DNA from: Nocardiopsis ansamitocini
GTDB taxonomy: Bacteria; Actinomycetota; Actinomycetes; Streptosporangiales; Streptosporangiaceae
Reading direction: 5' to 3'
Length of the DNA: 64,000 bases
NCBI RefSeq assembly: GCF_030268225.1
Contig: NZ_BSQG01000001.1
Span: 1,043,299 to 1,107,298 of the forward strand
A program made the position numbers and the translations under genes. The stretch's first letter is position 1. Each line of letters starts with the position of its first letter. This document shows, piece by piece, positions 1 to 64,000 of this stretch. The notes under the pieces were generated by a model. That model had not been told where the DNA came from and searched no databases. It saw only the letters and a list, made by a program, of their open reading frames with translations.

Positions 1-559
1 CCGTGCGCACGGCACGGTCGAGGTCCGGGTTGATATGGGCGACGAGTTCCTCGCGCAACAGCGACCGGACGTCCCCGGGGGTGCGGGTGCCCAGGACCTT
101 GACCTTGGTGCGCAGGCCCTCAACGATCTGGGAAGCGGAGGTGACACCGACGTCGGCGGTGATAAGGACCTCCTCGATCTCCTCCCAGACGTCCTCGTCG
201 AGCTTGTCGCTGGACAACAGGGTCAGCAGCCCCCGCCCGAAGGCATTCTGCGACTGGGCCAGCCTGGCGCGCAGTCGGACCAGACGGCCGGCCGAAGGCG
301 GCGGCGTCTCGATCTGCGGTGCGACCGGCTGGGCGGGCGCGGTCGGCGCGGCGGGCTCGGCGACTGCGGCGGTCGCTCCCCCGTCCTCGGCGGCACCCTC
401 TTCGACGGTTGCGGGCGGCCGGCCCTCCTGGGTCTGGGGCTCCTCGACCTTGGGCCGCTCCTCGGTCTCCACCGAGTGCCGGGGGCGGATCAGAAACGCG
501 CCACCGACGACCAACACGGCGATGACGAAGATGACAATGCCAACGATGGTGTATTCCAT
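1..559 (-). CDS. ftsY: Signal-recognition-particle receptor FtsY (N-terminal part, gene runs off the left edge)
   Basis: About 186 residues of the N-terminus are visible, starting from an ATG at 559. The protein opens with a membrane-spanning or membrane-anchoring hydrophobic segment (residues about 3-22, ending in FLIRPRHSVE). An acidic, Pro/Ala/Glu-rich tether follows (residues about 28-85). The start of the SRP54 N-domain helical bundle comes next, with RARLAQSQNAFGRGLLTLL and the LDEDVWEEIEEVLITADVG signature. The GTPase (NG) domain lies outside the window. FtsY docks ribosome-SRP complexes at the membrane for co-translational insertion. The N-terminal transmembrane helix is usual for actinobacterial FtsY. 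In many actinobacteria ftsY directly follows smc; here two B12-transport genes intervene. Confidence 0.93.
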   Translation of the reverse strand, partial: MEYTIVGIVIFVIAVLVVGGAFLIRPRHSVETEERPKVEEPQTQEGRPPATVEEGAAEDGGATAAVAEPAAPTAPAQPVAPQIETPPPSAGRLVRLRARLAQSQNAFGRGLLTLLSSDKLDEDVWEEIEEVLITADVGVTSASQIVEGLRTKVKVLGTRTPGDVRSLLREELVAHINPDLDRAVRT

Positions 560-795
560 AGCGCCTCCAGTGTCTCAGAACCCGTGCTGGGAGCCGGCAC
601 CGCACACGAGCCTTCCCCTCGGCTCGTCGGCCGGCGGTGTGCGGACCAGACTGCAGCCGACGCCTCTCGGGCACGGGGCCGGTGCCCGACCCAAATGGTT
701 GCGCCTCGATGTCTGGGAAGAGACTGCCCCATGGGCGCAGCGGGGAACCCCGGGGTTGCGACGAATCGCACCGAAAGGGCCGGCCCGCGCCGGGC

Positions 796-1842
796 TCAGA
801 CAGCGCTGTGTCGCGTGCTGCGCAGGATGAGGACGAAGAACGGCGCACCGACGAAGGCGGTGACAACGCCGATGGGGAGCTCGGCGGGCGCAATTACCGT
901 ACGGGCCACGATGTCGGCCGACACCATGAACGCGCCCCCGACGACAAGGGAGACCGGCAGGATCCGACGGTAGTTGGGACCGACCAGACGGCGCACGATG
1001 TGCGGGACCACGATCCCCACGAACCCGATGAGCCCGCTGACGCAGACGGCCGCTGCGGTGGCCAGGGAGGCGGCGGCGATCACGGTCAATCGCACGTGGG
1101 AAGGGTTGAGGCCCAGGCTGTTGGCCTTGTCGTCGCCGAGAGCGAGCAGGTCGAGGAAGTAGCCGCACGGCAACAGCACCAGCAGGGAGACCGCGGCGTA
1201 GGGCGCGATGAGCCACAGGTCGCTCCACCCGCCGCGCCCGAGGCCCCCCATGATCCATGCGTAGACGCGCTGGAGGTCTTGAAGTTCCAACTGCTGGATG
1301 AGCGTCTGCACAGCGGCCAGGAAGGAGGAGACCGCCACCCCGGCCAGGACGAGCGACGCCGACCCGCCACGCCCTGCGGTACTGCCGAGGAAGTAGGCGC
1401 CCATGACGCCGGTGAGCGCACCCACGAACGCCGCCATCGGGATCAGCGGCAGACCGAGGTCGACACCCTGACCGTAGATGATGACCACGGTCGCCCCAAG
1501 GCCGGCGCCGCCGGCAGCGCCCAGCAGATAGGGGTCGGCCAGCGGGTTGCGAAACACTCCCTGGTAGGCGGCTCCGGCGACTGCCAGGAGCGCGCCGACC
1601 ACCGCGCCCATGACGACACGGGGCAACCGCAGTTGGAACAGGACCGCCTGCTGCCGCTCGCCGAGTGGCGACTGCACGTTCAGCCAGGGCACGTGGCTCA
1701 GTAGTTCGCGGACGATGTCGAGGGGGCCGATGCTTGCGGCGCCGGCCCCTACTCCGATGGTCATCGCGGCCAGCAGTACGGCCAGACCACCGAGGGTCCA
1801 CAGCGGTCCGACCAGCACCGACCCCCGCAACACCGTCCGCAT
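796..1842 (-). CDS. btuC: ABC transporter permease, BtuC/FecD family (probable cobalamin importer)
   Basis: This 348-residue integral membrane protein has about ten hydrophobic helices and FecCD/BtuC-family features. These include the QLRLPRVVMGAVVGALLAVAG region near residues 70-90, the YAWIMGGLG stretch, and the C-terminal GLIGFVGIVVPHIVRRLVG block, which forms the coupling region that contacts the ATPase. The family imports cobalamin, haem or ferric siderophores. It starts 5 bases after the binding-protein gene's stop, so the two are translationally coupled. The B12 riboswitch upstream of the pair favours cobalamin as substrate. No ATP-binding subunit gene follows; the next gene is ftsY. 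The ATPase must therefore be encoded elsewhere or shared with another importer. Confidence 0.88.
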   Translation of the reverse strand: MRTVLRGSVLVGPLWTLGGLAVLLAAMTIGVGAGAASIGPLDIVRELLSHVPWLNVQSPLGERQQAVLFQLRLPRVVMGAVVGALLAVAGAAYQGVFRNPLADPYLLGAAGGAGLGATVVIIYGQGVDLGLPLIPMAAFVGALTGVMGAYFLGSTAGRGGSASLVLAGVAVSSFLAAVQTLIQQLELQDLQRVYAWIMGGLGRGGWSDLWLIAPYAAVSLLVLLPCGYFLDLLALGDDKANSLGLNPSHVRLTVIAAASLATAAAVCVSGLIGFVGIVVPHIVRRLVGPNYRRILPVSLVVGGAFMVSADIVARTVIAPAELPIGVVTAFVGAPFFVLILRSTRHSAV

Positions 1843-1847
1843 TGGGG

Positions 1848-2786
1848 CTACTGGCCCTTGGTGGCGTCGATGGCCTGGGCGACGTCCTCTGCGAAGTCGG
1901 CGACGCGCGGCCCCCAGCGCGAGGAGACGTCGGCGTCCAGTTCGATGACGTTGCCGTCCTCGACCGCGGTGACGGAGTCGAAGGCCGGACGCTCGGCGAA
2001 GTCCTGCGCACCGTCGGGGTAGGACAGGAAGACCAGGTCGGGGTTCTCCTCGACGATGTACTCCGCGGAGAGCTGCGGGTAGCCGCCGGCGGTGTCCTCT
2101 GTGGCGTCGGCGATGTTGGTCAGCCCGAAGAGCGAGTAGACCTGGCCGATGAAGGTTTCGGAGGTCACCGAGTACATCGCGGCGTCGATCTCGTGGTAGT
2201 AGGTGAGATCGCTGGCGCCGCTCTCCTCCACCTCCGCGACGATGCCGTCGATTCGGGTTTTCAGCTGCTCCGCGGCCTTGGTGCCCTCGTCGCCGTTTCC
2301 GGTTGCCTCTCCGAGCAGCTCCAGCTGGGAGTAGGTGTCGTCCAGGCCGACAGCGGCGGGAAGAAGGAGGACCGGGATCTGCACGGCCTCCAACTGCGAG
2401 ACGGTCTCTTCGCCGTCGTTTGCCATGACGACGAGATCGGGGTCGTACTCGGTGATCGCCTCGACGCTGGGGGTGAACCCGGACAGGTCGGTGGTGGGCG
2501 CCTCTTCGGGGTAGTTGGAATACTCGTCGGCTGCAACGACCTGGTCCCCCGCCCCGACGGCGAAGAGCATCTCGGTCGCCGAGGGCGACAGCGAAACGAT
2601 GCGTTCGGGGGCGGCGTCCAGGGTGACCTCTCCGCGCGAGTCGGCGACGGTGAGCGGGAAGCCCTCACTGCCCTGCGCGGTGCCCCCGGTGTCGGGAACG
2701 GTGTCGTCCGGGTCGAGGCCGCCGCAGGCGGTGAGCGAAAGGGTAGCGAGCAGTGGCAGGGCCACCAGTCGGCGTGCGAGGCGCAC
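1848..2786 (-). CDS. btuF: Cobalamin/siderophore-type ABC substrate-binding lipoprotein
   Basis: This 312-residue lipoprotein has a short signal peptide ending in a lipobox (SLTACGG). The mature part carries the two lobes of a helical-backbone (BtuF/FhuD-type) binding protein: a block around ERIVSLSPSATEMLFAVGAG in the first lobe, and GEEVSQLEA-type and NPDLVFLSYPDG segments later. The GTG start at 2786 was chosen because AAGGAG lies just upstream and it puts the signal peptide at the N-terminus; longer in-frame starts would run through the riboswitch. Together with the downstream permease it forms a two-gene unit. Substrate assignment to vitamin B12 is inferred from the riboswitch; the family also contains iron-siderophore binders. 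Confidence 0.87.
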   Translation of the reverse strand: MRLARRLVALPLLATLSLTACGGLDPDDTVPDTGGTAQGSEGFPLTVADSRGEVTLDAAPERIVSLSPSATEMLFAVGAGDQVVAADEYSNYPEEAPTTDLSGFTPSVEAITEYDPDLVVMANDGEETVSQLEAVQIPVLLLPAAVGLDDTYSQLELLGEATGNGDEGTKAAEQLKTRIDGIVAEVEESGASDLTYYHEIDAAMYSVTSETFIGQVYSLFGLTNIADATEDTAGGYPQLSAEYIVEENPDLVFLSYPDGAQDFAERPAFDSVTAVEDGNVIELDADVSSRWGPRVADFAEDVAQAIDATKGQ

Positions 2787-2867
2787 TGGGCTCCTTAAAG
2801 CAGAAGGCAGGGAGAACGGAGCCCGTGACGGACCGCCCTTCCCACGAGGACAGCAGACGTCGGCATA

Positions 2868-3010
2868 CGCGCGAGGCGACCTGGCTCTGCCCCGTTCTCC
2901 TGCGGAAGAGGGCGTCACAGTTGCGTAGACAGCGCCGGTTTGGACCGGACTTCGCTCGCACGCGGCCGTTGGTCCTGCCCCGACCCAGGTGGTCGGGGTG
3001 CAGGACAACC
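2868..3010 (-). promoter_or_regulatory. Cobalamin (AdoCbl) riboswitch
   Basis: Read on the minus strand, the 5' leader of the transporter pair contains the hallmarks of the cobalamin riboswitch core. These are a GTCCGG...CCGG-type stem, the segment GCTGTCTACGCAACTGTGA (around 2913-2934), and the B12 box AGAGCCAGGTCGCC (2875-2888). A strong outer hairpin with CCCCGACC pairing to GGTCGGGG lies at about 2978-2998. Binding of adenosylcobalamin normally shuts off expression of B12 import or synthesis genes. Exact ends of the aptamer were not modelled; a covariance-model scan would set them. Confidence 0.88.
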
Positions 3011-3092
3011 AGGCCACTCTAACCGGCCGCACCGGCCATCACCGCTTTATCCGACAAAAAGGACAAAGACCGATTCGTCGGCGTGCACCGCG

Positions 3093-6000
3093 CTAACTCG
3101 CCACGCGGGTGAGCTTCTGGCTGATCACCTGCGAGATCCCGTCCCCCTGCATCGTCACGCCGTACAGCGCGTCGGCCGCCTCCATCGTGCGCTTCTGGTG
3201 GGTGATGACGATGAGCTGGGAGGAACCACGAAGCTCCTCGAAGATGACCAACAGCCGCTGCAGGTTGGTGTCGTCCAACGCGGCCTCCACCTCGTCCATC
3301 ACGTAGAAGGGCGATGGTCTGGCCTTGAAGATCGCAGCGAGGAAGGCGACCGCGGTCAACGAGCGCTCACCGCCCGACAGCAGCGAGAGTCGTTTGACCT
3401 TCTTGCCCGGCGGGCGTGCCTCGACCTCGATACCGGTGGTGAGCATGTCGTCGGGGTCGGTGAGGATGAGCCTGCCGTCGCCTCCTGGGAACAGGCGGCC
3501 GAAGATCCCGGCGAACTCGCGCTCGACGTCCCCGTAGGCGGAGGTGAACACCTCCTGTACCCGATCGTCCACCTCCTTGACCACGGTGAGCAGGTCGCGA
3601 CGGGTCTTCTTGAGGTCGTCGAGCTGGGTGGTGAGGAACGTGTGACGCTCTTCGAGCGCGGCGAACTCCTCAAGGGCCAGTGGGTTGATCTTGCCGAGCT
3701 GGTTGAGCTGGCGCTCGGCGGCTCGCGCGCGCTTCTCCTGGACCTCACGCACGTAGGGAACCGCGACCGCCTCCGCCTCCGGGGCGTCGGCCGGTGGCGG
3801 AACCGGCACACGCGGACCGTATTCGGCGATGAGCACGTCGACCTCGGTCCCGTGCTCTTCCAGGGAACGGGTCTCCAACTGCTCCAGACGCAACCTGCGC
3901 TCAGCCCTGGCGACCTCGCTCCCGTGCACCACGTTGAGCAGCTTCTCCAGTTCCACCGAGAGCTCGCGCACCCGGGCCCGGACGGTCTTGAACTCGGCGT
4001 CACGAGCCGCGCGCTCGTCCTCTGCCGCACGGCGCTCGGCGTCGGCGGCCGCCAAGGACAATGCGACGCGGGCCAGTGCCTGGGCTGCGCCCTCGGCAAC
4101 GGCCTCCGCGACCAGTGCCTGCGCCCGGCGCTGCTCACGACGGCGCGCGGCCTGTTCGCGGGCCTGGCGTTCGGCGGCTGCCGCACGCTGGAGGGCCTCT
4201 GCCCGACCGGTGATCGAGCGGACACGCTCCTCGGATGTGCGCACCGTCAGACGCGCCTCCATCTCCACCGAGCGGAGGTGCGCGGCGCTGACGGCGAGCT
4301 CGTCCCGACGCGATGTGTCGGGGTCGTCGTCATCGACGGGCTCGGCCTCGGCCTGCTCAAGACGCTCCTCCATCGCGGCCAGCGCAAAAGCATCGGTCTC
4401 ACGGCCCTGAGCGGCCTTACCTGCCGCAGCGACGTAACGATCGACCTCAAGGGCTGCGGCACGGGCCTGACCGCCGAGTTTTCCAACCTGCTGGGCGACC
4501 TCGTTGCGGCGCTTGTCGGCGGCGCGGCGCCTGGTACCGACCGCCTCGACGGCAGCGGCTGCCTGAGCACGCTCGGCCTTGGCGTCGGCGAGCGCCGCGG
4601 CAGCACGCTTGCAGGTCTCGGTCGCCACCGAAAGACGCTCGGCCGCTTCGTCCACGGCGGCCTGGACCTCAAGCAGACTGGGGGCGGCGCCGGACCCGCC
4701 GTACACGAACGCCGCGCCGAAAACGTCGCCCTCGGGAGTGATCGCGCGCAGCGTGGGATCTGTCTTGACAACGTGGCGCGCGGTGGCGGCATCCGGGACC
4801 AACGCCGTGCGCGCCAGCAGGAGGGTCAGCGCGGCGCGCAGGAAATCCGGCGGTGTGAGTGCGTCCAGAGCGTACCTGGCGCCCTGTGGCAGGGACGGCC
4901 AGTCTGCACGCGAACCCGCGGCTCCTTCCCCCGAGCCCGCGACAACGATTCCTGCCCGTCCGGCGTCACCCGCTTTGAGAAGCTCCAGTGCCGCAGCGGC
5001 GTCATCGTGCGCGTGCACGGCCACCGCGTCGGAGGCCTCCCCCAAGGCGGCAGCGATGGCGGTCTCGGCCCCCGACTCGACCTGGATGAGGGTGGGCAGC
5101 GAACCGATCAGCCCGTGCACCCGTTCGGAATCGGCCAGCAGGGCAGCGGCACCGTCTTTGGGGTCGAGGCCGAGTTCGAGGGCCTCTTTGCGGGCTTCGA
5201 GCGCGGCACGCTCCCGTTCGGCCGTGCGCTCGGCGTCTCGCAGGTCGTTCAGGCCGGCCTCCGCAGCGGCGAGCTCGTCCTTGGCTTCGCCGTGCACGGC
5301 GTCGAGTTCGGTGTCGCCCAGGTCCAGCCCCTCGGCCTCCGCCCTGGCTTCCTCGTAGTCGAGTTGCGCCGCAGCGGCACGCTCGCGGGCCTCCTCGGCA
5401 GCCTGGTCGAGACGCTCGGTCTCCGCCCGCCCGGCGTCCAGCCGGCTGCGCAGGGAGTCGACCTTGCCCCGCAGTTTGGCCAAGCCCTCCCGGCGGTCTG
5501 CCGCTGCGCGAGCGGCAGCGGTGATGCGCTGTTCCTCGCCCCGCAGCGCGGCCTCGGCCTCGGCCCGCTCGAAGACGGTTCCTTCCAGTTCGGAACGGGC
5601 GGCGTCCAACCGGGCCTCCAGCTCCTCCTCCTGGGCGCGGACTTCTTCGGCTTCCGCCTCCAGTTCCTCGGGGTCGCGGCCGCGGCGCTCGTCGTTCGTT
5701 CCCGAGGCGAGATTGCGGTGGCGCTCGGCGGCGAGACTGGCAATGGAGTTGAGCCGCTCCTTGAGCCCGGAGAGACCGTGGTAGGTCTCGGAAACCCTGG
5801 CCAGCAGGGGTGCGGCCTCTGCGGCGGCCTCGTCCAACACGGTTTCACGGGCCTGGGCCTCGTTGAGGGCGTCCTCGGCCCGGGCCCGACGCTCGCGCAC
5901 CGCCGACTCGTCCGCCTCCTCCTTTGCAAGGTTCTCGCGCAGGGAGACGATGTCGTCGGCCAGCAGCCGAAGCCGGGAGTCGCGCAGGTCGGCCTGGATG

Positions 6001-6650
6001 ACGGCTGCGCGCCTGGCAAGCTCGGCCTGACGGCCCAGCGGCTTGAGCTGGCGGCGCAGTTCAGTGGCGAGGTCGTTGACCCGGTCGAGATTGCCCTGCA
6101 TCGCCGACAGTTTGCGCAGCGCTTTCTCCTTGCGCTTGCGGTGTTTGAGGATACCGGCGGCTTCCTCGATGAGCGCCCGGCGCTCTTCCGGTCCGGCATG
6201 CAAAACGGTGTCGAGCTGCCCCTGGCCGACAATGACGTGCATCTCGCGACCGATCCCGGAGTCGCTGAGCAGGTCCTGGAGATCCAGCAACCGGCAGGTG
6301 TCACCGTTGATGGCGTACTCGGAACCGCCGTTGCGGAACATGGTCCGCTTGATGGTGACCTCGGAGTAGTCGATGGGGAGCGCGCCGTCGGTGTTGTCGA
6401 TGGTCAGACTGACCTCGGCCCGTCCCAGCGCGGCACGCGAGGAGGTACCGGCGAAGATGACGTCCTCCATCTTGCCCCCGCGCAGGGATTTTGCCCCCTG
6501 TTCCCCCATGACCCAGGCGAGGGCGTCCACGACATTGGACTTGCCCGACCCGTTGGGGCCGACCACGCAGGTAATGCCCGGCTCGAAACGAAGCGTGGTC
6601 GCCGAGGCGAAGGACTTGAACCCACGCAGCGTGAGATTTTTCAGATACAC
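3093..6650 (-). CDS. smc: Chromosome partition/condensin protein SMC
   Basis: This 1,185-residue protein is full length for the family. The N-terminal head has the Walker A motif GPNGSGKSN (residues about 32-40) and the MGEQGAKSLRGGKMEDVIFAG block typical of SMC. Two very long Ala/Glu/Arg-rich coiled coils flank a globular hinge near the middle (residues about 500-650). The C-terminal head has the ABC signature LLSGGERSL followed by Walker B/D-loop FYVMDEVEAALDD. The dimer loads with ScpA/ScpB to compact and separate chromosomes. The start is a GTG at 6650 with a GAGGGGAG ribosome-binding site somewhat further upstream than usual. Confidence 0.97.
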   Translation of the reverse strand: MYLKNLTLRGFKSFASATTLRFEPGITCVVGPNGSGKSNVVDALAWVMGEQGAKSLRGGKMEDVIFAGTSSRAALGRAEVSLTIDNTDGALPIDYSEVTIKRTMFRNGGSEYAINGDTCRLLDLQDLLSDSGIGREMHVIVGQGQLDTVLHAGPEERRALIEEAAGILKHRKRKEKALRKLSAMQGNLDRVNDLATELRRQLKPLGRQAELARRAAVIQADLRDSRLRLLADDIVSLRENLAKEEADESAVRERRARAEDALNEAQARETVLDEAAAEAAPLLARVSETYHGLSGLKERLNSIASLAAERHRNLASGTNDERRGRDPEELEAEAEEVRAQEEELEARLDAARSELEGTVFERAEAEAALRGEEQRITAAARAAADRREGLAKLRGKVDSLRSRLDAGRAETERLDQAAEEARERAAAAQLDYEEARAEAEGLDLGDTELDAVHGEAKDELAAAEAGLNDLRDAERTAERERAALEARKEALELGLDPKDGAAALLADSERVHGLIGSLPTLIQVESGAETAIAAALGEASDAVAVHAHDDAAAALELLKAGDAGRAGIVVAGSGEGAAGSRADWPSLPQGARYALDALTPPDFLRAALTLLLARTALVPDAATARHVVKTDPTLRAITPEGDVFGAAFVYGGSGAAPSLLEVQAAVDEAAERLSVATETCKRAAAALADAKAERAQAAAAVEAVGTRRRAADKRRNEVAQQVGKLGGQARAAALEVDRYVAAAGKAAQGRETDAFALAAMEERLEQAEAEPVDDDDPDTSRRDELAVSAAHLRSVEMEARLTVRTSEERVRSITGRAEALQRAAAAERQAREQAARRREQRRAQALVAEAVAEGAAQALARVALSLAAADAERRAAEDERAARDAEFKTVRARVRELSVELEKLLNVVHGSEVARAERRLRLEQLETRSLEEHGTEVDVLIAEYGPRVPVPPPADAPEAEAVAVPYVREVQEKRARAAERQLNQLGKINPLALEEFAALEERHTFLTTQLDDLKKTRRDLLTVVKEVDDRVQEVFTSAYGDVEREFAGIFGRLFPGGDGRLILTDPDDMLTTGIEVEARPPGKKVKRLSLLSGGERSLTAVAFLAAIFKARPSPFYVMDEVEAALDDTNLQRLLVIFEELRGSSQLIVITHQKRTMEAADALYGVTMQGDGISQVISQKLTRVAS

Positions 6651-7074
6651 GGCTTCGCGGTCTCCCCTCGGCTGGCGATGCGGTCCGGAACTGCCGCCTT
6701 AAAGGGTCCCACGGTCTGTGCCCTGACGTGGCACGTTCCCCCTCGGGGCACGCCTGGACGCATCAGAGGGCGTGGCACGGAGGGGTCAAAGACAACGAGC
6801 GCGGTCGGGACGGCCTCATACGAAGCCGTTCCCCCACGCGCTCGTCAAAATATAGAGAGTGATCAGCCGGGCCGAATTCGCATGGAACGCAAATCCGAAG
6901 CCCCAGGAGGGTTGCCAAAAACAATCTCGGGGTAAACCCTCAATAAAATAGAAGAAAAGAATTGTGGTCGGGGGGAAATGCACCCGGCATCGACCTGAGG
7001 GACGCCGCGAGAAGAACACGGGCGTCCCTGGAATTCTTTACTGCGGGTGGTGACTGCGTGACACCGCCGAGCTA
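6651..7074. other. Gene-free stretch with an imperfect long hairpin
   Basis: No convincing gene was found. At 6795-6845 the arms ACGAGCGCG and CGCGCTCGT pair (9 bp) around a second, one-bulge stem (GGGACGGC with GCCGTTCCC), giving a long hairpin. On the minus strand it is followed by TGTCTTTG, so it could be a terminator or a structured leader ahead of smc. About 6,900-6,965 is noticeably A-rich. The smc promoter must lie in this stretch but no clear -35/-10 pair stands out. Confidence 0.45.
6999..7028 (-). terminator. Candidate terminator hairpin after the small coiled-coil gene
   Basis: An inverted repeat (GGGACGCC with GGCGTCCC, 14-base loop) lies 47 bases beyond the stop of the coiled-coil gene at 7075-7266. 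There is no U-run on the minus strand, so the call is weak. Confidence 0.35.
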
Positions 7075-7266
7075 CTACGCCAGGGCAGGTTCCCGCTCGG
7101 ACGACAGGACCGCGACATCGGTAAGCGTCTCGGTCAACTGGTCGTTCTGGTTCTGGAGTCGGCCGACCTCGTTTTCAAGGTCGCGTACTCGCTTCTGCAG
7201 CCGTCGCATTTCCTGAACCATACGGGGGTCAGGGCCTCCGACGTGGCCAAACAGAGCCTTCGCCAT
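7075..7266 (-). CDS. Small coiled-coil protein of unknown function
   Basis: This 63-residue protein begins MAKALFGHVGGPDPRMV and continues with a heptad-like helix (residues about 16-50, including RRLQKRVRDLENEVGRLQNQ) ending in an acidic tail. The ATG at 7266 has a strong GGAGGA ribosome-binding site 8 bases upstream, which decides the start over a longer upstream reading. The composition suggests a short dimeric coiled coil. It is placed between smc and acyP. It is not a fragment of a larger gene as far as can be seen. Function unknown; I do not recognise a named family with confidence. Confidence 0.72.
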   Translation of the reverse strand: MAKALFGHVGGPDPRMVQEMRRLQKRVRDLENEVGRLQNQNDQLTETLTDVAVLSSEREPALA

Positions 7267-7639
7267 GATACGGGTCCTCCACATTGAGCGACCGAACGGA
7301 AATTGAACGCCATGGTGAGACACGTCGTGAAGAGCTTGAGATTCAGCCACTTCAGCGCGGACGTGGATAGGCGCGTGATGTGCCTTCCAGAGTCTCACCA
7401 TGGGAGCCGCCGGTCAAGAATTGGACGATAAAGGCCGGAAGCCAGCCTGAGAATGACCAGCAGGCGTTCCGGGCATGGGTGTGCCCGCGATAATCGCGTT
7501 CGGGTACCCCCGAGTGAAACGGCTTGAGTGCCGAAGCCCGCCACGCCGGAGTACGTGTCTAACCCCGACTGTGGCACGAGCGCCATCGCACACGAGACTG
7601 TATCCCGGCCCGCGAACCGCGTCGCTGCTCTTAGCATAC
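7267..7639. other. Gene-free stretch upstream of the coiled-coil gene, containing a 12-bp inverted repeat
   Basis: No gene with a plausible start and codon use was seen. The most notable content is the perfect inverted repeat at 7310-7403, reported separately. The promoter of the coiled-coil gene should lie here, but no clear -35/-10 pair could be picked. Confidence 0.5.
7310..7403. repeat. Perfect 12-bp inverted repeat with a 70-base spacer
   Basis: CCATGGTGAGAC at 7310-7321 is the exact reverse complement of GTCTCACCATGG at 7392-7403. The arms bracket the region 45-135 bases upstream of the start of the coiled-coil gene. They could form a long stem in the leader RNA or be two regulator half-sites. 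Confidence 0.6.
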
Positions 7640-7915
7640 TCACCGCTCGACGAATCCGGTGAAAGACCCCCTGTGTTCTCCCCAACGCGGGGCGACGAAA
7701 TCCACCCGGCCGGGGGCGGATCCCCCCTGAAGCATCGCCAACAACCGCTCACAGTCCTGGCGTGTCCCCTCGGCGACGACTTCCACCCGGCCGTCCACCA
7801 GGTTGGTCGCGGCTCCGGTCAGGCCTAGTTCCAGGGCACGGGCCCGCACCCACCAGCGGAAGCCGACCCCCTGCACCCGCCCGCGCACCCAAGCGGTCAT
7901 ACGAATATCACCCAT
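7640..7915 (-). CDS. acyP: Acylphosphatase
   Basis: At 91 residues it matches the small acylphosphatase fold, which hydrolyses carboxyl-phosphate bonds. The signature [14 protein letters not shown] carries the phosphate-binding loop and catalytic Arg, and a later [15 protein letters not shown] carries the catalytic Asn of the family. The C-terminal half is also of family type ([20 protein letters not shown]). The ATG at 7915 has AGGGG six bases upstream; an internal ATG at 7900 is an alternative. It follows fpg by 28 bases on the same strand, so the two are probably co-transcribed. Confidence 0.93.
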
Positions 7916-7943
7916 CGGATACCCCTCTGCGGTCCGTCCGAAA

Positions 7944-8831
7944 TCACGTCTGGTGCTGTCCGTTCGGCGGGATCTGGCACGTCGGACAGCTGAACGAGGA
8001 GCGGTTCATGAACTCCTCCCGCCTGATGGGTGTCGAGCACCGACCGCACGGGCGGTCCTCCTGACCATAGGCGTTGAGGCTTCGGTCGAAGTAGCCGCTC
8101 TGGCCGTTGACATTGACGTAGAGGCTGTCGAAGGACGTGCCGCCCTGTCCGAGCGCCTGGGTCATGACCGAACGCGCTGCGGCCAGCAGCTCGGCGATTC
8201 GGGGCGGAGCCAGCGTGTCGGTCGGCTCGGTCCCGTGCAGACGGGCGATCCACAACGCCTCGTCGGCGTAGATATTGCCGACCCCACTGATGAGCGACTG
8301 GTCCAGCAGGGCCCGCTTCACCTCGGTGCGCCTGCGGCGCACGGCGGCGACGAAAGCGTTGTCGTCGAAAGCGGGATCCAGCGGATCACGGGCGATGTGG
8401 CTGATGATCGGGGGCAGCCCCTCCCCTGTGTCGTCGAAGGCCAACCCGTCCACCAACAGGTGGCCGAAGGTTCGCTGATCGACGAAGCGCAGCTCCAGCG
8501 GACCGGCGTCGCTCTGGTCGGGAACCAATGGCAGGCGCACCCGCAGATGGCGCTCGTCGGTGGCGCCGACCGGTTGGATCAGCAACTGCCCGCTCATTCC
8601 CAAGTGGGCGAGCAGGGCGTCCCCGGAGTCCAGGGTGAGCCAGAGGTATTTGCCACGCCGTCGCGTGCCGGTGACGACCTGACCCCCCAGGCGCCCGGTG
8701 AAGTCGTCCTTTCCCGCGACGTGACGGCGGATCGCCCTCGCGTGCAGGACCTCGATCTCGCCGAATGTCCGGCCGGTGACCCATCGATCCAGTCCACGGC
8801 GGACCACCTCGACCTCGGGAAGCTCTGGCAC
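7944..8831 (-). CDS. mutM: Formamidopyrimidine-DNA glycosylase (Fpg/MutM)
   Basis: This 295-residue base-excision repair enzyme removes 8-oxoguanine and formamidopyrimidines and nicks the abasic site. The N-terminus is [14 protein letters not shown], with the catalytic Pro2 and Glu3. The RRRGKYLWL segment carries the conserved Lys. The helix-two-turn-helix and a C-terminal zinc finger (CGRC...CPTC) are both intact. It sits between rnc and acyP, the usual actinobacterial order. Confidence 0.96.
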
Positions 8832-8882
8832 GGGGTTCCTTTACGGTGTCGTCCGGGGACGCCCGGTCCCCGGGCCGGCTGG

Positions 8883-9608
8883 TCAGTCCTGGCCGGTGCG
8901 GCCGACCTCGGCCGCGGCGCGGATGGCCTTCCAAGCGGACTCGGCCGCCTGCTGCTCGGCCTCCTTCTTGCTGCGCCCAGCCCCTGAGCCGTAACTACGG
9001 CCGGCGACGCGGACGGTCGCACGGAAGTTCTTCTGGTGGTCGGGGCCGCTCTCCTCGACGTGGTACTCGGGCACCCCGAGGAGTTCGGCGGCGGTGAGCT
9101 CCTGGAGGGACGTCTTCCAGTCCAGTCCGGCCCCCAGCCCAGACGCCTTGGCGATCATGGGATCGAAGAGCCGGTGCACGAACTCCGAGGCGGAATCGAG
9201 TCCGCGGTCCAGGTAGACCGCACCGATCAGCGCCTCCAGGGTGTCGGCCAGGATCGAGGACTTGTCGCGTCCGCCTGTCCCTTCCTCCCCCCTGCCGAGT
9301 CGCACATAGCGGCCGATCCCCAGCCCGCGCGCCACGTCGGCGAGCGCGCGCATGTTGACCACGGCCGCACGCAACTTCGCCAACTGCCCTTCGGGCAGGT
9401 CCGGGTGCGTACGAAAGAGGGTGTCGGTGACAACCAGCCCAAGCACCGAGTCGCCCAGGAACTCCAGGCGCTCGTTGGTGGGAAGGCCGCCCTTCTCGTA
9501 GGCGTAGGAGCGGTGGGTGAGTGCCCGGGTGAGAATCTTGAGGTCGAGGTCGACCCCGACCGACTCCCGGAACTCACGCGCTTCGGACGCGGAGATCTGC
9601 GTTGCCAT
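8883..9608 (-). CDS. rnc: Ribonuclease III
   Basis: This 241-residue enzyme cleaves double-stranded RNA during rRNA and mRNA processing. The catalytic domain has the signature [16 protein letters not shown] with acidic metal ligands, and a second acidic cluster at [15 protein letters not shown]. The C-terminal part is a double-stranded-RNA-binding domain ([13 protein letters not shown] ... [18 protein letters not shown]). The start is uncertain: the ATG at 9608 gives the normal length but has only a weak ribosome-binding site. About 290 bases without a recognisable gene separate it from rpmF. Confidence 0.95.
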
Positions 9609-9902
9609 TCGGATTTTCACATCCCTGGTCGGCGTCGCACGGTGTCCCGGACAGGTTCGCGTTGGCTGGCCCGCGGGACGCCGAGCACGCTCGGATCGGA
9701 TACGGCTGAACCGGAACCCTGCCGAGGTGATGCTCGAAGGCGTGGTGATCGTCGCGGAGCGCAATAAGCTCCCCGGCAGCCACCACGGCCTCGGGAGGTC
9801 ACCAGGCCGAATTCGGACGTTCCCGCAGGACCGCCCGTTGGCGGCACACGGGTGAACGCGCGAAGGGCGGGCCCAAAAGCTGGACCCGCCGATCACACGT
9901 GC

Positions 9903-10082
9903 TTACGACGCCGGGTTGATGACCTGGCGGTTGTTGTAGGTACCGCACGTCGGGCAAGCGATGTGCTGGAGCTTGGGGTCGCGGCAGCGCGGGCAGTTGA
10001 CCAGCGCAGGGCGCGACGCCTTCCACTGGGAACGGCGGGTGCGGGTGTTGCTCCGCGACATCTTCCGCTTCGGGACGGCCAC
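9903..10082 (-). CDS. rpmF: 50S ribosomal protein L32
   Basis: This 59-residue basic protein starts [20 protein letters not shown] from a GTG at 10082. It carries the zinc-binding pairs CPRC and CPTC, so it is the C+ (zinc-containing) form of L32. It lies between the DUF177 gene and rnc, the standard arrangement in many bacteria, where the DUF177 (YceD) protein and L32 are expressed together. Confidence 0.96.
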
Positions 10083-10276
10083 TTCAATCCTCCTGGGTCC
10101 CCCCGCGCGCGCGGGAGCTCACTTTCCTGTCATCCTCGCGCACCGCGAGGAACACCGTGCCCGGTCCAGAGGCCCACCCGCTCATTTGACGGAGCGTGCG
10201 GACGCGTCCCGGTCCGGGAGCACAGACTTGCCGGGTCCGCCGGTGCGAGTCCGCCCGACGCCCCTTGGTTGTGGGT

Positions 10277-10897
10277 TCAGCGGTCGCCGGGCTCCTCGCC
10301 CAGCTTCCGCAGCGCCTCCCACCGGGGGTCGACGCGCTCGCCGTGACCGTGGCCGGGTTCGGCGTCAGCCAGTCGGACGCCGCAGTCCACACACAGACCG
10401 GGGCAGTCGTCCTGGCACAGCGGCGAGGACGGCAGTGCGAGCACCACCGCGTCGCGGACCACCGGCTCAAGGTCGATCAAGTCGCCCTCAAGATAGTAGT
10501 CCTCATCCTCACCCTCGGAATCCACCTCATCGGCACCCTGCCTGCCACTGGGCTCGTCCTCAGAGGGGTACTGGAAGAGTTCCTGGAAGTCCGCCTCGAC
10601 CTCTTCGGTCAGCGGATCCAGGCAGCGGGAGCACTCCGCGGCGAGGGCCGTGCGCGCCTCACCGGTCACCAGCACGCCCTCCATGACCGCTTCGAGCCGG
10701 AAGTCCAGCTCGATTTCGGTTCCCTCGGGCACACCGGCCATCCCCACGGCCATGGAGGCGGGGGCGGACGCGGTGCGGACCTCGGTTCGCATCGAGCCGG
10801 CCTGACGGCCAAGCGGCCGGGTGTCGACCACGAACGGGGAACGGACATCTAGACGAGACAGAGTGATCGCGACTTTCGGTACGGCTCGCTCCCGCAC
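10277..10897 (-). CDS. DUF177 (YceD-like) protein, probable large-ribosomal-subunit/23S rRNA accumulation factor
   Basis: Roughly 206 residues from the GTG at 10897; a TTG at 10972 is a longer alternative and neither has a clear ribosome-binding site. The N-terminal part has the family block SRLDVRSPFVVDTRPLGRQAG. The middle has AECSRCLDPL and the C-terminal CQDDCPGLCVDCGVRL, the cysteine-containing signature of DUF177. Very acidic segments lie between. Family members sit upstream of rpmF and are linked in E. coli and plants to 23S rRNA accumulation. That role is inferred from family and position. Confidence 0.85.
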   Translation of the reverse strand: MRERAVPKVAITLSRLDVRSPFVVDTRPLGRQAGSMRTEVRTASAPASMAVGMAGVPEGTEIELDFRLEAVMEGVLVTGEARTALAAECSRCLDPLTEEVEADFQELFQYPSEDEPSGRQGADEVDSEGEDEDYYLEGDLIDLEPVVRDAVVLALPSSPLCQDDCPGLCVDCGVRLADAEPGHGHGERVDPRWEALRKLGEEPGDR

Positions 10898-11086
10898 GGA
10901 AGCGGGAACGACGGTATGAGATCGCGGCGACCGGTGTCCGGTGCCGCGGTACTGGCCCGTGGGCACAGTCAAGAAGCGATTTTAGCCACGAACATCCGCC
11001 AGACCCAAATCCACGAGAGCAAGCGATCCCTCTGACCAGGCTCCGGCCGAACACGGGAACGATGCGCCGGGCACCGAGGAACCGGA

Positions 11087-11575
11087 CTAGCCCTCCTTCG
11101 CCTCCTCGTACTTGGCGCGCAAACGCTGCTCCACATAGGGAGTGACCAGGGTGCTGACGTCACCGCCGTGCTGGGCGACCTCGCGCACCAGGCTGGAGCT
11201 GAGGAACGAGTACTGCGGGTTGGCTGTCATGAACACCGTCTCCACACCGGAGAGCTGGTAGTTCATCTGCGCGATCTGGAGTTCGTAGTCGAAGTCGCTG
11301 ACCGAGCGCAGGCTCCGCACAATCGTGTCCACATCGTTCTGCCGGCAGAAGTCCACGAGCAGGCCGTCGAACTTGGCAACGCTGACGTTGGGAAATTCCT
11401 TGGTGGAGTCCGTGAGCATGGCGAGTTTCTCGTCCACGCTGAACAGGCCCCGCTTGTTGACGTTGTTCAGGACCGCGACCACGACCTCGTCGTTCTGGCG
11501 CGCTGCGCGCCCGATGATGTCGACGTGGCCGTGGGTGACGGGGTCGAAGGATCCGGGGCAGACGACGCGGCGCAC
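11087..11575 (-). CDS. coaD: Phosphopantetheine adenylyltransferase
   Basis: This 162-residue enzyme carries out the penultimate step of coenzyme A synthesis: ATP plus 4'-phosphopantetheine to dephospho-CoA. The nucleotidyltransferase motif GSFDPVTHGHVDII is at the N-terminus, and the second signature SFLSSSLVREVAQHGGDVS follows near residues 125-145. The GTG at 11575 (MRRVVCPGSFDP) is preceded by AGGAG at the right distance and gives the family's usual length. It is 87 bases downstream of rsmD, the common bacterial pairing. Confidence 0.96.
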   Translation of the reverse strand: MRRVVCPGSFDPVTHGHVDIIGRAARQNDEVVVAVLNNVNKRGLFSVDEKLAMLTDSTKEFPNVSVAKFDGLLVDFCRQNDVDTIVRSLRSVSDFDYELQIAQMNYQLSGVETVFMTANPQYSFLSSSLVREVAQHGGDVSTLVTPYVEQRLRAKYEEAKEG

Positions 11576-11662
11576 GGGGATCGCTCCTCTCTTGCGGATT
11601 CCGGTGAACGTACCTGGGGTGCGAGTCAGGCCGTCCAGAATCATCGATCATCGCGCGAAATG

Positions 11663-12244
11663 TCAGACCTGATCGCGCAGACTCGCGGCGTGACCGTACC
11701 AAAGGGCGGCTTCGCCGTATTTACGCACCCTGTCCCCTTCATACCCATCGGGCCACAACAGGGCGGCCCCACGCGCGGGACGTTCGACCACGACCAGCGC
11801 ATCGGACGCGAGCCACCCCCGCTCGTGCAGGGCGATCAGCAGTGCGGTGACCTGATCGTCGGTGACAGGGTAGGGCGGGTCTGCGACCACGAAGTCGTAA
11901 CCGACGCCCCCCGGCCCCTTGTCCACCAACCGCTCGACCCGGTCGGCGACGAGGTGCGCGCCGGGCATGTCGACCGTCGAGATGTTGCGCCGGATCACGT
12001 CTGCCGCGCGACGGTCGGCTTCGACGAGCAGCACATGCTCCGCGCCGCGGGAGAGGGCCTCCAGACCGATCGCACCGGACCCGGCATAGAGGTCGAGAAC
12101 CCTCAGACCGGCAAGCGATCCCAAATCCGACAGTGCCGAGGCGAACAACGCCTCCCGGGCCCGGTCGCTCGTGGGACGGGTGGTGCGTCCATCGGGAACA
12201 GCGAGCCTGCGCCCTCCTGCGGTACCGGCGATGATGCGGGTCAT
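11663..12244 (-). CDS. rsmD: 16S rRNA (guanine-N2) methyltransferase RsmD
   Basis: This 193-residue SAM-dependent enzyme methylates G966 (E. coli numbering) of 16S rRNA. It opens MTRIIAGTAGGRRL, then shows RPTSDRAREALFA, the SAM-binding motif VLDLYAGSGAIGLEALSRGA, and the catalytic DPPY motif (VVADPPYPV). Length and order of motifs are normal. It lies between recG and coaD. Confidence 0.95.
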   Translation of the reverse strand: MTRIIAGTAGGRRLAVPDGRTTRPTSDRAREALFASALSDLGSLAGLRVLDLYAGSGAIGLEALSRGAEHVLLVEADRRAADVIRRNISTVDMPGAHLVADRVERLVDKGPGGVGYDFVVADPPYPVTDDQVTALLIALHERGWLASDALVVVERPARGAALLWPDGYEGDRVRKYGEAALWYGHAASLRDQV

Positions 12245-12300
12245 GACGGGTCGTGCGCTCCTGCCAAGCGGGGGTGTCGGGCGTCCACAACTGTATTGCC

Positions 12301-12319
12301 CCCGTCCCCCGCGGACGGG
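12301..12319 (-). terminator. Candidate terminator hairpin after recG
   Basis: CCCGTCC (12301-12307) pairs with GGACGGG (12313-12319) 42 bases past the recG stop. No U-run follows, so confidence is low. Confidence 0.35.
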
Positions 12320-12360
12320 AAAGCTGCTTTCTCGCGCGAGGCTGAAGCGGGCCGGGAAGG

Positions 12361-14550
12361 TCAGGTTTTCTCCAGGTAATCCGCGCGCTCGCCGCTGAGC
12401 AGGTTGGCTAGCGCCTGGGCCAACGGCGGATGTCCCGACAGGTCGGGGTCGGCGTCGACGAAGGCCACCGCCTCGTCGCGGGCCTGACGGATGAGAGCCT
12501 CGTCGCGGAGGAGGGTGAGCATCCGCAACGAGGAACGGCGGCCCGACTGCGCGTCCCCCAGGACATCGCCCTCACGACGCTGTTCCAGGTCCACCCGTGA
12601 CAGCTCGAATCCGTCGGTGGTGGCCGCTACCGCTGCCAGCCGCTCCCTCGCCGGGCTCTCCTGCGCGGCGTCGGTGATGAGCAGGCACAGACCGGGAAGC
12701 TTTCCCCGGCCGACCCTCCCGCGCAACTGGTGGAGCTGGGAGACACCGAACCGGTCTGCGTCCATGATGGCCATCACCGTGGCGTTGGGGACGTCGACGC
12801 CCACTTCGATGACAGTGGTCGCCACGAGGACGTCGAGCTCGCCGGCGGCGAAGCGGCGCATGACGGCGTCCTTGTCATCGGGGGCGAGCCTGCCGTGCAG
12901 GGCTGCCACCCGGAGACCGGCGAGCGGCCCCTCCGCCAAGCGGGCGGCCACGTCCAGTACGGCCAGCGGCGGACGGCGGGGGACGGCATCCTCCGCTTCG
13001 GGCTCGACGGCGGCGTCCTCGGCATCGTTGTCACCGTCGCCGATGCGCGGGCACACGACGTACGCCTGACGTCCTTGGCCGACCTCTTCGGCGATACGGT
13101 CCCAGGCCCGGGACAGGAAGTGCGGCTTGTCCTGGGCGGGGACGACATGGGTGGCCACAGGTGCGCGGCCTTCGGGCAGCTGGGTGAGCGCCACGACGTC
13201 GAGGTCGCCGTAGACGGTCATAGCGACCGTGCGGGGAATGGGCGTGGCGGTCATGACCAGGACGTGCGGACGGCCCTCGACCGACTTCTCCCGCAACGCG
13301 TCGCGCTGCTCGACTCCGAAGCGGTGCTGCTCGTCCACCACGACCAGACCGAGGTCGGCGAAGGAGACCTGTTCCTGGAGCAGGGCGTGCGTACCGATGA
13401 CGATTCCAGCGGCGCCCGACGCCGCGTCGAGCAACGCCTCGCGTTTGGCCGCCGCCCCGAGCGACCCGGTGAGCAGGGCGAGGCGGGTCGCATGCTCCGC
13501 CCCGTCGAGCTGCCCCGCACGGGCGAGCCCCCCGAGCATGGCCCCAATGGAGCGGTGGTGCTGCTGGGCGAGCACCTCGGTGGGGGCGAGAAGGACCGCC
13601 TGGCCGCCCGCGTCCACCACCTGGAGCATGGCGCGCAGGGCGACGAGGGTCTTTCCCGCCCCGACGTCGCCCTGGAGCAGCCGGTGCATGGGGTGGGTGG
13701 AGGCCAGTCCGCCGGCGATGACGTCACCGACCTCGCGTTGGCCCTCTGTGAGGGTGAACGGCAGCGCCGCATCGAAGGCGTCCAACAGCCCTCCTGCGGA
13801 ACGCGGGCGCGACCGTGCAGGATGGCCCTGAGCGGCACGGCGGCGCTGGGCCAGGGCGACCTGGAGCACGAACGCCTCGTCCCATTTGAGACGGTGACGG
13901 GCCTTGGCGATGTCGGCCGAGTCCGCGGGACGGTGTACGAGGCGGTAGGCCTGCTCGAGGCCGATGAGACGACGGCCCGCGCGCAAGGCCGGTGGGAGCG
14001 GATCGGGTACCTCGTCCAAAGGCCCGAGAACCGTGGCCACGGCCTGACCGATCCGCCATGAGGGCATCTTCTCCGAGGCCGGATAGATGGGGATCAGTTC
14101 TTCGGCGAACGCCTTGGCGCGTTCCTGCTCGGCACCTTCTGCCTCAGGGAAGAGCTCGTAATCGGGATGGGCAAGCTGGCGCTTGCCCCGGTAGGCCGAG
14201 ACCTTGCCGGCGAAGAGGCCGCGTCGCCCGTAGGTGAGGCGCTGCTCGTGCCAGCCGACCTTGTGGAAAAAGGTCAGCGTAAGGTCGCCACGGCCGTCGG
14301 TGACCGTGACCTCGAACATTGACCCGCGACCGTTGCGCATCCGACGCTTGGCGGTTCTGCGCACCTCCGCGAGGACGGTGACCTGCTCCCCTTCGACCAG
14401 CCCTTCGAGGTCGGTGAGGTCTCCCCGGGTGCTGTACCGCCGCGGGTAATGGCGCAGCAGATCGCCGGCTGTGTGCAGGTCGAGTGCCGTTGCCAGGACC
14501 TTCGCAGTCTTGCCGAGCGTCTTGGTCAGCGGCTCGTCCAGGCTGGTCAC
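12361..14550 (-). CDS. recG: ATP-dependent DNA helicase RecG
   Basis: This 729-residue superfamily-2 helicase remodels stalled replication forks and Holliday junctions. An N-terminal OB-type wedge domain precedes the helicase core. The core has Walker A GDVGAGKTLVALRA, the DEQH box VVDEQHRFGVEQR, motif III MTATPIPRTVAM, and the C-terminal helicase block VATTVIEVGVDVPNAT with the HQLRGRVGRG motif. An Asp/Glu-rich insert (about residues 500-525) separates the two RecA-like lobes. The ATG at 14550 gives a normal family length. Confidence 0.97.
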   Translation of the reverse strand: MTSLDEPLTKTLGKTAKVLATALDLHTAGDLLRHYPRRYSTRGDLTDLEGLVEGEQVTVLAEVRRTAKRRMRNGRGSMFEVTVTDGRGDLTLTFFHKVGWHEQRLTYGRRGLFAGKVSAYRGKRQLAHPDYELFPEAEGAEQERAKAFAEELIPIYPASEKMPSWRIGQAVATVLGPLDEVPDPLPPALRAGRRLIGLEQAYRLVHRPADSADIAKARHRLKWDEAFVLQVALAQRRRAAQGHPARSRPRSAGGLLDAFDAALPFTLTEGQREVGDVIAGGLASTHPMHRLLQGDVGAGKTLVALRAMLQVVDAGGQAVLLAPTEVLAQQHHRSIGAMLGGLARAGQLDGAEHATRLALLTGSLGAAAKREALLDAASGAAGIVIGTHALLQEQVSFADLGLVVVDEQHRFGVEQRDALREKSVEGRPHVLVMTATPIPRTVAMTVYGDLDVVALTQLPEGRAPVATHVVPAQDKPHFLSRAWDRIAEEVGQGRQAYVVCPRIGDGDNDAEDAAVEPEAEDAVPRRPPLAVLDVAARLAEGPLAGLRVAALHGRLAPDDKDAVMRRFAAGELDVLVATTVIEVGVDVPNATVMAIMDADRFGVSQLHQLRGRVGRGKLPGLCLLITDAAQESPARERLAAVAATTDGFELSRVDLEQRREGDVLGDAQSGRRSSLRMLTLLRDEALIRQARDEAVAFVDADPDLSGHPPLAQALANLLSGERADYLEKT

Positions 14551-14941
14551 GGGGCTTCCTCAACTCTTCCTAGCAGGCGGGTGCGAGCCGCCGTGTTCTG
14601 AGGGGCGCGGAGCGGTTCCGGCAACTGCTCCTGGGGAGTGCTGGCTGCTCCCGCGGCTCACTGTGGCATCTTACGGAGTCGGGCCGGGCTATACTGGGCG
14701 GAGCAATCATCGCGGGTCCGCTCTCGCAAGAATCGGCGGAACTCCGGTGGAACCGGAACTTCTTCGGTTTCACACCCTGCGTCCGTGATCCTCGGAACCA
14801 TCGGCTCGTCGTGGCCTGGTCCTTTCTTCATGTACGCTTCGACGGTTGGCGATCCGCGCCGACCTGCCTGCTCACCAGACCTCTCTCGGGTCATTGACGT
14901 GCGCGCGAGCACACCGGCCCGAGCGCTTGAATGGAGTTACC
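14551..14941. other. Divergent promoter region between recG and rpmB
   Basis: No secure gene was found. A good -10-like hexamer TATACT occurs at about 14691-14696 in an otherwise GC-rich context, and a TTGACG -35-like element at about 14896. A possible 40-60 residue minus-strand reading frame (containing MVPRITDAGCETEE) has no supported start and is not called. Confidence 0.4.
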
Positions 14942-15127
14942 GTGGCTTCCGTCTGTGACGTTTGCAGCAAGGGACCAGGGTTCGGGAACAATGTTTCCCA
15001 CTCGCACCGCCGGACCCGTCGCCGCTGGAATCCCAACATCCAGACCGTGCGCACCCGCGTTGGTGGTACCCCCAAGCGCCTGAACGTGTGCACCTCCTGC
15101 CTCAAAGCGGGCAAGGTCGACCGCTAG
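14942..15127 (+). CDS. rpmB: 50S ribosomal protein L28
   Basis: This 61-residue basic ribosomal protein starts from a GTG at 14942 with GGAG upstream. It reads MASVCDVCSKGPGFGNNVSH and later RRRWNPNIQTVRTRVGGTPK, ending CTSCLKAGKVDR. Two CxxC pairs (CDVC and CTSC) mark the zinc-binding form. It is divergent from recG. Confidence 0.97.
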   Translation: MASVCDVCSKGPGFGNNVSHSHRRTRRRWNPNIQTVRTRVGGTPKRLNVCTSCLKAGKVDR

Positions 15128-15171
15128 CCCTCAGGGGTGGCAAGGTCCACGATTCAGTGAATCAGCGCGTT

Positions 15172-15200
15172 GAGCGCCGTGACGATCCGTCGCGGCGCTC
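15172..15200 (+). terminator. Terminator hairpin after rpmB
   Basis: GAGCGCCG (15172-15179) pairs with CGGCGCTC (15193-15200), followed by ATCGCTGTTT. It lies 45 bases past the rpmB stop. Confidence 0.55.
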
Positions 15201-15266
15201 ATCGCTGTTTCCCGTGCACGCCCTCCCCTGTCGCGCGCCGGTGAATGCCCGGTGCACGGCAGCTCC

Positions 15267-15324
15267 GGTCCGGGCTCTGCTGTTGGGAGCGGTCCGGGCT
15301 CTGCTGTTGGGAGCGGTCCGGGCT
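15267..15324. repeat. 24-bp tandem repeat, about 2.4 copies
   Basis: The unit GGTCCGGGCTCTGCTGTTGG plus GAGC occurs at 15267-15290 and exactly again at 15291-15314. A third copy is broken off after GGTCCGGGCT at 15324, where it meets the stop codon of the CBM2 gene. This looks like a local slippage duplication in the 3' untranslated part. Confidence 0.85.
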
Positions 15325-16072
15325 AGAGGCCGCAGGAGCGTCCGTTCAGGGAGCAGGAACTCGGGGCCTGGGCGCTGCCTTCGGCGCTGAAGTTGACCAC
15401 CGCCGACTCTCCGGGAGCGATCCCTCCCGTCCAGGAGGGCTGACGTACGACGATCCCCTCCCCAGTGCTCTCCCAGTCGCCGTTCCAGGCCGCGGTGATG
15501 TTGGCTCCGGAGAAACCGAGACGCAGTTCCCAGCCGTCGATGGCACTGGTGCCGTTGTTGACGATGGTGACCGAGCCCGTGAAGTTGTTGCTGGAGTGCG
15601 GGACCATGTCGTAGGAGACCTGGGTGCCACCGACCGCGACGGGCGGCTCGGGTGCGTCCTGCCGCTCGGGCTCGTCGGCACCCTCTTCCTCGGTTTCCCG
15701 CTCTTCGGCTTCGGGGCTCTGCGACACCTCGGCCGAGATCTCGGCCTGCAGGGAGGACCCGGGCTCCGGACCGCGCGAGGGCAGCGCCTCCGATCCCGGA
15801 GAGCCCCCGACCGCCCCCGATTCGGGGGCAGGCGCCCCCGGCCCGGAAGGAGACTCCGTGAAACGGAGGTAGATCTGGGTGGTGCTGTAGGCGAAGAGGA
15901 TCAGGGTAACCGTGACACCGGAGAGCAGGAGTACCCGAAACGGGCGGGGCGGGGGGACCCGCTTGGGAACGGTACTCCCCAGAACCTGTCCGACCGTGGT
16001 CAGCGCGCCGCCGTCGGGCTGTTCCGCACGGTGCGCTCCACGCTGTGGCCGTTCAACCCCGTGCCGCCCCAT
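15323..16072 (-). CDS. Membrane-anchored protein with a C-terminal cellulose-binding domain (CBM2)
   Basis: This 249-residue protein has an N-terminal cytoplasmic segment of about 48 residues, one transmembrane helix (VLLLSGVTVTLILFAYS), and a Pro/Glu/Ser-rich stalk of about 90 residues. The C-terminal domain of about 100 residues resembles CBM2, with NNFTGSVTIVNNG, GWELRLGFSGANITAAWNG, PSWTGGIAPGESAVVNFSAE and a CSLNGRSC end like that of the nearby cel6B. The first surface tryptophan of a typical CBM2 seems to be replaced (HSSNNF where cel6B has WGSGF). The arrangement predicts an outside-facing polysaccharide-binding module fixed to the membrane, not a secreted enzyme. No catalytic domain is present. 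ATG 16072 has AAAGG upstream. Substrate unproven. Confidence 0.78.
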   Translation of the reverse strand: MGRHGVERPQRGAHRAEQPDGGALTTVGQVLGSTVPKRVPPPRPFRVLLLSGVTVTLILFAYSTTQIYLRFTESPSGPGAPAPESGAVGGSPGSEALPSRGPEPGSSLQAEISAEVSQSPEAEERETEEEGADEPERQDAPEPPVAVGGTQVSYDMVPHSSNNFTGSVTIVNNGTSAIDGWELRLGFSGANITAAWNGDWESTGEGIVVRQPSWTGGIAPGESAVVNFSAEGSAQAPSSCSLNGRSCGL

Positions 16073-16223
16073 AGCCGTACCTTTCCCGGTTCGCGCGCCA
16101 TCGCGAGTCGCCGTCGCAGCCCCACCGCAAAAGCAGGGAGACGAGGGCAGAGCTTAGCGTGCCACACGCGGCAAAACCGGCATATTGTCTTCAGGTGACC
16201 GTGTCATGACCGAACGTGTCGAA

Positions 16224-17195
16224 TCAAGACGTGACGGAGAAGTGGTCCCACCCCCTCGCGTCGGACGGGGCACCATCCACGACGACCCCCTCTCCTTCGG
16301 CCACCCGCCCGATCACCGTCCAGCCGGGAGGCAGTACCGTCCCCTCAGGGAAGGTCGCGGCAAGGGCGTGGTCCTCACCGCCGGCGAGCATCAGATCCAC
16401 CGGGGCGCACTCGATGGCACCGAGCCGGGTCAGGGTCCGGACCGCATCGCTCAGGACCGCGGGGACGAGCAGCGCGGAACTTTGCAGTTCCACCCGGACG
16501 CGGGAGGCCGCGGCGATGTGTCCGAGATCCTGGACCAAGCCGTCGCTGACATCGAGCATGGCCGTGGCACCGAGTTCCGCGGCAGCAGGTCCCGCGGCGT
16601 AGGGCGGCGCGGGCCTGCGGTGGGCCGCACGGCACTCGGGGTGACCGACGGTGCTGTCGGCGAGGAACAGCGCGAGCCCCGCTGCGGAAAGACCGAGGTC
16701 GCCGATGACAGCGACGACGTCACCGGGGCGGGCCCCGTCTCGCCTCACCGCGGAAACACCTTGCAGGTCGCCCAGGGCCGTGATGGCCAAGGTGATGCTG
16801 TCGGAGCGCACGGTGTCCCCACCGGCCACGGTGGCACCGACAAGGGCGCACTCCGCACGTAGCCCTTCGGCGAACTCCTCGGCCCAGGAGACCGGAAGGC
16901 CGGCCGGGGCCGCGAAACCGAGCAGCAGTGCGGTGGGGCGGGCGCCCATGGCTGCGATATCGGCGAAGTTCTGCGCGGCTGCTTTGTGACCGATGTCGCG
17001 CGGACCGGACCAGTCCCGCCGAAAGTGCCGTCCCTCCACCAGCATGTCGGTGGTGGCCACCACTCTGCGATCGGGGGCCCGCACGATCGCGGCATCGTCG
17101 CCCGGGCCGAGGATTACGTCGTCTGTATGAGGGAATCTCGCGGTCATTCGGGCGATCAGCCCGAATTCACCGAGGTCCCCGATGGTGCTCAACAC
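16224..17195 (-). CDS. thiL: Thiamine-monophosphate kinase
   Basis: About 323 residues from the GTG at 17195 (MLSTIGDLGEFGLIARM), which has GAGG upstream; a much longer in-frame extension runs into the divergent gene's promoter. The enzyme makes thiamine diphosphate from thiamine monophosphate. Motifs of the PurM/ThiL fold are present: GPGDDAAIV, TTDMLVEGRHF, AAQNFADIAAMGARPT, VGATVAGGDTV, MLDVSDGLVQDLGHIA and GGEDHALAAT. It is divergent from the RAM-domain and DUF3515 genes, an actinobacterial neighbourhood. Confidence 0.95.
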   Translation of the reverse strand: MLSTIGDLGEFGLIARMTARFPHTDDVILGPGDDAAIVRAPDRRVVATTDMLVEGRHFRRDWSGPRDIGHKAAAQNFADIAAMGARPTALLLGFAAPAGLPVSWAEEFAEGLRAECALVGATVAGGDTVRSDSITLAITALGDLQGVSAVRRDGARPGDVVAVIGDLGLSAAGLALFLADSTVGHPECRAAHRRPAPPYAAGPAAAELGATAMLDVSDGLVQDLGHIAAASRVRVELQSSALLVPAVLSDAVRTLTRLGAIECAPVDLMLAGGEDHALAATFPEGTVLPPGWTVIGRVAEGEGVVVDGAPSDARGWDHFSVTS

Positions 17196-17343
17196 AGACC
17201 TCAGGGTACGGTGACGCTTCTGGCGCAGTGGTCTAGACCCACGCGGCATCACCCCGTCCGATGAGGCCCTGCCTCGCGGCTGCGGGCGGAGCCCGGTGGG
17301 AGGCCCACGCAGGATCGAACGCAATGTCGCAGAGGGGTTTTCC

Positions 17344-17577
17344 ATGGTGCGTGCCTACATTTTGATCCAGACAGAGGTCGGCCGGGCCGCTCAGGTCGCC
17401 CGGGAGATCGCCGGGATCGAAGGCGTGACCGAAGCCGAGGACGTCACGGGCCCCTACGATGTAGTGGTGCGAGCCCAAGCCGACGACGTGGACGCTCTCG
17501 GTCGCCTCGTGGTCGCCCGGATCCAACGGCTCGAAGGCATCGCCCGCACCCTCACCTGCCCGATCGTCAACATCTGA
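17344..17577 (+). CDS. Stand-alone Lrp/AsnC ligand-binding (RAM) domain protein
   Basis: At 77 residues it consists only of the effector-binding domain of Lrp/AsnC regulators (MVRAYILIQTEVGRAAQVAR, then VTGPYDVVVRAQADDVDALG, ending TLTCPIV). There is no helix-turn-helix. Such stand-alone RAM proteins usually oligomerise and bind amino acids; some partner with full regulators. The ATG at 17344 follows AGAGGGG, which supports this start over an earlier in-frame one at 17296. It lies just upstream of the DUF3515 lipoprotein gene. Confidence 0.88.
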   Translation: MVRAYILIQTEVGRAAQVAREIAGIEGVTEAEDVTGPYDVVVRAQADDVDALGRLVVARIQRLEGIARTLTCPIVNI

Positions 17578-17595
17578 GTCCGTCTGGAGTGGAAC

Positions 17596-18078
17596 ATGCG
17601 CGCCTGGGTGCTCGAACGCGCAGCTGGGCGTGTACCGGCGGTGGTGTTGGCGACCGTGGTTCTGGCACTGAGCGGCTGTGGCGCCGTCCGTGTACCCGCG
17701 ACCGAGCCCGAGGGCCCCGCCGCCGCGGCGTGCCGGACGCTTATGCCGGGGCTGCCGGGCACCCTCTACGAGCAGGAGCGGGTGGAGGTCGAGCCGGACT
17801 CGGAGTTCGTGGCGGCCTGGGGCTCACCGACGATTGCGCTGCGCTGCGGGGTTCCGCGCCCCGAGGGCCTGCGCCCCGACTCGGAGCTGTTCGTGGTCAA
17901 CGACATCACGTGGCTGGGCGAGCCGGCCGAACGGCCGACCCTTTTCACCGCGGTGGGCCGGGAGGCCTATGTGGAGGTGTCGATCCCCCAGGCGTACCAG
18001 CCGCCGGCCCTCGGCCTGGTCGCGCTCAGCGAACTCGTCGCCCAGGACGTCCCCGCGCTGCCTGCCGGTGAGCTGTAG
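17596..18078 (+). CDS. DUF3515 family lipoprotein
   Basis: This 160-residue protein has a signal peptide ending in a lipobox (LALSGCGAV), so it is predicted to be anchored to the outer face of the membrane. The mature part shows the DUF3515 features: ACRTLMPGLPGTL, WGSPTIALRCGVPRPEGL and the late VSIPQAYQPPALGLVALSELV. The family is actinobacterial, lies near thiL, and has no established function. It starts 18 bases after the RAM-domain gene, so the two are probably one transcript. Confidence 0.87.
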   Translation: MRAWVLERAAGRVPAVVLATVVLALSGCGAVRVPATEPEGPAAAACRTLMPGLPGTLYEQERVEVEPDSEFVAAWGSPTIALRCGVPRPEGLRPDSELFVVNDITWLGEPAERPTLFTAVGREAYVEVSIPQAYQPPALGLVALSELVAQDVPALPAGEL

Positions 18079-18108
18079 CCGGTCTGCGCGGGGAGTCCGG
18101 GGCCTTGC

Positions 18109-18819
18109 TCACCCCGCGGGGGTCTCCTCTTCGGCTGGGGCGCCCTCCTCCTCAGCGGCGGGGTCGTCAGCGGCCCCTTCCTGCTGGGCACGCAAGTCGT
18201 CGATCTCGGCGGCGGTGAGGTCCACCTGGCCCGAGCACGCGGCACCGGGCTCAGGCACGTTGGGGTTGCGCTCGTAGAGCTGGACGAAGTTCTTCAGCCG
18301 GTCGTCGTCGGGGCCGTCCACCGCGAGCATCTTGCCCCAGGCGGTGGCGACGACGGGCGATTCGAGTTCGCCCTCGTAGGGGGAGACGATGACGTAGCTT
18401 CCAGGGGTGTAGAAGGCGTCCAACTGCTCGACCTGGTCGGCGGGCAGGTCGGGATCGTAGTTGATCCAGACCGCCCCGTGCTCCAGGGAGTGGACCGCGT
18501 GCGTGGGCTCCAGGGGCGCGGCGTAGACACCGCAGTTCTGCCAGAGGGAGTTGTGGTCGCCGCCGACCGGGGGGCTCTGGTCGTAGTCGACCGACTCGGT
18601 GACGTGGTTGTTGGTCAGGCCGGAGAACTCCTGGACGCCGTCGATGTTGCGGCGCTTGTACTCCATGTAGCCTGCGAAGCCAACCCCGCCGACGACGACA
18701 ACGGCGGCGGTGACGGCACCCGCTGTCTTGAGGATCTTGTTCCTCCGGGCCTCGCGCTGCCGCTGGGCACGGATTTCCGCGGCTTTCTCACGCCGTCTCT
18801 GCGCTGAGCTCTTGCTCAC
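18109..18819 (-). CDS. DUF3105 membrane-anchored protein
   Basis: This 236-residue protein begins with a very basic N-terminus (MSKSSAQRRREKAAEIRAQR), one transmembrane helix, and an outside domain with the DUF3105 core. That core includes VDYDQSPPVGGDHNSLWQNCGVY without its flanks, HAVHSLEHGAVWINY and a late PGAACSGQVDLTA, with several conserved His and two Cys. The C-terminus is an acidic low-complexity tail. The GTG at 18819 has a strong GAGGAGG upstream. It is divergent from a DUF305 gene, a pairing common in actinobacteria. Function unknown; His/Cys clusters suggest metal handling, which is inference only. Confidence 0.86.
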   Translation of the reverse strand: MSKSSAQRRREKAAEIRAQRQREARRNKILKTAGAVTAAVVVVGGVGFAGYMEYKRRNIDGVQEFSGLTNNHVTESVDYDQSPPVGGDHNSLWQNCGVYAAPLEPTHAVHSLEHGAVWINYDPDLPADQVEQLDAFYTPGSYVIVSPYEGELESPVVATAWGKMLAVDGPDDDRLKNFVQLYERNPNVPEPGAACSGQVDLTAAEIDDLRAQQEGAADDPAAEEEGAPAEEETPAG

Positions 18820-18905
18820 CCGGGTTTCCTCCTCGACCGTGGTACAGATGTGATTGGTTATGTTCCAGGGATGATATTCGCCCAGAAAACGTTGAATTGA
18901 CCAGG

Positions 18906-19577
18906 ATGGTTCCCGTGGATAACGAAGGCGCCGAGAGGGACGCACCGTTGACGGCGGAGAAGACCCGACGCACGGTTCCGCTCCCCCTCACGGTCTTCTT
19001 CGTCGTGGCTGCGCTCGTCGCCGGTTTCGTACTGGGCCGTCCCGGCCATCCCCTGGACACATCGGCCGACGCGGGCTTCCTCCGCGACATGAGTACTCAT
19101 CACGCCCAGGCCGTCGACATGGCGATGATCATCTATGACGAGACCGACGAGCCCCGGCTCAAGGCGGTCTCCTACGACATCGCCCGCACCCAGCAGGCCC
19201 AGATCGGCCGCATGCAAGGTTGGCTGGTGCAGTGGGGGCTGACCGCTCGGGGTTCGCAGCCGCCGATGACCTGGATGGCCGGTCACGACCACGGAGGCCC
19301 CTCAGGTGGGGCCCCCGACCGAATGCCCGGACTCGCGACCGACGAGCAGATGCGCTCCCTCGCCGACGCCTCCGGGACCGACGCCGAGATCTTGTTCCTC
19401 GAACTGATGATCGCCCACCACAAGGGCGGCATCGAGATGGCCGAGGCCGGAGCCGATCTCGCCGGGGACCAAATGGTCGTCACCCTGGCCGGCGGCATGG
19501 GAACCGCTCAACAGAGCGAGATCGACCTGATGAACGACATGCTCGTCGAGCGCGGAGCCGAACCGGTCGACGACTGA
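18906..19577 (+). CDS. DUF305 (CopM-like) membrane-anchored protein
   Basis: About 223 residues with one N-terminal transmembrane helix and the duplicated DUF305 His-rich four-helix motif: FLRDMSTHHAQAVDMAM in the first half and ELMIAHHKGGIEMAE in the second. Some family members bind copper (CopM). Here the role is inferred from that family only. The start is uncertain between ATG 18906 and GTG 18915; the latter has a better-placed AGG. It shares a short divergent promoter region with the DUF3105 gene. Confidence 0.84.
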   Translation: MVPVDNEGAERDAPLTAEKTRRTVPLPLTVFFVVAALVAGFVLGRPGHPLDTSADAGFLRDMSTHHAQAVDMAMIIYDETDEPRLKAVSYDIARTQQAQIGRMQGWLVQWGLTARGSQPPMTWMAGHDHGGPSGGAPDRMPGLATDEQMRSLADASGTDAEILFLELMIAHHKGGIEMAEAGADLAGDQMVVTLAGGMGTAQQSEIDLMNDMLVERGAEPVDD

Positions 19578-19755
19578 TCGACCAGGGCGTGGCCGGACTC
19601 ACACCGCCTCCGCCCGCCTCCCCCCACGCATCGCCCCCCGTCGCCTTTTCTGGCTTTGGCGCAGCTCACACTGCCTACGAGACCGCACCGCACTCCTTTT
19701 CCCATAGGCGTTTTCGGCTACCGGGAACCCATAGCGGGCACAGCTGCGCTGGATT

Positions 19756-19790
19756 ACTACAAGCCGTAGAACTACACTTCGTAGTACTAC
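19756..19790. promoter_or_regulatory. Cluster of CTAC/GTAG inverted repeats before cydA
   Basis: Within 35 bases three inverted elements of the same tetramer occur: CTAC...GTAG (19757-19769), CTAC...GTAG (19772-19784), and the palindrome GTAGTACTAC (19781-19790). They end 33 bases before the cydA start. This is a plausible operator for control of the oxidase operon. It is not the TTGTGAA-type site of Rex. Confidence 0.5.
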
Positions 19791-19823
19791 CGGCCGTCGG
19801 GTCGGGGCGTCTGGAGAGGCCGC

Positions 19824-21254
19824 ATGGAAGCACTAGATCTCGCACGGTGGCAGTTCGGAATCACCACCGTCTACCACTTCCTGTTCGTTCCGCTGACGAT
19901 CGGGCTGTCCGTGATCGTGGCGAGCCTGCAGACCGCCTGGTACCGAACCGGCAAGCACGAGTACCTCCAGGCGACGAAGTTCTTCGGCAAGCTCTTCCTG
20001 ATCAACTTCGCGATGGGAGTGGTCACCGGGATCGTGCAGGAGTTCCAGTTCGGAATGAACTGGAGCGAGTACTCGCGTTTCGTCGGCGACATCTTCGGGG
20101 CGCCACTGGCAATGGAAGCGCTGCTGGCCTTCTTCCTGGAGTCCACCTTCATCGGACTGTGGATCTTCGGCTGGGACAAGCTGCCCCGCGGAGTTCACCT
20201 GGCATGCATCTGGGCCGCCGCGATCGGTTCCAACCTCTCGGCCTACTTCATCCTGGCCGCCAACTCGTGGATGCGGAACCCGGTGGGCTACACCGTGAAC
20301 CCCGACACCGGCCGCGCCGAGCTCACCGACATCTGGGCGGTCCTCAGCAGCCCCCAGTCCTCGTCGACCTTCGTCCACGTCCTCGCCGGCTCCTTCATCA
20401 CCGCCGGCCTGTTCGTGGTCGCGGTCAGCGCGTTCAAGCTCTGGCGGGCACGCTCGGGCGGCGACGGCGGCGCGACCACCGGTGAGCACGAACTGTTCCG
20501 CAAAGCTCTGCGAACCGGTCTGATCGTGACGATGATCGCCGGCGTGCTCTCCATCTACTCCGGTGACAACCAGGCCAAGCTCGCGGCCGAGTACGAACCC
20601 ATGAAGCTCGCCGGCGCCGAGGCACTGTGGAACACCGAAGACGCCGCGCACTTCTCGATGTTCGCCGTCGGTGACACGGAGGCCGGGAACAACATCGTGG
20701 ACCTGGGGGTGCCCTACGTGCTCAGCTTCCTGGCGACCGGGGAGTTCGGCGGCACGGTCGAGGGCATCAACGACATCCAGGCCACGTACGAGGCCGCCTA
20801 CGGCCCCGGTGACTACACGCCCAACATCTTCATCCTCTACTGGTCGTTCCGCCTGATGATGGGGTTCGGGTTCTTCGGGATCGGGATCGCCGTCCTGGGA
20901 CTGTGGCTCACCCGCAAGGGCCGGCTCCCGCGCAGCGGCTGGTTCTACCGCGCAGCGATCCTCGGACTGCCCGCCGCACTGCTGGCCAACACGTTCGGTT
21001 GGATCCTGACCGAGATGGGCCGTCAGCCCTGGACGGTGCACGGCGTCCTGCTCACCGCGGACAGCGTCTCACCGGGGGTGAGCCTGACCGAGGTCGCCTT
21101 CTCCCTGACGGTCTTCACCCTGCTCTACGGAACGCTGGCCGTGGTGGAGGCGGGCCTGCTGTGGCGTTACGTCAAGGCGGGTCCCACGCACGTCACACCT
21201 CCCCAGGACGACGACCCCGACCACTCCGCCAACGTCCCCGCGTTCGTCTACTAG
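19824..21254 (+). CDS. cydA: Cytochrome bd quinol oxidase subunit I
   Basis: This 476-residue membrane protein, with subunit II, oxidises quinol and reduces oxygen to water with high affinity. It opens LDLARWQFGITTVYHFLFVP, which contains the haem-ligand His of the family. It continues with NFAMGVVTGIVQEFQFGMNW, FLESTFIGLWIFGWDKL, GSNLSAYFILAANSWMRNP and the quinol-loop region around KLAAEYEPMKLAGAEALW. The Q-loop is of the short type. The C-terminal part GRQPWTVHGVLLTADSVSP is conserved. It is first of the cydABDC operon. Confidence 0.97.
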   Translation: MEALDLARWQFGITTVYHFLFVPLTIGLSVIVASLQTAWYRTGKHEYLQATKFFGKLFLINFAMGVVTGIVQEFQFGMNWSEYSRFVGDIFGAPLAMEALLAFFLESTFIGLWIFGWDKLPRGVHLACIWAAAIGSNLSAYFILAANSWMRNPVGYTVNPDTGRAELTDIWAVLSSPQSSSTFVHVLAGSFITAGLFVVAVSAFKLWRARSGGDGGATTGEHELFRKALRTGLIVTMIAGVLSIYSGDNQAKLAAEYEPMKLAGAEALWNTEDAAHFSMFAVGDTEAGNNIVDLGVPYVLSFLATGEFGGTVEGINDIQATYEAAYGPGDYTPNIFILYWSFRLMMGFGFFGIGIAVLGLWLTRKGRLPRSGWFYRAAILGLPAALLANTFGWILTEMGRQPWTVHGVLLTADSVSPGVSLTEVAFSLTVFTLLYGTLAVVEAGLLWRYVKAGPTHVTPPQDDDPDHSANVPAFVY

Positions 21255-21264
21255 GAGAGCGGCC

Positions 21265-22296
21265 ATGGATCTCGCACTCATCTGGTTCCTCGCCATCGCG
21301 GTGTTGTGGACCGGGTACTTCATCCTCGAAGGCTTCGACTTCGGGGTGGGCACCCTCCTCCCCTTCCTCGGACGCACCAATACGGACCGGCGCGTCATGA
21401 TCAATTCGATCGGACCGGTCTGGGACGGCAACGAGGTGTGGGTCATCACGGCGGGCGGCGCGATGCTCGCGGCGTTTCCGGCGTGGTACGCGTCCCTGTT
21501 CAGCGGCTTCTACCTCCCGCTCCTGCTCATTCTCGTGGCGCTGATCGTGCGCGGTGTGGCCTTCGAGTACCGCGCCAAGGTCGACGACGACCGTTGGCGG
21601 GCCCGCTGGGACCAGGCGATCTTCTGGGGAAGCGCCGTGCCGGCGCTGCTGTGGGGAGTCGCGTTCGCCAACATCGTGCGGGGCGTGGAGATGGGCCCCG
21701 ACCAGATCGTCACGGCCAGTCTGCTCGACCTGCTCAACCCCTACGCACTGCTCGGCGGACTGACCACGTTGTCGATGTTCACCCTGCACGGCGCGGTGTT
21801 TTTGACCCTCAAGACCGACGGCGAGGTGCGCGTACTGGCCCGACGCGCGGTCGGACGGGTCGCCCTGGTGGCGCTGCCCGCGGCAATCGTCTTCCTGGCC
21901 TGGACCCAGGCGGCCTACGGGAAACCGTGGACCCTGCCACTGGCGCTCGGGGCTGCTCTGGCGCTGGCGGCCGGGGTGTGGCTGGCCGTCCGGGGACGCG
22001 AGGGGTGGTCGTTCACCTCGACCGCGGTGGCCATCGCCGCGGCGACCGTGCTGTTGTTCGGCTCGGTCTTCCCCGATGTACTTCCCTCCACGACGGACCC
22101 CGCGTACAGCCTGACCATCGCCAACGCCTCCTCGGCCGACTACACGCTGACCCTGATGTCGTGGGTCGCCCTGGTGGCGCTGCCCGTCGTGATCGGCTAC
22201 CAGAGTTGGAGCTACTGGGTGTTTCGCAAACGGGTCACCCGCGAGCACATCGAACCGACCCCCGCTTACGGTGGCAGCGCACCGTCCGCCGGTTAG
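21265..22296 (+). CDS. cydB: Cytochrome bd quinol oxidase subunit II
   Basis: This 343-residue multi-pass membrane subunit starts 10 bases after cydA. It has the family N-terminus (WFLAIAVLWTGYFILEGFDF), GTLLPFLGRTNTDRRVMINS and GPVWDGNEVWVITAGGAMLAAFP, and ends with the GYQSWSYWVFRKRV segment typical of CydB. It forms the oxidase dimer with CydA. Confidence 0.97.
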   Translation: MDLALIWFLAIAVLWTGYFILEGFDFGVGTLLPFLGRTNTDRRVMINSIGPVWDGNEVWVITAGGAMLAAFPAWYASLFSGFYLPLLLILVALIVRGVAFEYRAKVDDDRWRARWDQAIFWGSAVPALLWGVAFANIVRGVEMGPDQIVTASLLDLLNPYALLGGLTTLSMFTLHGAVFLTLKTDGEVRVLARRAVGRVALVALPAAIVFLAWTQAAYGKPWTLPLALGAALALAAGVWLAVRGREGWSFTSTAVAIAAATVLLFGSVFPDVLPSTTDPAYSLTIANASSADYTLTLMSWVALVALPVVIGYQSWSYWVFRKRVTREHIEPTPAYGGSAPSAG

Positions 22297-22311
22297 ACAA
22301 GGACGACCGCG

Positions 22312-24084
22312 ATGAAGCCCCTCGACCCCCGGCTGGTCCGCGCAGCCAGCGCGGTACGCCTGCACCTGGCGGTGACGGCGGTGTGCGGTGTGGGCGTCAC
22401 CGCCCTGGTCCTGGCCCAGGCATGGCTGCTCGCTCACGTCATCGCCGGGGCCACCGCGGGGTCGGGGCTGGCGGACCTGTCCTGGGCGGTCACGGCAGTG
22501 GCGGCCGTAGCCGTTGCGCGAGCCGCACTGGCCTACGGGTCGGAGGCCGCGGCTCTCCGCTCGGCCGCCAACGCCAAATCGCAGTTGCGCCGCCGGCTCA
22601 TCGCACACGTGACCGGCACGACCGAAGCCCCCGCCCGCTCCCACGGAGCGGGCGGACCGGGTCCGGTCTGGCTGTCCGGTCAGACCAGACCCGACGAAAC
22701 GGGAACGAGTACCCCGCGCGCCGGCGAACTGGCCACGCTCACCACCCGCGGCCTGGACGCGCTGGATGACTACTTCGCCCGGTATCTCCCGCAACTGGTG
22801 CTCGCGGTGCTCGTTCCCATCGCCGTCCTCGTGGTGGTGGTCCGGGCCGACTGGATCTCGGCCGTCGTCATCGGGCTCACCCTGCCACTCATCCCGGTCT
22901 TCATGGCGCTGGTCGGCTGGCACACCCAGGCCAGGACCCAGCGCCAATGGGGGTTGTTGAACCGTCTGGGCGGCCATTTCCTCGACGTGGTGGAAGGCCT
23001 GCCGACGCTCGCGGTGTTTCGTCGGGCCAAGGCCCAGGCAGCAATCATCCGACGCATCACCGACGAACACCGCGCCGCCACCATGGGAACCCTGCGCGTG
23101 GCGTTCCTGTCCGCGTTCGTTCTCGAACTTCTGGCCACGCTCGCCGTTGCGCTGGTGGCGGTCGAGGTGGGGCTGCGTCTGATGTACGGACAATTGGACT
23201 TCGAGACCGCACTGCTGGTCCTGATCCTCGCCCCTGAGGCCTACCTGCCGCTACGCGAGGTCGGAGCGCGTTTCCACGCCAGCATGGAGGGTGTGGCCGC
23301 AGCCGAGCAGGTGTTCACGGTCCTGGAGGAGCAGGCCGACACCGGGGTCCCGTCCACCGCATCGACCGAAGCACAGCGTGTCGCCTCACTGCCGGACGGG
23401 CCGCTCCAGGTCCGTTTGGAGGACGTGGGGCTGACCTACCCCGACCGCGAGTTCCCTGCACTGTCGGGAATCTCGTTGGTGGTCGGACCGCAGCACCGTC
23501 TGCTGCTGAACGGGCCCAGCGGATCGGGCAAGAGCTCGTTGCTGACACTGCTGCTGCGTTTTGCCGAACCCACACAGGGGGCGATCTGGGTGGAGCGTCC
23601 TGACGGCAGCCACCCGGCCCTCCTTTCCGAGGTGGACGTACAGCGCTGGCGCGAACGGATCGCCTGGGTCCCCCAACACCCCTACCTCTTCGACGACACC
23701 GTGCTGGACAACATCCGGCTGGGCGCACCAGCTGCGAACACGGCCAGGGTGCGCCGTGCCGCCGAGCTCGCCGAGGCCCACGACTTCATCACCGCACTTC
23801 CCGAGGGCTACGGCACCCGGCTGGGCGAACGGGGTGCCCGGCTGTCGGCCGGGCAGCGCCAGCGCATCGCGCTGGCCCGCGCCTTCCTGCGCGATGCCCC
23901 CCTCGTGCTGCTGGACGAACCGACCGCGCACCTGGATCCCGACAACGCCGCAGCGGTGCGGACAGGAGTCGCCCGGCTTCTTCAGGGCAGAGCCGGGATC
24001 ATCGTCGCCCACGACCACGGATGGGCCGATCTGGTGGACGAAACCCTCCACATCGATGCCGGCCGGACCGGAGCCGTCGCATGA
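22312..24084 (+). CDS. cydD: Thiol reductant ABC exporter, CydD subunit
   Basis: This 590-residue fusion of a transmembrane domain (about six helices in residues 20-320) and an ATPase domain is half of the heterodimeric CydDC exporter needed to assemble cytochrome bd. Walker A is GPSGSGKSSLL; the signature is LSAGQRQRIALARAF; Walker B is LVLLDEPTAHLD. It starts 15 bases after cydB and overlaps cydC by four bases (ATGA), so translation is coupled. Confidence 0.95.
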   Translation: MKPLDPRLVRAASAVRLHLAVTAVCGVGVTALVLAQAWLLAHVIAGATAGSGLADLSWAVTAVAAVAVARAALAYGSEAAALRSAANAKSQLRRRLIAHVTGTTEAPARSHGAGGPGPVWLSGQTRPDETGTSTPRAGELATLTTRGLDALDDYFARYLPQLVLAVLVPIAVLVVVVRADWISAVVIGLTLPLIPVFMALVGWHTQARTQRQWGLLNRLGGHFLDVVEGLPTLAVFRRAKAQAAIIRRITDEHRAATMGTLRVAFLSAFVLELLATLAVALVAVEVGLRLMYGQLDFETALLVLILAPEAYLPLREVGARFHASMEGVAAAEQVFTVLEEQADTGVPSTASTEAQRVASLPDGPLQVRLEDVGLTYPDREFPALSGISLVVGPQHRLLLNGPSGSGKSSLLTLLLRFAEPTQGAIWVERPDGSHPALLSEVDVQRWRERIAWVPQHPYLFDDTVLDNIRLGAPAANTARVRRAAELAEAHDFITALPEGYGTRLGERGARLSAGQRQRIALARAFLRDAPLVLLDEPTAHLDPDNAAAVRTGVARLLQGRAGIIVAHDHGWADLVDETLHIDAGRTGAVA

Positions 24085-25814
24085 GCCGCCTCACTACCGA
24101 ACCGCTGTGGCGAATGGTCGCGCTGGCCCGCCCGCGGGGCGCCCGATTCGCGCTCGGCGTGCTCCTGGGCGCACTGGCCACCGCTTCAGGGGTCGGACTG
24201 CTGGCCACCGCGGCCTGGCTACTGGCCACCGCAGCCACCCACCCGCCGATCACCGCACTGAGCGTCGCGGTCGTGGCAACCCGGGCGCTCGGCGTGAGCC
24301 GGGGGGTAACCCGCTACCTGGAACGCCTGGTCACCCACGACGCGGCCTTCCGCACTCTGGCAGACGTGCGCGTTCGGGTGTACGAGCGGTTGGCCCGCAC
24401 CGAACCGATTCGCCGGTTCCGCTCCGGGGACCTGGTGTCGCGACTGGTCAACGATACCGATGCCACTCAGGACCTTCTGGTCCGCGGACTCACTCCGCCC
24501 CTGGTCTCCTTTCTGGTGGGGGCTGCGGTGGTGGGGCTGAGCACCGCCCTGCTCGTCCCGGGCGGCCTGCTCCTGGCGACCGGCCTGTTGCTGGCCGGGC
24601 TCGCCGTGCCTCTGGTCGCGGCTGCCCTTGGCAAGGGTCCCGGTGCACGCCAGGCAGCGGCGCGCGGCGAGCTCTCCTCGTCCTTGGTGGACACCCTCTA
24701 CGGTGCACCGGATCTGGTGGCCTACGGCGCAATGGATCAGGCCGTACGGCGTGTAAAGCGCGCCGACGGCGAGTTGACCCGGATCGCGCGCCGCGACGCG
24801 GCACTGTTGGGTTTCGGCGCGGGAGCCAGCGCGCTGGTCGCCGGCCTCACCGTGTGGGCGACACTGCTGCTGGGAGTAGCCGCCGTCGAGGACGGCACGC
24901 TGGGCCCGATCCCGATGGCGGTCCTGGTGCTGACGGCACTGGCGGCCTTCGAAGTGGTCGCGCCCCTGCCCGCGGTGGCGGCGCGACTGGGATCGGTACG
25001 AGCCAGTGGCGCACGGCTGTTCGACGTCTTGGACACCGAATCAGCGATCGGCGGCACCGACTCCGCCGAGATACTGCCCGAGGGCGACCTCGCCCTGAAG
25101 GTACGGGACCTGCGCATGCGCTACGGCACCGACGAGCCCTGGGCCCTGGACGGGATCGACCTGGACCTGGAACCGGGGCGACGGATCGCGGTCCTCGGCC
25201 CCAGCGGCGCGGGCAAGAGCACTCTCGCATCGGTACTGCTGCGGTTCCGCGACCCTGACGGTGGCACGGTCGAGCTGGGTGGGACCGCCATAACCGCCTA
25301 TCCGGCGGACGAGATCCGCCGTGCGATCAGCGGGGTCCCCCAGGATCCACACGTCTTCGCCAGCACGCTGCGCGAGAACCTGCGCCTGGCCCGGCCCGGC
25401 TGCACGGACGAGGAACTGTGGTCGGTACTGGAACGGGTCCGGCTGGCCGAGGACGTGCGCGCGATGCCCAGTGGCCTGGATACGGAGGTGGGCTCGCACG
25501 GCACCCGGTTGAGCGGTGGCATGCGGCACCGTCTGGCGCTGGCCCGCGCGCTGTTGTCCGCGCCGCGCATCCTGGTACTGGACGAGCCCACGACTCACCT
25601 GGACCCCGAGACCCGGGACGTGGTGCTGGCCGACCTGCTGGACGCCGCACGCGGCTGCGCGACCCTGCTCATCACCCACGACCTGACAGGGCTCTCGGAG
25701 ATGGACAGGATCTACGTGATCGTGGCGGGCAGGGTGGTCCAACAGGGGTCGCACGCCGAACTGCTGGGCACCGAGGGCTGGTACCGCCGCGCGCACGGCC
25801 TGGCGTCCCGATGA
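24081..25814 (+). CDS. cydC: Thiol reductant ABC exporter, CydC subunit
   Basis: This 577-residue partner of CydD has six predicted helices followed by an ATPase domain: Walker [13 protein letters not shown], signature [16 protein letters not shown], Walker [12 protein letters not shown]. The start ATG at 24081 overlaps the cydD stop. CydDC exports reduced thiols (glutathione and cysteine in E. coli); actinobacteria lack glutathione, so the physiological substrate here is open. Confidence 0.95.
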
Positions 25815-25983
25815 CGTCTTCGAACCGGTCGCCGGTTCGGTCGACGGTCACGGCGTCCTGGGCCGTGGGGGCGCATACGGCACGCCTGCGGTCCGGCCCG
25901 CTCGGCCCACCCCGAGGCGCGTATCCGACTCGGCCACACCTCCCGCGCGAGCCGGAACCCCGATACGGCGCTATTGTCGCCTC

Positions 25984-26769
25984 GTGAGCAATCCCCTGCG
26001 TGAGATCTTCACTGGTGTCGGCGTACTGTTGCGCGGATTCGGCATGATTGTGCGTCGTCCCCGACTGTTCCTGCTCGGCGCGATCCCGCCCCTGATCACA
26101 TCGGTGGTGTTCCTGGGCGCGCTGATCACCCTGTTGTCCCAGATCGACGACATAGCCGTGTGGATGACGCCGTTCGCCCAGGGGTGGGACCCGGCCTGGG
26201 CGACCCTGCTGCGGGTGGCGGCGGGCGCCGCCCTGGTGGCCGCATCCGTGCTGGTGATGGTGATCTCGTTCACCACGATCACGCTGGCGCTGGGCTTCCC
26301 GCTGTACGACAAGATCGCCGAGGCCGTCGAGGACGAGCTCGGGGATGCCCCTGAACCGGTGGACGAGCCGCTGGTGGGTTCAGTGGTGCGCAGCATACGG
26401 CAGTCCGCTGCACTCATCCTGATCTCGGTGAGCGTGGCGATCCTGCTGTTCGCATTCGGCTTCGTCCCGGCCGTCGGGCAGACCGTGGTCCCGGTCGTCT
26501 CTGCGGTGTTCGGCGGCTGGATGTTGTGCATCGAACTGGTGGGCGCGGCCTTCGACCGGCGGGGACTGCGCCGCCTGCGCGACAGGCGCGTGGGTATGCG
26601 GAGGCGGCGGCTGCGGGTGCTGGGGTTCGCGGTTCCGACGTTCCTGCTGCTGTCGATCCCGTTCGTTGCGGTGGTGGTGTTCCCCGCGGCCACCGCGGGG
26701 GGAACCATCCTGGCCCGCTCCCTGACCCCGGCGGGGCCCGTGGCCCCGCAGCCTCCCGCGGCCGCCTGA
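25984..26769 (+). CDS. EI24-domain (CysZ-like) membrane protein
   Basis: This 261-residue protein has about five hydrophobic segments and the EI24 layout: NPLREIFTGVGVLLRGFGMI at the N-terminus, VISFTTITLALGFPLYDKIAEAVED in the middle, and a C-terminal Pro/Ala tail. CysZ of the same superfamily carries sulfate, but many actinobacterial relatives are uncharacterised. It has a GTG start with no obvious ribosome-binding site, so it may be leaderless. It ends convergently against ddl with a shared terminator. Confidence 0.82.
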   Translation: MSNPLREIFTGVGVLLRGFGMIVRRPRLFLLGAIPPLITSVVFLGALITLLSQIDDIAVWMTPFAQGWDPAWATLLRVAAGAALVAASVLVMVISFTTITLALGFPLYDKIAEAVEDELGDAPEPVDEPLVGSVVRSIRQSAALILISVSVAILLFAFGFVPAVGQTVVPVVSAVFGGWMLCIELVGAAFDRRGLRRLRDRRVGMRRRRLRVLGFAVPTFLLLSIPFVAVVVFPAATAGGTILARSLTPAGPVAPQPPAAA

Positions 26770-26786
26770 GGAGCGGACCCGCGGCG

Positions 26787-26808
26787 GGGCCGCACCGGGG
26801 TGCGGCCC
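26787..26808. terminator. Bidirectional terminator between EI24 gene and ddl
   Basis: GGGCCGCACC and GGTGCGGCCC form a 10-bp perfect stem with a two-base spacer (a near-continuous palindrome) in the 46-base gap between the two convergent genes. Confidence 0.7.
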
Positions 26809-26815
26809 GTAGGGC

Positions 26816-27931
26816 CTAGCGCAGTCCGGTGTCCCTGCGCAGCGCCGTCTGGATCAGCCGGTCCACCAAGGCTGCGTAGTCGACACCGGTGGCCGCCCAC
26901 ATCTGCGGGAAGGCCGAACTGGGAGTGAAACCGGGCATGGTGTTGATCTCGTTGACGTAGATCTCACCGTCGTCGCCGTAGAAGAAGTCGACGCGGGCCA
27001 GCCCCTCGCACCCCATGGCCTCGAAGGTCTCCGCGGCCAACGTGCGCAACCGCTCGGTGACGCCCACGGGCAGTCCAGCCGGGATCGTCAGGCTACTGGT
27101 CGAGAGGTACTTGGCTTCGAAGTCGTAGAAGTCGAAGCCTTCGGCCACGTGGATCTCGGCAGGCAGCGATACGTCGGGGGCCCCACCGTCCAGGGACTCC
27201 AGCACCCCGCACTCGATCTCACGACCGCTGATGCCCGCCTCGACGATGACCTTGGGGTCGTGAGCACGAGCCGTCTCGATCGCGGCCGAGACGGCCTCGG
27301 TGTCAGAGGCGTCGGCGACCTTGCTGATGCCGATGCTGGATCCCGCGCGAGCAGGCTTGACGAAGACCGTGCCGCCGAGCGCGGCGACGTCGTCCAGGAC
27401 ACGCTTGCGCTCCCGGGTCCACGCACGGTCGGTGACCGCTACATAGGGGCCGGTTTTGATCCCCTGACCGGTGAGCATGGCCTTCATGAAGACCTTGTCC
27501 ATCGACGCGGCGCTGGCGAACACCCCGGCGCCCGCGTAGCGCGCGCCCACCATTTCGAACAGGCCCTGGATGGTGCCGTCCTCGCCGAACGGCCCGTGCA
27601 GCAGGGGCAGGACGACGTCCACACGCTCCAGGGCACGCGGCGCCTGTCCCGGGGACACCTCCAAAAACGTGGAGTCGGCGTCGAAAGGCAGCGCCAGCGC
27701 GGTGCCGTCACCAGACACGGTGGGCAACTCTTTGTCGGTGATCGCCAACGACCGGGGGTCGCCCGCACTGAGCACCCAGCCCCCCGCCCGGGTGATCCCG
27801 ATCGGGACGACCTCGTAGCGGTCGGTGTCGATGACGGACAGGACGCTTCCCGCTGTCACGCAGGAGATCTCGTGTTCGGAGCTGCGCCCGCCGAAGACGA
27901 CGGCGACCCGAATCTTTTGCTGCTCGGCCAT
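26816..27931 (-). CDS. ddl: D-alanine--D-alanine ligase
   Basis: This 371-residue ATP-grasp enzyme makes the D-Ala-D-Ala dipeptide for peptidoglycan. It opens VRVAVVFGGRSSEHEISCVTA-like (RVAVVFGGRSSEHEISCV). It has the substrate-site block VLPLLHGPFGEDGTIQGLFE, the ATP-binding VFVKPARAGSSIGISKV, and the C-terminal ARVDFFYGDDGEIYVNEINT and MPGFTPSSAFPQMW motifs. It follows a trans-sulfuration gene and gpsA on the same strand. Confidence 0.97.
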   Translation of the reverse strand: MAEQQKIRVAVVFGGRSSEHEISCVTAGSVLSVIDTDRYEVVPIGITRAGGWVLSAGDPRSLAITDKELPTVSGDGTALALPFDADSTFLEVSPGQAPRALERVDVVLPLLHGPFGEDGTIQGLFEMVGARYAGAGVFASAASMDKVFMKAMLTGQGIKTGPYVAVTDRAWTRERKRVLDDVAALGGTVFVKPARAGSSIGISKVADASDTEAVSAAIETARAHDPKVIVEAGISGREIECGVLESLDGGAPDVSLPAEIHVAEGFDFYDFEAKYLSTSSLTIPAGLPVGVTERLRTLAAETFEAMGCEGLARVDFFYGDDGEIYVNEINTMPGFTPSSAFPQMWAATGVDYAALVDRLIQTALRRDTGLR

Positions 27932-28034
27932 GGTGCATGACCCTATCTCGCTCATCCCCGCATCCGGAAACACTGGAAGCGTTCCGAAACGGGGAGTTCG
28001 ACACAATCGAACGGCTCGGTGGTGCACACCGGGG

Positions 28035-29252
28035 TCAGGCCGTGCCGCACTGGTCGAGTGCGGCCAGGGTGTCGGCGATGAGATCCGCCGGGTCTTCCAG
28101 GCCGATGGAGAAACGCACCGCGGCGGGGTCGATCCCGGCCTCGGACAGCGCGGCGTCCGGCATCTGGCGGTGCGTGGTCGATCCCACGTGGCCGACCAGG
28201 GTGTGGGTCCCCCCCAACGAGGCGGCGATGGTGGCCACGTGCAGATGGTCGGCCAGGGCCATGCCCGCGGAGCGCCCACCGTGCGGTGTGACGGTGACGA
28301 CCGCACCATAACGGGTGCCGTGCCCGTCGGCATCGAAGAGCTTGCCCGCGAGCGCGTGCCCTTGATGGTCGGGCAGGCTCGGATGATCCACCCGGGCAAC
28401 AGCAGGGTGGTCGCGTACAGCCGCTGCGAACTCCGAGGCCGAGGCGCACTGGCGGGCCACCCGGAGCGGAAGCGTCTCCAAACCGCGGTGCAGGAGGAAT
28501 GCCTCATCCGGGGAGAGGCAGGGGCCCAGGTCCACACGGGCCGAGCGGACCCGCCCCACCAGTTCGGGGCGTCCGACGACCACCCCCCCGGTGGCGTCGG
28601 AGTGACCGCCCAGGTACTTGGTGGCCGAGTGCAGAACGAGGTCCGCACCCAGCGCGAGAGGACGGCACACCGCCGGCGAGGCGAACGTGGAGTCCACCAC
28701 GAGCAGCGCGCCGGCGTCGTGGGCGATCCCGGCCAGCGCGGGCAGGTCGGAGACCACCATGGTGGGGTTGGAGAGCGTCTCGGTGAAGATGAGCGCGGTG
28801 TCCGGGCGCACCGTCGCGCGCACCGCATCCAGGTCGGTGATGTCGACGAAGTCGGTGTGCACACCGAACCTGCGCAGCAGCCCGTCCAGGAGCGAGTAGG
28901 TGTTTCCGTAGATCGAGACGGCCGCGACCACGTGCGCCCCAGCTCCGGTCAACGCCAGCAGGGTGGTGCTGATGGCGGCCATCCCGGAGGCGAACGCCTG
29001 GCCGCGCACGTCGTGGTCGACCCCGTGTCCTTCGAGTGCCGCGACCGCATGGGCGAACGCCTCGGCGGTCGGGGTGTCGATACGGGCGTAGGAATAGCCG
29101 TCGCCGCTGTCGAGGACGTCGGCGTACTCCTGGGAGGTGGCGAAGGCATAGGTGGTGCTGCGATGGACCGGGATCCGCAGGGGATCGCCCACCGGGGCGG
29201 GAGGCGCAGGGAGACGGAGGGCTCGGGTGTTCTCACCGTGTTCGTGCGACAT
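28035..29252 (-). CDS. Cystathionine gamma-synthase/lyase family enzyme (PLP-dependent)
   Basis: At 405 residues it is a Cys/Met-metabolism fold-type-I PLP enzyme. Family blocks are RSTTYAF, GDGYSYARIDTPTAEAF, ASGMAAISTTLLAL (phosphate-binding region), VVDSTFASPAVCRPL, and the PLP-lysine motif HSATKYLGGHSDATGG. The C-terminus has RFSIGLEDPADLIADTLAAL. The ATG at 29252 is preceded by GGAAGG. Members of this family are cystathionine synthases or lyases, methionine gamma-lyases and homocysteine-forming enzymes, and the sequence does not settle which. It lies between gpsA and ddl, 46 bases downstream of gpsA. Confidence 0.9.
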   Translation of the reverse strand: MSHEHGENTRALRLPAPPAPVGDPLRIPVHRSTTYAFATSQEYADVLDSGDGYSYARIDTPTAEAFAHAVAALEGHGVDHDVRGQAFASGMAAISTTLLALTGAGAHVVAAVSIYGNTYSLLDGLLRRFGVHTDFVDITDLDAVRATVRPDTALIFTETLSNPTMVVSDLPALAGIAHDAGALLVVDSTFASPAVCRPLALGADLVLHSATKYLGGHSDATGGVVVGRPELVGRVRSARVDLGPCLSPDEAFLLHRGLETLPLRVARQCASASEFAAAVRDHPAVARVDHPSLPDHQGHALAGKLFDADGHGTRYGAVVTVTPHGGRSAGMALADHLHVATIAASLGGTHTLVGHVGSTTHRQMPDAALSEAGIDPAAVRFSIGLEDPADLIADTLAALDQCGTA

Positions 29253-29298
29253 GTGGACCTTCCAGTGTCCTGCTCGGTGTGGATCCGCCGGTTGGGGG

Positions 29299-30309
29299 TC
29301 AGACCCCATAACGCTCGGGCTTGGAACTGCGCGACATGAATGCCAGCAGCGCCTCGGCCGGGGGGAGTTCGTGGTGCATCATCCCCACGACCGCCTCCGT
29401 GATCGGCATGTCCACGCCGTTCGCGCGCGCCAGGGCGAGGATCGACTCCGAGGACTTGACGCCTTCTGCGGTCTGTCGGGTCTCGGCGATGACCTCGGCC
29501 AGGGTCATTCCGGTCCCCAGCTTCTCCCCGAAGGTGCGGTTGCGCGAGAGCGGCGAACTGCACGTGGCCACGAGGTCGCCCAGGCCGGCCAGCCCGGCCA
29601 GAGTGTGCTCGTCCGCCCCCAGGGAGACCGCCAGGCGCACCGTCTCGGCCAGGCCACGGGTGATCAGGGACGCCTTGGCGTTGTCGCCGAATCCCATCCC
29701 GACCGCCACTCCCACTGCGAGTGCGATCACGTTCTTCACCGCGCCCCCTACTTCCGCGCCGACGACGTCGGTGTTGGTGTAGGGGCGAAAGTACGCCGAC
29801 TTGCAGATGTGCTGGAGACGGGTGGCGGCGTCCTCGTCGACGCAGGCCACCACGGCGGTCGCCGGTTCGCGCTCGGCGATCTCCCGGGCCAGGTTGGGCC
29901 CGGAGACCACCGCGATCTGCCCCTCGGGCAGTTGCAGGACCTGGGCGATGACCTCGCTCATCCGGCACGACGTGCCGACTTCGATGCCCTTCATCAGGCT
30001 GACGACGATGGCGTGCCGCGGGACCAGCGGCGCCCACGCGGTGAGGTTGGCGCGCAGCGTCTGGGACGGCACGGCGATGACGACGACGTCGGCTCCAAAG
30101 AGCGCTTCCGCCGGATCGGTGGTGGCACGCAGCGCCGGGTTGAGCGCGATCCCGGGGAAGTAGTCGGGGTTCTCGTTCCGGGCATCGATCGCTTCCACGA
30201 CCGAGGCCCGTCTTCCCTGCACCACGACCTCGGCGGCCCCGGCGTCGGCCACCACGTTGGCGAAGGCCGTCCCCCAGGAACCGCTGCCGAGTACGGCGAC
30301 CTTGGTCAT
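29299..30309 (-). CDS. gpsA: NAD(P)-dependent glycerol-3-phosphate dehydrogenase
   Basis: This 336-residue enzyme makes glycerol 3-phosphate for phospholipid synthesis. It has the Rossmann motif LGSGSWGTAFANVVADAG, the segment VSLMKGIEVGT, GPNLAREIAEREPATAV, and the catalytic-Lys region AVKNVIALAVGVAVGMGFGD. Its ATG overlaps the stop of the upstream acyltransferase gene (ATGA), which fits a glycerophospholipid-synthesis pair. Confidence 0.97.
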   Translation of the reverse strand: MTKVAVLGSGSWGTAFANVVADAGAAEVVVQGRRASVVEAIDARNENPDYFPGIALNPALRATTDPAEALFGADVVVIAVPSQTLRANLTAWAPLVPRHAIVVSLMKGIEVGTSCRMSEVIAQVLQLPEGQIAVVSGPNLAREIAEREPATAVVACVDEDAATRLQHICKSAYFRPYTNTDVVGAEVGGAVKNVIALAVGVAVGMGFGDNAKASLITRGLAETVRLAVSLGADEHTLAGLAGLGDLVATCSSPLSRNRTFGEKLGTGMTLAEVIAETRQTAEGVKSSESILALARANGVDMPITEAVVGMMHHELPPAEALLAFMSRSSKPERYGV

Positions 30310-31070
30310 TTCGCCTCCTCGGCAGTGGTTCCGCCCTCGCCCTGCCCAAGGCTCTCCTGCCGGGCCCTCTTGGGATCGAACAGTTCAGCGGGCGGCTCCT
30401 CGCCCCGCTGCTGCGCCTGAAGCGCCACGATGGCGGCCATGATCTCGGCGGTCGCGGCGCGCAGCGTCGTCGCCGTCATGGGCTCGTCCCGGTACTTGGA
30501 CAGGTCCACCGGCGGACCGGCCGTGAACTGGATCTTCTTGCGGGGGAAGGGACGGAACCTGGCGGTTCCGTAGGGCAGCAGGTGCTGTTCTCCCCAGTGG
30601 GAGACGGGGATGACCGGGGCCCCGGTCTGCAGTGCGAGCCGTGCGACACCGGTCTTGGCGACCATCGGCCACAGCTGGGGGTCCCGGGTGCAGGTGCCCT
30701 CCGGGTAGAAGATCACCGAGGAACCGTCCTGGGTGAGGGCCTTCTCCGCCTCCCGCAGGGCCTTGACCGCGTCGCTGCTTCCCCGGCTGACCGGGATCTG
30801 CCCGGTGGCTCGGGCGACCGCGCCGACGAGGGGAATGCGGAACACGCTCTCCTTCGCGGTGAAGGTCGGCCACCGCCGACCAGCCACGTAGAGGTAGTGC
30901 GCGATCGTCAGCGGGTCCGACATCGAGATGTGGTTCGCCGCGATGATCACGCCCCCCGAACGCGGGATGTTCTCCTGACCGCGCCAGCTCACCTTGGTGA
31001 CGAGGGTCATGATCGGGCGGACTATGGAGGCCACGACCACCTTTACCAACGGCGATTCCCGGCGTTTCAT
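30306..31070 (-). CDS. plsC: 1-acyl-glycerol-3-phosphate acyltransferase (PlsC family)
   Basis: This 254-residue enzyme belongs to the PlsC family, which acylates lysophosphatidic acid. The catalytic motif is NHISMSD (H-x4-D), and the glycerol-phosphate-binding motif FYPEGTCTRD follows at the usual distance; VIPVSHWGEQHLLP is the third block. The ATG at 31070 was chosen because GGAG is 8 bases upstream; an ATG 15 bases earlier is possible. It overlaps gpsA by four bases. Confidence 0.94.
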   Translation of the reverse strand: MKRRESPLVKVVVASIVRPIMTLVTKVSWRGQENIPRSGGVIIAANHISMSDPLTIAHYLYVAGRRWPTFTAKESVFRIPLVGAVARATGQIPVSRGSSDAVKALREAEKALTQDGSSVIFYPEGTCTRDPQLWPMVAKTGVARLALQTGAPVIPVSHWGEQHLLPYGTARFRPFPRKKIQFTAGPPVDLSKYRDEPMTATTLRAATAEIMAAIVALQAQQRGEEPPAELFDPKRARQESLGQGEGGTTAEEAK

Positions 31071-31266
31071 GGTGGTCTCCTTCATGTTCGGCGCACCAGC
31101 GACCGCGCCGTCCACGGCCCGGCGGTGCGTCTCGTGCCGCGCAACCGCTTCAGTCTAGGTCGTGTCCGGGTGCCCTCCATCGTCGGGCACGAGGTCGGGG
31201 CGGGTGCGCAGGGGTGGACTGGGACATACTCTCTTCTGTCGGCCTGGGCGAGACGGAGGGGGGCCG

Positions 31267-31914
31267 GTGAACGGCGAGCAGTCACGAACGGGTTGGTCGA
31301 TGGTGGTGCCCGTCAAACGGCTGACCGCGGCCAAGAGCCGGCTCGCCGGCTTCGCCGGACGGCACCGGCACGATCTGGCCCTCGCGGTGGCCACCGACAC
31401 CGTCCTGGCCGTCCTGGCCACCCCCGGCGTGGGGGCGGTGTTCGTTGTCACCGACGATGCCCGGGCCGCCGCCGTGCTTGCCGGACCAGGCGCGAGGATC
31501 GTGGGCGGCGAGCCCGGTCCGGGGCTCAACGCGGCGCTGTGTCATGGCGCCCGGCACGCCGACGCGATACGTCCAGGATCAGGCGTGTGCGCCCTGTCGG
31601 CTGATCTGCCTGCGCTGCGCCCGCAGGAGCTCGATCGGGTGTTGGCTGCGGCGGCCGCACATCCGAGGTCCTTCCTGGCAGATGCGCCCGGGGTGGGGAC
31701 CACCCTGTACGCGGCACGCGGTGCTGTCGACTTCGCGCCCGCGTTCGAGGGGGAGTCCCGACTGCGCCATCTGGCCGGCGGAGCCGCGGAGATCGCTCTG
31801 AGCGACGTGGAAACGGTCCGCCGCGACGTGGATACCCCTGACGACCTGCGCGCCGCCACAGCACTGGGTCTGGGGCCGCACACGGCCAAGGTACTGGCCG
31901 AACTGGACGGGTGA
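31267..31914 (+). CDS. cofC: Phosphoenolpyruvate/2-phospholactate guanylyltransferase of F420 synthesis (FbiD/CofC)
   Basis: This 215-residue protein has the CofC/FbiD features: VVPVKRLTAAKSRLAGF near the N-terminus, AVFVVTDDARAAAVLAGPGA, GPGLNAALCHGA, CALSADLPALRPQELDRVL and DVDTPDDLRAATALGLG. It activates phosphoenolpyruvate (or 2-phospholactate) with GTP for the side-chain step of coenzyme F420 synthesis. The GTG at 31267 is preceded by GGAGGGG. It is divergent from plsC and convergent with the HU gene. No other F420 gene is nearby. Confidence 0.9.
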   Translation: MNGEQSRTGWSMVVPVKRLTAAKSRLAGFAGRHRHDLALAVATDTVLAVLATPGVGAVFVVTDDARAAAVLAGPGARIVGGEPGPGLNAALCHGARHADAIRPGSGVCALSADLPALRPQELDRVLAAAAAHPRSFLADAPGVGTTLYAARGAVDFAPAFEGESRLRHLAGGAAEIALSDVETVRRDVDTPDDLRAATALGLGPHTAKVLAELDG

Positions 31915-31938
31915 CGTCCTCGTTCTGCAGACACACGG

Positions 31939-31973
31939 CTGCCCGGGGCCCTTGGTAAGGGTGTCCCGGGCAG
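31939..31973. terminator. Bidirectional terminator between cofC and the HU gene
   Basis: CTGCCCGGG (31939-31947) pairs with CCCGGGCAG (31965-31973) in the 81-base gap between convergent genes. Confidence 0.75.
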
Positions 31974-31995
31974 TCCGTGCTTCTGGGTATCGCTA

Positions 31996-32274
31996 CTACT
32001 TGTCGCCGTTGACCAGGGCCTTGAAGTCGGCGCCCGCACGGAACTTCGGAACGAAGCTCGCAGGAACGTCGATGCTGGCCCCGGTCGCGGGGTTGCGTGC
32101 GGTGCGAGCCGCACGCTCGGACTTCTCGAAGACCCCGAATCCCGTGATGGCAACCTTGTCGCCCTTGGCCACGGTCTGCTGGATGGTCTCCAGTACAGCG
32201 TTGACGGCTTCGGTGGCGGTCTTCTTGTCCCCCAGCCGATCCGAGATCGCGTCAATCAGGTCACGCTTGTTCAT
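31996..32274 (-). CDS. hup: DNA-binding protein HU
   Basis: This 92-residue histone-like protein starts MNKRDLIDAISDRLGDKK and contains the HU core VAITGFGVFEKSERAARTAR and NPATGASIDVPASFVPKFRA, the DNA-embracing arm. It lacks the long Lys/Ala tail of the other actinobacterial HU type (HupB/HupS), so it is the short HupA-like form. A GGAGGAACC-type ribosome-binding site lies upstream. Confidence 0.97.
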   Translation of the reverse strand: MNKRDLIDAISDRLGDKKTATEAVNAVLETIQQTVAKGDKVAITGFGVFEKSERAARTARNPATGASIDVPASFVPKFRAGADFKALVNGDK

Positions 32275-32351
32275 GGTTCCTCCGGTTCCCCCTTGCTCGC
32301 TCGAAATTAGGGGACACCAGGGGCCTTACACAAATACAAACGCCTGGAAAA

Positions 32352-32600
32352 TCAGCGTGTCGGGGGGTCAGGGGCCTGTTCTGACAGCTCTGCGAGCATC
32401 CGATCGAGGCGTTCCGAGGCTTTCAGCGGATCCCTTTTGACCCCTTCCGTGACCGTCAAAAGCCTACGTATAAGCGGAATCCGGACAGGCTCCGGCAGCG
32501 AGTCCGCTCTGCGGTGGGCTTCTTTGAGCCGCTGTGCCAAGCGAAGGTAAAATTCCTGTCCCTGAAAGGCTTTCGGTCCGCCGTCAGCACCCTCCGGCAC
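32352..32600 (-). CDS. Conserved small actinobacterial protein between leuD and the HU gene, function unknown
   Basis: About 82 residues, read from a GTG at 32600 that overlaps the leuD stop (TAGTG). The body (KAFQGQEFYLRLAQRLKEA, then ADSLPEPVRIPLIRRLLTV and SERLDRMLAELSEQ) is helical, basic-acidic alternating and has good codon usage, unlike the region upstream in the same frame. It lies between leuD and the HU gene. I do not recognise a named family; translational coupling with leuD is likely. Confidence 0.62.
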   Translation of the reverse strand: MPEGADGGPKAFQGQEFYLRLAQRLKEAHRRADSLPEPVRIPLIRRLLTVTEGVKRDPLKASERLDRMLAELSEQAPDPPTR

Positions 32601-33190
32601 TACTGGGTGACCGGCAGCCACGGCTTGCGCTGCTTCTCGAACTCGGTGATGGCGTCGACATGGCGCAGGGTCAGGCCGATGTCGTCGAGCCCCTCCAGCA
32701 ACCGCCAGCGGGTGTAGTCGTCGAGCTCGAAGGGCTCGGTGAGGCCCTGGGCGCGCACCTCGCGGGCCTCCAGGTCCACCGTGACCTCTGCCGTGGGGTC
32801 GCCCTCCACGAGGTTCCACAGGTATTCGATGCTCTCCTGCGGCAGGACAACGGTCAGCAGGCCACCCTTGAGCGAGTTCCCGCGGAAGATGTCGGCGAAG
32901 CGGGGCGCGAGCACGGTCTTGAAACCGTAGTTCTGCAGCGCCCAGACCGCGTGTTCGCGCGAGGATCCCGTACCGAAGTCCGAGCCCGCGATCAGAACGG
33001 TTCCGTCCTTGTACTCGGGCTTGTTGAGCACGAAGTCCGGATCGCCGGCTCGCCAGGCGGCGAACAGGCCGTCCTCGAACCCGCTGCGGCTGACCCGCTT
33101 GAGGTAGACGGCGGGGATGATCTGGTCGGTGTCCACGTTGCTGTAGCGCAGCGGCACGGCGCGGCCGGTGTGGACGGTGAACTTCTCCAT
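32600..33190 (-). CDS. leuD: 3-isopropylmalate dehydratase small subunit
   Basis: This 196-residue small subunit of the aconitase-like isomerase of leucine synthesis carries the swivel domain: [35 protein letters not shown] and [18 protein letters not shown]. It starts at an ATG 29 bases after leuC on the same strand, so the two form the leuCD operon. Confidence 0.97.
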
Positions 33191-33219
33191 GTCGGCGTTC
33201 CTAAAGGGTCGAGGGCTGG

Positions 33220-34617
33220 CTACAGGTCGGCGGGCGAGGACAGCGTGCCCCGCACCGCGGTGGCGGCTGCGACGAGGGGCGAGACCAGGTGGGTACGGCC
33301 CCCCTTGCCCTGACGGCCCTCGAAGTTGCGGTTGGAGGTGGAGGCGCAGCGCTCGCCGGGCTTGAGGGTGTCGGGGTTCATCCCCAGGCACATCGAGCAG
33401 CCGGCCTCGCGCCACTCCGCCCCTGCCGCCGTGAAGACCTGGTCCAGGCCTTCGGCCGCCGCCTGTTCCTTGACACGCATGGAGCCCGGGACGATCATCA
33501 TGCGCACCCCCTCGGCGACCCTGCGCCCCTTGATGACCTCGGCCGCTGCGCGCAGGTCTTCGATGCGGCCGTTGGTGCAGGAGCCGACGAAGACGGTGTC
33601 CACGGCGACCTCGCGCAGCGGGGTCCCCGGGGTCAGGTCCATGTAGGCCAGTGCCTTCTCCGCCGCGGCGCGCTCACTGGCGTCGGCGAAGGACGCCGGG
33701 TCGGGCACGGAGGTGTCCAGAGGTGCTCCCTGGCCGGGGTTGGTGCCCCAGGTGACGAACGGGCTGAGCTCGTCGGCGTCCAGCTCGACCTCGCGGTCGA
33801 AGACCGCGCCCTCGTCGGTGGCCAGCGTCTGCCAGTGCGCGACGGCCTGGTCCCACAGCTCGCCCTCGGGCGCGTGCGGACGGCCCTTCAGGTAGTCGAA
33901 CGTGGTCTGGTCGGGGGCGATCATGCCGGCACGGGCTCCGGCCTCGATCGACATGTTGCACACGGTCATCCGGGCTTCCATGGACAGGGCCCGCACGGCC
34001 TCGCCCCGATACTCGATGACGTATCCCTGCCCGCCGCCGGTGCCGATCTTGGCGATGACGGCGAGAATGATGTCCTTCGATGTCACGCCGGGCTTGAGGC
34101 TGCCCTTGACGTTGACCGCCATCGTCTTGAACGGTGCCAGCGGCAGCGTCTGGGTGGCCATCACGTGCTCGACCTGGCTGGTTCCGATACCGAATGCCAG
34201 CGCACCGAACGCACCGTGCGTGCTGGTGTGGCTGTCACCGCAAACGATGGTCATTCCCGGCTGGGTGATCCCCAACTGCGGGCCGATGACGTGGACGACG
34301 CCCTGTTCGATGTCGCCCATCGGATGCAGGCGCACACCGAAGTCGGAGGCGTTCTTGCGCAGCGTCTCGATCTGGGTGCGCGACACCGGATCGGCGATCG
34401 GCAGAAAGATGTTCTCGGTCGGGACGTTGTGGTCCTCGGTGGCGATGGTGAGGTCGGCGCGACGCAGCGGCCGGTCGGCGATGCGCAGCCCTTCGAATGC
34501 CTGCGGGCTGGTCACTTCGTGGACCAGGTGCAGGTCGATGTAGAGCAGATCGGGTTCTCCGTCGGCACGCCTGACGACGTGCTCTTCCCAGACCTTCTCG
34601 GCCATCGTGCGAGCCAT
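33220..34617 (-). CDS. leuC: 3-isopropylmalate dehydratase large subunit
   Basis: This 465-residue [4Fe-4S] isomerase subunit converts 2- to 3-isopropylmalate. The motifs include [40 protein letters not shown], cluster ligands in VGSCTNGR and [12 protein letters not shown], and [20 protein letters not shown]. The ATG at 34617 is preceded by GAGGAGG. The gene is divergent from the IclR-type regulator, and the 152-base gap contains the BCAA-type operator. Confidence 0.98.
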
Positions 34618-34738
34618 GTGCGACGCCTCCTCGCGTCTCGACGGTGTTGTCGGAAGCTTCTCGCCACCACACACGACCCCGACGGGGCGGCGTGGAAGTC
34701 CCCCACGCAGATCCGCCCGTGCGGGCGAGCGAATTTGC

Positions 34739-34755
34739 ATTCCAAATAGCGAGAC
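34739..34755. promoter_or_regulatory. BCAA-type operator in the leuC/ndgR divergent region
   Basis: Read on the minus strand this is GTCTCGCTATTTGGAAT. Its first 12 bases match exactly the leuB operator at 50766-50782 (same strand), and its halves match the site before cimA (GTCTC-N7-GGAAT). It lies 15 bases before the regulator's start codon and 122 before leuC. Binding by the adjacent IclR regulator is inferred. Confidence 0.6.
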
Positions 34756-34769
34756 GGCAATATCAAGCC

Positions 34770-35504
34770 ATGGACAACTCTAGCCCATCCAGTGGCGTAG
34801 GTGTGCTGGACAAGACGATGACGGTGCTCGACGCACTGGAATCCGGGCCCGCGTCATTGGCCCAGTTGGTGCAGATCACCGGCTTGGCAAGACCCACAGC
34901 GCACCGACTGGCGGTCGCCCTTGAGCGCCACCGCATGGTCACCCGTGACAGCCAGGGCAGGTTCGTGCTCGGCCCTCGCCTCGGCGAGCTCTCCATCGCC
35001 ACCGGCGAGGACCGGCTGCTGGCTGTGGCCAACCCCGTTCTGGTGCAGTTGCGCGACCTCACCGGCGAGAGCGCCCAGCTCTACCGCCGACAGGGCGACA
35101 CCAGGGTGTGCGTGGCCGCGGCCGAGCGCACGAGCGGACTGCGCGACACCGTTCCGGTGGGCTCTGAGCTCCCGATGAACGCGGGCTCGGCCGCGCAGGT
35201 CCTGGTGGCCTGGGAGGACTCCGAACGAATCCGTCGGGCGCTGCGCGGGGCGCACTTCACCACCGCCACCCTGTCGCAGGTGCGGCGCCGCCGCTGGTCC
35301 CAGAGCGTCGGTGAGCGGGAGCAGGGGGTGGCCTCGGTGTCGGCCCCGATCGCCGGTCCGGGAGGACGCGTCATCGCCGCGGTCTCGGTTTCGGGACCGC
35401 TGGAACGGCTGACCCGCTCACCGGGACGATTGCACGCCCAGGCCGTCATCGCCGCGGCCGAGCGCATCAGTGAGGCGCTGCACGGCCAGGAGGCCGATCG
35501 CTGA
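34770..35504 (+). CDS. ndgR: IclR-family transcriptional regulator, NdgR/AreB type
   Basis: This 244-residue regulator has an N-terminal winged helix-turn-helix ([20 protein letters not shown], then [19 protein letters not shown]) and a C-terminal IclR effector domain ([76 protein letters not shown]). NdgR of Streptomyces sits at this position, divergent from leuCD, and controls leucine and other amino-acid genes. The ATG at 34770 gives the normal N-terminus. No strong ribosome-binding site is visible. Confidence 0.92.
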
Positions 35505-35542
35505 GCCGGGCCCGCACCTTTTGGACGCGGAGCGGGCCCGGC
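35505..35542. terminator. Bidirectional terminator between ndgR and the sugar dehydrogenase gene
   Basis: GCCGGGCCCGC and GCGGGCCCGGC form an 11-bp perfect stem directly after the ndgR stop codon and 6 bases past the convergent gene's stop. Confidence 0.8.
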
Positions 35543-35547
35543 CTCGG

Positions 35548-36654
35548 TCAGTCCTCCAGCGGAACGCGCAATAGGCGGTCGTCGTCCTCCGCGGCGACAC
35601 CCCGGCCGTCGTGGTTGCTGGTGCTGACCCAGACGGCCGCGCCACCGGGCTCGGCGGCAACTGCGCGCAGACGCCCGTACTCCCCCACGTACAGCGCCTC
35701 GGGCTCCAGTACCGGGGCGTCCTCGTCCCCGGTCAACGGCACCCGCCACAGTCGCTCGCCTCGCAGGGCCGCGACCCACAGCGATCCGTCCGCCACCGCC
35801 ACTCCGCTGGGGGACGCCTCCTCCGTACTCCAGGTGACGATGGGGTCGACGTAGTCGTCGCCCCCGCCCGTCCCTTCGACCTCGGGCCAGCCGTAGTTGG
35901 CGCCGGGCTGGATCATGTTGACTTCGTCGAAGGTGTTCTGGCCGAATTCGACCCCGAACAGCTGTCCGTCCTCGTCCCAGGCCAGCCCCTGCACATTGCG
36001 GTGACCGTAGCTGTAGACCAGATTGTCGAACGGGTTGCCCTCGGCCGGCTCGCCCTCCGGGGTCATGCGCAGGATCTTTCCCGCGGGGGAATCGATGTCC
36101 TGCGAGCGTTCCGGGCTCCCGGCGTCGCCGGTACCCGCGTAGAGCATCCCGTCCGGGCCGAAAGCGATCCGGCCGCCATTGTGCGTACTGGCCTTGGGGA
36201 TTTTGTCGACGACCACCTCCGCGGCTCCCAGTCCTTCGGCCCGGTCGTAGTCCATGCGCACGATGCGGTTGTCGTCGTCGGTCGTGAAGTAGGCGTAGAC
36301 CGCGGAGTCGGAGGCGAAATCCGGGGAGATCGCCAGCCCCAGCAGCCCTCCCTCGCCACCGGAAGCAACCCCCTCGACAACACCGGCCTCCTCGGTGTCT
36401 TTGCCGGGCTCGACCCGGACGACCCGCCCGGAGTCGCGCTCGGAGACCAGGGCGGCGCCATCGGGCAGGAACGCGATATCCCAGGGGGTACGCAATCCCG
36501 TGGCCACGTTCTCGGGTTCCCCTGGCGGCAGCGAACGGCCCTCGGCACCTTCCGGCTGCCGAGCCGGATCGCCGACCTCGGCCGGTCCTCCGGCACACCC
36601 GGAGGCCGCCAGCACCAACGCGGCTGCTCCGGCGACCGTCGATCTCATCCGCAT
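35548..36654 (-). CDS. PQQ-dependent sugar dehydrogenase-type lipoprotein (glucose/sorbosone dehydrogenase family)
   Basis: This 368-residue lipoprotein has a signal peptide ending LVLAASGCAG. A six-bladed propeller of the GDH-B/Yli type follows, with VATGLRTPWDIAFLPDG, RVVRVEPGKDT, EGGLLGLAISPDFASD, the conserved HNGGRIAFGPDGMLYAGTGD and YSYGHRNVQGLAWDEDG, GVEFGQNTFDEVNMIQPGAN and NYGWPEVEGTG. Relatives oxidise aldose sugars with PQQ. The His and substrate-loop motifs are present, but PQQ use is not proven. The ATG at 36654 follows GGAGG by six bases; a GTG two codons earlier overlaps that site. Confidence 0.86.
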   Translation of the reverse strand: MRMRSTVAGAAALVLAASGCAGGPAEVGDPARQPEGAEGRSLPPGEPENVATGLRTPWDIAFLPDGAALVSERDSGRVVRVEPGKDTEEAGVVEGVASGGEGGLLGLAISPDFASDSAVYAYFTTDDDNRIVRMDYDRAEGLGAAEVVVDKIPKASTHNGGRIAFGPDGMLYAGTGDAGSPERSQDIDSPAGKILRMTPEGEPAEGNPFDNLVYSYGHRNVQGLAWDEDGQLFGVEFGQNTFDEVNMIQPGANYGWPEVEGTGGGDDYVDPIVTWSTEEASPSGVAVADGSLWVAALRGERLWRVPLTGDEDAPVLEPEALYVGEYGRLRAVAAEPGGAAVWVSTSNHDGRGVAAEDDDRLLRVPLED

Positions 36655-36820
36655 GCGCACCCTCCGTGTCGGTCACTCGGTTCGCCCTCGGCCTCCCCCG
36701 CCCATCGGCTTTCACACCTGGGACGGGATGCACCGCCGGCAAGGACGACCGGGAAGCACATCGGGCTCGGTACACGGGACCGCTGTCGAAACGACGGGTG
36801 GGCAGGAGCGGGGAAAACAA

Positions 36821-36856
36821 GAGGAGCGCCGCACCTGTGCAGGTGCGACGCTCCTC
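36821..36856 (-). terminator. Terminator of the first tRNA-Glu gene
   Basis: Very stable hairpin: GAGGAGCG.CGCACCTG pairing with CAGGTGCG.CGCTCCTC (one internal mismatch). On the minus strand it is followed by TTGTTTTCCCC. It starts 5 bases past the tRNA end. Confidence 0.85.
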
Positions 36857-36860
36857 TTTG

Positions 36861-36936
36861 TGGTACCCCCGACCGGATTTGAACCGGCGTTACCGCCTTG
36901 AGAGGGCGGCGTCCTAGGCCGCTAGACGACGGGGGC
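36861..36936 (-). tRNA. tRNA-Glu (CTC), copy 1
   Basis: Read on the minus strand, 76 bases including an encoded CCA give a complete cloverleaf: acceptor GCCCCCG/CGGGGGT, D-arm TCTAGCGGCCTAGGA, anticodon stem CCGCC/GGCGG with loop CTCTCAA (anticodon CTC), and T-loop TTCAAATC. It decodes GAG. An identical copy lies 120 bases upstream. Confidence 0.96.
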
Positions 36937-37021
36937 CTTGGACTGCTTCGGGACTTATGCTACCCGAATCGGGAAGGCGACTTGTCCCATTGTGAAGGCG
37001 AACCCCACGGCTCGACTCCGA

Positions 37022-37050
37022 GAAAAAAGCTCCCACCGAAGTGGAAGCTG
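37022..37050 (-). terminator. Terminator of the second tRNA-Glu gene
   Basis: On the minus strand AGCTTCCAC, tetraloop TTCG, GTGGGAGCT, then TTTTTT: a textbook Rho-independent terminator (one mismatch) starting 7 bases after the tRNA. Confidence 0.92.
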
Positions 37051-37056
37051 TTTTCT

Positions 37057-37132
37057 TGGTACCCCCGACCGGATTTGAACCGGCGTTACCGCCTTGAGAG
37101 GGCGGCGTCCTAGGCCGCTAGACGACGGGGGC
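37057..37132 (-). tRNA. tRNA-Glu (CTC), copy 2
   Basis: This copy is identical base for base to the one at 36861-36936, including the encoded CCA. The match extends about 11 bases further upstream (CCTTGGACTGCT on the plus strand), so the copies arose by tandem duplication. Unlike most clustered tRNAs, each has its own terminator. Confidence 0.96.
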
Positions 37133-37200
37133 CTTGGACTGCTATTCGCAGTAGAGTTGGAGACCAACTCGGTGCGGGTTTTCGTGAGAGAAACCCGACG

Positions 37201-37272
37201 CTGGGGTACCAGGACTCGAACCTAGACTAACTGAACCAGAATCAGTCGTGCTGCCGATTACACCATACCCCA
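37201..37272 (-). tRNA. tRNA-Gln (CTG)
   Basis: 72 bases on the minus strand: acceptor TGGGGTA/TACCCCA with discriminator G, anticodon arm ACTGA-TTCTGGT-TCAGT (anticodon CTG) and T-loop TTCGAGT. CCA is not encoded. It decodes CAG. It lies upstream of the two tRNA-Glu genes and just downstream of gltX, which encodes glutamyl-tRNA synthetase. Confidence 0.95.
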
Positions 37273-37372
37273 GTGCTCTTAGGGGGACGTTGCCCTTTGG
37301 CTCTGTTCCCCTCGGCGCAGGAATAACTCTAGCGGACATCCGGAGTGCTCGCGAACGGGTTGACCGGCGGCC

Positions 37373-37409
37373 GGGAGTGGGGCGCCGAACGAGTCCGCGC
37401 CCCACTCCC
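37373..37409 (-). terminator. Terminator after gltX
   Basis: GGGAGTGGGGCGC pairs perfectly (13 bp) with GCGCCCCACTCCC across an 11-base loop, 8 bases past the gltX stop. Confidence 0.82.
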
Positions 37410-37416
37410 GAGCCGT

Positions 37417-38844
37417 TTAAGCGCCGATACTCTCCGCCTTGGCCAGGGCTGCGCGCAACCGCTCCTGAACACGGGCACGGCCCAGTAGCTGCAGCGACTC
37501 GAACAGCGGAAGTCCAACGGTGCGGCCGGTGACCGCCACCCGGATCGGGGCCTGCGCCTTTCCGAGCTTGAGTCCGAGGCCGGTCCCGACCTCTTCCAGC
37601 GCGGCCTTGAGCGCTTCGGGCTCCCAGACGAGGCCGTCGTCGGAGAAGCGCTCGATCGCCGCAGCCAGCATCTCCTTGCCCACGCCGGGTTTCATCGCCT
37701 TGTTCCAGCTCTGCTCGTCCTCGACCGGAGCGTCCAGGAAGAGGAAGTCGACGTTGGCCACAATCTCCCCGAGCACCGCGATCCGGCTCTGAGCCAACGG
37801 CGCGATGGCGTCAAAGGCAGCGGCATCGAAGTTGGCCGCCGGCCACGGGGCCTTGTCCGGGCCCAGCCACGGCGCGCAGCGCGCGACGAACTCCTCCGGT
37901 TCGAGGGCGCGGATGTATTCGCCGTTGAACGCCCGCAGCTTCTTCTCGTCGAAGAAGGCACTGGAGCTGTTGACATCCTCCAGCCGGAACAGCGGCTGCA
38001 TCTGGTCGAACGGCATGATCTCGCGGTCGTCGCCCGGCGCCCAGCCCAGCAGCATCAGGTAATTGACCATGGCCTCGGGCAGGTAGCCCTCCTCCAGGTA
38101 CATCTCCAGCGAGACCTTGTCCCGACGCTTGGACAGCTTCTGCCGCTTCTCGTTGACGATGACCGGCAGGTGGGCCCACACCGGTGGCGTGTGCCCCAGC
38201 GCCTCCCACAGCAGTTGCTGCTTGGGGGTGTTGGACAGGTGCTCCTCACCCCGGATCACGTGGGTGACGCCCTGGGTGATGTCATCGGCCACGTTGGCGA
38301 GGACGAACAGCGGGGAGCCGTCTCCGCGCGCGATCACGAAGTCCTCGATCGCGGAGTTGGGGAACTCCACGTCACCGCGGATCGTGTCGCGCACCACCGT
38401 CACGCCGTCGTCAGGGGCACGGAACCGCAGTGCCCGGCCGGGGGCCCAGTCGAGGCCGGCGTCACGGTGACGCCGGTCGTAACGCGCCCCGGTGGGCGCG
38501 TCGTCGCCTTCGACCCCCTTGGCCTCCTCGTAGTAGGCGTTCCCGCCCTTGAAGAGCCGCTCGCACAGCTCACGGTGGGCGTCGGCCAGCTGCGACTGGT
38601 AGTAGGGCCCTTCGAAGTGCGGGTCCTCCTCGTTGATCCCCAGCGCGGACAGGGCGCGCAGGATGCCCTCGGTCCACTCCGGTTTGTTGCGCGCGGCGTC
38701 GGTGTCCTCGATGCGCAGGACGAACTTGCCGTCGGGCTGCTGGCGGGCGATCGCCCAGTTGAACAGCGCTGAGCGCGCCCCGCCGACGTGGAACATGCCG
38801 GTGGGCGAGGGCGCGAAGCGTACACGGATCGGATTATCAGACAC
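37417..38844 (-). CDS. gltX: Glutamyl-tRNA synthetase
   Basis: This 475-residue class-I aminoacyl-tRNA synthetase has the HIGH-type motif [34 protein letters not shown], and the KMSKS-equivalent [10 protein letters not shown]. The C-terminal half is the helical anticodon-binding part. As GatB is also encoded here (60329-61879), the enzyme is probably non-discriminating and also charges tRNA-Gln with Glu. The ATG at 38844 gives the usual N-terminus. Confidence 0.97.
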
Positions 38845-40018
38845 CCGGCCAGCCTATCGGGGGTGCGCGGGGCAGGGGGGTGAGCCGGTCGGGCCGTATC
38901 GGTCGAGGCGACGGCCCCTTCGGCGGGCGGCCCGGCGAGGGGAAACGACCCGGGGCCACCGGGTTCCCCGCACTCGACCGGTCACGACGGGCAGACTGCG
39001 AATCGCCCTCGAACAGGGGTTCCGGGAAGGCCGTCCCCGTCGCCACGAGGGACACGCCGGCCGTGTCGTCCGACCGGGCTGGGCGGCTTCCGCATGGCGG
39101 CCCCTCCCGCTCGGCGCGAGGCTCCGGCCAGTACCGGCCGGTGGGGATTTCACATCCCCCGCCACGCGAAAGAGGATGAATACGCGACCTCCTTGCCGGG
39201 CCGAGAACGCATGGACGACAGAGGAGTTCGTCCCGGCTCGTCGGCGCGGCACCGCCGGGCAGGAAAGAAAAACCCATGGGCCCACGGGCAATCCGTCGAC
39301 GGGGAAAGCACTGCCGGCACCATCCGGACCATCGAGGCTCTTCCGGATCTACAGCGCGAACGGAAATGGATTCTCAAAAGGACCTCAGCGGCCCGTCTGC
39401 CTCAGACAACCCCCTCGAACTGTGCGAACGCAAGGGGAAGCATCTCGGACCAATGCGGAGATCCTGCGGATCGGCGCCCCGAGGATAACCAAGGAGAAGA
39501 AATTCGCCGTGGAATCGGCAAAGAAATCCAAAGCCTTGTTCCAGGCTCAAGAAGAAGGCGGTCGGGCAATTACCGTTTCGACCACGAAGAACAACAGGAA
39601 AAACAGGTTGTGCGGCTCACGAAAACACGAACGGCCGGACTCCGGGCGCTGTCCGACTGGCGGCCTCGCTGTCGCACGGTCACGTGGAAAGGGGTTCGAC
39701 GCACCGTTCATCGACGACGTCGCCCCTGCGAATACGCCGGAGCGCCGAAGTCCTCCACCGCACGGCCGCAGAACGGAACCCAGGCACAGGACGAGGGGAA
39801 AGAGGGGCAGTCCCCCGAACACCCGGCACGTGCACAACCTGCGTCCGCGTTCCCGGGTGGGGCGCCTTCTCGCACGCCCACCGGCACGGCCGCCGTCGGC
39901 GGGGCGGCCCACAGCCGGTCGGCGGGAGAAGCTCCCCCGCCGACCGCCGACCCCGGCACCACCCGCTGGTCCTGGCGGAGGACGCACGAGCGGGGCCTCA
40001 TCGGTCCCGGTCCCCGCC
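38845..40018. other. Gene-poor 1.2-kb stretch, A-richer in its middle, no secure gene
   Basis: Long open frames here show no family motifs, and their composition looks like antisense or random high-GC reading. From about 39330 to 39640 the sequence is A-rich, unlike its surroundings. A GTG at 39509 has AAGGAG 15 bases upstream and opens with a Lys-rich peptide (VESAKKSKALFQAQEEGG), but after about 40 codons the frame loses coding character. It could be a decayed gene or foreign remnant. A strong hairpin lies at 39916-39946. Confidence 0.5.
39916..39946 (-). terminator. Hairpin, candidate terminator after the FAH-family gene
   Basis: CGGTCGGCGGG pairs perfectly with CCCGCCGACCG across a 9-base loop. 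It lies 73 bases past the stop of the minus-strand hydrolase gene; there is no U-run. Confidence 0.5.
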
Positions 40019-40825
40019 TCAGTCCCGGGTGACGACGGGGTTAGTCAGCTCACCGATCCGCTCGACCGCGACGGTCATGCGCTGCCCGGCTTCGACCGGG
40101 CCGACCCCGGCCGGGGTGCCCGTGAGGATCACGTCGCCGGGAAGCAGGGTCATGAACGAACTGACGTAGGCGATGATCGCGGGAATGTCGTGGATCAGCT
40201 GAGTGGTGCTGCCGTCCTGGCGGACCTCGCCGTCCACGGTTGTGGTGATCCGAAGGTTGCCCGCCTCCTCCACGCTCAGGCCCGTCTCGATCCACGGCCC
40301 GAGCGGGCAGAAAGAGTCGAACCCCTTGGCGCGGGTCCACTGCTTGTCGGTCTTCTGCAGGTCACGGGCGGTGATGTCATTACCGATGGTGTAGCCGAAA
40401 ACGACGTCCTTGGCCCGCTCCCGGGGAACCTCCCGGCAGACCCGGCCGATGACGATGGCGAGTTCGCCCTCGTAGTCGACGCGTTTGGCAACGGCGGGGT
40501 AGAAGACCGGGTCGCCGGGACCGGCAACCGCCGTCGACGGCTTGAGGAAGACCACCGGCTCGTCGGTGGTCTCACCGGTGACGTCCTTCATCTCTGCGAC
40601 ATGGTCGGCGTAGTTCTTGCCGATGCACACGACCTTGCTCGGCAGGATCGGCGACAACAGCCGGACGTCCTCCAGCTTCAGGGGCTCACCGGTGAGCTTG
40701 ATCGGCCCGAGGAGCGGATGGCCGGCGATCCGGGAGACGAGCCGGTTCCCGTCCGCGTCCGTGTCGACCAGGCCGAAGGCGACCTCGCCTTGGTCGTCGA
40801 CGGTTGAGAATCTTGCGATGCGCAC
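40019..40825 (-). CDS. Fumarylacetoacetate hydrolase family protein
   Basis: This 268-residue protein starts from a GTG at 40825 (MRIARFSTVDDQGEVAFGL) with GTGAGG upstream. It has the FAH-family core: CIGKNYADHVAEM, EPVVFLKPSTAVAGPGDPV, KRVDYEGELAIVIGR (metal ligands), FGYTIGNDITARDLQ, KGFDSFCPLGPW and VILTGTPAGVGPV. Members cleave C-C bonds or act as isomerases, hydratases or oxaloacetate decarboxylases in aromatic or keto-acid catabolism. The exact reaction is not readable. Its placement near gltX recurs in actinobacteria. Confidence 0.88.
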   Translation of the reverse strand: MRIARFSTVDDQGEVAFGLVDTDADGNRLVSRIAGHPLLGPIKLTGEPLKLEDVRLLSPILPSKVVCIGKNYADHVAEMKDVTGETTDEPVVFLKPSTAVAGPGDPVFYPAVAKRVDYEGELAIVIGRVCREVPRERAKDVVFGYTIGNDITARDLQKTDKQWTRAKGFDSFCPLGPWIETGLSVEEAGNLRITTTVDGEVRQDGSTTQLIHDIPAIIAYVSSFMTLLPGDVILTGTPAGVGPVEAGQRMTVAVERIGELTNPVVTRD

Positions 40826-41007
40826 GGCTGCCTCACCTTTGTCCAGCTGGGAACTTGCGCCGTCCAGGCTATCGATCCGGGTGACCGCCACCGGGCCCAC
40901 GGCTCCGATGAGGCCGTGCCGGGGCCGATTCGGCGGACGCGGGCAGCCCTGCCCTGCGGCGATCACCGTCTGCGCGGTTGACCCGGAAATCTCGATTTCA
41001 CAGAACG

Positions 41008-41036
41008 TTTACACCAGATCCCAAAATAGTTACTCT
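41008..41036 (+). promoter_or_regulatory. Probable cel6B promoter
   Basis: TTTACA (41008-41013) and TACTCT (41031-41036) are separated by exactly 17 bases. The first CelR box begins 4 bases after the -10 element, so a bound repressor would cover the transcription start. A long 5' leader of about 300 bases would follow. Confidence 0.5.
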
Positions 41037-41039
41037 CAT

Positions 41040-41053
41040 TGGGAGCGCTCCCG
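41040..41053 (+). promoter_or_regulatory. CelR-type operator, box 1
   Basis: TGGGAGCGCTCCCG matches the 14-bp CelR consensus TGGGAGCGCTCCCA of Thermobifida at 13 of 14 positions. CelR is a LacI-type repressor released by cellobiose and controls cellulase genes. It lies 287 bases upstream of the start codon. Confidence 0.88.
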
Positions 41054-41137
41054 TGACCCTCGTCACAGTGGTAGGACCACGAGGGTTTCGGTCAGGGGCC
41101 TCGCTGTCCGCAAAACTGAACCGGTTCACCAAAGCCC

Positions 41138-41167
41138 CCCGCATTTGGGAGCGCTCCCAAATGCGGG
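41138..41167 (+). promoter_or_regulatory. CelR-type operator, box 2, inside a 30-bp palindrome
   Basis: A perfect TGGGAGCGCTCCCA is at 41146-41159. The dyad extends by eight more base pairs on each side (CCCGCATT / AATGCGGG), making a perfect 30-bp palindrome. It is centred 106 bases downstream of box 1 and lies in the presumed leader, so it could act as a second repressor site, a looping partner or, in RNA, a hairpin. Confidence 0.9.
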
Positions 41168-41340
41168 CCGTCCGAACCTGACCCCGACCCTCCACCACGG
41201 AGACGGCCAGTGCTCCGCACGCTCCGTCCCTCTACAGCAGTCCGCCCACTCACAAATCCGCACACCGGTCGCACGGCAAACCGTTCGGCCCTCTGTTCTC
41301 TCCTTCCGACTGACCCCCCGAACACAAGGAAGAAATCGAG

Positions 41341-43140
41341 ATGAGCAAAAACCCCCGTACCGTGGACAGACGTTCATGGGTGCGACGCTGCACAGCAGCC
41401 GCTTCCGCTCTGGCACTCGGCGGCACCATGGTGGCCGTCACCTCGGCTCCCGCCGCGGCCGCGACCGGTTGTGCGGTCGACTACCAGGTCAACGACTGGG
41501 GCTCGGGCTTCACGGCGAACGTCTCCATCAAGAACCTGGGCGACCCGGTGAACAACTGGACCCTGGGCTGGAGCTTCGCGGGCAACCAGCAGGTGACGAA
41601 CCTGTGGAACGGTTCACACACCCAGTCCGGCGGGAACGTCAGCGTCTCCAACGCCGGCCACAACGCATCCATCGCCTCGAACGGCACCGTCACCTTCGGG
41701 TTCAACGGGTCCTACTCGGGCACCAACGCCAAACCGACCACGTTCTCGCTGAACGGCGTGGTCTGCAACGGGAGCACCGACCCGGGTGAGCCCGGTGAAC
41801 CGGGCGAGCCGGGCGAGCCGGGCGAGCCGGGCGAGCCGGGCGAGCCGGGCAACCCCGGGAATCCGGGAAACGGCGACCGCGTGGACAACCCCTACGTGGG
41901 CGCGGACGTCTACGTGAACCCGGTCTGGTCGGCCAACGCAGCCGGCGAGCCGGGGGGCGCTGCCGTCGCAAACGAGCCGACGGGCGTCTGGCTGGACCGC
42001 ATCAGCGCCATCGAGGGCAACAACAGTCCCACGACCGGCAACATGGGGTTGCGCGACCACCTCGACGAGGCGGTCGAGCAGGCCGGTGACGATCCCCTGG
42101 TGTTCCAGGTCGTCATCTACAACCTCCCCGGCCGCGACTGCTCCGCGCTTGCCTCCAACGGCGAACTCGGCCCGGAGGAACTGGACCGCTACGAGAGCGA
42201 ATACATCGATCCGATCGCCGAGATCATGGCGGACCCGGCATACGCCGACCTGCGGATCGTCACGACGATCGAGATCGACTCCCTGCCGAACCTGGTGACC
42301 AATGTCAGCGGCCGCCCGACCGCGGTCGACGAGTGCGACACGATGCTGGCCAACGGCAACTACGTCAACGGTGTGGGCTACGCCCTGGCCCAACTGGGCG
42401 CCATCCCCAACGTCTACAACTACATCGACGCCGGCCACCACGGCTGGATCGGCTGGGAGGACAACTTCGGTCCCTCCGCCGACATCTTCTACGAGGCCGC
42501 CAACGCCAACGGGGCCTCCCCCGACGACGTGCACGGCTTCATCGCCAACACGGCCAACTACTCGGCGCTGAAGGAAGACCACTTCGCCATCGGGCAGACC
42601 GTCAACGGCCAGCAGGTGCGCCAGTCGAGCTGGGTCGACTGGAACAACTACGTCGACGAGCTGTCCTTCGCCCAGGCCCTGCGCCAGGAGCTGGTCTCCA
42701 CCGGCTTCGACTCCGGCATCGGCATGCTGATCGACACCTCCCGCAACGGCTGGGGCGGCGCCGCCCGGCCCACCGGTCCCGGCCCGACGACCAGCGTCGA
42801 CGCCTACGTCGAAGGTGGGCGCTACGACCGCCGCATCCACCCCGGCAACTGGTGCAACCAGGCCGGCGCCGGCCTGGGCGAGCGTCCCACCGCGGCTCCC
42901 GAGCCCGGTATCGACGCCTACGTGTGGATGAAGCCCCCGGGCGAGTCCGACGGTTCCAGCTCCCTCATCGACAACGACGAGGGCAAGGGCTTCGACCGGA
43001 TGTGCGACCCCACCTACACCGGCAACCCGCGCAACAACAACCACATGAGCGGCGCCCTGGCCAACGCGCCGGTCTCCGGTCACTGGTTCCCGGCGCAGTT
43101 CCAGGAACTGCTGCGCAACGCCTACCCGCCCGTCTCCTAG
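41341..43140 (+). CDS. cel6B: Exocellulase, GH6 cellobiohydrolase with N-terminal CBM2 (Cel6B)
   Basis: This 599-residue secreted enzyme releases cellobiose from the non-reducing ends of cellulose. The signal peptide (about 1-40) has an RRSWVRRC basic region and ends SAPAAAA. CBM2 occupies residues about 41-142, with YQVNDWGSGFTANVSIKNLG and a terminal disulfide pair. A linker of (Pro-Gly-Glu/Asn) repeats (about 148-176) is encoded by near-identical 9-bp units. The GH6 domain follows, with VIYNLPGRDCSALASNGE (Asp266), TTIEIDSLPNLV (Asp313, the position of the family's catalytic acid), HHGWIGWEDNFGP, DTSRNGWGG and WMKPPGESDG. Layout and sequence match T. fusca Cel6B. Regulation: CelR boxes and a promoter upstream. 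Confidence 0.97.
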   Translation: MSKNPRTVDRRSWVRRCTAAASALALGGTMVAVTSAPAAAATGCAVDYQVNDWGSGFTANVSIKNLGDPVNNWTLGWSFAGNQQVTNLWNGSHTQSGGNVSVSNAGHNASIASNGTVTFGFNGSYSGTNAKPTTFSLNGVVCNGSTDPGEPGEPGEPGEPGEPGEPGEPGNPGNPGNGDRVDNPYVGADVYVNPVWSANAAGEPGGAAVANEPTGVWLDRISAIEGNNSPTTGNMGLRDHLDEAVEQAGDDPLVFQVVIYNLPGRDCSALASNGELGPEELDRYESEYIDPIAEIMADPAYADLRIVTTIEIDSLPNLVTNVSGRPTAVDECDTMLANGNYVNGVGYALAQLGAIPNVYNYIDAGHHGWIGWEDNFGPSADIFYEAANANGASPDDVHGFIANTANYSALKEDHFAIGQTVNGQQVRQSSWVDWNNYVDELSFAQALRQELVSTGFDSGIGMLIDTSRNGWGGAARPTGPGPTTSVDAYVEGGRYDRRIHPGNWCNQAGAGLGERPTAAPEPGIDAYVWMKPPGESDGSSSLIDNDEGKGFDRMCDPTYTGNPRNNNHMSGALANAPVSGHWFPAQFQELLRNAYPPVS

Positions 43141-43150
43141 CAGATCGGCC

Positions 43151-43183
43151 GGCGCCCGCCCACCTTCACGGTGGGCGGGCGCC
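43151..43183 (+). terminator. Terminator after cel6B
   Basis: GGCGCCCGCCCACC pairs with GGTGGGCGGGCGCC (14 bp, short loop TTCAC) starting 11 bases past the stop codon. Confidence 0.85.
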
Positions 43184-43273
43184 GCCGCGCGCGGCCCCCT
43201 CCCTCCAGAGAGGACCCCTTGCCGTGGTCTAGGTTGGCCGGTGTCCTACCTGTGAGCTCTGAGAGGTGACCGT

Positions 43274-43612
43274 ATGGCCGGCGTGGTCAAGTTCAACGTC
43301 CTGACCGTTCCCGAAGACGCGGGAAGGACCCTGGAGGAGCGGTTCGCCAAGCGGGCCGGGCTGGTGGAGGACCAGCCCGGTTTCGAAGAGTTCCAGCTCC
43401 TGCGGCCGGTGGAAGGCATCGACAAGTACCTCGTGTACACGCGCTGGCGCTCGGAGGAGGACTTCCAGAACTGGCTGAAGAGCCGATCGTTCCAGCAGGG
43501 CCATGCCGGCACGGCGAAGGACGCCGGCCAGGCCGGCCACGGCACGCCCGCGGCGACAGGCAGCGAGATCTGGGGGTTCGAAGTCGTCCAGCGGGTCACC
43601 GGCAAGGAGTAG
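43274..43612 (+). CDS. ABM-fold (antibiotic biosynthesis monooxygenase-like) protein
   Basis: This 112-residue protein has the dimeric alpha-beta barrel features: VVKFNVLTVPEDAGRTLEER, VEDQPGFEEFQLLRPVEG and DKYLVYTRWRSEEDFQNWL. An Ala/Gly/Thr-rich insert leads to a last strand (GSEIWGFEVVQRV). The fold includes haem-degrading (IsdG-like) and quinone-forming monooxygenases. Relation to haem is possible but no substrate can be read. The ATG at 43274 follows GAGAGGTG. It sits after the cel6B terminator and is probably an independent unit. Confidence 0.84.
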   Translation: MAGVVKFNVLTVPEDAGRTLEERFAKRAGLVEDQPGFEEFQLLRPVEGIDKYLVYTRWRSEEDFQNWLKSRSFQQGHAGTAKDAGQAGHGTPAATGSEIWGFEVVQRVTGKE

Positions 43613-43721
43613 CACCGGTTGGCGGAACCGCTCCACCGCCGACCACAGGATCGGGCGTGCGCGCGGCGGCGCCCGATCTGCGATGCTAGAGCGGTCCCCG
43701 ACCACGCAGAAAGGCCGCACT

Positions 43722-44516
43722 GTGTCCACGCCCGCGCCCAAAGCAGCCCGCTTGCGTGCGCGTGGGCGGCGCAGACGTCGCCGCGCAGCCCCTTTGGCCA
43801 TGTTGTCGGGTCTGGCGCTGGCCACCGGAGGCCTCGGTGTACTGATCAGCGGTGGACTGGATCCGGAGCGGTTCGCCCCGCACTCACCGGTTGCGGCCTC
43901 CTCCCCGTCGGAGCGTGTGCCCGGATCGGTGTTTCGGCCGCCCATACCCGCGCCGTCGCCCACTCCGGTGCTCTCCCGCTCGGTGGTCGACGAGGTCACC
44001 GAAGGCAGCGGTGACCTGAAGGTGGTCAAGGGAAAGAGTGAGGTCTACGGTTCGGGGCCGCTCAAGCGTTTCATCGTCGAGGTCGAGGACGGACTTCCCG
44101 GAGAGGCCGACGACTTCGCCGCGGCGGTCGAGAGGATTCTCGGCGACGAACGCAGCTGGGGTCATGAGGGGGCGATGTCCTTCCAACGGGTGGACTCGGG
44201 CAGCGTGGACTTTCGCGTGTCCCTCGCCGCCCCGACCACCGTGGACGAGCACTGCGCTCCGCTCAGGACCAACGGATACGTCTCCTGCCAGCAGGGCGAC
44301 CGCGCGGTGATCAACCAGAACCGCTGGGTGTCGGCGGTACCGCACTTCGACGGGGACCTGGAGAGCTATCGGGTCTACGTCATCAACCACGAAGTCGGCC
44401 ATGCACTGGGGCACGGCCATGTGGACTGCCCCAAGGACGGCGTGAACGCACCCGTCATGCAGCAGCAGACATTCGGGCTCCAGGGGTGCGAGCGCAATGG
44501 CTGGGTCCACCCCTGA
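43722..44516 (+). CDS. DUF3152 membrane-anchored protein with a zincin-like motif
   Basis: This 264-residue protein has a very basic N-terminus ([14 protein letters not shown]), one transmembrane segment (LAMLSGLALATGGLGVLISG), a Pro/Ser-rich stalk, and a C-terminal domain ending with HEVGHALGHGH, a metalloprotease-type zinc motif (HExxHxxGxxH). Upstream are GSGPLKRFIVEVEDGL and INQNRWVSAVPHFDGDLESY, typical of DUF3152. Protease activity is possible but unshown. The GTG at 43722 follows AAAGG, which decides it over longer frames. Confidence 0.87.
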   Translation: MSTPAPKAARLRARGRRRRRRAAPLAMLSGLALATGGLGVLISGGLDPERFAPHSPVAASSPSERVPGSVFRPPIPAPSPTPVLSRSVVDEVTEGSGDLKVVKGKSEVYGSGPLKRFIVEVEDGLPGEADDFAAAVERILGDERSWGHEGAMSFQRVDSGSVDFRVSLAAPTTVDEHCAPLRTNGYVSCQQGDRAVINQNRWVSAVPHFDGDLESYRVYVINHEVGHALGHGHVDCPKDGVNAPVMQQQTFGLQGCERNGWVHP

Positions 44517-44729
44517 CCAGGGTGGTCGAGCGCCCTCCCGCTTGGCCTCGGAGGAGCGGCCGTGGAGAGACACCGCGACCTTTCCGGAATCCCGTCCGCG
44601 GTCGAATCCGATTGCGGTGAGCAGGAGCAGCTCCCTGAACTGAACCTTTGCCGCCCGCCATACGTATTCATGGGTGAGCGCCGGGAGGACCGACGACCCC
44701 CGGCACCGTTCACGACGAGGAGATCGCCA

Positions 44730-45188
44730 ATGACCGACGACCGCTATACGTGGACCTGCTCCTCCCGCCGGACCGCGTTCGCCGTGGCCGGCGGGACCGT
44801 GGTGGCCGGAGTACTGGCCGGCTGCGGGACCGAGGAGACCCCGGAACAGGAGTCCGGTCGGCAGGACTCCCCGAGTCCCGAAGGCGACGGCGGGGCCGGC
44901 GGCACCCCCCTGGCCCAGGTCGACGACATCCCGGTGGGCGGGGGAACCGTGTTCACCGACGAGAAGGTCGTGATCACCCAACCGGAGGCCGGGACGATTC
45001 TGGCCTTCTCCGCGCTGTGCACGCACCAGCAGTGCCCGGTCTCCGAGGTCGCCGATGGCACGATCATCTGTCCGTGTCACGACAGCAAGTTCAGCATCGC
45101 CGATGGCTCCGTGACCTCCGGCCCCGCGCCGAGCCCGCTGCCGGAGGTGGAAATAACCGTCGAGGGTGACACGATCACCCTCGCCTGA
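44730..45188 (+). CDS. Rieske [2Fe-2S] protein with Tat-type lipoprotein signal
   Basis: This 152-residue protein combines a twin-arginine signal (SSRRTAFAVAGG) and a lipobox (LAGCGTEE), so it is predicted to fold in the cytoplasm and be anchored outside. An acidic linker precedes a Rieske domain with both cluster motifs: CTHQQC (C-T-H) and CPCHDSKF. A VTSGPAPSPLPEVEI end is typical of this small Rieske family. The electron partner is not encoded nearby. ATG 44730 follows GAGGAG. Confidence 0.93.
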   Translation: MTDDRYTWTCSSRRTAFAVAGGTVVAGVLAGCGTEETPEQESGRQDSPSPEGDGGAGGTPLAQVDDIPVGGGTVFTDEKVVITQPEAGTILAFSALCTHQQCPVSEVADGTIICPCHDSKFSIADGSVTSGPAPSPLPEVEITVEGDTITLA

Positions 45189-45211
45189 CCAGGGCGAACC
45201 GTCGCAGCACC

Positions 45212-45248
45212 GTCGTGGGGGCGCCTCGTGCCGGGGCACCCCCACGAC
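45212..45248. terminator. Bidirectional terminator between the Rieske gene and cimA
   Basis: GTCGTGGGGG (45212-45221) pairs perfectly with CCCCCACGAC (45239-45248) in the 81-base gap between convergent genes. Confidence 0.8.
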
Positions 45249-45269
45249 TGTCGAACCGGCTCCGTTTCC

Positions 45270-46859
45270 CTACCCCGGGTCCGATGCGTGCCCTTGGCGC
45301 ATGAGGCCGTAGTTGACGGCCGACTCCAACGCCGTCCAGGAGGCGTCGATGACGTTCTCCCCCACCCCGACCGTCGTCCATTCGGAACGGCCGTCGGTGG
45401 AGCCCAGCAGTACGCGGGTGATGGCGTCGGTCCCGGAACTGCCTTCCAGGATGCGGACCTTGTAGTCGGAGAGTTCCAGGCCGGCAAGCTCTGGGTAGAC
45501 GCCCTCCAGCGCGGAGCGAAGAGCGCGGTCGAGGGCGTTGACGGGACCGTTTCCCTCGCCGGTGGCGATCACCCGTTCTCCCTTCACGTGCAGTTTCACC
45601 GTCGCCTCGCTGACGTTGGAGCCGTCGTGGCGGCGTTCGGAGATCGCCCGCCAGGACTCCGCCTCGAAGTAGCGGACCGGTTGGCCCAGCTCTTCGCGCA
45701 ACAGCAGCTCGAAGGAGGCGTCGGCAGCCTCGAAGCTGTACCCGGCGAGTTCCATCGCCTTGACCCGGTCGACGATGCGTCCGAGCGTCTCGCGGTTCCC
45801 CTCAAGGTCGAAACCCAGCTCCCTGGACTTGAGTTCGATGGAGGCTCGCCCGGCCATGTCGGAGACCAGCATGCGCATGTCGTTGCCGACGAGTACCGGA
45901 TCGATGTGCTGGTAGAGGTCGGGATCCACCTTGATCGCGGAGGCGTGCAGCCCGGCTTTGTGCGCGAACGCCGAGATCCCGACATAGGGCTGGTGAGTGG
46001 CCGGGGCGATGTTGACGATCTCCGCGATCGCCTGGGAAACCCGGGTCGCCTCACGCAAGCACCCCTCGGGCAGGACCGTGCGGTGGTGCTTGAGGACGAG
46101 AGCGGCCACTACCGAGAACAGGTTGGCGTTGCCGACGCGCTCGCCGTAACCGTTGGCTGTGCATTGCACGTGGGTGGCACCCGCGTCCACCGCGGCCACG
46201 GTGTTGGCCACCGCACAACCGCTGTCGTCCTGGGCGTGGATTCCCAGGCGTGCGCCCGTCGCCGCGTGGACTTCGGTGACGACGCGGGTGATGTCCGCAG
46301 GAAGCATTCCCCCGTTCGTGTCGCAGAGCACGACCACGGACGCCCCTGCCTCCGCAGCCGTGCGGACAACGCCCAGGGCGTAGTCGGGGTTGTGGCGGTA
46401 GCCGTCGAAGAAGTGCTCGCAGTCGAGGAAGACCCGCTGACCGTTGTCGCGCAGATAGGAGACGGTGTCGGCGATCATCGCAAGGTTCTCGTCGAGGGTT
46501 GTGCGCAGGGCCAGCTCGACGTGGCGGTCATCGCTCTTGGCGACAAGGGTGACGACCGGCGCACCCGAGTCGCGCAGGGCGGCTACCTGGGGATCGTCCG
46601 CGGCCTGGACACCGGCTCGGCGGGTGGCACCGAAAGCGGTGAGTTGTGCGTGTTTCAGCGTCAGCTCGGTGCGGGCCCGTTGAAAGAACTCCGTGTCCTT
46701 GGGGTTGGCTCCGGGCCACCCGCCTTCGATAAAGCCCACTCCGAAATCGTCGAGCAACGCGGCGATGGCGAGTTTGTCGGCGACCGTGAGGTTGACGCCT
46801 TCCCGCTGCGCTCCGTCACGCAGGGTCGTGTCGAATACGTGAAAACCGTCGTCGAGCAT
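45270..46859 (-). CDS. cimA: Citramalate synthase (2-isopropylmalate synthase family)
   Basis: This 529-residue protein has a DRE-TIM metallolyase catalytic domain. The first motif is HVFDTTLRDGAQREGVNLT and metal ligands lie in GIHAQDDSGCAVANTVAAV. A linker and a C-terminal LeuA-type allosteric domain follow (SGTDAITRVLLGSTDGRSEWTTVGV region). The DGAQREGV and EGGWPGANPKD signatures match CimA-type enzymes more than LeuA. CimA condenses pyruvate with acetyl-CoA to citramalate, the entry to threonine-independent isoleucine synthesis. The ATG at 46859 has GGGAG upstream. An Ile-rich leader, attenuator and operator precede it, consistent with an isoleucine product. Confidence 0.9.
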   Translation of the reverse strand: MLDDGFHVFDTTLRDGAQREGVNLTVADKLAIAALLDDFGVGFIEGGWPGANPKDTEFFQRARTELTLKHAQLTAFGATRRAGVQAADDPQVAALRDSGAPVVTLVAKSDDRHVELALRTTLDENLAMIADTVSYLRDNGQRVFLDCEHFFDGYRHNPDYALGVVRTAAEAGASVVVLCDTNGGMLPADITRVVTEVHAATGARLGIHAQDDSGCAVANTVAAVDAGATHVQCTANGYGERVGNANLFSVVAALVLKHHRTVLPEGCLREATRVSQAIAEIVNIAPATHQPYVGISAFAHKAGLHASAIKVDPDLYQHIDPVLVGNDMRMLVSDMAGRASIELKSRELGFDLEGNRETLGRIVDRVKAMELAGYSFEAADASFELLLREELGQPVRYFEAESWRAISERRHDGSNVSEATVKLHVKGERVIATGEGNGPVNALDRALRSALEGVYPELAGLELSDYKVRILEGSSGTDAITRVLLGSTDGRSEWTTVGVGENVIDASWTALESAVNYGLMRQGHASDPG

Positions 46860-46914
46860 GAGTGGAACTCCCAGCAGTGGATATCGCCTGGTGACCGATC
46901 CGGTACGTGCCAAT

Positions 46915-46944
46915 AAAAAAGACCCCTCGTGGACACGAGAGGTC
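46915..46944 (-). terminator. Transcription attenuator before cimA
   Basis: On the minus strand a hairpin (GACC, one mismatch, CTCGT pairing with ACGAG and GGTC) is followed by TTTTTT and then the cimA start region. It lies between the leader peptide and the gene, as in amino-acid biosynthetic attenuators. Confidence 0.82.
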
Positions 46945-46964
46945 AGCGCGCCGGTATGGTCCGA

Positions 46965-46994
46965 TTAGCCGGCGCGCCTCACGATAATGATCAC
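46965..46994 (-). CDS. Putative cimA leader peptide (Met-Ile-Ile-Ile-Val...)
   Basis: A 9-residue open frame from GTG 46994 reads MIIIVRRAG and stops 20 bases before the attenuator hairpin. Three consecutive Ile codons followed by Val suit ribosome stalling when isoleucyl-tRNA is short. An in-frame GTG at 47006 would give a 13-residue version (MPSQVIIIVRRAG). The ribosome-binding site is weak, so the start is uncertain. It is too short for ordinary gene finders. Confidence 0.68.
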   Translation of the reverse strand: MIIIVRRAG

Positions 46995-47067
46995 CTGAGA
47001 CGGCACACGAATAAGTGTGCCACACCCCGCTTGAATCGCAGGCGGGGGCCTCAACATTGGCGCAACT

Positions 47068-47084
47068 CGTCTCACCAGGTGGAA
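47068..47084. promoter_or_regulatory. BCAA-type operator upstream of cimA
   Basis: GTCTCACCAGGTGGAAT on the plus strand has the same half-sites (GTCTC-N7-GGAAT) as the operator before leuC. It lies about 62 bases upstream of the longer leader-peptide start. Spacer bases differ, so this is the weakest of the four sites. Confidence 0.4.
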
Positions 47085-47253
47085 TGACCCTAGGACGACA
47101 GAGCAAAAAGCCGAATTGCACGCTTTTTCGCAAACGGTTCCTGGCCGCGGGGCAGCTTCTCCCCCGTGCCCGGTCCGCCCGGGCAGGGAGGCATCGGATT
47201 CACTTTCCACGCCCTGGTCGCAACCATCCGCCGCCCTGAAGAAACGGGCCGAC

Positions 47254-48126
47254 TCAGCCCAGGGCAGCGGCGATCTCCTGGACCGCCTGGCGTGCGGAGT
47301 GCCGAGCGACAGGGGCCACCGGCGCGTACCCACCGGGCTCTCCTTCGGTGTAGGAGAGGACAGCGACCACGTTGGCCGCCCGAATGCCGCCGGTTATCGC
47401 ACCGTCGGCGGTACCGGTCAAAAACGTCTCGTCGGCGACATCGGGGGCGCCCAGATCCTCTCCCCCGGAGTCACGGCGCGCCTGGACGAACCAGGAGCGC
47501 GCGGCCTCGGTCGCCGTGGTTGCACTGGCCGCATCCGGTCCGGCGAGCAAATAGGTAACGGTGAAGGTGCGTTGCCCGGGGCCCCGGCTCCAGACACAGG
47601 TGCTCTTGTCCGCGACGTTGTCGCCGTCGCCCTGCCGGGCGCCCACTCCTCCGAGACAGGTGGTGGTGGCGTCGCTCGCAGCCGAGCACGAGGCCGGAAG
47701 GGCAGCGCGTTCACCAGGGGCGAATCCCATGAACTCGCTGCTCAGCGGAGGAGGAAGCACCGCCGCGAGGCGGTTGGGCCCGTCGTCGGACTCGACCGCC
47801 CCCATCGTCTCCCCGATGGAGGCCCACCACTGCGGCACTCGCGGAGCCGCTAACACTGCAGCGCCCAGCAGCAGCCCGCCGGCAAGCACGAGGGCCGCGA
47901 CGCGCACCCTGCGCCGGCCGGACGGCTCCGAGAGAAGCGGATCGGGTCCAGACGCTTCGGCCGGTGCCGCGGCAGTGGAATCGTGGGCGTCTTGCCCCTG
48001 GTAGATGGATGACCATCCCGGCGCGAACGCGCCGACTTCGCGCTCGACGAGCGGCCTTCTGGAGAAAGCGCTGAGTCCGTCGGCGTCCGGCCCGCCGCAC
48101 GCCCCCGAGCCGTCCTGATGGTTCAC
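47254..48126 (-). CDS. Membrane-anchored protein of unknown function (actinobacterial)
   Basis: A 290-residue protein with a hydrophilic N-terminal region of about 85 residues, one transmembrane helix (VAALVLAGGLLLGAAVLAA), and an outside domain with a Cys-containing stretch (LPASCSAASDATTTCLGG, then KSTCVWSRGPGQRTFTV). Three to four cysteines could form disulfides. The GTG at 48126 has GGGGGGAG just upstream. It resembles solute-binding-like or sensor proteins of actinobacteria in layout only; I do not recognise the family. It sits between cimA and ilvE, transcribed with them or alone. Confidence 0.7.
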   Translation of the reverse strand: MNHQDGSGACGGPDADGLSAFSRRPLVEREVGAFAPGWSSIYQGQDAHDSTAAAPAEASGPDPLLSEPSGRRRVRVAALVLAGGLLLGAAVLAAPRVPQWWASIGETMGAVESDDGPNRLAAVLPPPLSSEFMGFAPGERAALPASCSAASDATTTCLGGVGARQGDGDNVADKSTCVWSRGPGQRTFTVTYLLAGPDAASATTATEAARSWFVQARRDSGGEDLGAPDVADETFLTGTADGAITGGIRAANVVAVLSYTEGEPGGYAPVAPVARHSARQAVQEIAAALG

Positions 48127-48245
48127 GCACTCCCCCCGACACAACCATTGTCAATACCCAGAGTAATTATCTGGTAACTCTAACGGCTTGGTCGTGGAGA
48201 GGCGAGCCGAATGCAAAGCCCGATGGGCGAAGGTCCGTACCGGCC

Positions 48246-48279
48246 GGCCCCGGGGCCGATACTCTCGCGGCCCCGGGGC
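48246..48279 (-). terminator. Terminator after ilvE
   Basis: GGCCCCGGGGCC at 48246-48257 is repeated inverted as GGCCCCGGGGC at 48269-48279, so each arm is also self-complementary. It ends 9 bases before the ilvE stop codon region. Confidence 0.6.
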
Positions 48280-48287
48280 TGTTGCGT

Positions 48288-49406
48288 CTACCCGAAGACG
48301 TGCACCCAACCGTGCTCGTCGGCGACGGTCCCGTATTGACGCCCCACGAGTTCCTCGCGCAGGCGCATGGTGACGGGGCCGGGTTCTCCGTCGCCGATCC
48401 GGAACTCGCCCTGGGCGCTCTTGACGTGGGCGACAGGGGTGATCACGGCGGCGGTCCCACAGGCGAAGACCTCGGTCAGTTCACCGCTGAGCGCCGCGGC
48501 ACGCCACTCTTCGGTGGACAACCGGCCTTCCTCGACGGGAATCCCCAATTCCGGTGCCAGCTTCAGCAGCGAGTCGCGGGTGATGCCGGGAAGAAGGGTA
48601 CCGGTCAGCTCGGGCGTGAGCAGGCGGGCCTCGGCCCCGGAGCCGAAGACGAAGAACAGGTTCATCCCGCCCATCTCCTCGACCCACCTGTGTTCGAGCG
48701 CGTCGAGCCAGACGACCTGGTCGCATCCCTTCTCGACGGCCTGGGCCTGGGCGAGGAAACTGGCCGCGTAGTTGCCGCCCGCCTTGGCGGCACCGGTGCC
48801 GCCGGGGGCCGCGCGGGTGAAGTCTTCGCTCAGCCAGACCGTCACCGGCTTGATCCCGCCGGAGAAGTAGGGGCCGGACGGCGAAGCGATCAGGATGAAC
48901 AGGTAGGTCTGCGACGGACGATTGACCCCCATGCCCACATCAGTGGAGATCATGAAAGGGCGTAGGTAGAGGCTTGCGTCCGCCTGGGTGGGAACCCAGT
49001 CGCCGTCGTGCTCCAACAGGGTCGTGATGGCACCGAGGAAGAGATCCTCGGGAAGCGCGGGCATCGCCATCCGCGCGGCGCTGCGGTTGAAGCGCGCGGC
49101 GTTGGCGTCGGGACGAAAGGTGGCGATGGCGCCGCTGGGGTGCCGGTACGCCTTCAACCCCTCGAAGATTTCCTGGGCGTAGTGCAGGACGGAAGTCGCC
49201 GGGTCGAGGGAAAGGGGACCGTAGGGCTCGAGCCGAGCGTCGTACCAGCCTTTTTCCGCGCTGTAGCGGATGGTGACCATGTGGTCGGTGAAGACATTGC
49301 CGAACCCGGGGCTCTGCAGGATCTCAGCTCGCTCCTGCGGGGTCTTCCGCTGGGTCGAGAGCTGGATGTCGAACGTCAACCCGCTTGTGGTGGTGGCGTT
49401 GCTCAT
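48288..49406 (-). CDS. ilvE: Branched-chain amino-acid aminotransferase
   Basis: This 372-residue fold-type-IV PLP enzyme is of the long (BCAT2-like) form and carries out the final step of Ile, Leu and Val synthesis. Motifs include LHYAQEIFEGLKAYRHPSG, the PLP-lysine region AAKAGGNYAASFLAQAQA, VVWLDALEHRWVEEMGGMN, and TLLPGITRDSLLKLAPELG with the terminal ACGTAAVITPV. The ATG at 49406 gives the usual N-terminus. It lies downstream of leuB behind a terminator. Confidence 0.97.
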   Translation of the reverse strand: MSNATTTSGLTFDIQLSTQRKTPQERAEILQSPGFGNVFTDHMVTIRYSAEKGWYDARLEPYGPLSLDPATSVLHYAQEIFEGLKAYRHPSGAIATFRPDANAARFNRSAARMAMPALPEDLFLGAITTLLEHDGDWVPTQADASLYLRPFMISTDVGMGVNRPSQTYLFILIASPSGPYFSGGIKPVTVWLSEDFTRAAPGGTGAAKAGGNYAASFLAQAQAVEKGCDQVVWLDALEHRWVEEMGGMNLFFVFGSGAEARLLTPELTGTLLPGITRDSLLKLAPELGIPVEEGRLSTEEWRAAALSGELTEVFACGTAAVITPVAHVKSAQGEFRIGDGEPGPVTMRLREELVGRQYGTVADEHGWVHVFG

Positions 49407-49521
49407 GTGCGTGTGGGTCCTCTCGGTACATCGGAGTCGGCAGCGCAGCCGCTCCGGGGACTAGTGTGGCGGAAACGACGCTTCCGATGCCAGCACAGGC
49501 ACGCGGCAGGGCCTGGACACG

Positions 49522-49553
49522 GCGACGGGCGCGCCATATGGCGCGCCCGTCGC
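49522..49553 (-). terminator. Terminator after leuB: perfect 32-bp palindrome
   Basis: A dyad of GCGACGGGCGCGCC against its complement with ATAT at the centre spans 49522-49553. It lies 65 bases past the leuB stop, between leuB and ilvE. Confidence 0.65.
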
Positions 49554-49618
49554 ATCAACAGGGGTTGGTGCCTCAGCCGCGCCGCAGGGTCAGCAGGGGC
49601 CGCGACACGGTCGTCCGG

Positions 49619-50683
49619 CTATCCCTGCTCGGCTACTCGGCGAGCGATGTCGTCGCCGATCTGGCTGGTGGAGCGGACCGCTCCGCTATCGGCCCGGGCC
49701 CGCAGGTCCTCGGCGACAGCCGTCTCGACCTGGGCTGCCGCCTTGGCGTACCCCAGGTGCTCCAGGAGAAGCGCGACAGAGAGGATGGTCGCCGTGGGGT
49801 CGGCCTTGCCCTGGCCGGCGATATCGGGAGCCGAGCCGTGCACCGGCTCGAACATGCTGGGGAATTCGGCCTCGGGGTTCACGTTGCCGCTGGAGGCAAG
49901 GCCGATTCCTCCGGCCACAGCCGCACCGAGATCGGTGATGATGTCGCCGAAGAGATTGTCGGTGACGACGACGTCGAAGCGCTCCGGCTGGGTCACGAAG
50001 AACATGGTGGCGGCGTCGACGTGCAGATAGTCGGTGGTGACCTGCGGATACTCGGCGCCTACCTCGCGCACGACGCGCTGCCAGAGCTCACCGGCGAAAG
50101 TGAGGACGTTGTCCTTGTGCACCAGGGTGAGCTTCTTGCGGGGACGCTCGGCGGCCTTCGCGAAGGCGTAGCGCACGACGCGCTCGACCCCGAACCGGGT
50201 GTTGACGCTGTCCTGGGTGGCGATCTCGCCGGGCGTGCCCTTGCGCAGCACACCACCGGCTCCGGCGTAGGGGCCTTCGGTGCCCTCGCGCACGACCAGC
50301 ATGTCGATGTCCTCGGGCGCGACGCCGGCCAACGGAGTGCGCACACCGGGGTAGAGCCGCACCGGACGCAGGTTGACGTAGTGCGCGAAGCTGAACCGCA
50401 GACGCAGCAGCAGTCCGCGCTCCAGGACTCCGCTGGGCACGGTGGGGTCCCCGACCGCGCCGAGGAGGATGGCCTCCTGGCCGCGCAGCTCCTCCTCGAC
50501 CGCATCAGGGAGGGTCTCGCCGGTGGCGTGCCAGCGCTTGGCGCCCAGCTCGTACTCGGTGGTGTCCAGGGCGAGCCCGTGGGCGGGGGCGACGGTGGAG
50601 AGGACCTTGAGCCCTTCGGCGACGACCTCGGGCCCGATTCCGTCACCGGGGATGACGGCCAACTTCACGGTACGAGCGGACAT
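49619..50683 (-). CDS. leuB: 3-isopropylmalate dehydrogenase
   Basis: This 354-residue enzyme oxidatively decarboxylates 3-isopropylmalate in leucine synthesis. It has [55 protein letters not shown] (substrate loop, actinobacterial type), the catalytic Lys/Asp region TLVHKDNVL, and [20 protein letters not shown]. The ATG at 50683 follows AAGG. The operator at 50766-50782 is 83 bases upstream. Confidence 0.97.
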
Positions 50684-50765
50684 AAGAAGCCTTGCCTTTG
50701 AATTCGACGGTGTCCCATGACTGCGGCGCCCGCTGACGGCTCGGACGCCGGACACCACCACCGTC

Positions 50766-50782
50766 GTCTCAAATAGCGAGAC
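50766..50782. promoter_or_regulatory. BCAA-type operator upstream of leuB, perfect inverted repeat
   Basis: GTCTCAAATAGCGAGAC has perfect 5-bp inverted arms with a 7-base centre. The string CAAATAGCGAGACG also occurs before ndgR/leuC (34743-34756). It is the best match among the four sites. Confidence 0.72.
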
Positions 50783-50863
50783 GAAAGATGGCGGGAATGA
50801 GACAAGAGTACCGAAGCGGGAGAGTGTCCGCGGCTGCCCGGGCAGGTCGAACCCGCTTTGCCA

Positions 50864-50962
50864 TCAATGGCCGGTGGGGCCGCCGTTATCCCGGCGGTCC
50901 AGAGCGGCTTGCAGCGCACGGGTGGCCTCGTCGTCGGTTTCGACGGGAGTGGTCTCATACAT
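50864..50962 (-). CDS. Candidate 32-residue acidic small protein
   Basis: It reads MYETTPVETDDEATRALQAA and then a short tail ending GPTGH. The ATG at 50962 has CGAGGA six bases upstream, a good ribosome-binding site. It is too short for usual gene calling. Its placement 80 bases upstream of the leuB operator on the same strand could make it a leader gene, but it is not enriched for Leu, Ile or Val. Function unknown. Confidence 0.45.
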   Translation of the reverse strand: MYETTPVETDDEATRALQAALDRRDNGGPTGH

Positions 50963-51334
50963 GGCGATCCTCGTTTCGCGATCCGGATGACTGGCCGACT
51001 GACGGCACATGCGGGAGATCGGCCGACGTGGCTGCCGGTGCCCAGGGTTTCGGGGCACGACTCAAGCCGATGGCCGCGCTGTTTCCGGTGGGGATCGCCT
51101 GACCGGGAGAACGCCGCACGGTCCCGAATGTGGGCGGCGGCGATTCGTGCGAGGACGGCCCGGGCCCGCGATCGCGGAACACCATGAACCATCTTCTAGG
51201 ACGACAGAATATCGGATGCCCAACTAAATGGCCACAACCCACTGCGCGTTTCATGGGACGTGGCGATCCGGGGGCACGAGGAAAGCACGCACACGCCTCG
51301 CACCGTTCAGGACACACCGCCGGCACCGTCGGAA
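50963..51334. other. Gene-free stretch between the small protein and serA
   Basis: No supported gene was found. It contains CTAGGACGACAGA at 51196-51208, which also occurs at 47089-47101 upstream of cimA, in both cases on the same strand about 235-250 bases ahead of a minus-strand start. Confidence 0.4.
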
Positions 51335-51366
51335 AGGGCCCGCACAGCGCTTGCCGTACGGGCCCT
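51335..51366 (-). terminator. Terminator after serA
   Basis: AGGGCCCG pairs with CGGGCCCT and on the minus strand is followed by TTTCC. It lies 17 bases past the serA stop. Confidence 0.72.
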
Positions 51367-51382
51367 GAAAAGCAGCTTGACG

Positions 51383-52969
51383 CTAGTCCAGGTCGACGCT
51401 GCGCGTGCTCTCGGCGCCGATCTCCACGGAGATGGCGTTCAGAGTGTCGTCGGGGATCGCGGAGTCAACCGTGAGCGTGATCAACGCCCTGCCGCCCTCT
51501 TCGTCCCGGCTGACCTGCATCCCGGCGATGTTGATGCCCGCCTCACCAAGGAGGTGACCGACCGTTCCCACGATGCCGGGACGGTCGTCGTAGAAGAAGA
51601 AGGCCATGTGCTCGCTGGGTGCGAGCTCCATGCCGTAGCCGTTGAGCTCGACGATCTTCTCGTTCTGCCGGTGTCCCGACAGGGTTCCCGACACCGACAC
51701 CCGCTGGCCGTCGGCCATGACACCGCGCACGGTGATGAGGTTGCGCCAGTCGGGGCTCTCCTCATCGGTGGTCAGGTTGACCTCGACGCCCCGGTCCTTG
51801 GCCAACAGCGGCGCGTTGACATAGGTGACGGCCTCTTCGACGATGTCGCCGAAGATCCCCTTCAGTGCGGCGAGCTCGATGATCTTGACGTCGTGGGCGG
51901 CGATCTCGCCGCGTACCTCGACGTCCACCCGGGCGGCCACACCACCGGCAAGCGCGGTGAAGATCCGACCGAGCTTCTCCGTCAGAGGCAGGCCGGGCTT
52001 GATCTCCTCCGAGAGCCCACCGCCCTGGATGTTCACGGCGTCGGGCACGAACTCGCCCGACAGCGCGAGCTTGACCGAACGGGCCACCTGGGTGCCCGCC
52101 TTCTCCTGCGCCTCGTGCGTGCTGGCCCCCAGGTGCGGGGCCACGACGACGTTCTCCAACTCGAACAGCGGACTGTCCGTGCAGGGCTCCTTGGCGAACA
52201 CGTCGATGCCCGCGCCGGCGACCCGGCCTTCCTTCACCGCGTGGTACAGCGCGGTCTCGTCCACGATCCCGCCCCGGGCGGCATTGATGATGCGCACGCT
52301 CGGCTTGACCTTGCGCAGCGCCTCGTCACCGATGAGGCCGAGGGTGTCCTTGTTCTTGGGCAGGTGAACCGTGATGAAGTCGCTGCGCTCCAACAGCTCG
52401 TCCAGCGACACCACCTCGACGCCGATCTGCGCGGCGCGTGCCGGCTGCACGAAGGGGTCGTAGGCGATCAGCTTGGTACCGAAAGCGGAGAGGCGCTGGG
52501 CGACGAGCACACCGATACGGCCCAGGCCCACGACGCCGACGGTCTTGTCGTAAAGCTCGACGCCGGTGTACTTGGAGCGCTTCCACTCCCCGTTGACGAG
52601 GGCTGCGTGTGCCGGCGCCGTGTTGCGGGCGGAGGCGAGCAGAAGGTTGATGGCCTGCTCGGCAGCACTGATGATGTTGGAGGTGGGCGCGTTCACGACG
52701 AGTACGCCAGCCTTGGTGGCGGCCTCGACGTCAACGTTGTCCAACCCCACGCCTGCACGGGCCACGACCTTCAATGCGGTCGCGGCTGCCAATGCCTCGG
52801 CGTCGACCTTGGTCGCGCTGCGCACGATCAGGGCGTCGACACCGGCGAGCGCCGGGAGTAGCTGTGAGCGGTCGGCGCCGTTGACGGAGCGGACGTCGAA
52901 GTCCTCCTCCAGCAGCGCGATTCCAGCGGGCGAGAGTTCTTCCGCGACCAGGACGACTGGCTTGGGCAC
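51383..52969 (-). CDS. serA: D-3-phosphoglycerate dehydrogenase
   Basis: This 528-residue enzyme (first step of serine synthesis) is the long actinobacterial form. A substrate/NAD part comes first (VVARAGVGLDNVDVEAATKA, VGVVGLGRIGVLVAQRL, NAARGGIVDETALYHAV, HLGASTHEAQEKAG). An intervening allosteric substrate-binding domain follows, and then a C-terminal ACT domain (HMAFFFYDDRPGIVGTVGHL). The last part suggests feedback inhibition by serine. The GTG at 52969 follows AAGGAAC. It lies downstream of ilvC but has its own gap with a terminator. Confidence 0.97.
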   Translation of the reverse strand: MPKPVVLVAEELSPAGIALLEEDFDVRSVNGADRSQLLPALAGVDALIVRSATKVDAEALAAATALKVVARAGVGLDNVDVEAATKAGVLVVNAPTSNIISAAEQAINLLLASARNTAPAHAALVNGEWKRSKYTGVELYDKTVGVVGLGRIGVLVAQRLSAFGTKLIAYDPFVQPARAAQIGVEVVSLDELLERSDFITVHLPKNKDTLGLIGDEALRKVKPSVRIINAARGGIVDETALYHAVKEGRVAGAGIDVFAKEPCTDSPLFELENVVVAPHLGASTHEAQEKAGTQVARSVKLALSGEFVPDAVNIQGGGLSEEIKPGLPLTEKLGRIFTALAGGVAARVDVEVRGEIAAHDVKIIELAALKGIFGDIVEEAVTYVNAPLLAKDRGVEVNLTTDEESPDWRNLITVRGVMADGQRVSVSGTLSGHRQNEKIVELNGYGMELAPSEHMAFFFYDDRPGIVGTVGHLLGEAGINIAGMQVSRDEEGGRALITLTVDSAIPDDTLNAISVEIGAESTRSVDLD

Positions 52970-53169
52970 AGCGAGTTCCTTATGGGGAGTGCGTGTGAAC
53001 TGCGGCGGAACCGCAGTCTTGACAGGGACGGCGCCGGGGCCGGCCAGGACGCCCGACCGCACCAGAAGTCTAGTGCTCGGTTACGGCTGCGTTTCGAGAA
53101 GCCCCGGATTGATCCACTGATCCGGTTGACGATCGTCTCGGACCTTAAGGTGCTGCGGCCGGGCACGAG

Positions 53170-53205
53170 CCGGGCCCCGGAACGCCACGGCGTCCCGGGG
53201 CCCGG
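53170..53205 (-). terminator. Terminator after the ilvBNC operon
   Basis: CCGGGCCCCGG pairs perfectly with CCGGGGCCCGG (11 bp) across a 14-base loop, 20 bases past the ilvC stop. Confidence 0.8.
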
Positions 53206-53225
53206 TCACACTCGACTCGAAGGCC

Positions 53226-54227
<1,002 letters not shown>

Positions 54228-54292
54228 TTACTCCTTGGTGAAAATGTGCCCCGTCGCGCGGGAGCACTCGGTGGTGTTGGGGTGAGAACGGG

Positions 54293-54817
54293 TCAGGCGC
54301 TGCGTTCGACGGCGCGCAGGGACCGGTCCGTGATGGACCGGGGACCGCGGCCGAGAGCGACCAGCCCGGATTTCACCAGCTCCTTGATACCGAAGGGCTC
54401 CAGGTTGCGGATCAGCGCTTCGAGCTTCTCGGGTTTTCCGGTTGCCTCAAGGACGACCACGTCCGGGCTGACATCCACGACATTGGCGCGGAAGAGCTCG
54501 GCCGTCTCCAGGACGTGGGTCCGGCTGGCGGCGTCGGCCTTAACCTTCACCAGCAGCAGTTCCCGACGCACGGAGGCATCGGAGTCCATCTCGACGATCT
54601 TGATGACGTTGACCAGCTTGTTGAGCTGCTTGGTCACCTGCTCCAAAGGGTGGCGGTCGCAGTTGACCACGATCGTCATTCGGGACAACCCCTCGTACTC
54701 GGTGGGTCCCACCGTGAGGGAGTTGATGTTGAAACCACGACGGGAGAACAGCGCGGATGCCCGCGCGAGCACGCCCGGCGTGTCCTCGACGAGGACGGAC
54801 AGCGTGTGCATACTCAT
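54293..54817 (-). CDS. ilvN: Acetolactate synthase small (regulatory) subunit
   Basis: This 174-residue protein contains an N-terminal ACT domain (TLSVLVEDTPGVLARASALF, RRGFNINSLTVGPTE) that binds valine and feedback-inhibits IlvB, and a C-terminal domain (KELVKSGLVALGRG). The ATG at 54817 has GGAAC upstream. It starts 11 bases after ilvB. Confidence 0.96.
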   Translation of the reverse strand: MSMHTLSVLVEDTPGVLARASALFSRRGFNINSLTVGPTEYEGLSRMTIVVNCDRHPLEQVTKQLNKLVNVIKIVEMDSDASVRRELLLVKVKADAASRTHVLETAELFRANVVDVSPDVVVLEATGKPEKLEALIRNLEPFGIKELVKSGLVALGRGPRSITDRSLRAVERSA

Positions 54818-54828
54818 CGAAACTGTTC

Positions 54829-56598
54829 CTATTCCTCGTCGTCGTCCCAGTCGGGCGCCATGTCGCGCGCGTACTGGATGCTGTCGTTGCTGACGCCGGC
54901 CGCGACCATCGGCCAGACCATCGAGTCGTGGTTGACCGTGAAGTCGACGACGACGGGTGCGTCGTCGATCGCCATGGCCTTCTCGATGGTTGCGTCCACA
55001 TCTTCGACCCGCTCGCAGCGGAGCCCGACACAACCGTACGCCTCGGCCAGGCGGACGAAGTCGGGGATCCGGACCTTCTTGCTCTCCGCGCTGGGCGAGG
55101 TCTGCAGGTTGGTATTGGAGTAGCGCCCCTCGTAGAAGAGAGTCTGCCACTGCCGGACCATCCCGAGGTTGCCGTTGTTGATGACCGCGACCTTGATCGG
55201 GATGTTCTCGACCGCACAGGTGGCCAACTCCTGGTTGGTCATCTGGAAGCAGCCGTCGCCGTCGATGGCCCAGACGGTCTGGCCGGGGTTGCCGACCTTC
55301 GCGCCCAGCGCCGCCGGAACCCCGAAGCCCATCGTTCCCGCCCCACCGGAATTCAGGAAGGAACCGGGCTTCTCGTAGTTGATGAACTGCGCGGCCCACA
55401 TCTGGTGCTGGCCCACACCCGCCGCGTAGGCGGCATCGGGACCGACGATCTCCCCCAGCCGCTTGATGACGTGCTGGGGCGCCAGCGAGCCGTCTCCCGG
55501 GTCCTCGTACCCCAGGGGGTAGGACTCGCGGAGCCGGTTGAGCTGGTCCCACCAGGCGGCGTAATCGCCCTGGCGTCCGGCCGCCTGGTCGTTGCGGACC
55601 GCGACGACCAGGTCGGCGATGACCTCGCGGCAGTCGCCCACGATGGGGACGTCGGCGTGCCGGTTCTTGGAGATCTCGGCGGGGTCGATGTCGGCGTGCA
55701 CGATCTTGGCGCCGGGCGCGAAGGAGTCGAGCTTGCCGGTGACCCGGTCGTCGAACCGAGCGCCCAGCGCGATGATCAGGTCCGCGCGCTGGAGGGCGCC
55801 GACCGCGGAGACCTTGCCGTGCATGCCGGGCATACCGACGTTCTGCGGGTGGGTCGCGGGGAACGCGCCCAGCGCCATGAGGGTGGTGACGACCGGAAGC
55901 CCGGTGATTTCCGCCAGCACCCGCAGTTCCTGGGCCGCGCGGGCCTTGAGGACGCCGCCGCCGACGTAGAGCACCGGGCGCTTGGCCTCGGCGATCATGC
56001 GAGCCGCCTCGCGGACCTGCTTGCCGTGCGGCTTGGTGACCGGACGGTACCCGGGGAGGTCCAGGCGCTGGGGCCATTCGAAACGGGTGTCGGCCTGGAG
56101 TGCGTTCTTGGCGATGTCCACCAGGACCGGACCGGGGCGACCGGTGGAGGCGATGTGGAACGCCTCGGCAATGGTGCGCGAGATGTCTGCGGCATCGCGG
56201 ACCAGGAAGTTGTGCTTGGTGATCGGCATCGTGATACCGCAGATGTCGGCTTCTTGGAATGCGTCGGTGCCGATCGAGGGAGCGGCCACCTGGCCGGTGA
56301 TCGCGACCATCGGGACGGAGTCCATGTGCGCGTCGGCCAGTGGGGTGACCAGGTTGGTCGCACCGGGGCCGCTGGTCGCCATGCAGACGCCCGGACGGCC
56401 GGTGGCGTAGGCGTAGCCCTGGGCCGCATGGCCCGCCCCCTGCTCATGGCGCATCAGGATGTGGCGGACCTTCTCGGAATCGTAGAGCGGGTCATAGGCC
56501 GGGAGGATCGCTCCACCAGGGATCCCGAACACGACGTCGACGCCGACTTGCTCCAACGACCTGATGAGCGATTGGGCTCCGGTCATCTGCTCGGTCAT
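54829..56598 (-). CDS. ilvB: Acetolactate synthase large (catalytic) subunit
   Basis: About 589 residues. This ThDP-dependent enzyme is the first committed step of valine and isoleucine synthesis. It has [20 protein letters not shown], the catalytic Glu region [40 protein letters not shown], and the ThDP/Mg motif [15 protein letters not shown] followed by [20 protein letters not shown]. The start is either this ATG or a GTG one codon earlier; AAAGGA fits both. A leader peptide and attenuator precede it. Confidence 0.97.
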
Positions 56599-56642
56599 CA
56601 CTAGATCCTTTGGCGAGAGGCAGGTTAAGCGGGTCTGGCAAC

Positions 56643-56674
56643 AAAAAACCCCTCACCGCGAAGCGGTTGAGGGG
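56643..56674 (-). terminator. Transcription attenuator before ilvB
   Basis: On the minus strand CCCCTCAACCGC, loop TT, GCGGTGAGGGG (one mismatch), then TTTTTTG. It lies 20 bases after the leader-peptide stop codon and 45 before ilvB. Confidence 0.9.
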
Positions 56675-56694
56675 AGCGCGCAGCATTGACTGGG

Positions 56695-56745
56695 TCAGCT
56701 GGCTGCGCGCCGACCAAGTACGAGAATCAGGGAGTTGTTCTGCAC
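56695..56745 (-). CDS. ilvL: ilvB leader peptide (Leu/Ile/Val-rich)
   Basis: A 16-residue frame from GTG 56745 reads MQNNSLILVLGRRAAS, with the block Leu-Ile-Leu-Val-Leu. It ends 20 bases before the attenuator. Leader peptides of this kind (ending in a Gly-Arg-Arg-like tail) precede ilvB in other actinobacteria. Slow translation at these codons would favour read-through. Confidence 0.86.
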   Translation of the reverse strand: MQNNSLILVLGRRAAS

Positions 56746-56796
56746 GCTGTCCACCTTGGCCGAGGCACGGCGGTACGTCAACCGAAACGGCATTTT

Positions 56797-56813
56797 GTCT
56801 CAACATTTGAGAT
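56797..56813. promoter_or_regulatory. BCAA-type operator upstream of ilvB
   Basis: GTCTCAACATTTGAGAT has 5-bp inverted arms with one mismatch (GTCTC/GAGAT) and the same 7-base spacing as the leuB site. It lies 52 bases upstream of the leader-peptide start. Confidence 0.66.
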
Positions 56814-57180
56814 ACTAGGACCACCATGCGAATTTTGCCCAGGTGGCGGACGGCATGGACGCATACCTGAAAGGACAAGAAGTGCAAAATCCGTGGATCG
56901 GTCCGGTCAGGGGCCTCCGACCGTCGATCCGGAAGCGGGAAAGCAGGAGGGGCCCCGTCCCGGCAGGCGATCCGGCGCGGACCGTGCGCCGACCGACGCC
57001 CTCGATCCGGGGCTCCCAAATCGTCCGGCAGACGCCGGGGCGGGACGGTCTGGGCTGCACACCGCGGCCGGATCGGTGCGGAGGCTTCCCTCCGGCAGAC
57101 ACCGGAGCGCCCTTTCCGGCCGCAACTCCGTGGACGTACCCGTCCGTTGCAAAGCGGCGGGCCCCGGAACGGACACCCGC
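56814..57180. other. Gene-free stretch between the ilv operon and the GGDEF-EAL gene
   Basis: No gene with supported start was found. Open frames here are long only because of high GC. No repeat or strong hairpin stands out. Confidence 0.45.
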
Positions 57181-59892
57181 TCAAAGAGCGGTCGCGGTCT
57201 CTCCCCCGACAAGGGCCTCGACTCCGTCAGCGGGCATGGGCCGGGCGACGAGAAAACCCTGACCGTAGGCGCACCCCATCGCGCGCAGCCGGTCCAGTTG
57301 ACGCGGGTGTTCGATCCCTTCGGCCGTCACCTGCATCCCCAGGTCCTGGCCGAGCCGGATGATCGTCTGGGTCAACAGCGTCACGGTGCCGTCCCCGCCC
57401 AGATCGCGGATGAACGAACGGTCGATCTTGATCTCGTCCACGCGGAGCTGACGCAGATGTGCCAATGAGGCGTAGCCCATGCCGAAATCGTCGATGGCCA
57501 GACGCACCCCGAGGTCGCGCAACTCGGCGAGGCGGTCCACCGCCTGGCCGGGGTTCTCCAGCAGGACCTCCTCGTCGACCTCCATCGTCAGGACATCCGC
57601 GTTGAGCGCGCACTCGGCGAGCACACCGGCCACGGTCTCGACGAACCGCGGCGACAGCACCTGCTTGACCGAGATGTTCACCGAGAGGCGGATGTCCAAC
57701 CCGGTGGTCCCGCGCCAGACCGCTACCTTCTGGCACGCCTCGCGCAGGATCCACTCCCCCAGAGGCACGATCAGTCCTGACTCCTCCGCAGGCGCGATGA
57801 AGTCGTCGGGCGGGACGAGTTGGCCGTTCTTGCGCCAGCGCACCAGCGCCTCCACTGCGGTGACCCGCGAGGTCTCCAGGTTCACCACCGGCTGGTACTC
57901 CAGCGTGAAGGCGTTGTCGGCGAGGGCCTGACGCAACTCGGTCTGCAACTCCAACCGCCCCACGACCTTGGCGTGCATGTGAGCGGCGTAGAGCTCCAGG
58001 CGTCCCCCTCCGCCCTCCTCCTTTGCGCGGGCCATTGCCATGTCGGCGTTGCGCAGCAGTTCCCCGCTGCCGGTCTCGGGAGCGGCGAAGGCGACCCCCG
58101 CACTCGCCGTCAGCACCACCTCGCGGTCGGCCACCTGGAACGGCTCTCCCCCGATGACCCGGATCAACCGCTCCGCGAGGTCGACCACGTTGTCCGCGCG
58201 CGGACTGTCCTCGATGAGGACCGCGAACTCGTCACCCCCCCAGCGGGCAAGTGTGTCTCCCGCACCCATCGTGGCGCGCAGCCTCCGGCCGGCCTGGGCC
58301 AGGAGATAGTCACCGAAGGTGTGCCCGGCGGAGTCGTTGACGGCGGTGAACCCGTCGAGATCCAGGAAGATCGCGGCGATCTCGGTCTTGGGTTGGCCTT
58401 CCTCGGGCTCGGTGCGCCGGCTCAGGACCTCCCTGGTCCGCTCTTCCAGGTAGGCACGGTTGGGCAGACCGGTGACACCGTCGTGGAAGGTGAGGTGGTC
58501 CACCTGCTTCTGCAGCTCCACCTGGGCGCTGATGTCCCGGGTGGTGAAGAGCAGTCGCTTGGGCTCACCCGGACGCTCGTAGACCGAGGCCGTGGAGGTG
58601 GTGTGGCGCCAGGTCCCGTCGGCCGCACGGACCCGGACCCTGAGGTGGATGCCGTCTCCGGAGTCCCTGCGGAAGGTCGCCATGGCCCGTTTCACCTGCG
58701 GGAGGTCCTCTGGGTGGATCAACGCCGTGACAGGGTCGGCAAGGATGTCGTCGAGACGGTAGCCGAACGCCTCCGCGGTGCCGGGACTGAGGGAGAAGAT
58801 CCTGCCGTCGTCGTCCAGGATCAGAATGACGTCGCCACTGTGCTTGGCCAATTCGTGGAAGTGCCGCTCCCTGCTGTGCACCATCCGGCTGAGGGTGGAG
58901 TTCTCTTCGAGAAGTCCCAGCAGGCGCACCAGAAGGACCAGGACCGCGGACCCCGCCACGAGGGGCAGGACCGGGGCAACCCCGTTCACCCACAAACCGC
59001 CCACCGTCAACGCCACCGTGGCGATCGCCAATGCGAGCGAGGCGGCGATCTCGGGGGCGAACCGGTAGAGGCCCCGTCCGGTGATGCGGCGCGGCGCGGC
59101 TCCGGTCCTGCCCAGGATGAGCCAGGGCAGTCCCGCCAACAGCGCGAAACCGAACAGGCGCACCGGGTACTCGATCCCCCCTGCCGGAGCCTCCCCGGTC
59201 AACCGGGTGATGGTGCCGATCAGGTCCGCGCCGCAGATCACGATGAAGGCGCCCATTGCCAGCAGGACCGCGCGCCGGGTGCTGTGCGGCGAGGTGAACA
59301 CCAGCGGCGCCAGGAAGCACAGGACCGCGATGTCGGCCACCGGGTAGACCAGGGCGAACGCCACGAAGCCCGACCCCTCCCCGAGGTCGCGGTAAAGGGG
59401 CTGGAACAGCACCAGCCACACCACGGCGAAGACCGCTGCGGCACAGACGTAGCTGTCGGTCAGGTGGCGCACCACTGTCCGCGCCCCGTGGGGCAGTGGC
59501 GCGAACTTCAAGAAACCGAGGAAGAAGAGCGGAAGCGCGATCAACGAGAACAGATCGCCGAAGGTGAGCGAGAAAGCCGCTGCGGGACCGAACAGGCCGG
59601 TGACGCCGTTGGTAATCGCCCCCGCACACCAGGCCAGGGCGGAAAACCCGAAAAAGCGCAGTCCAGCGGCACTGTCGGCACCATCGGCGCTGGCCTGGCC
59701 GTCATCGGCGATCGAATGCAGCCGGGCGGCGTAGAGCATCGAGATGCCCGCGAGCCCTGCCGCGATCGCGGTGGGCCAGGTCCCCGCCCAGACGGTCAAC
59801 GAGATCCCCTGGACGGGGAACAGCGTGCCGAGGGCATAAACAGCGGTGACGATCAGGATGGCAGCGAACCAGACGCGCGAATCGCTCTTCAC
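57181..59892 (-). CDS. Membrane PAS-GGDEF-EAL protein (c-di-GMP synthesis and/or breakdown)
   Basis: This 903-residue protein has about ten transmembrane helices (residues about 8-330), a PAS sensor (about 340-460, ILILDDDGRIFSLSPGTAEAFG region), a GGDEF domain (VTGLPNRAYLEER, DLDGFTAVNDSAGHTFGDYL, LARWGGDEFAVLIED) and an EAL domain. The EAL domain shows VEALVRWRKNGQLVPPDDF, SVNISVKQVLSPRF, AIDDFGMGYASLAHLRQLRV, DEIKIDRSFI and TAEGIEHPRQL. Both active-site motifs are intact. The inhibitory RxxD site before GGDEF is missing its Arg (GAGD). The layout resembles Streptomyces RmdA/RmdB. The GTG at 59892 follows GGAGGGA. Confidence 0.93.
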   Translation of the reverse strand: MKSDSRVWFAAILIVTAVYALGTLFPVQGISLTVWAGTWPTAIAAGLAGISMLYAARLHSIADDGQASADGADSAAGLRFFGFSALAWCAGAITNGVTGLFGPAAAFSLTFGDLFSLIALPLFFLGFLKFAPLPHGARTVVRHLTDSYVCAAAVFAVVWLVLFQPLYRDLGEGSGFVAFALVYPVADIAVLCFLAPLVFTSPHSTRRAVLLAMGAFIVICGADLIGTITRLTGEAPAGGIEYPVRLFGFALLAGLPWLILGRTGAAPRRITGRGLYRFAPEIAASLALAIATVALTVGGLWVNGVAPVLPLVAGSAVLVLLVRLLGLLEENSTLSRMVHSRERHFHELAKHSGDVILILDDDGRIFSLSPGTAEAFGYRLDDILADPVTALIHPEDLPQVKRAMATFRRDSGDGIHLRVRVRAADGTWRHTTSTASVYERPGEPKRLLFTTRDISAQVELQKQVDHLTFHDGVTGLPNRAYLEERTREVLSRRTEPEEGQPKTEIAAIFLDLDGFTAVNDSAGHTFGDYLLAQAGRRLRATMGAGDTLARWGGDEFAVLIEDSPRADNVVDLAERLIRVIGGEPFQVADREVVLTASAGVAFAAPETGSGELLRNADMAMARAKEEGGGGRLELYAAHMHAKVVGRLELQTELRQALADNAFTLEYQPVVNLETSRVTAVEALVRWRKNGQLVPPDDFIAPAEESGLIVPLGEWILREACQKVAVWRGTTGLDIRLSVNISVKQVLSPRFVETVAGVLAECALNADVLTMEVDEEVLLENPGQAVDRLAELRDLGVRLAIDDFGMGYASLAHLRQLRVDEIKIDRSFIRDLGGDGTVTLLTQTIIRLGQDLGMQVTAEGIEHPRQLDRLRAMGCAYGQGFLVARPMPADGVEALVGGETATAL

Positions 59893-60300
59893 GGCATCCC
59901 TCCTTGCCCCGAGGGGCAGGCCTTCGACAGTGCTCGCGCACTCGTGCGACAGCGCCCCCTCGCGGTGTGGACCGTGGACATGAGCACCCTTCCGGTCGGT
60001 GGCGCTTGGGCCGCTCGGGCGACCGCGGATCCCGCAGGCGCACTGATGCCCCGGAGTGGAGTCAGGGCTTGGGTGATCGTGCCGGGGCGCACGTCGCCCG
60101 TTGTTTCCGGCGACTGTGGCGAAGGAGCACTCGGGCGGCGCTCCAGGCGCGGTGTCGCGTGCTGTTACGAGAGGGCCGCCGCTGCTTACTCCGTATGAGG
60201 CTATTGGGTCAAGGTCACGTTCCGATTGAGAGGAAGCTGAGAGGTGGTGACGACGGGATCACGGAAAGTCACTGTTTTCTCACCTCTTCGACGGGATTGG
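59893..60300. other. Gene-free stretch between gatB and the GGDEF-EAL gene
   Basis: No supported gene was found. The first part is the presumed promoter region of the GGDEF-EAL gene; nothing else stands out. Confidence 0.45.
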
Positions 60301-60321
60301 GTGGGCCGCGGTGCGGCCCAC
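60301..60321 (-). terminator. Terminator after gatB
   Basis: GTGGGCCGC, loop GGT, GCGGCCCAC: a 9-bp perfect stem 7 bases past the gatB stop. Confidence 0.78.
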
Positions 60322-60328
60322 CCCCGGG

Positions 60329-61879
60329 TCAGCCCTCCACGCCGAGTTTCTGCAGAATCAGCTGCCGGGCCCGTCCTGCGTCAGCCTGACCACGCGTGGC
60401 CTTCATGACCGCACCCACCAGCGCACCCACGGCGGCGACCTTGCCGCTGCGCACCTTGTCCGCGGCGTCGGCATTGGCGACGATCGCCTGGTCGACTGCG
60501 GCACCGAGCGCGGAGTCGTCGTTGACGACCTTGAGTCCGCGTGCCTCGACGACCGCGTCCGGGCCGCCCTCCCCCGCGAGCACGCCCTCGATCACCTGGC
60601 GGGCGAGCTTGTTGGTGAGCGCCCCCTCTTTGACGAGAGCGACGACTCGGGCGACGGCCACCGGGGTGATGGGCAGCGCGGACAGCTCGACCTCGGTCTC
60701 GGTGGCACGGCGTGACAGCTCGTTGAGCCACCACTTGCGTGCGTCCGCCGAGGGGGCGCCCGCCTCTACGGTCTCGGCGACCAGGTCCACGGCGTCGGCG
60801 TTGATGAGGTCGCGCAGTTCCTCGTCGGAAAGGCTCCACTCCGCCTTGATCCGGCGGCGCTTGGCCGCCGGAAGCTCCGGGAGCGTGGCGCGCAACTGCT
60901 CGACCCACTCTGCGCTCGGGGCGACCGGAACGAGGTCGGGGTCGGGGAAGTAACGGTAGTCCTGCGCCTCTTCCTTGCTGCGGCCCTCCAGGGTGCTCCC
61001 GGTGTTCTCCTGGAAGTGCCGGGTCTCCTGCACCACGCGCCCGCCCGCCGCCAGGAGGGCGGCCTGGCGCTGGATCTCGTAACGGACCGAACGCTCGACC
61101 GAGCGCAGCGAGTTGACGTTCTTGGTCTCGCTGCGGGTGCCCCACTCTGTTGCACCGCGCGGCATCAGGGAGACGTTGACGTCGCAGCGCATCGACCCCT
61201 CTTCCATGCGGACGTCGGAGATTCCCAGCGAACGGACGAGTTCGCGCAACTCCGCGGCGTAGGCACGGGCCACCAGCGGCGCCAGGTCACCGGTGTGCTC
61301 GATCGGCTTGGTGACGATCTCCAGCAGCGGGATACCCGCCCGGTTGTAGTCGACGATGGAGTACTGCGCGCCGTGGATGCGCCCGGTGGCCCCTCCGACG
61401 TGCGAGGTCTTCCCGGTGTCTTCTTCCATGTGCACGCGTTCGATCTCGACCCGGAACTCGCGGGGCCCCTCGGGGGTGTCGACGGTGACATCGAGGTGGC
61501 CGTCGACGCAGATCGGCTCGTCGTACTGCGAGATCTGGTAGTTCTTCGGCATGTCCGGATAGAAGTAGTTCTTCCGGGCGAACCGGCCCCAAGGAGCGAT
61601 GGAGCAGTCCAGGGCGAGCCCGAGCAGAATCGCGCTCTCCACGGCGACCTCGTTGACCACCGGCAACGATCCGGGCAGCGCGAGGCATACCGGGCAGACC
61701 TGGGTGTTGGGCTCCGCCCCGAACGCGGTGGCGCAGGAGCAGAACATCTTCGACCTGGTGCCCAGCTCGATGTGGGTCTCCAGACCGAGCACGGGCTCGT
61801 ACCCGCGCAGGGCCTCGTCGTAGGCCATCAGCGCCGAAGCGCCGCCCGTGGCAGGGCTACTCGTTACCGCGCTAGCCAT
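60329..61879 (-). CDS. gatB: Asp/Glu-tRNA amidotransferase subunit B
   Basis: This 516-residue subunit of GatCAB turns misacylated Glu-tRNA-Gln (or Asp-tRNA-Asn) into the correct amidated form. It has [20 protein letters not shown], the zinc pairs CSC and [51 protein letters not shown] and a C-terminal YqeY-like tail domain (about 370-516). ATG 61879. GatA and GatC are not in the window. Confidence 0.97.
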
Positions 61880-62277
61880 CGCCGCACAACCCGTTTCCGT
61901 ATTCCGTGGAGAGTCCGGCCCGGCACCGCCCCCGCCGGAGGGGACATCCCTGATTGGTCATGGTGGACGCCCCGCGCGGGCGGTGCTGTGCATACGCGGC
62001 GTCATCGTCTTGAGCCTACCGATGCCCAGGCCCCGGGCGGACCTCCCGCGCAGCAGGTGGGCGGGTGTGCGCACCGCGCCCCTCGGTCCGCCCGGACCAG
62101 GACGGGGGCCGAGGGCGCGGACAGGGGCGTATCACCCTGGCGCGGCCGATGGTCCCAGGCGGAACCAGCCGGTTACCCTGGCGGTTCCGGGCCATCGCGG
62201 GAACGCGGTTTCGGAAGCGACCTTTCGGCCCGGACCTTCTTTGACCTGTCATCCGGATCATCAGGTGAGGCCTCGCC
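61880..62277. other. Gene-free stretch between gatB and the small secreted-protein gene
   Basis: Divergent intergenic region. No supported gene, repeat or terminator was seen; promoters for both flanking genes must lie here but none is clear. Confidence 0.4.
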
Positions 62278-62691
62278 GTGTCCCGATCCATCAGCCGCGC
62301 ACGACGCGGCCCCGCCGGCGCCGCAGCCCAGATCGCGATGGCGATGGCGATGGCGATCTGGGCTGCGGCGCTCGGACCGGCCATGGCCGACAACCGGGCC
62401 GAGACGACCGCCGACGCGCGTGGCCGGACCGCCGTCAGCGCGGTGGATCCGGCTGCCGACGGCGAAACGGACCGGCCGACCGGAACCGGGACACGAGCGG
62501 GGCATCCGGTTTTCTCCGGGAAACCCCCAGGCGCTACTTCCGCCCCACGGTCAACGGTGCGATCGGCGGCCTCTCCGCGGTCGGTCGCCGGGACCTGGTT
62601 GGGGACGGTGCTGGCCGCCGGGGCGGGACTGCTGGTCCTGGGTGCAGCAGTGATGCTGCTGACCCGTGGCGGCGGCCGGGACGAAGAGTAG
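62278..62691 (+). CDS. Small secreted or membrane-anchored protein with C-terminal helix, function unknown
   Basis: A 137-residue protein from a GTG at 62278 (GTGAGG upstream). It begins with a signal peptide-like segment (AAQIAMAMAMAIWAAALGPA, cleavage likely after AMA). An Arg/Ala/Thr/Pro-rich hydrophilic middle follows, then a C-terminal transmembrane helix (TWLGTVLAAGAGLLVLGAAV) with a short basic-acidic tail. The topology resembles actinobacterial cell-wall or membrane-anchored spacers, though no LPXTG motif is present. The signal-peptide codons form a perfect 18-bp inverted repeat. Family not recognised. Confidence 0.6.
   Translation: MSRSISRARRGPAGAAAQIAMAMAMAIWAAALGPAMADNRAETTADARGRTAVSAVDPAADGETDRPTGTGTRAGHPVFSGKPPGATSAPRSTVRSAASPRSVAGTWLGTVLAAGAGLLVLGAAVMLLTRGGGRDEE
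62319..62370 (+). repeat. Perfect 18-bp inverted repeat inside the signal-peptide coding region
   Basis: CGCCGCAGCCCAGATCGC (62319-62336) and its exact reverse complement (62353-62370) flank a 16-base centre made of GATGGC-type repeats. In mRNA this gives a very stable hairpin about 40 bases after the start codon, encoding the palindromic peptide core AQIAMAMAMAIWA. Confidence 0.9.
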
Positions 62692-63303
62692 TCCGGGCCG
62701 ACACACTTCCCTTGCCCCGAGGAGCGGCGGGATGCCTGATCACCCCCGGAACAAAAACGTTTTTATTCAACTAATTGGATAACGCTTGGGCAACGATGCG
62801 AATTTCCCAGGAGTTCTCCGGAAGGCGGCACGGAACCGCCGCCGAGCACAGAAACAACGGTCGCCCATCCCCCGGAGCAGGGCCCTCTCTTATGCGGCAC
62901 TTACGGACACGAGGACTGGGCCCGATGGCCGAAACCCCTGAACTGACAGTCGCTCCGCGGCAGCGGAGCATGACGAAGAGCAGGTCATTGGGACAGCCAT
63001 CATCATAATCGACTAATTTCGGCACTACCCGGGCGATACCTATTGGAAGGACCGATCAGGCTCGCTAGTATCTGGCGGTGCGGTGATCAACCCCCCGTCG
63101 ACCCGGCATCGATCAGGTCTCGACGAGCGATTCCAACGTTCGACCATGAGCGATCCGCTTTTGCTCCCCATCCGACCGGACCCCGTATCGAGGTCTCGGC
63201 CAAGGCCCGACCCACCCTCGCGGGGCTGTTCGCCCGCCCCTTGACGGCTGTCACCCAACCGCTGGCGAACGGCATCCGGTTCCTACCTTCATCGGGACAC
63301 AAC
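62692..63303. other. 612-base stretch with an AT-rich patch before the thioester-domain gene
   Basis: No supported gene was found. At 62754-62765 there is a perfect AAAAACGTTTTT palindrome inside an unusually AT-rich patch (about 62750-62780), possibly a terminator or promoter. A TTGACG element at 63241 could be a -35 box, but no partner was found. A possible 27-residue frame beginning MAETPELTVAPRQRS is not supported by codon use. Confidence 0.4.
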
Positions 63304-64000
63304 TTGACCATTACTGCTCCTCCCGCATCCCCCAAGGCCGGCAAGGGCGTCAAGCGCACGCTGACCTCCCTGGCCGCGACCACGGCCGCCGGCCTGCTGG
63401 TCCTGGGCTTCGCCGGCCCGGCATCGGCCGAGCCCGAGGTCCTCAACGGCGGCGCCAAGGGCACCTACGTCGGCAACTGGTTCAGCGGCCCCACCGTGCA
63501 CACCAGCGGCGGCAGCTTCGGCACCAGCCTCTTCAAGCTGAAGCTCGAAGACGGCACCGTCCTGAAGACGTACTGCATCGACTCCAAGACCAGCATCCTG
63601 GACAAGGCCAACTACACCGAAGACTCCTGGGCCAACTACCCGGGCAAGGGCAACTTCAACACCCAGCCCGCCAAGGTGCACTGGATCCTGCAGAACTCCT
63701 ACCCCACCGTCGACGTCGCGGCGCTCGGCGCGGCATCCGGTGCCGAGGGGCTCAACGAGAAGCAGGCCATGGCCGGCACCCAGGCCGCCATCTGGCACTT
63801 CAGCAACGGCGTTGAGCTCAAGGAGAGCGGCAACAAGAAGAACAACGCCAACGTCGTCAAGGTCTACGAGTACCTGCTGGCCAACGCCGAGGACCTCCCG
63901 CAGACCGCCGAGCCGGACGCCTCCCTTGCGTTCACCCCGCACGAGGCCTCGGGCGAGGCCGGCAAGGCCATCGGCGAGTTCACCGTCGAGACCAGCGCCA
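63304..64000 (+). CDS. Thioester-domain surface protein (N-terminal part; runs off the right edge)
   Basis: About 232 residues from a TTG at 63304. A signal peptide (ending LGFAGPASAEP) precedes a thioester domain. The Cys of TYCIDSKT and the Gln of TQAAIWHFSNG are the residues that form the internal thioester in adhesins of Gram-positive bacteria. Spacing and surrounding motifs (KGTYVGNWFSGPTV, TQPAKVHWILQNSYPTV) fit actinobacterial TQxA-type proteins. The rest probably has immunoglobulin-like repeats and a wall anchor; that part is outside the window. Start uncertain, no clear ribosome-binding site. Confidence 0.84.
   Translation, partial: MTITAPPASPKAGKGVKRTLTSLAATTAAGLLVLGFAGPASAEPEVLNGGAKGTYVGNWFSGPTVHTSGGSFGTSLFKLKLEDGTVLKTYCIDSKTSILDKANYTEDSWANYPGKGNFNTQPAKVHWILQNSYPTVDVAALGAASGAEGLNEKQAMAGTQAAIWHFSNGVELKESGNKKNNANVVKVYEYLLANAEDLPQTAEPDASLAFTPHEASGEAGKAIGEFTVETSA

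Follow-up and report, generated by a model that had tools for sequence, protein, structure and literature searches.

We identified a gene directly downstream of thiL that, judged by sequence comparison, belongs to a family of membrane proteins with a CBM2 ectodomain, present in single copy and inherited vertically. Several properties of this family can be read from the sequences: the order of its parts, a CBM2 fold in the predicted model, the thiL-adjacent site, the absence of the cellulose-binding platform from most members, and a peak of conservation in the transmembrane (TM) and juxtamembrane region. We tentatively favor, at close to even confidence, the explanation that a CBM2 domain was exapted as the ectodomain of a conserved envelope protein, whose likeliest role would be that of a wall-reading or positioning adaptor and not of a plant-fiber anchor.

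The gene occupies 15323..16072 on the minus strand of the window (the whole 64,000-nucleotide stretch analyzed here), with its stop codon at 15323-15325, and encodes a predicted single-pass membrane protein of 249 aa. All four of its parts are given on the minus strand. The predicted cytosolic N-terminus (residues 1-45; 15938..16072) carries the motifs R11 G12 x H14 R15 x E17 and S33-T-V-P-x-x-V39-x-P-P-R43, whose named positions are columns at least 95% conserved in 70 orthologs. It is followed by the TM segment and its flank (residues 46-72; 15857..15937), where the motif SG...LFxYSTTQIYLxF and the conservation peak (mean pairwise identity 0.78) are found, by an acidic, Pro-rich linker (residues 73-147; 15632..15856) that is variable (0.31), and by the CBM2-fold domain (residues 148-249; 15326..15631).

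A single 19-residue hydrophobic segment was detected by hydropathy in the window protein (residues 47-65; mean 1.82, compared with 0.43 for the runner-up elsewhere), and exactly one above-threshold segment was present in 70/70 orthologs. Residues 1-45 contain 7 K/R versus 3 D/E, and the linker contains 18 D/E, 3 K/R and 13 Pro. Hydropathy and charges agree on a predicted topology with the N-terminus inside, one TM segment and the CBM outside. The same order of parts had been proposed in a sequence-only reading of this DNA and was borne out by the ORF, hydropathy, charge counts and Pfam, with the inward N-terminus as a prediction. That reading was also right that the protein has no catalytic domain: none was found in the window protein by Pfam and NCBIfam scans, and an NCBIfam match to exoglucanase CbhB was limited to C-terminal positions 888-995 of the model. 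Orthologs occur at 72 other loci (71 genomes), with an open frame in 70/72, which rules out a chance ORF. No promoter or terminator site was detected by scans of 15100-16260. By eye, a direct repeat of ~24 bases (GGTCCGGGCTCTGCTGTTGGGAGC) was seen at window positions 15270-15330, directly 3′ of the gene, in the spacer before rpmB.

Pfam CBM_2 (PF00553) matched residues 151-247 of the window protein (E 5.7e-17; 62.4 bits versus a cut-off of 24). An AF2 model of the domain, calculated from a three-sequence alignment (the window domain, a Thermobifida fusca relative (L040) and the CBM2 domain found in the GH6 enzyme of the window), had a mean pLDDT of 86.1. Its best PDB matches were CBM2 modules, the top one being 6qfs, a variant of the Cellulomonas fimi (Cex) CBM2a (Z 13.9; rmsd 1.9 over 100 residues; Foldseek E 2.1e-08). 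The comparison of a predicted structure with CBM2 structures thus upheld the fold assigned from sequence. Matches of the domain model to other folds (AP2 mu, integrin) were attributed to the common sandwich. The full-length AF2 model (pLDDT 62.2) was confident in the CBM2 domain only, and the N-terminus was not reliably modelled.

The cellulose-platform residues of CBM2a are W17, W54 and W72, as given in an excerpt of PMC5935602. In the alignment with Cex (1exg), W17 corresponds to S160, W54 to W196 and W72 to W214, all site assignments being based on MAFFT alignments. The window protein therefore has two of the three platform Trp and lacks W17, in agreement with the earlier remark that one surface aromatic appeared lost. 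The domain also contains the core Trp W181. The same excerpt (PMC5935602) describes CelStrep, a cellulase whose CBM2 carries two of these Trp, W17 and W54.

To delineate the family, residues 1-129 of the protein, excluding the CBM2 domain, were searched against 341 genomes of the same family (E <= 1e-8). Matches were found in 72/341 genomes (own included) and 18/68 genera, at one place per genome except for two in G141. The source organism of the window is an actinobacterium related to Thermobifida, and Thermobifida fusca carries an ortholog (L040). The 72 loci fetched from 71 other genomes gave 73 sequences together with the window, of which 70 were kept: L135, with a broken frame, was not aligned, and the counts exclude both the truncated L080 and L110, which is the second G141 copy. 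The truncation in L080 and the break in L135, both within the ortholog gene, may reflect sequencing error or a pseudogene. No paralog of the N-terminal 75 residues was detected within the own genome (next best E 0.21). Over 2415 pairs, distances between the proteins of this family tracked RecG distances with r 0.90 and ThiL distances with r 0.85, which, together with the fixed locus, implies vertical inheritance in place. A literature search not covering subscription papers gave, among the papers listed and judged by title and the start of the abstract, none on this thiL-adjacent CBM2 membrane family, which does not prove the family undescribed.

Upstream of the gene lies thiL, encoding thiamine-phosphate kinase (16224..17345, minus strand; NF004351, 426.5 bits versus a cut-off of 324). 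The convergent gene at 14942..15127 (plus strand; GTG start picked by eye), which we take to be rpmB for ribosomal protein L28, was matched in 71/72 orthologous loci. Further downstream is the recG helicase gene (12361..14550, minus strand; NF008167, 1134.2 bits versus a cut-off of 995). Five neighbors were assigned by Pfam, to ThiL, RecG, AsnC-like, DUF3515 and DUF3105. The order DUF3515, AsnC-like, thiL, CBM2 membrane gene, rpmB and recG recurs across the 72 fetched loci, except that rpmB was unmatched in L092, and AsnC and DUF3515 were unmatched in L120 and L124, both at contig ends. Elsewhere in the window, we observed a GH6 enzyme with an N-terminal CBM2 that has His at the W72 site (41341-43140, plus strand), an adjoining gene for a DUF3152 protein (43503-44516, plus strand) and a PAS-GGDEF-EAL protein (57181-59892, minus strand).

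Occurrence of the platform Trp across the family was limited. Among 70 orthologs, Trp was present at W17 in 1, at W54 in 24 and at W72 in 11, and 46 had none of the three; when aromatics within one column were counted, none was found in 45/70. In the largest genus (g76), all 39 members were without any platform Trp. The platform columns ranked 66, 89 and 97 of 99 in conservation, compared with W181, W200, C240 and C247, which were invariant (70/70). Pfam CBM_2 was above the cut-off in 7/7 orthologs scanned, Trp-less ones included (36.2-50.1 bits). The eight other CBM2s of the own genome had Trp at W17 (8/8), W54 (8/8) and W72 (6/8). Two of these eight ordinary CBM2s also had Trp at the W200 site, so W200 is not unique to the family, and a C240-equivalent Cys was likewise present in 2/8. 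No relation was found in the whole set between kept platform Trp and the number of CBM2 places per genome (r 0.02). A single CBM_2 place, presumed to be this gene, was detected in each of six genomes (G006, G106, G144, G158, G169 and G254).

Ancestral states were assigned by parsimony on a RecG tree that we rooted on L142. For the W54 site, a Trp ancestor with five losses was obtained, compared with 20 changes on average when labels were shuffled. For W72, a non-Trp root with four changes was preferred over a Trp ancestor, which requires twelve losses. The root state of W17 was ambiguous, and Trp was present there in L142 (G081) only. As reconstructed from these sequences, repeated loss is clear for the W54 site only. 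In the RecG clade of the window (the window, L071, L073, L074, L076, L077 and L078), both W54 and W72 were present in 7/7 members, and the erosion of the platform thus belongs to other branches. Together with the two-Trp CBM2 of CelStrep, as excerpted from PMC5935602, this suggests that the branch of the window may still bind polysaccharide.

Conservation is highest in and next to the membrane. Mean pairwise identity among the 70 orthologs was 0.78 in the TM segment, 0.71 in the juxtamembrane part, 0.58 in the first 23 residues, 0.53 in the CBM2 domain and 0.31 in the linker, and columns at least 95% conserved numbered 13/27, 9/22, 5/23, 19/102 and 0/75, respectively. Median regional dN over gene dS (2399 pairs) was 0.24 for the TM segment, 0.50 for residues 2-45, 0.66 for the CBM2 domain and 1.34 for the linker; at this G+C content, the Nei-Gojobori estimates carry a bias and absolute dN/dS figures are unreliable. 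The CBM2 domain (identity 0.53) evolves faster than either ThiL (0.69) or RecG (0.75), which also fits weak constraint and in this respect counts against exaptation.

Possible relatives were also detected beyond the N-terminal matches. In a further set of 30 genomes without such a match, thiL was found in 28; all of these loci except that of G036, which lies at a contig end, were fetched, leaving 27. In 17/27 loci, an ORF directly downstream of thiL, on the same strand, matched the family profile and had a CBM2-like end. By eye, ten of these 17 start with MGRH, and in several the membrane segment is preceded by a low-complexity stretch of some 300-400 residues. Ten ORFs (nine of the 17 and L178) were scanned with Pfam: CBM_2 was above 24 bits in four (24.6, 30.9, 37.2 and 69.9), weaker in four (13.5 to 22.1 bits) and unlisted for L192 and L178. 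C240 and C247 were present in 17/17 relatives, the core Trp in 10/17 and Trp at the W200 site in 11/17; W17 and W54 were found in 4/17 and 1/17. Kinship of these 17 ORFs to the family is suggested by their location, the arrangement of their parts and their CBM2-like end, the N-terminal sequence being too diverged for proof. The longer ones (up to ~680 aa) were considered as receptor kinases, a candidate that we rejected: in the ten ORFs, Pfam at E up to 0.5 gave CBM_2 or nothing convincing. L184, L193, L195 and L196 had no candidate by their short thiL-rpmB distance, and L173, L177 and L199 had none among listed ORFs of at least 150 aa, so that a shorter ORF could escape; L173 and L184 are from other families of the same order. 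The sequence of L194 was too short to judge. Two further thiL-adjacent ORFs (3723-5042, minus strand, in L178; 1603-2427, plus strand, in L185) have an MGRH start, a membrane segment and a linker with no CBM2 seen, and ectodomain loss is a possible explanation.

The sequence-only reading had regarded the protein as a surface module that could hold cells to plant fiber. Such an anchor, in which the CBM2 would have kept its binding to cellulose or xylan and would fasten the cell to it, is unlikely as a family-wide role: all three platform Trp are missing in 46/70 orthologs, including 39/39 in g76, their columns are among the less conserved of the domain, kept Trp are unrelated to the CBM2 count, and the gene is retained in six genomes that have just one CBM2 match each and is fixed beside thiL and not beside enzymes. 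For the clade of the window, where W54 and W72 are retained in 7/7 members (here as W196 and W214 on a predicted CBM2 fold), genomes have 9 to 16 CBM2 places and the window itself encodes a GH6-CBM2 cellulase, the idea may still hold, and we consider fiber anchoring in at least this clade a minority possibility, doubtful on balance. The binding partner could instead be a glycan of the organism's own wall, such as a cellulose-like apical glucan, an idea that overlaps our preferred explanation and that we rate as unlikely taken by itself. Streptomyces produces such a glucan via CslA and GlxA, as reported in the excerpted text of PMC11022532, and the gene is held at a fixed site outside polysaccharide-use loci. 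However, a platform for flat glucan is mostly missing, and none of the 72 genomes gave a match to PF09118, the galactose-oxidase domain of GlxA type, in a search in which no control genome matched; a PF09118 search over 148 class members gave matches in 37, including one member of the same family. Based on the search for this domain, we do not favor an own cellulose-like glucan that depends on CslA and GlxA.

Two other explanations concern the membrane part. The layout predicted here, an inward N-terminus, one TM segment, a linker and a C-terminal CBM, is shared with RsgI anti-sigma factors of Clostridium thermocellum, as described in the excerpt of PMC4711584, and conservation peaks in the juxtamembrane/TM part, as might suit a polysaccharide-sensing TM signal protein. 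However, the cytosolic part is ~45 aa, compared with ~165 in RsgI (same excerpt, PMC4711584), no RsgI_N match was found by Pfam (E up to 1), and a sigma-factor gene was absent among the five Pfam-scanned neighbors, four of which (ThiL, RecG, AsnC-like and DUF3515) recur in orthologous loci. With a sensor face that is mostly unconserved as well, an RsgI-like role seems quite improbable. Still less probable, in our estimate, is that the protein is secreted and that the hydrophobic segment is a cleaved signal peptide and no anchor. Only one hydrophobic segment is present, and signal peptides of actinobacteria can be long; but 45 residues with conserved motifs precede this segment, which is 0.78 identical across genera and ends in the conserved YSTTQIYL, and an AXA-like site was not evident by eye.

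For the exapted CBM2 ectodomain that we prefer, the following mechanism can be envisaged. The protein would stay in the membrane with its N-terminal end inside, and the STVPxxVxPPR and YSTTQIYLxF motifs, together with the membrane helix, would touch a fixed partner or self-associate. By way of the acidic linker, presumably flexible, the CBM2-fold domain would reach into the cell wall and there may contact a target, either an envelope glycan or a protein but not crystalline cellulose, via surfaces outside the old Trp strip. A more specific history, which we offer tentatively and consider somewhat less likely than not, is that the CBM2 was captured early in this actinobacterial family, lost its platform stepwise and now forms the part of a housekeeping receptor or adaptor that faces the wall. 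The business end would then be the near-invariant juxtamembrane/TM motif, and in some genera the cytosolic side would have grown to some 300-400 low-complexity residues.

A Pfam match alone would name these proteins cellulose-binding. If the preferred explanation is true, dozens of species hold a conserved envelope protein concealed by this label, and the family represents a natural series of a carbohydrate-binding module losing its ligand face and yet being retained for another use. The gene would also offer a defined entry point to envelope biology in these actinomycetes.

CBM2 modules can acquire other functions, as known from the copper-binding CBM2s of cellulose-active LPMOs, in which a second function was gained on the side opposite the cellulose face (PMC12703677, in excerpt). 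Those modules are tethered to LPMOs and place copper opposite the cellulose-binding surface, as given there, whereas in the present family the CBM2-domain columns at least 95% conserved in the 70 orthologs include neither Met nor His. RsgI anti-sigma-I factors with CBM ectodomains resemble the predicted layout of the window protein in having a cytosolic N-terminus, one TM segment and an extracellular C-terminal CBM (PMC4711584, excerpted text), and differ from it in that the window protein lacks an RsgI_N match and its scanned neighbors lack a sigma-factor gene. With the CBM2a modules (PF00553) of cellulases from actinobacteria, such as Cex of Cellulomonas fimi, the domain shares fold, length, the core Trp and the C-terminal LNGxxC. 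Compared to these modules, the window protein has an N-terminal membrane anchor in place of an enzyme; compared to Cex CBM2a in particular, W17 is lost in the window protein, the platform Trp are gone in many relatives, and the family contains an invariant second C-terminal Cys, C240.
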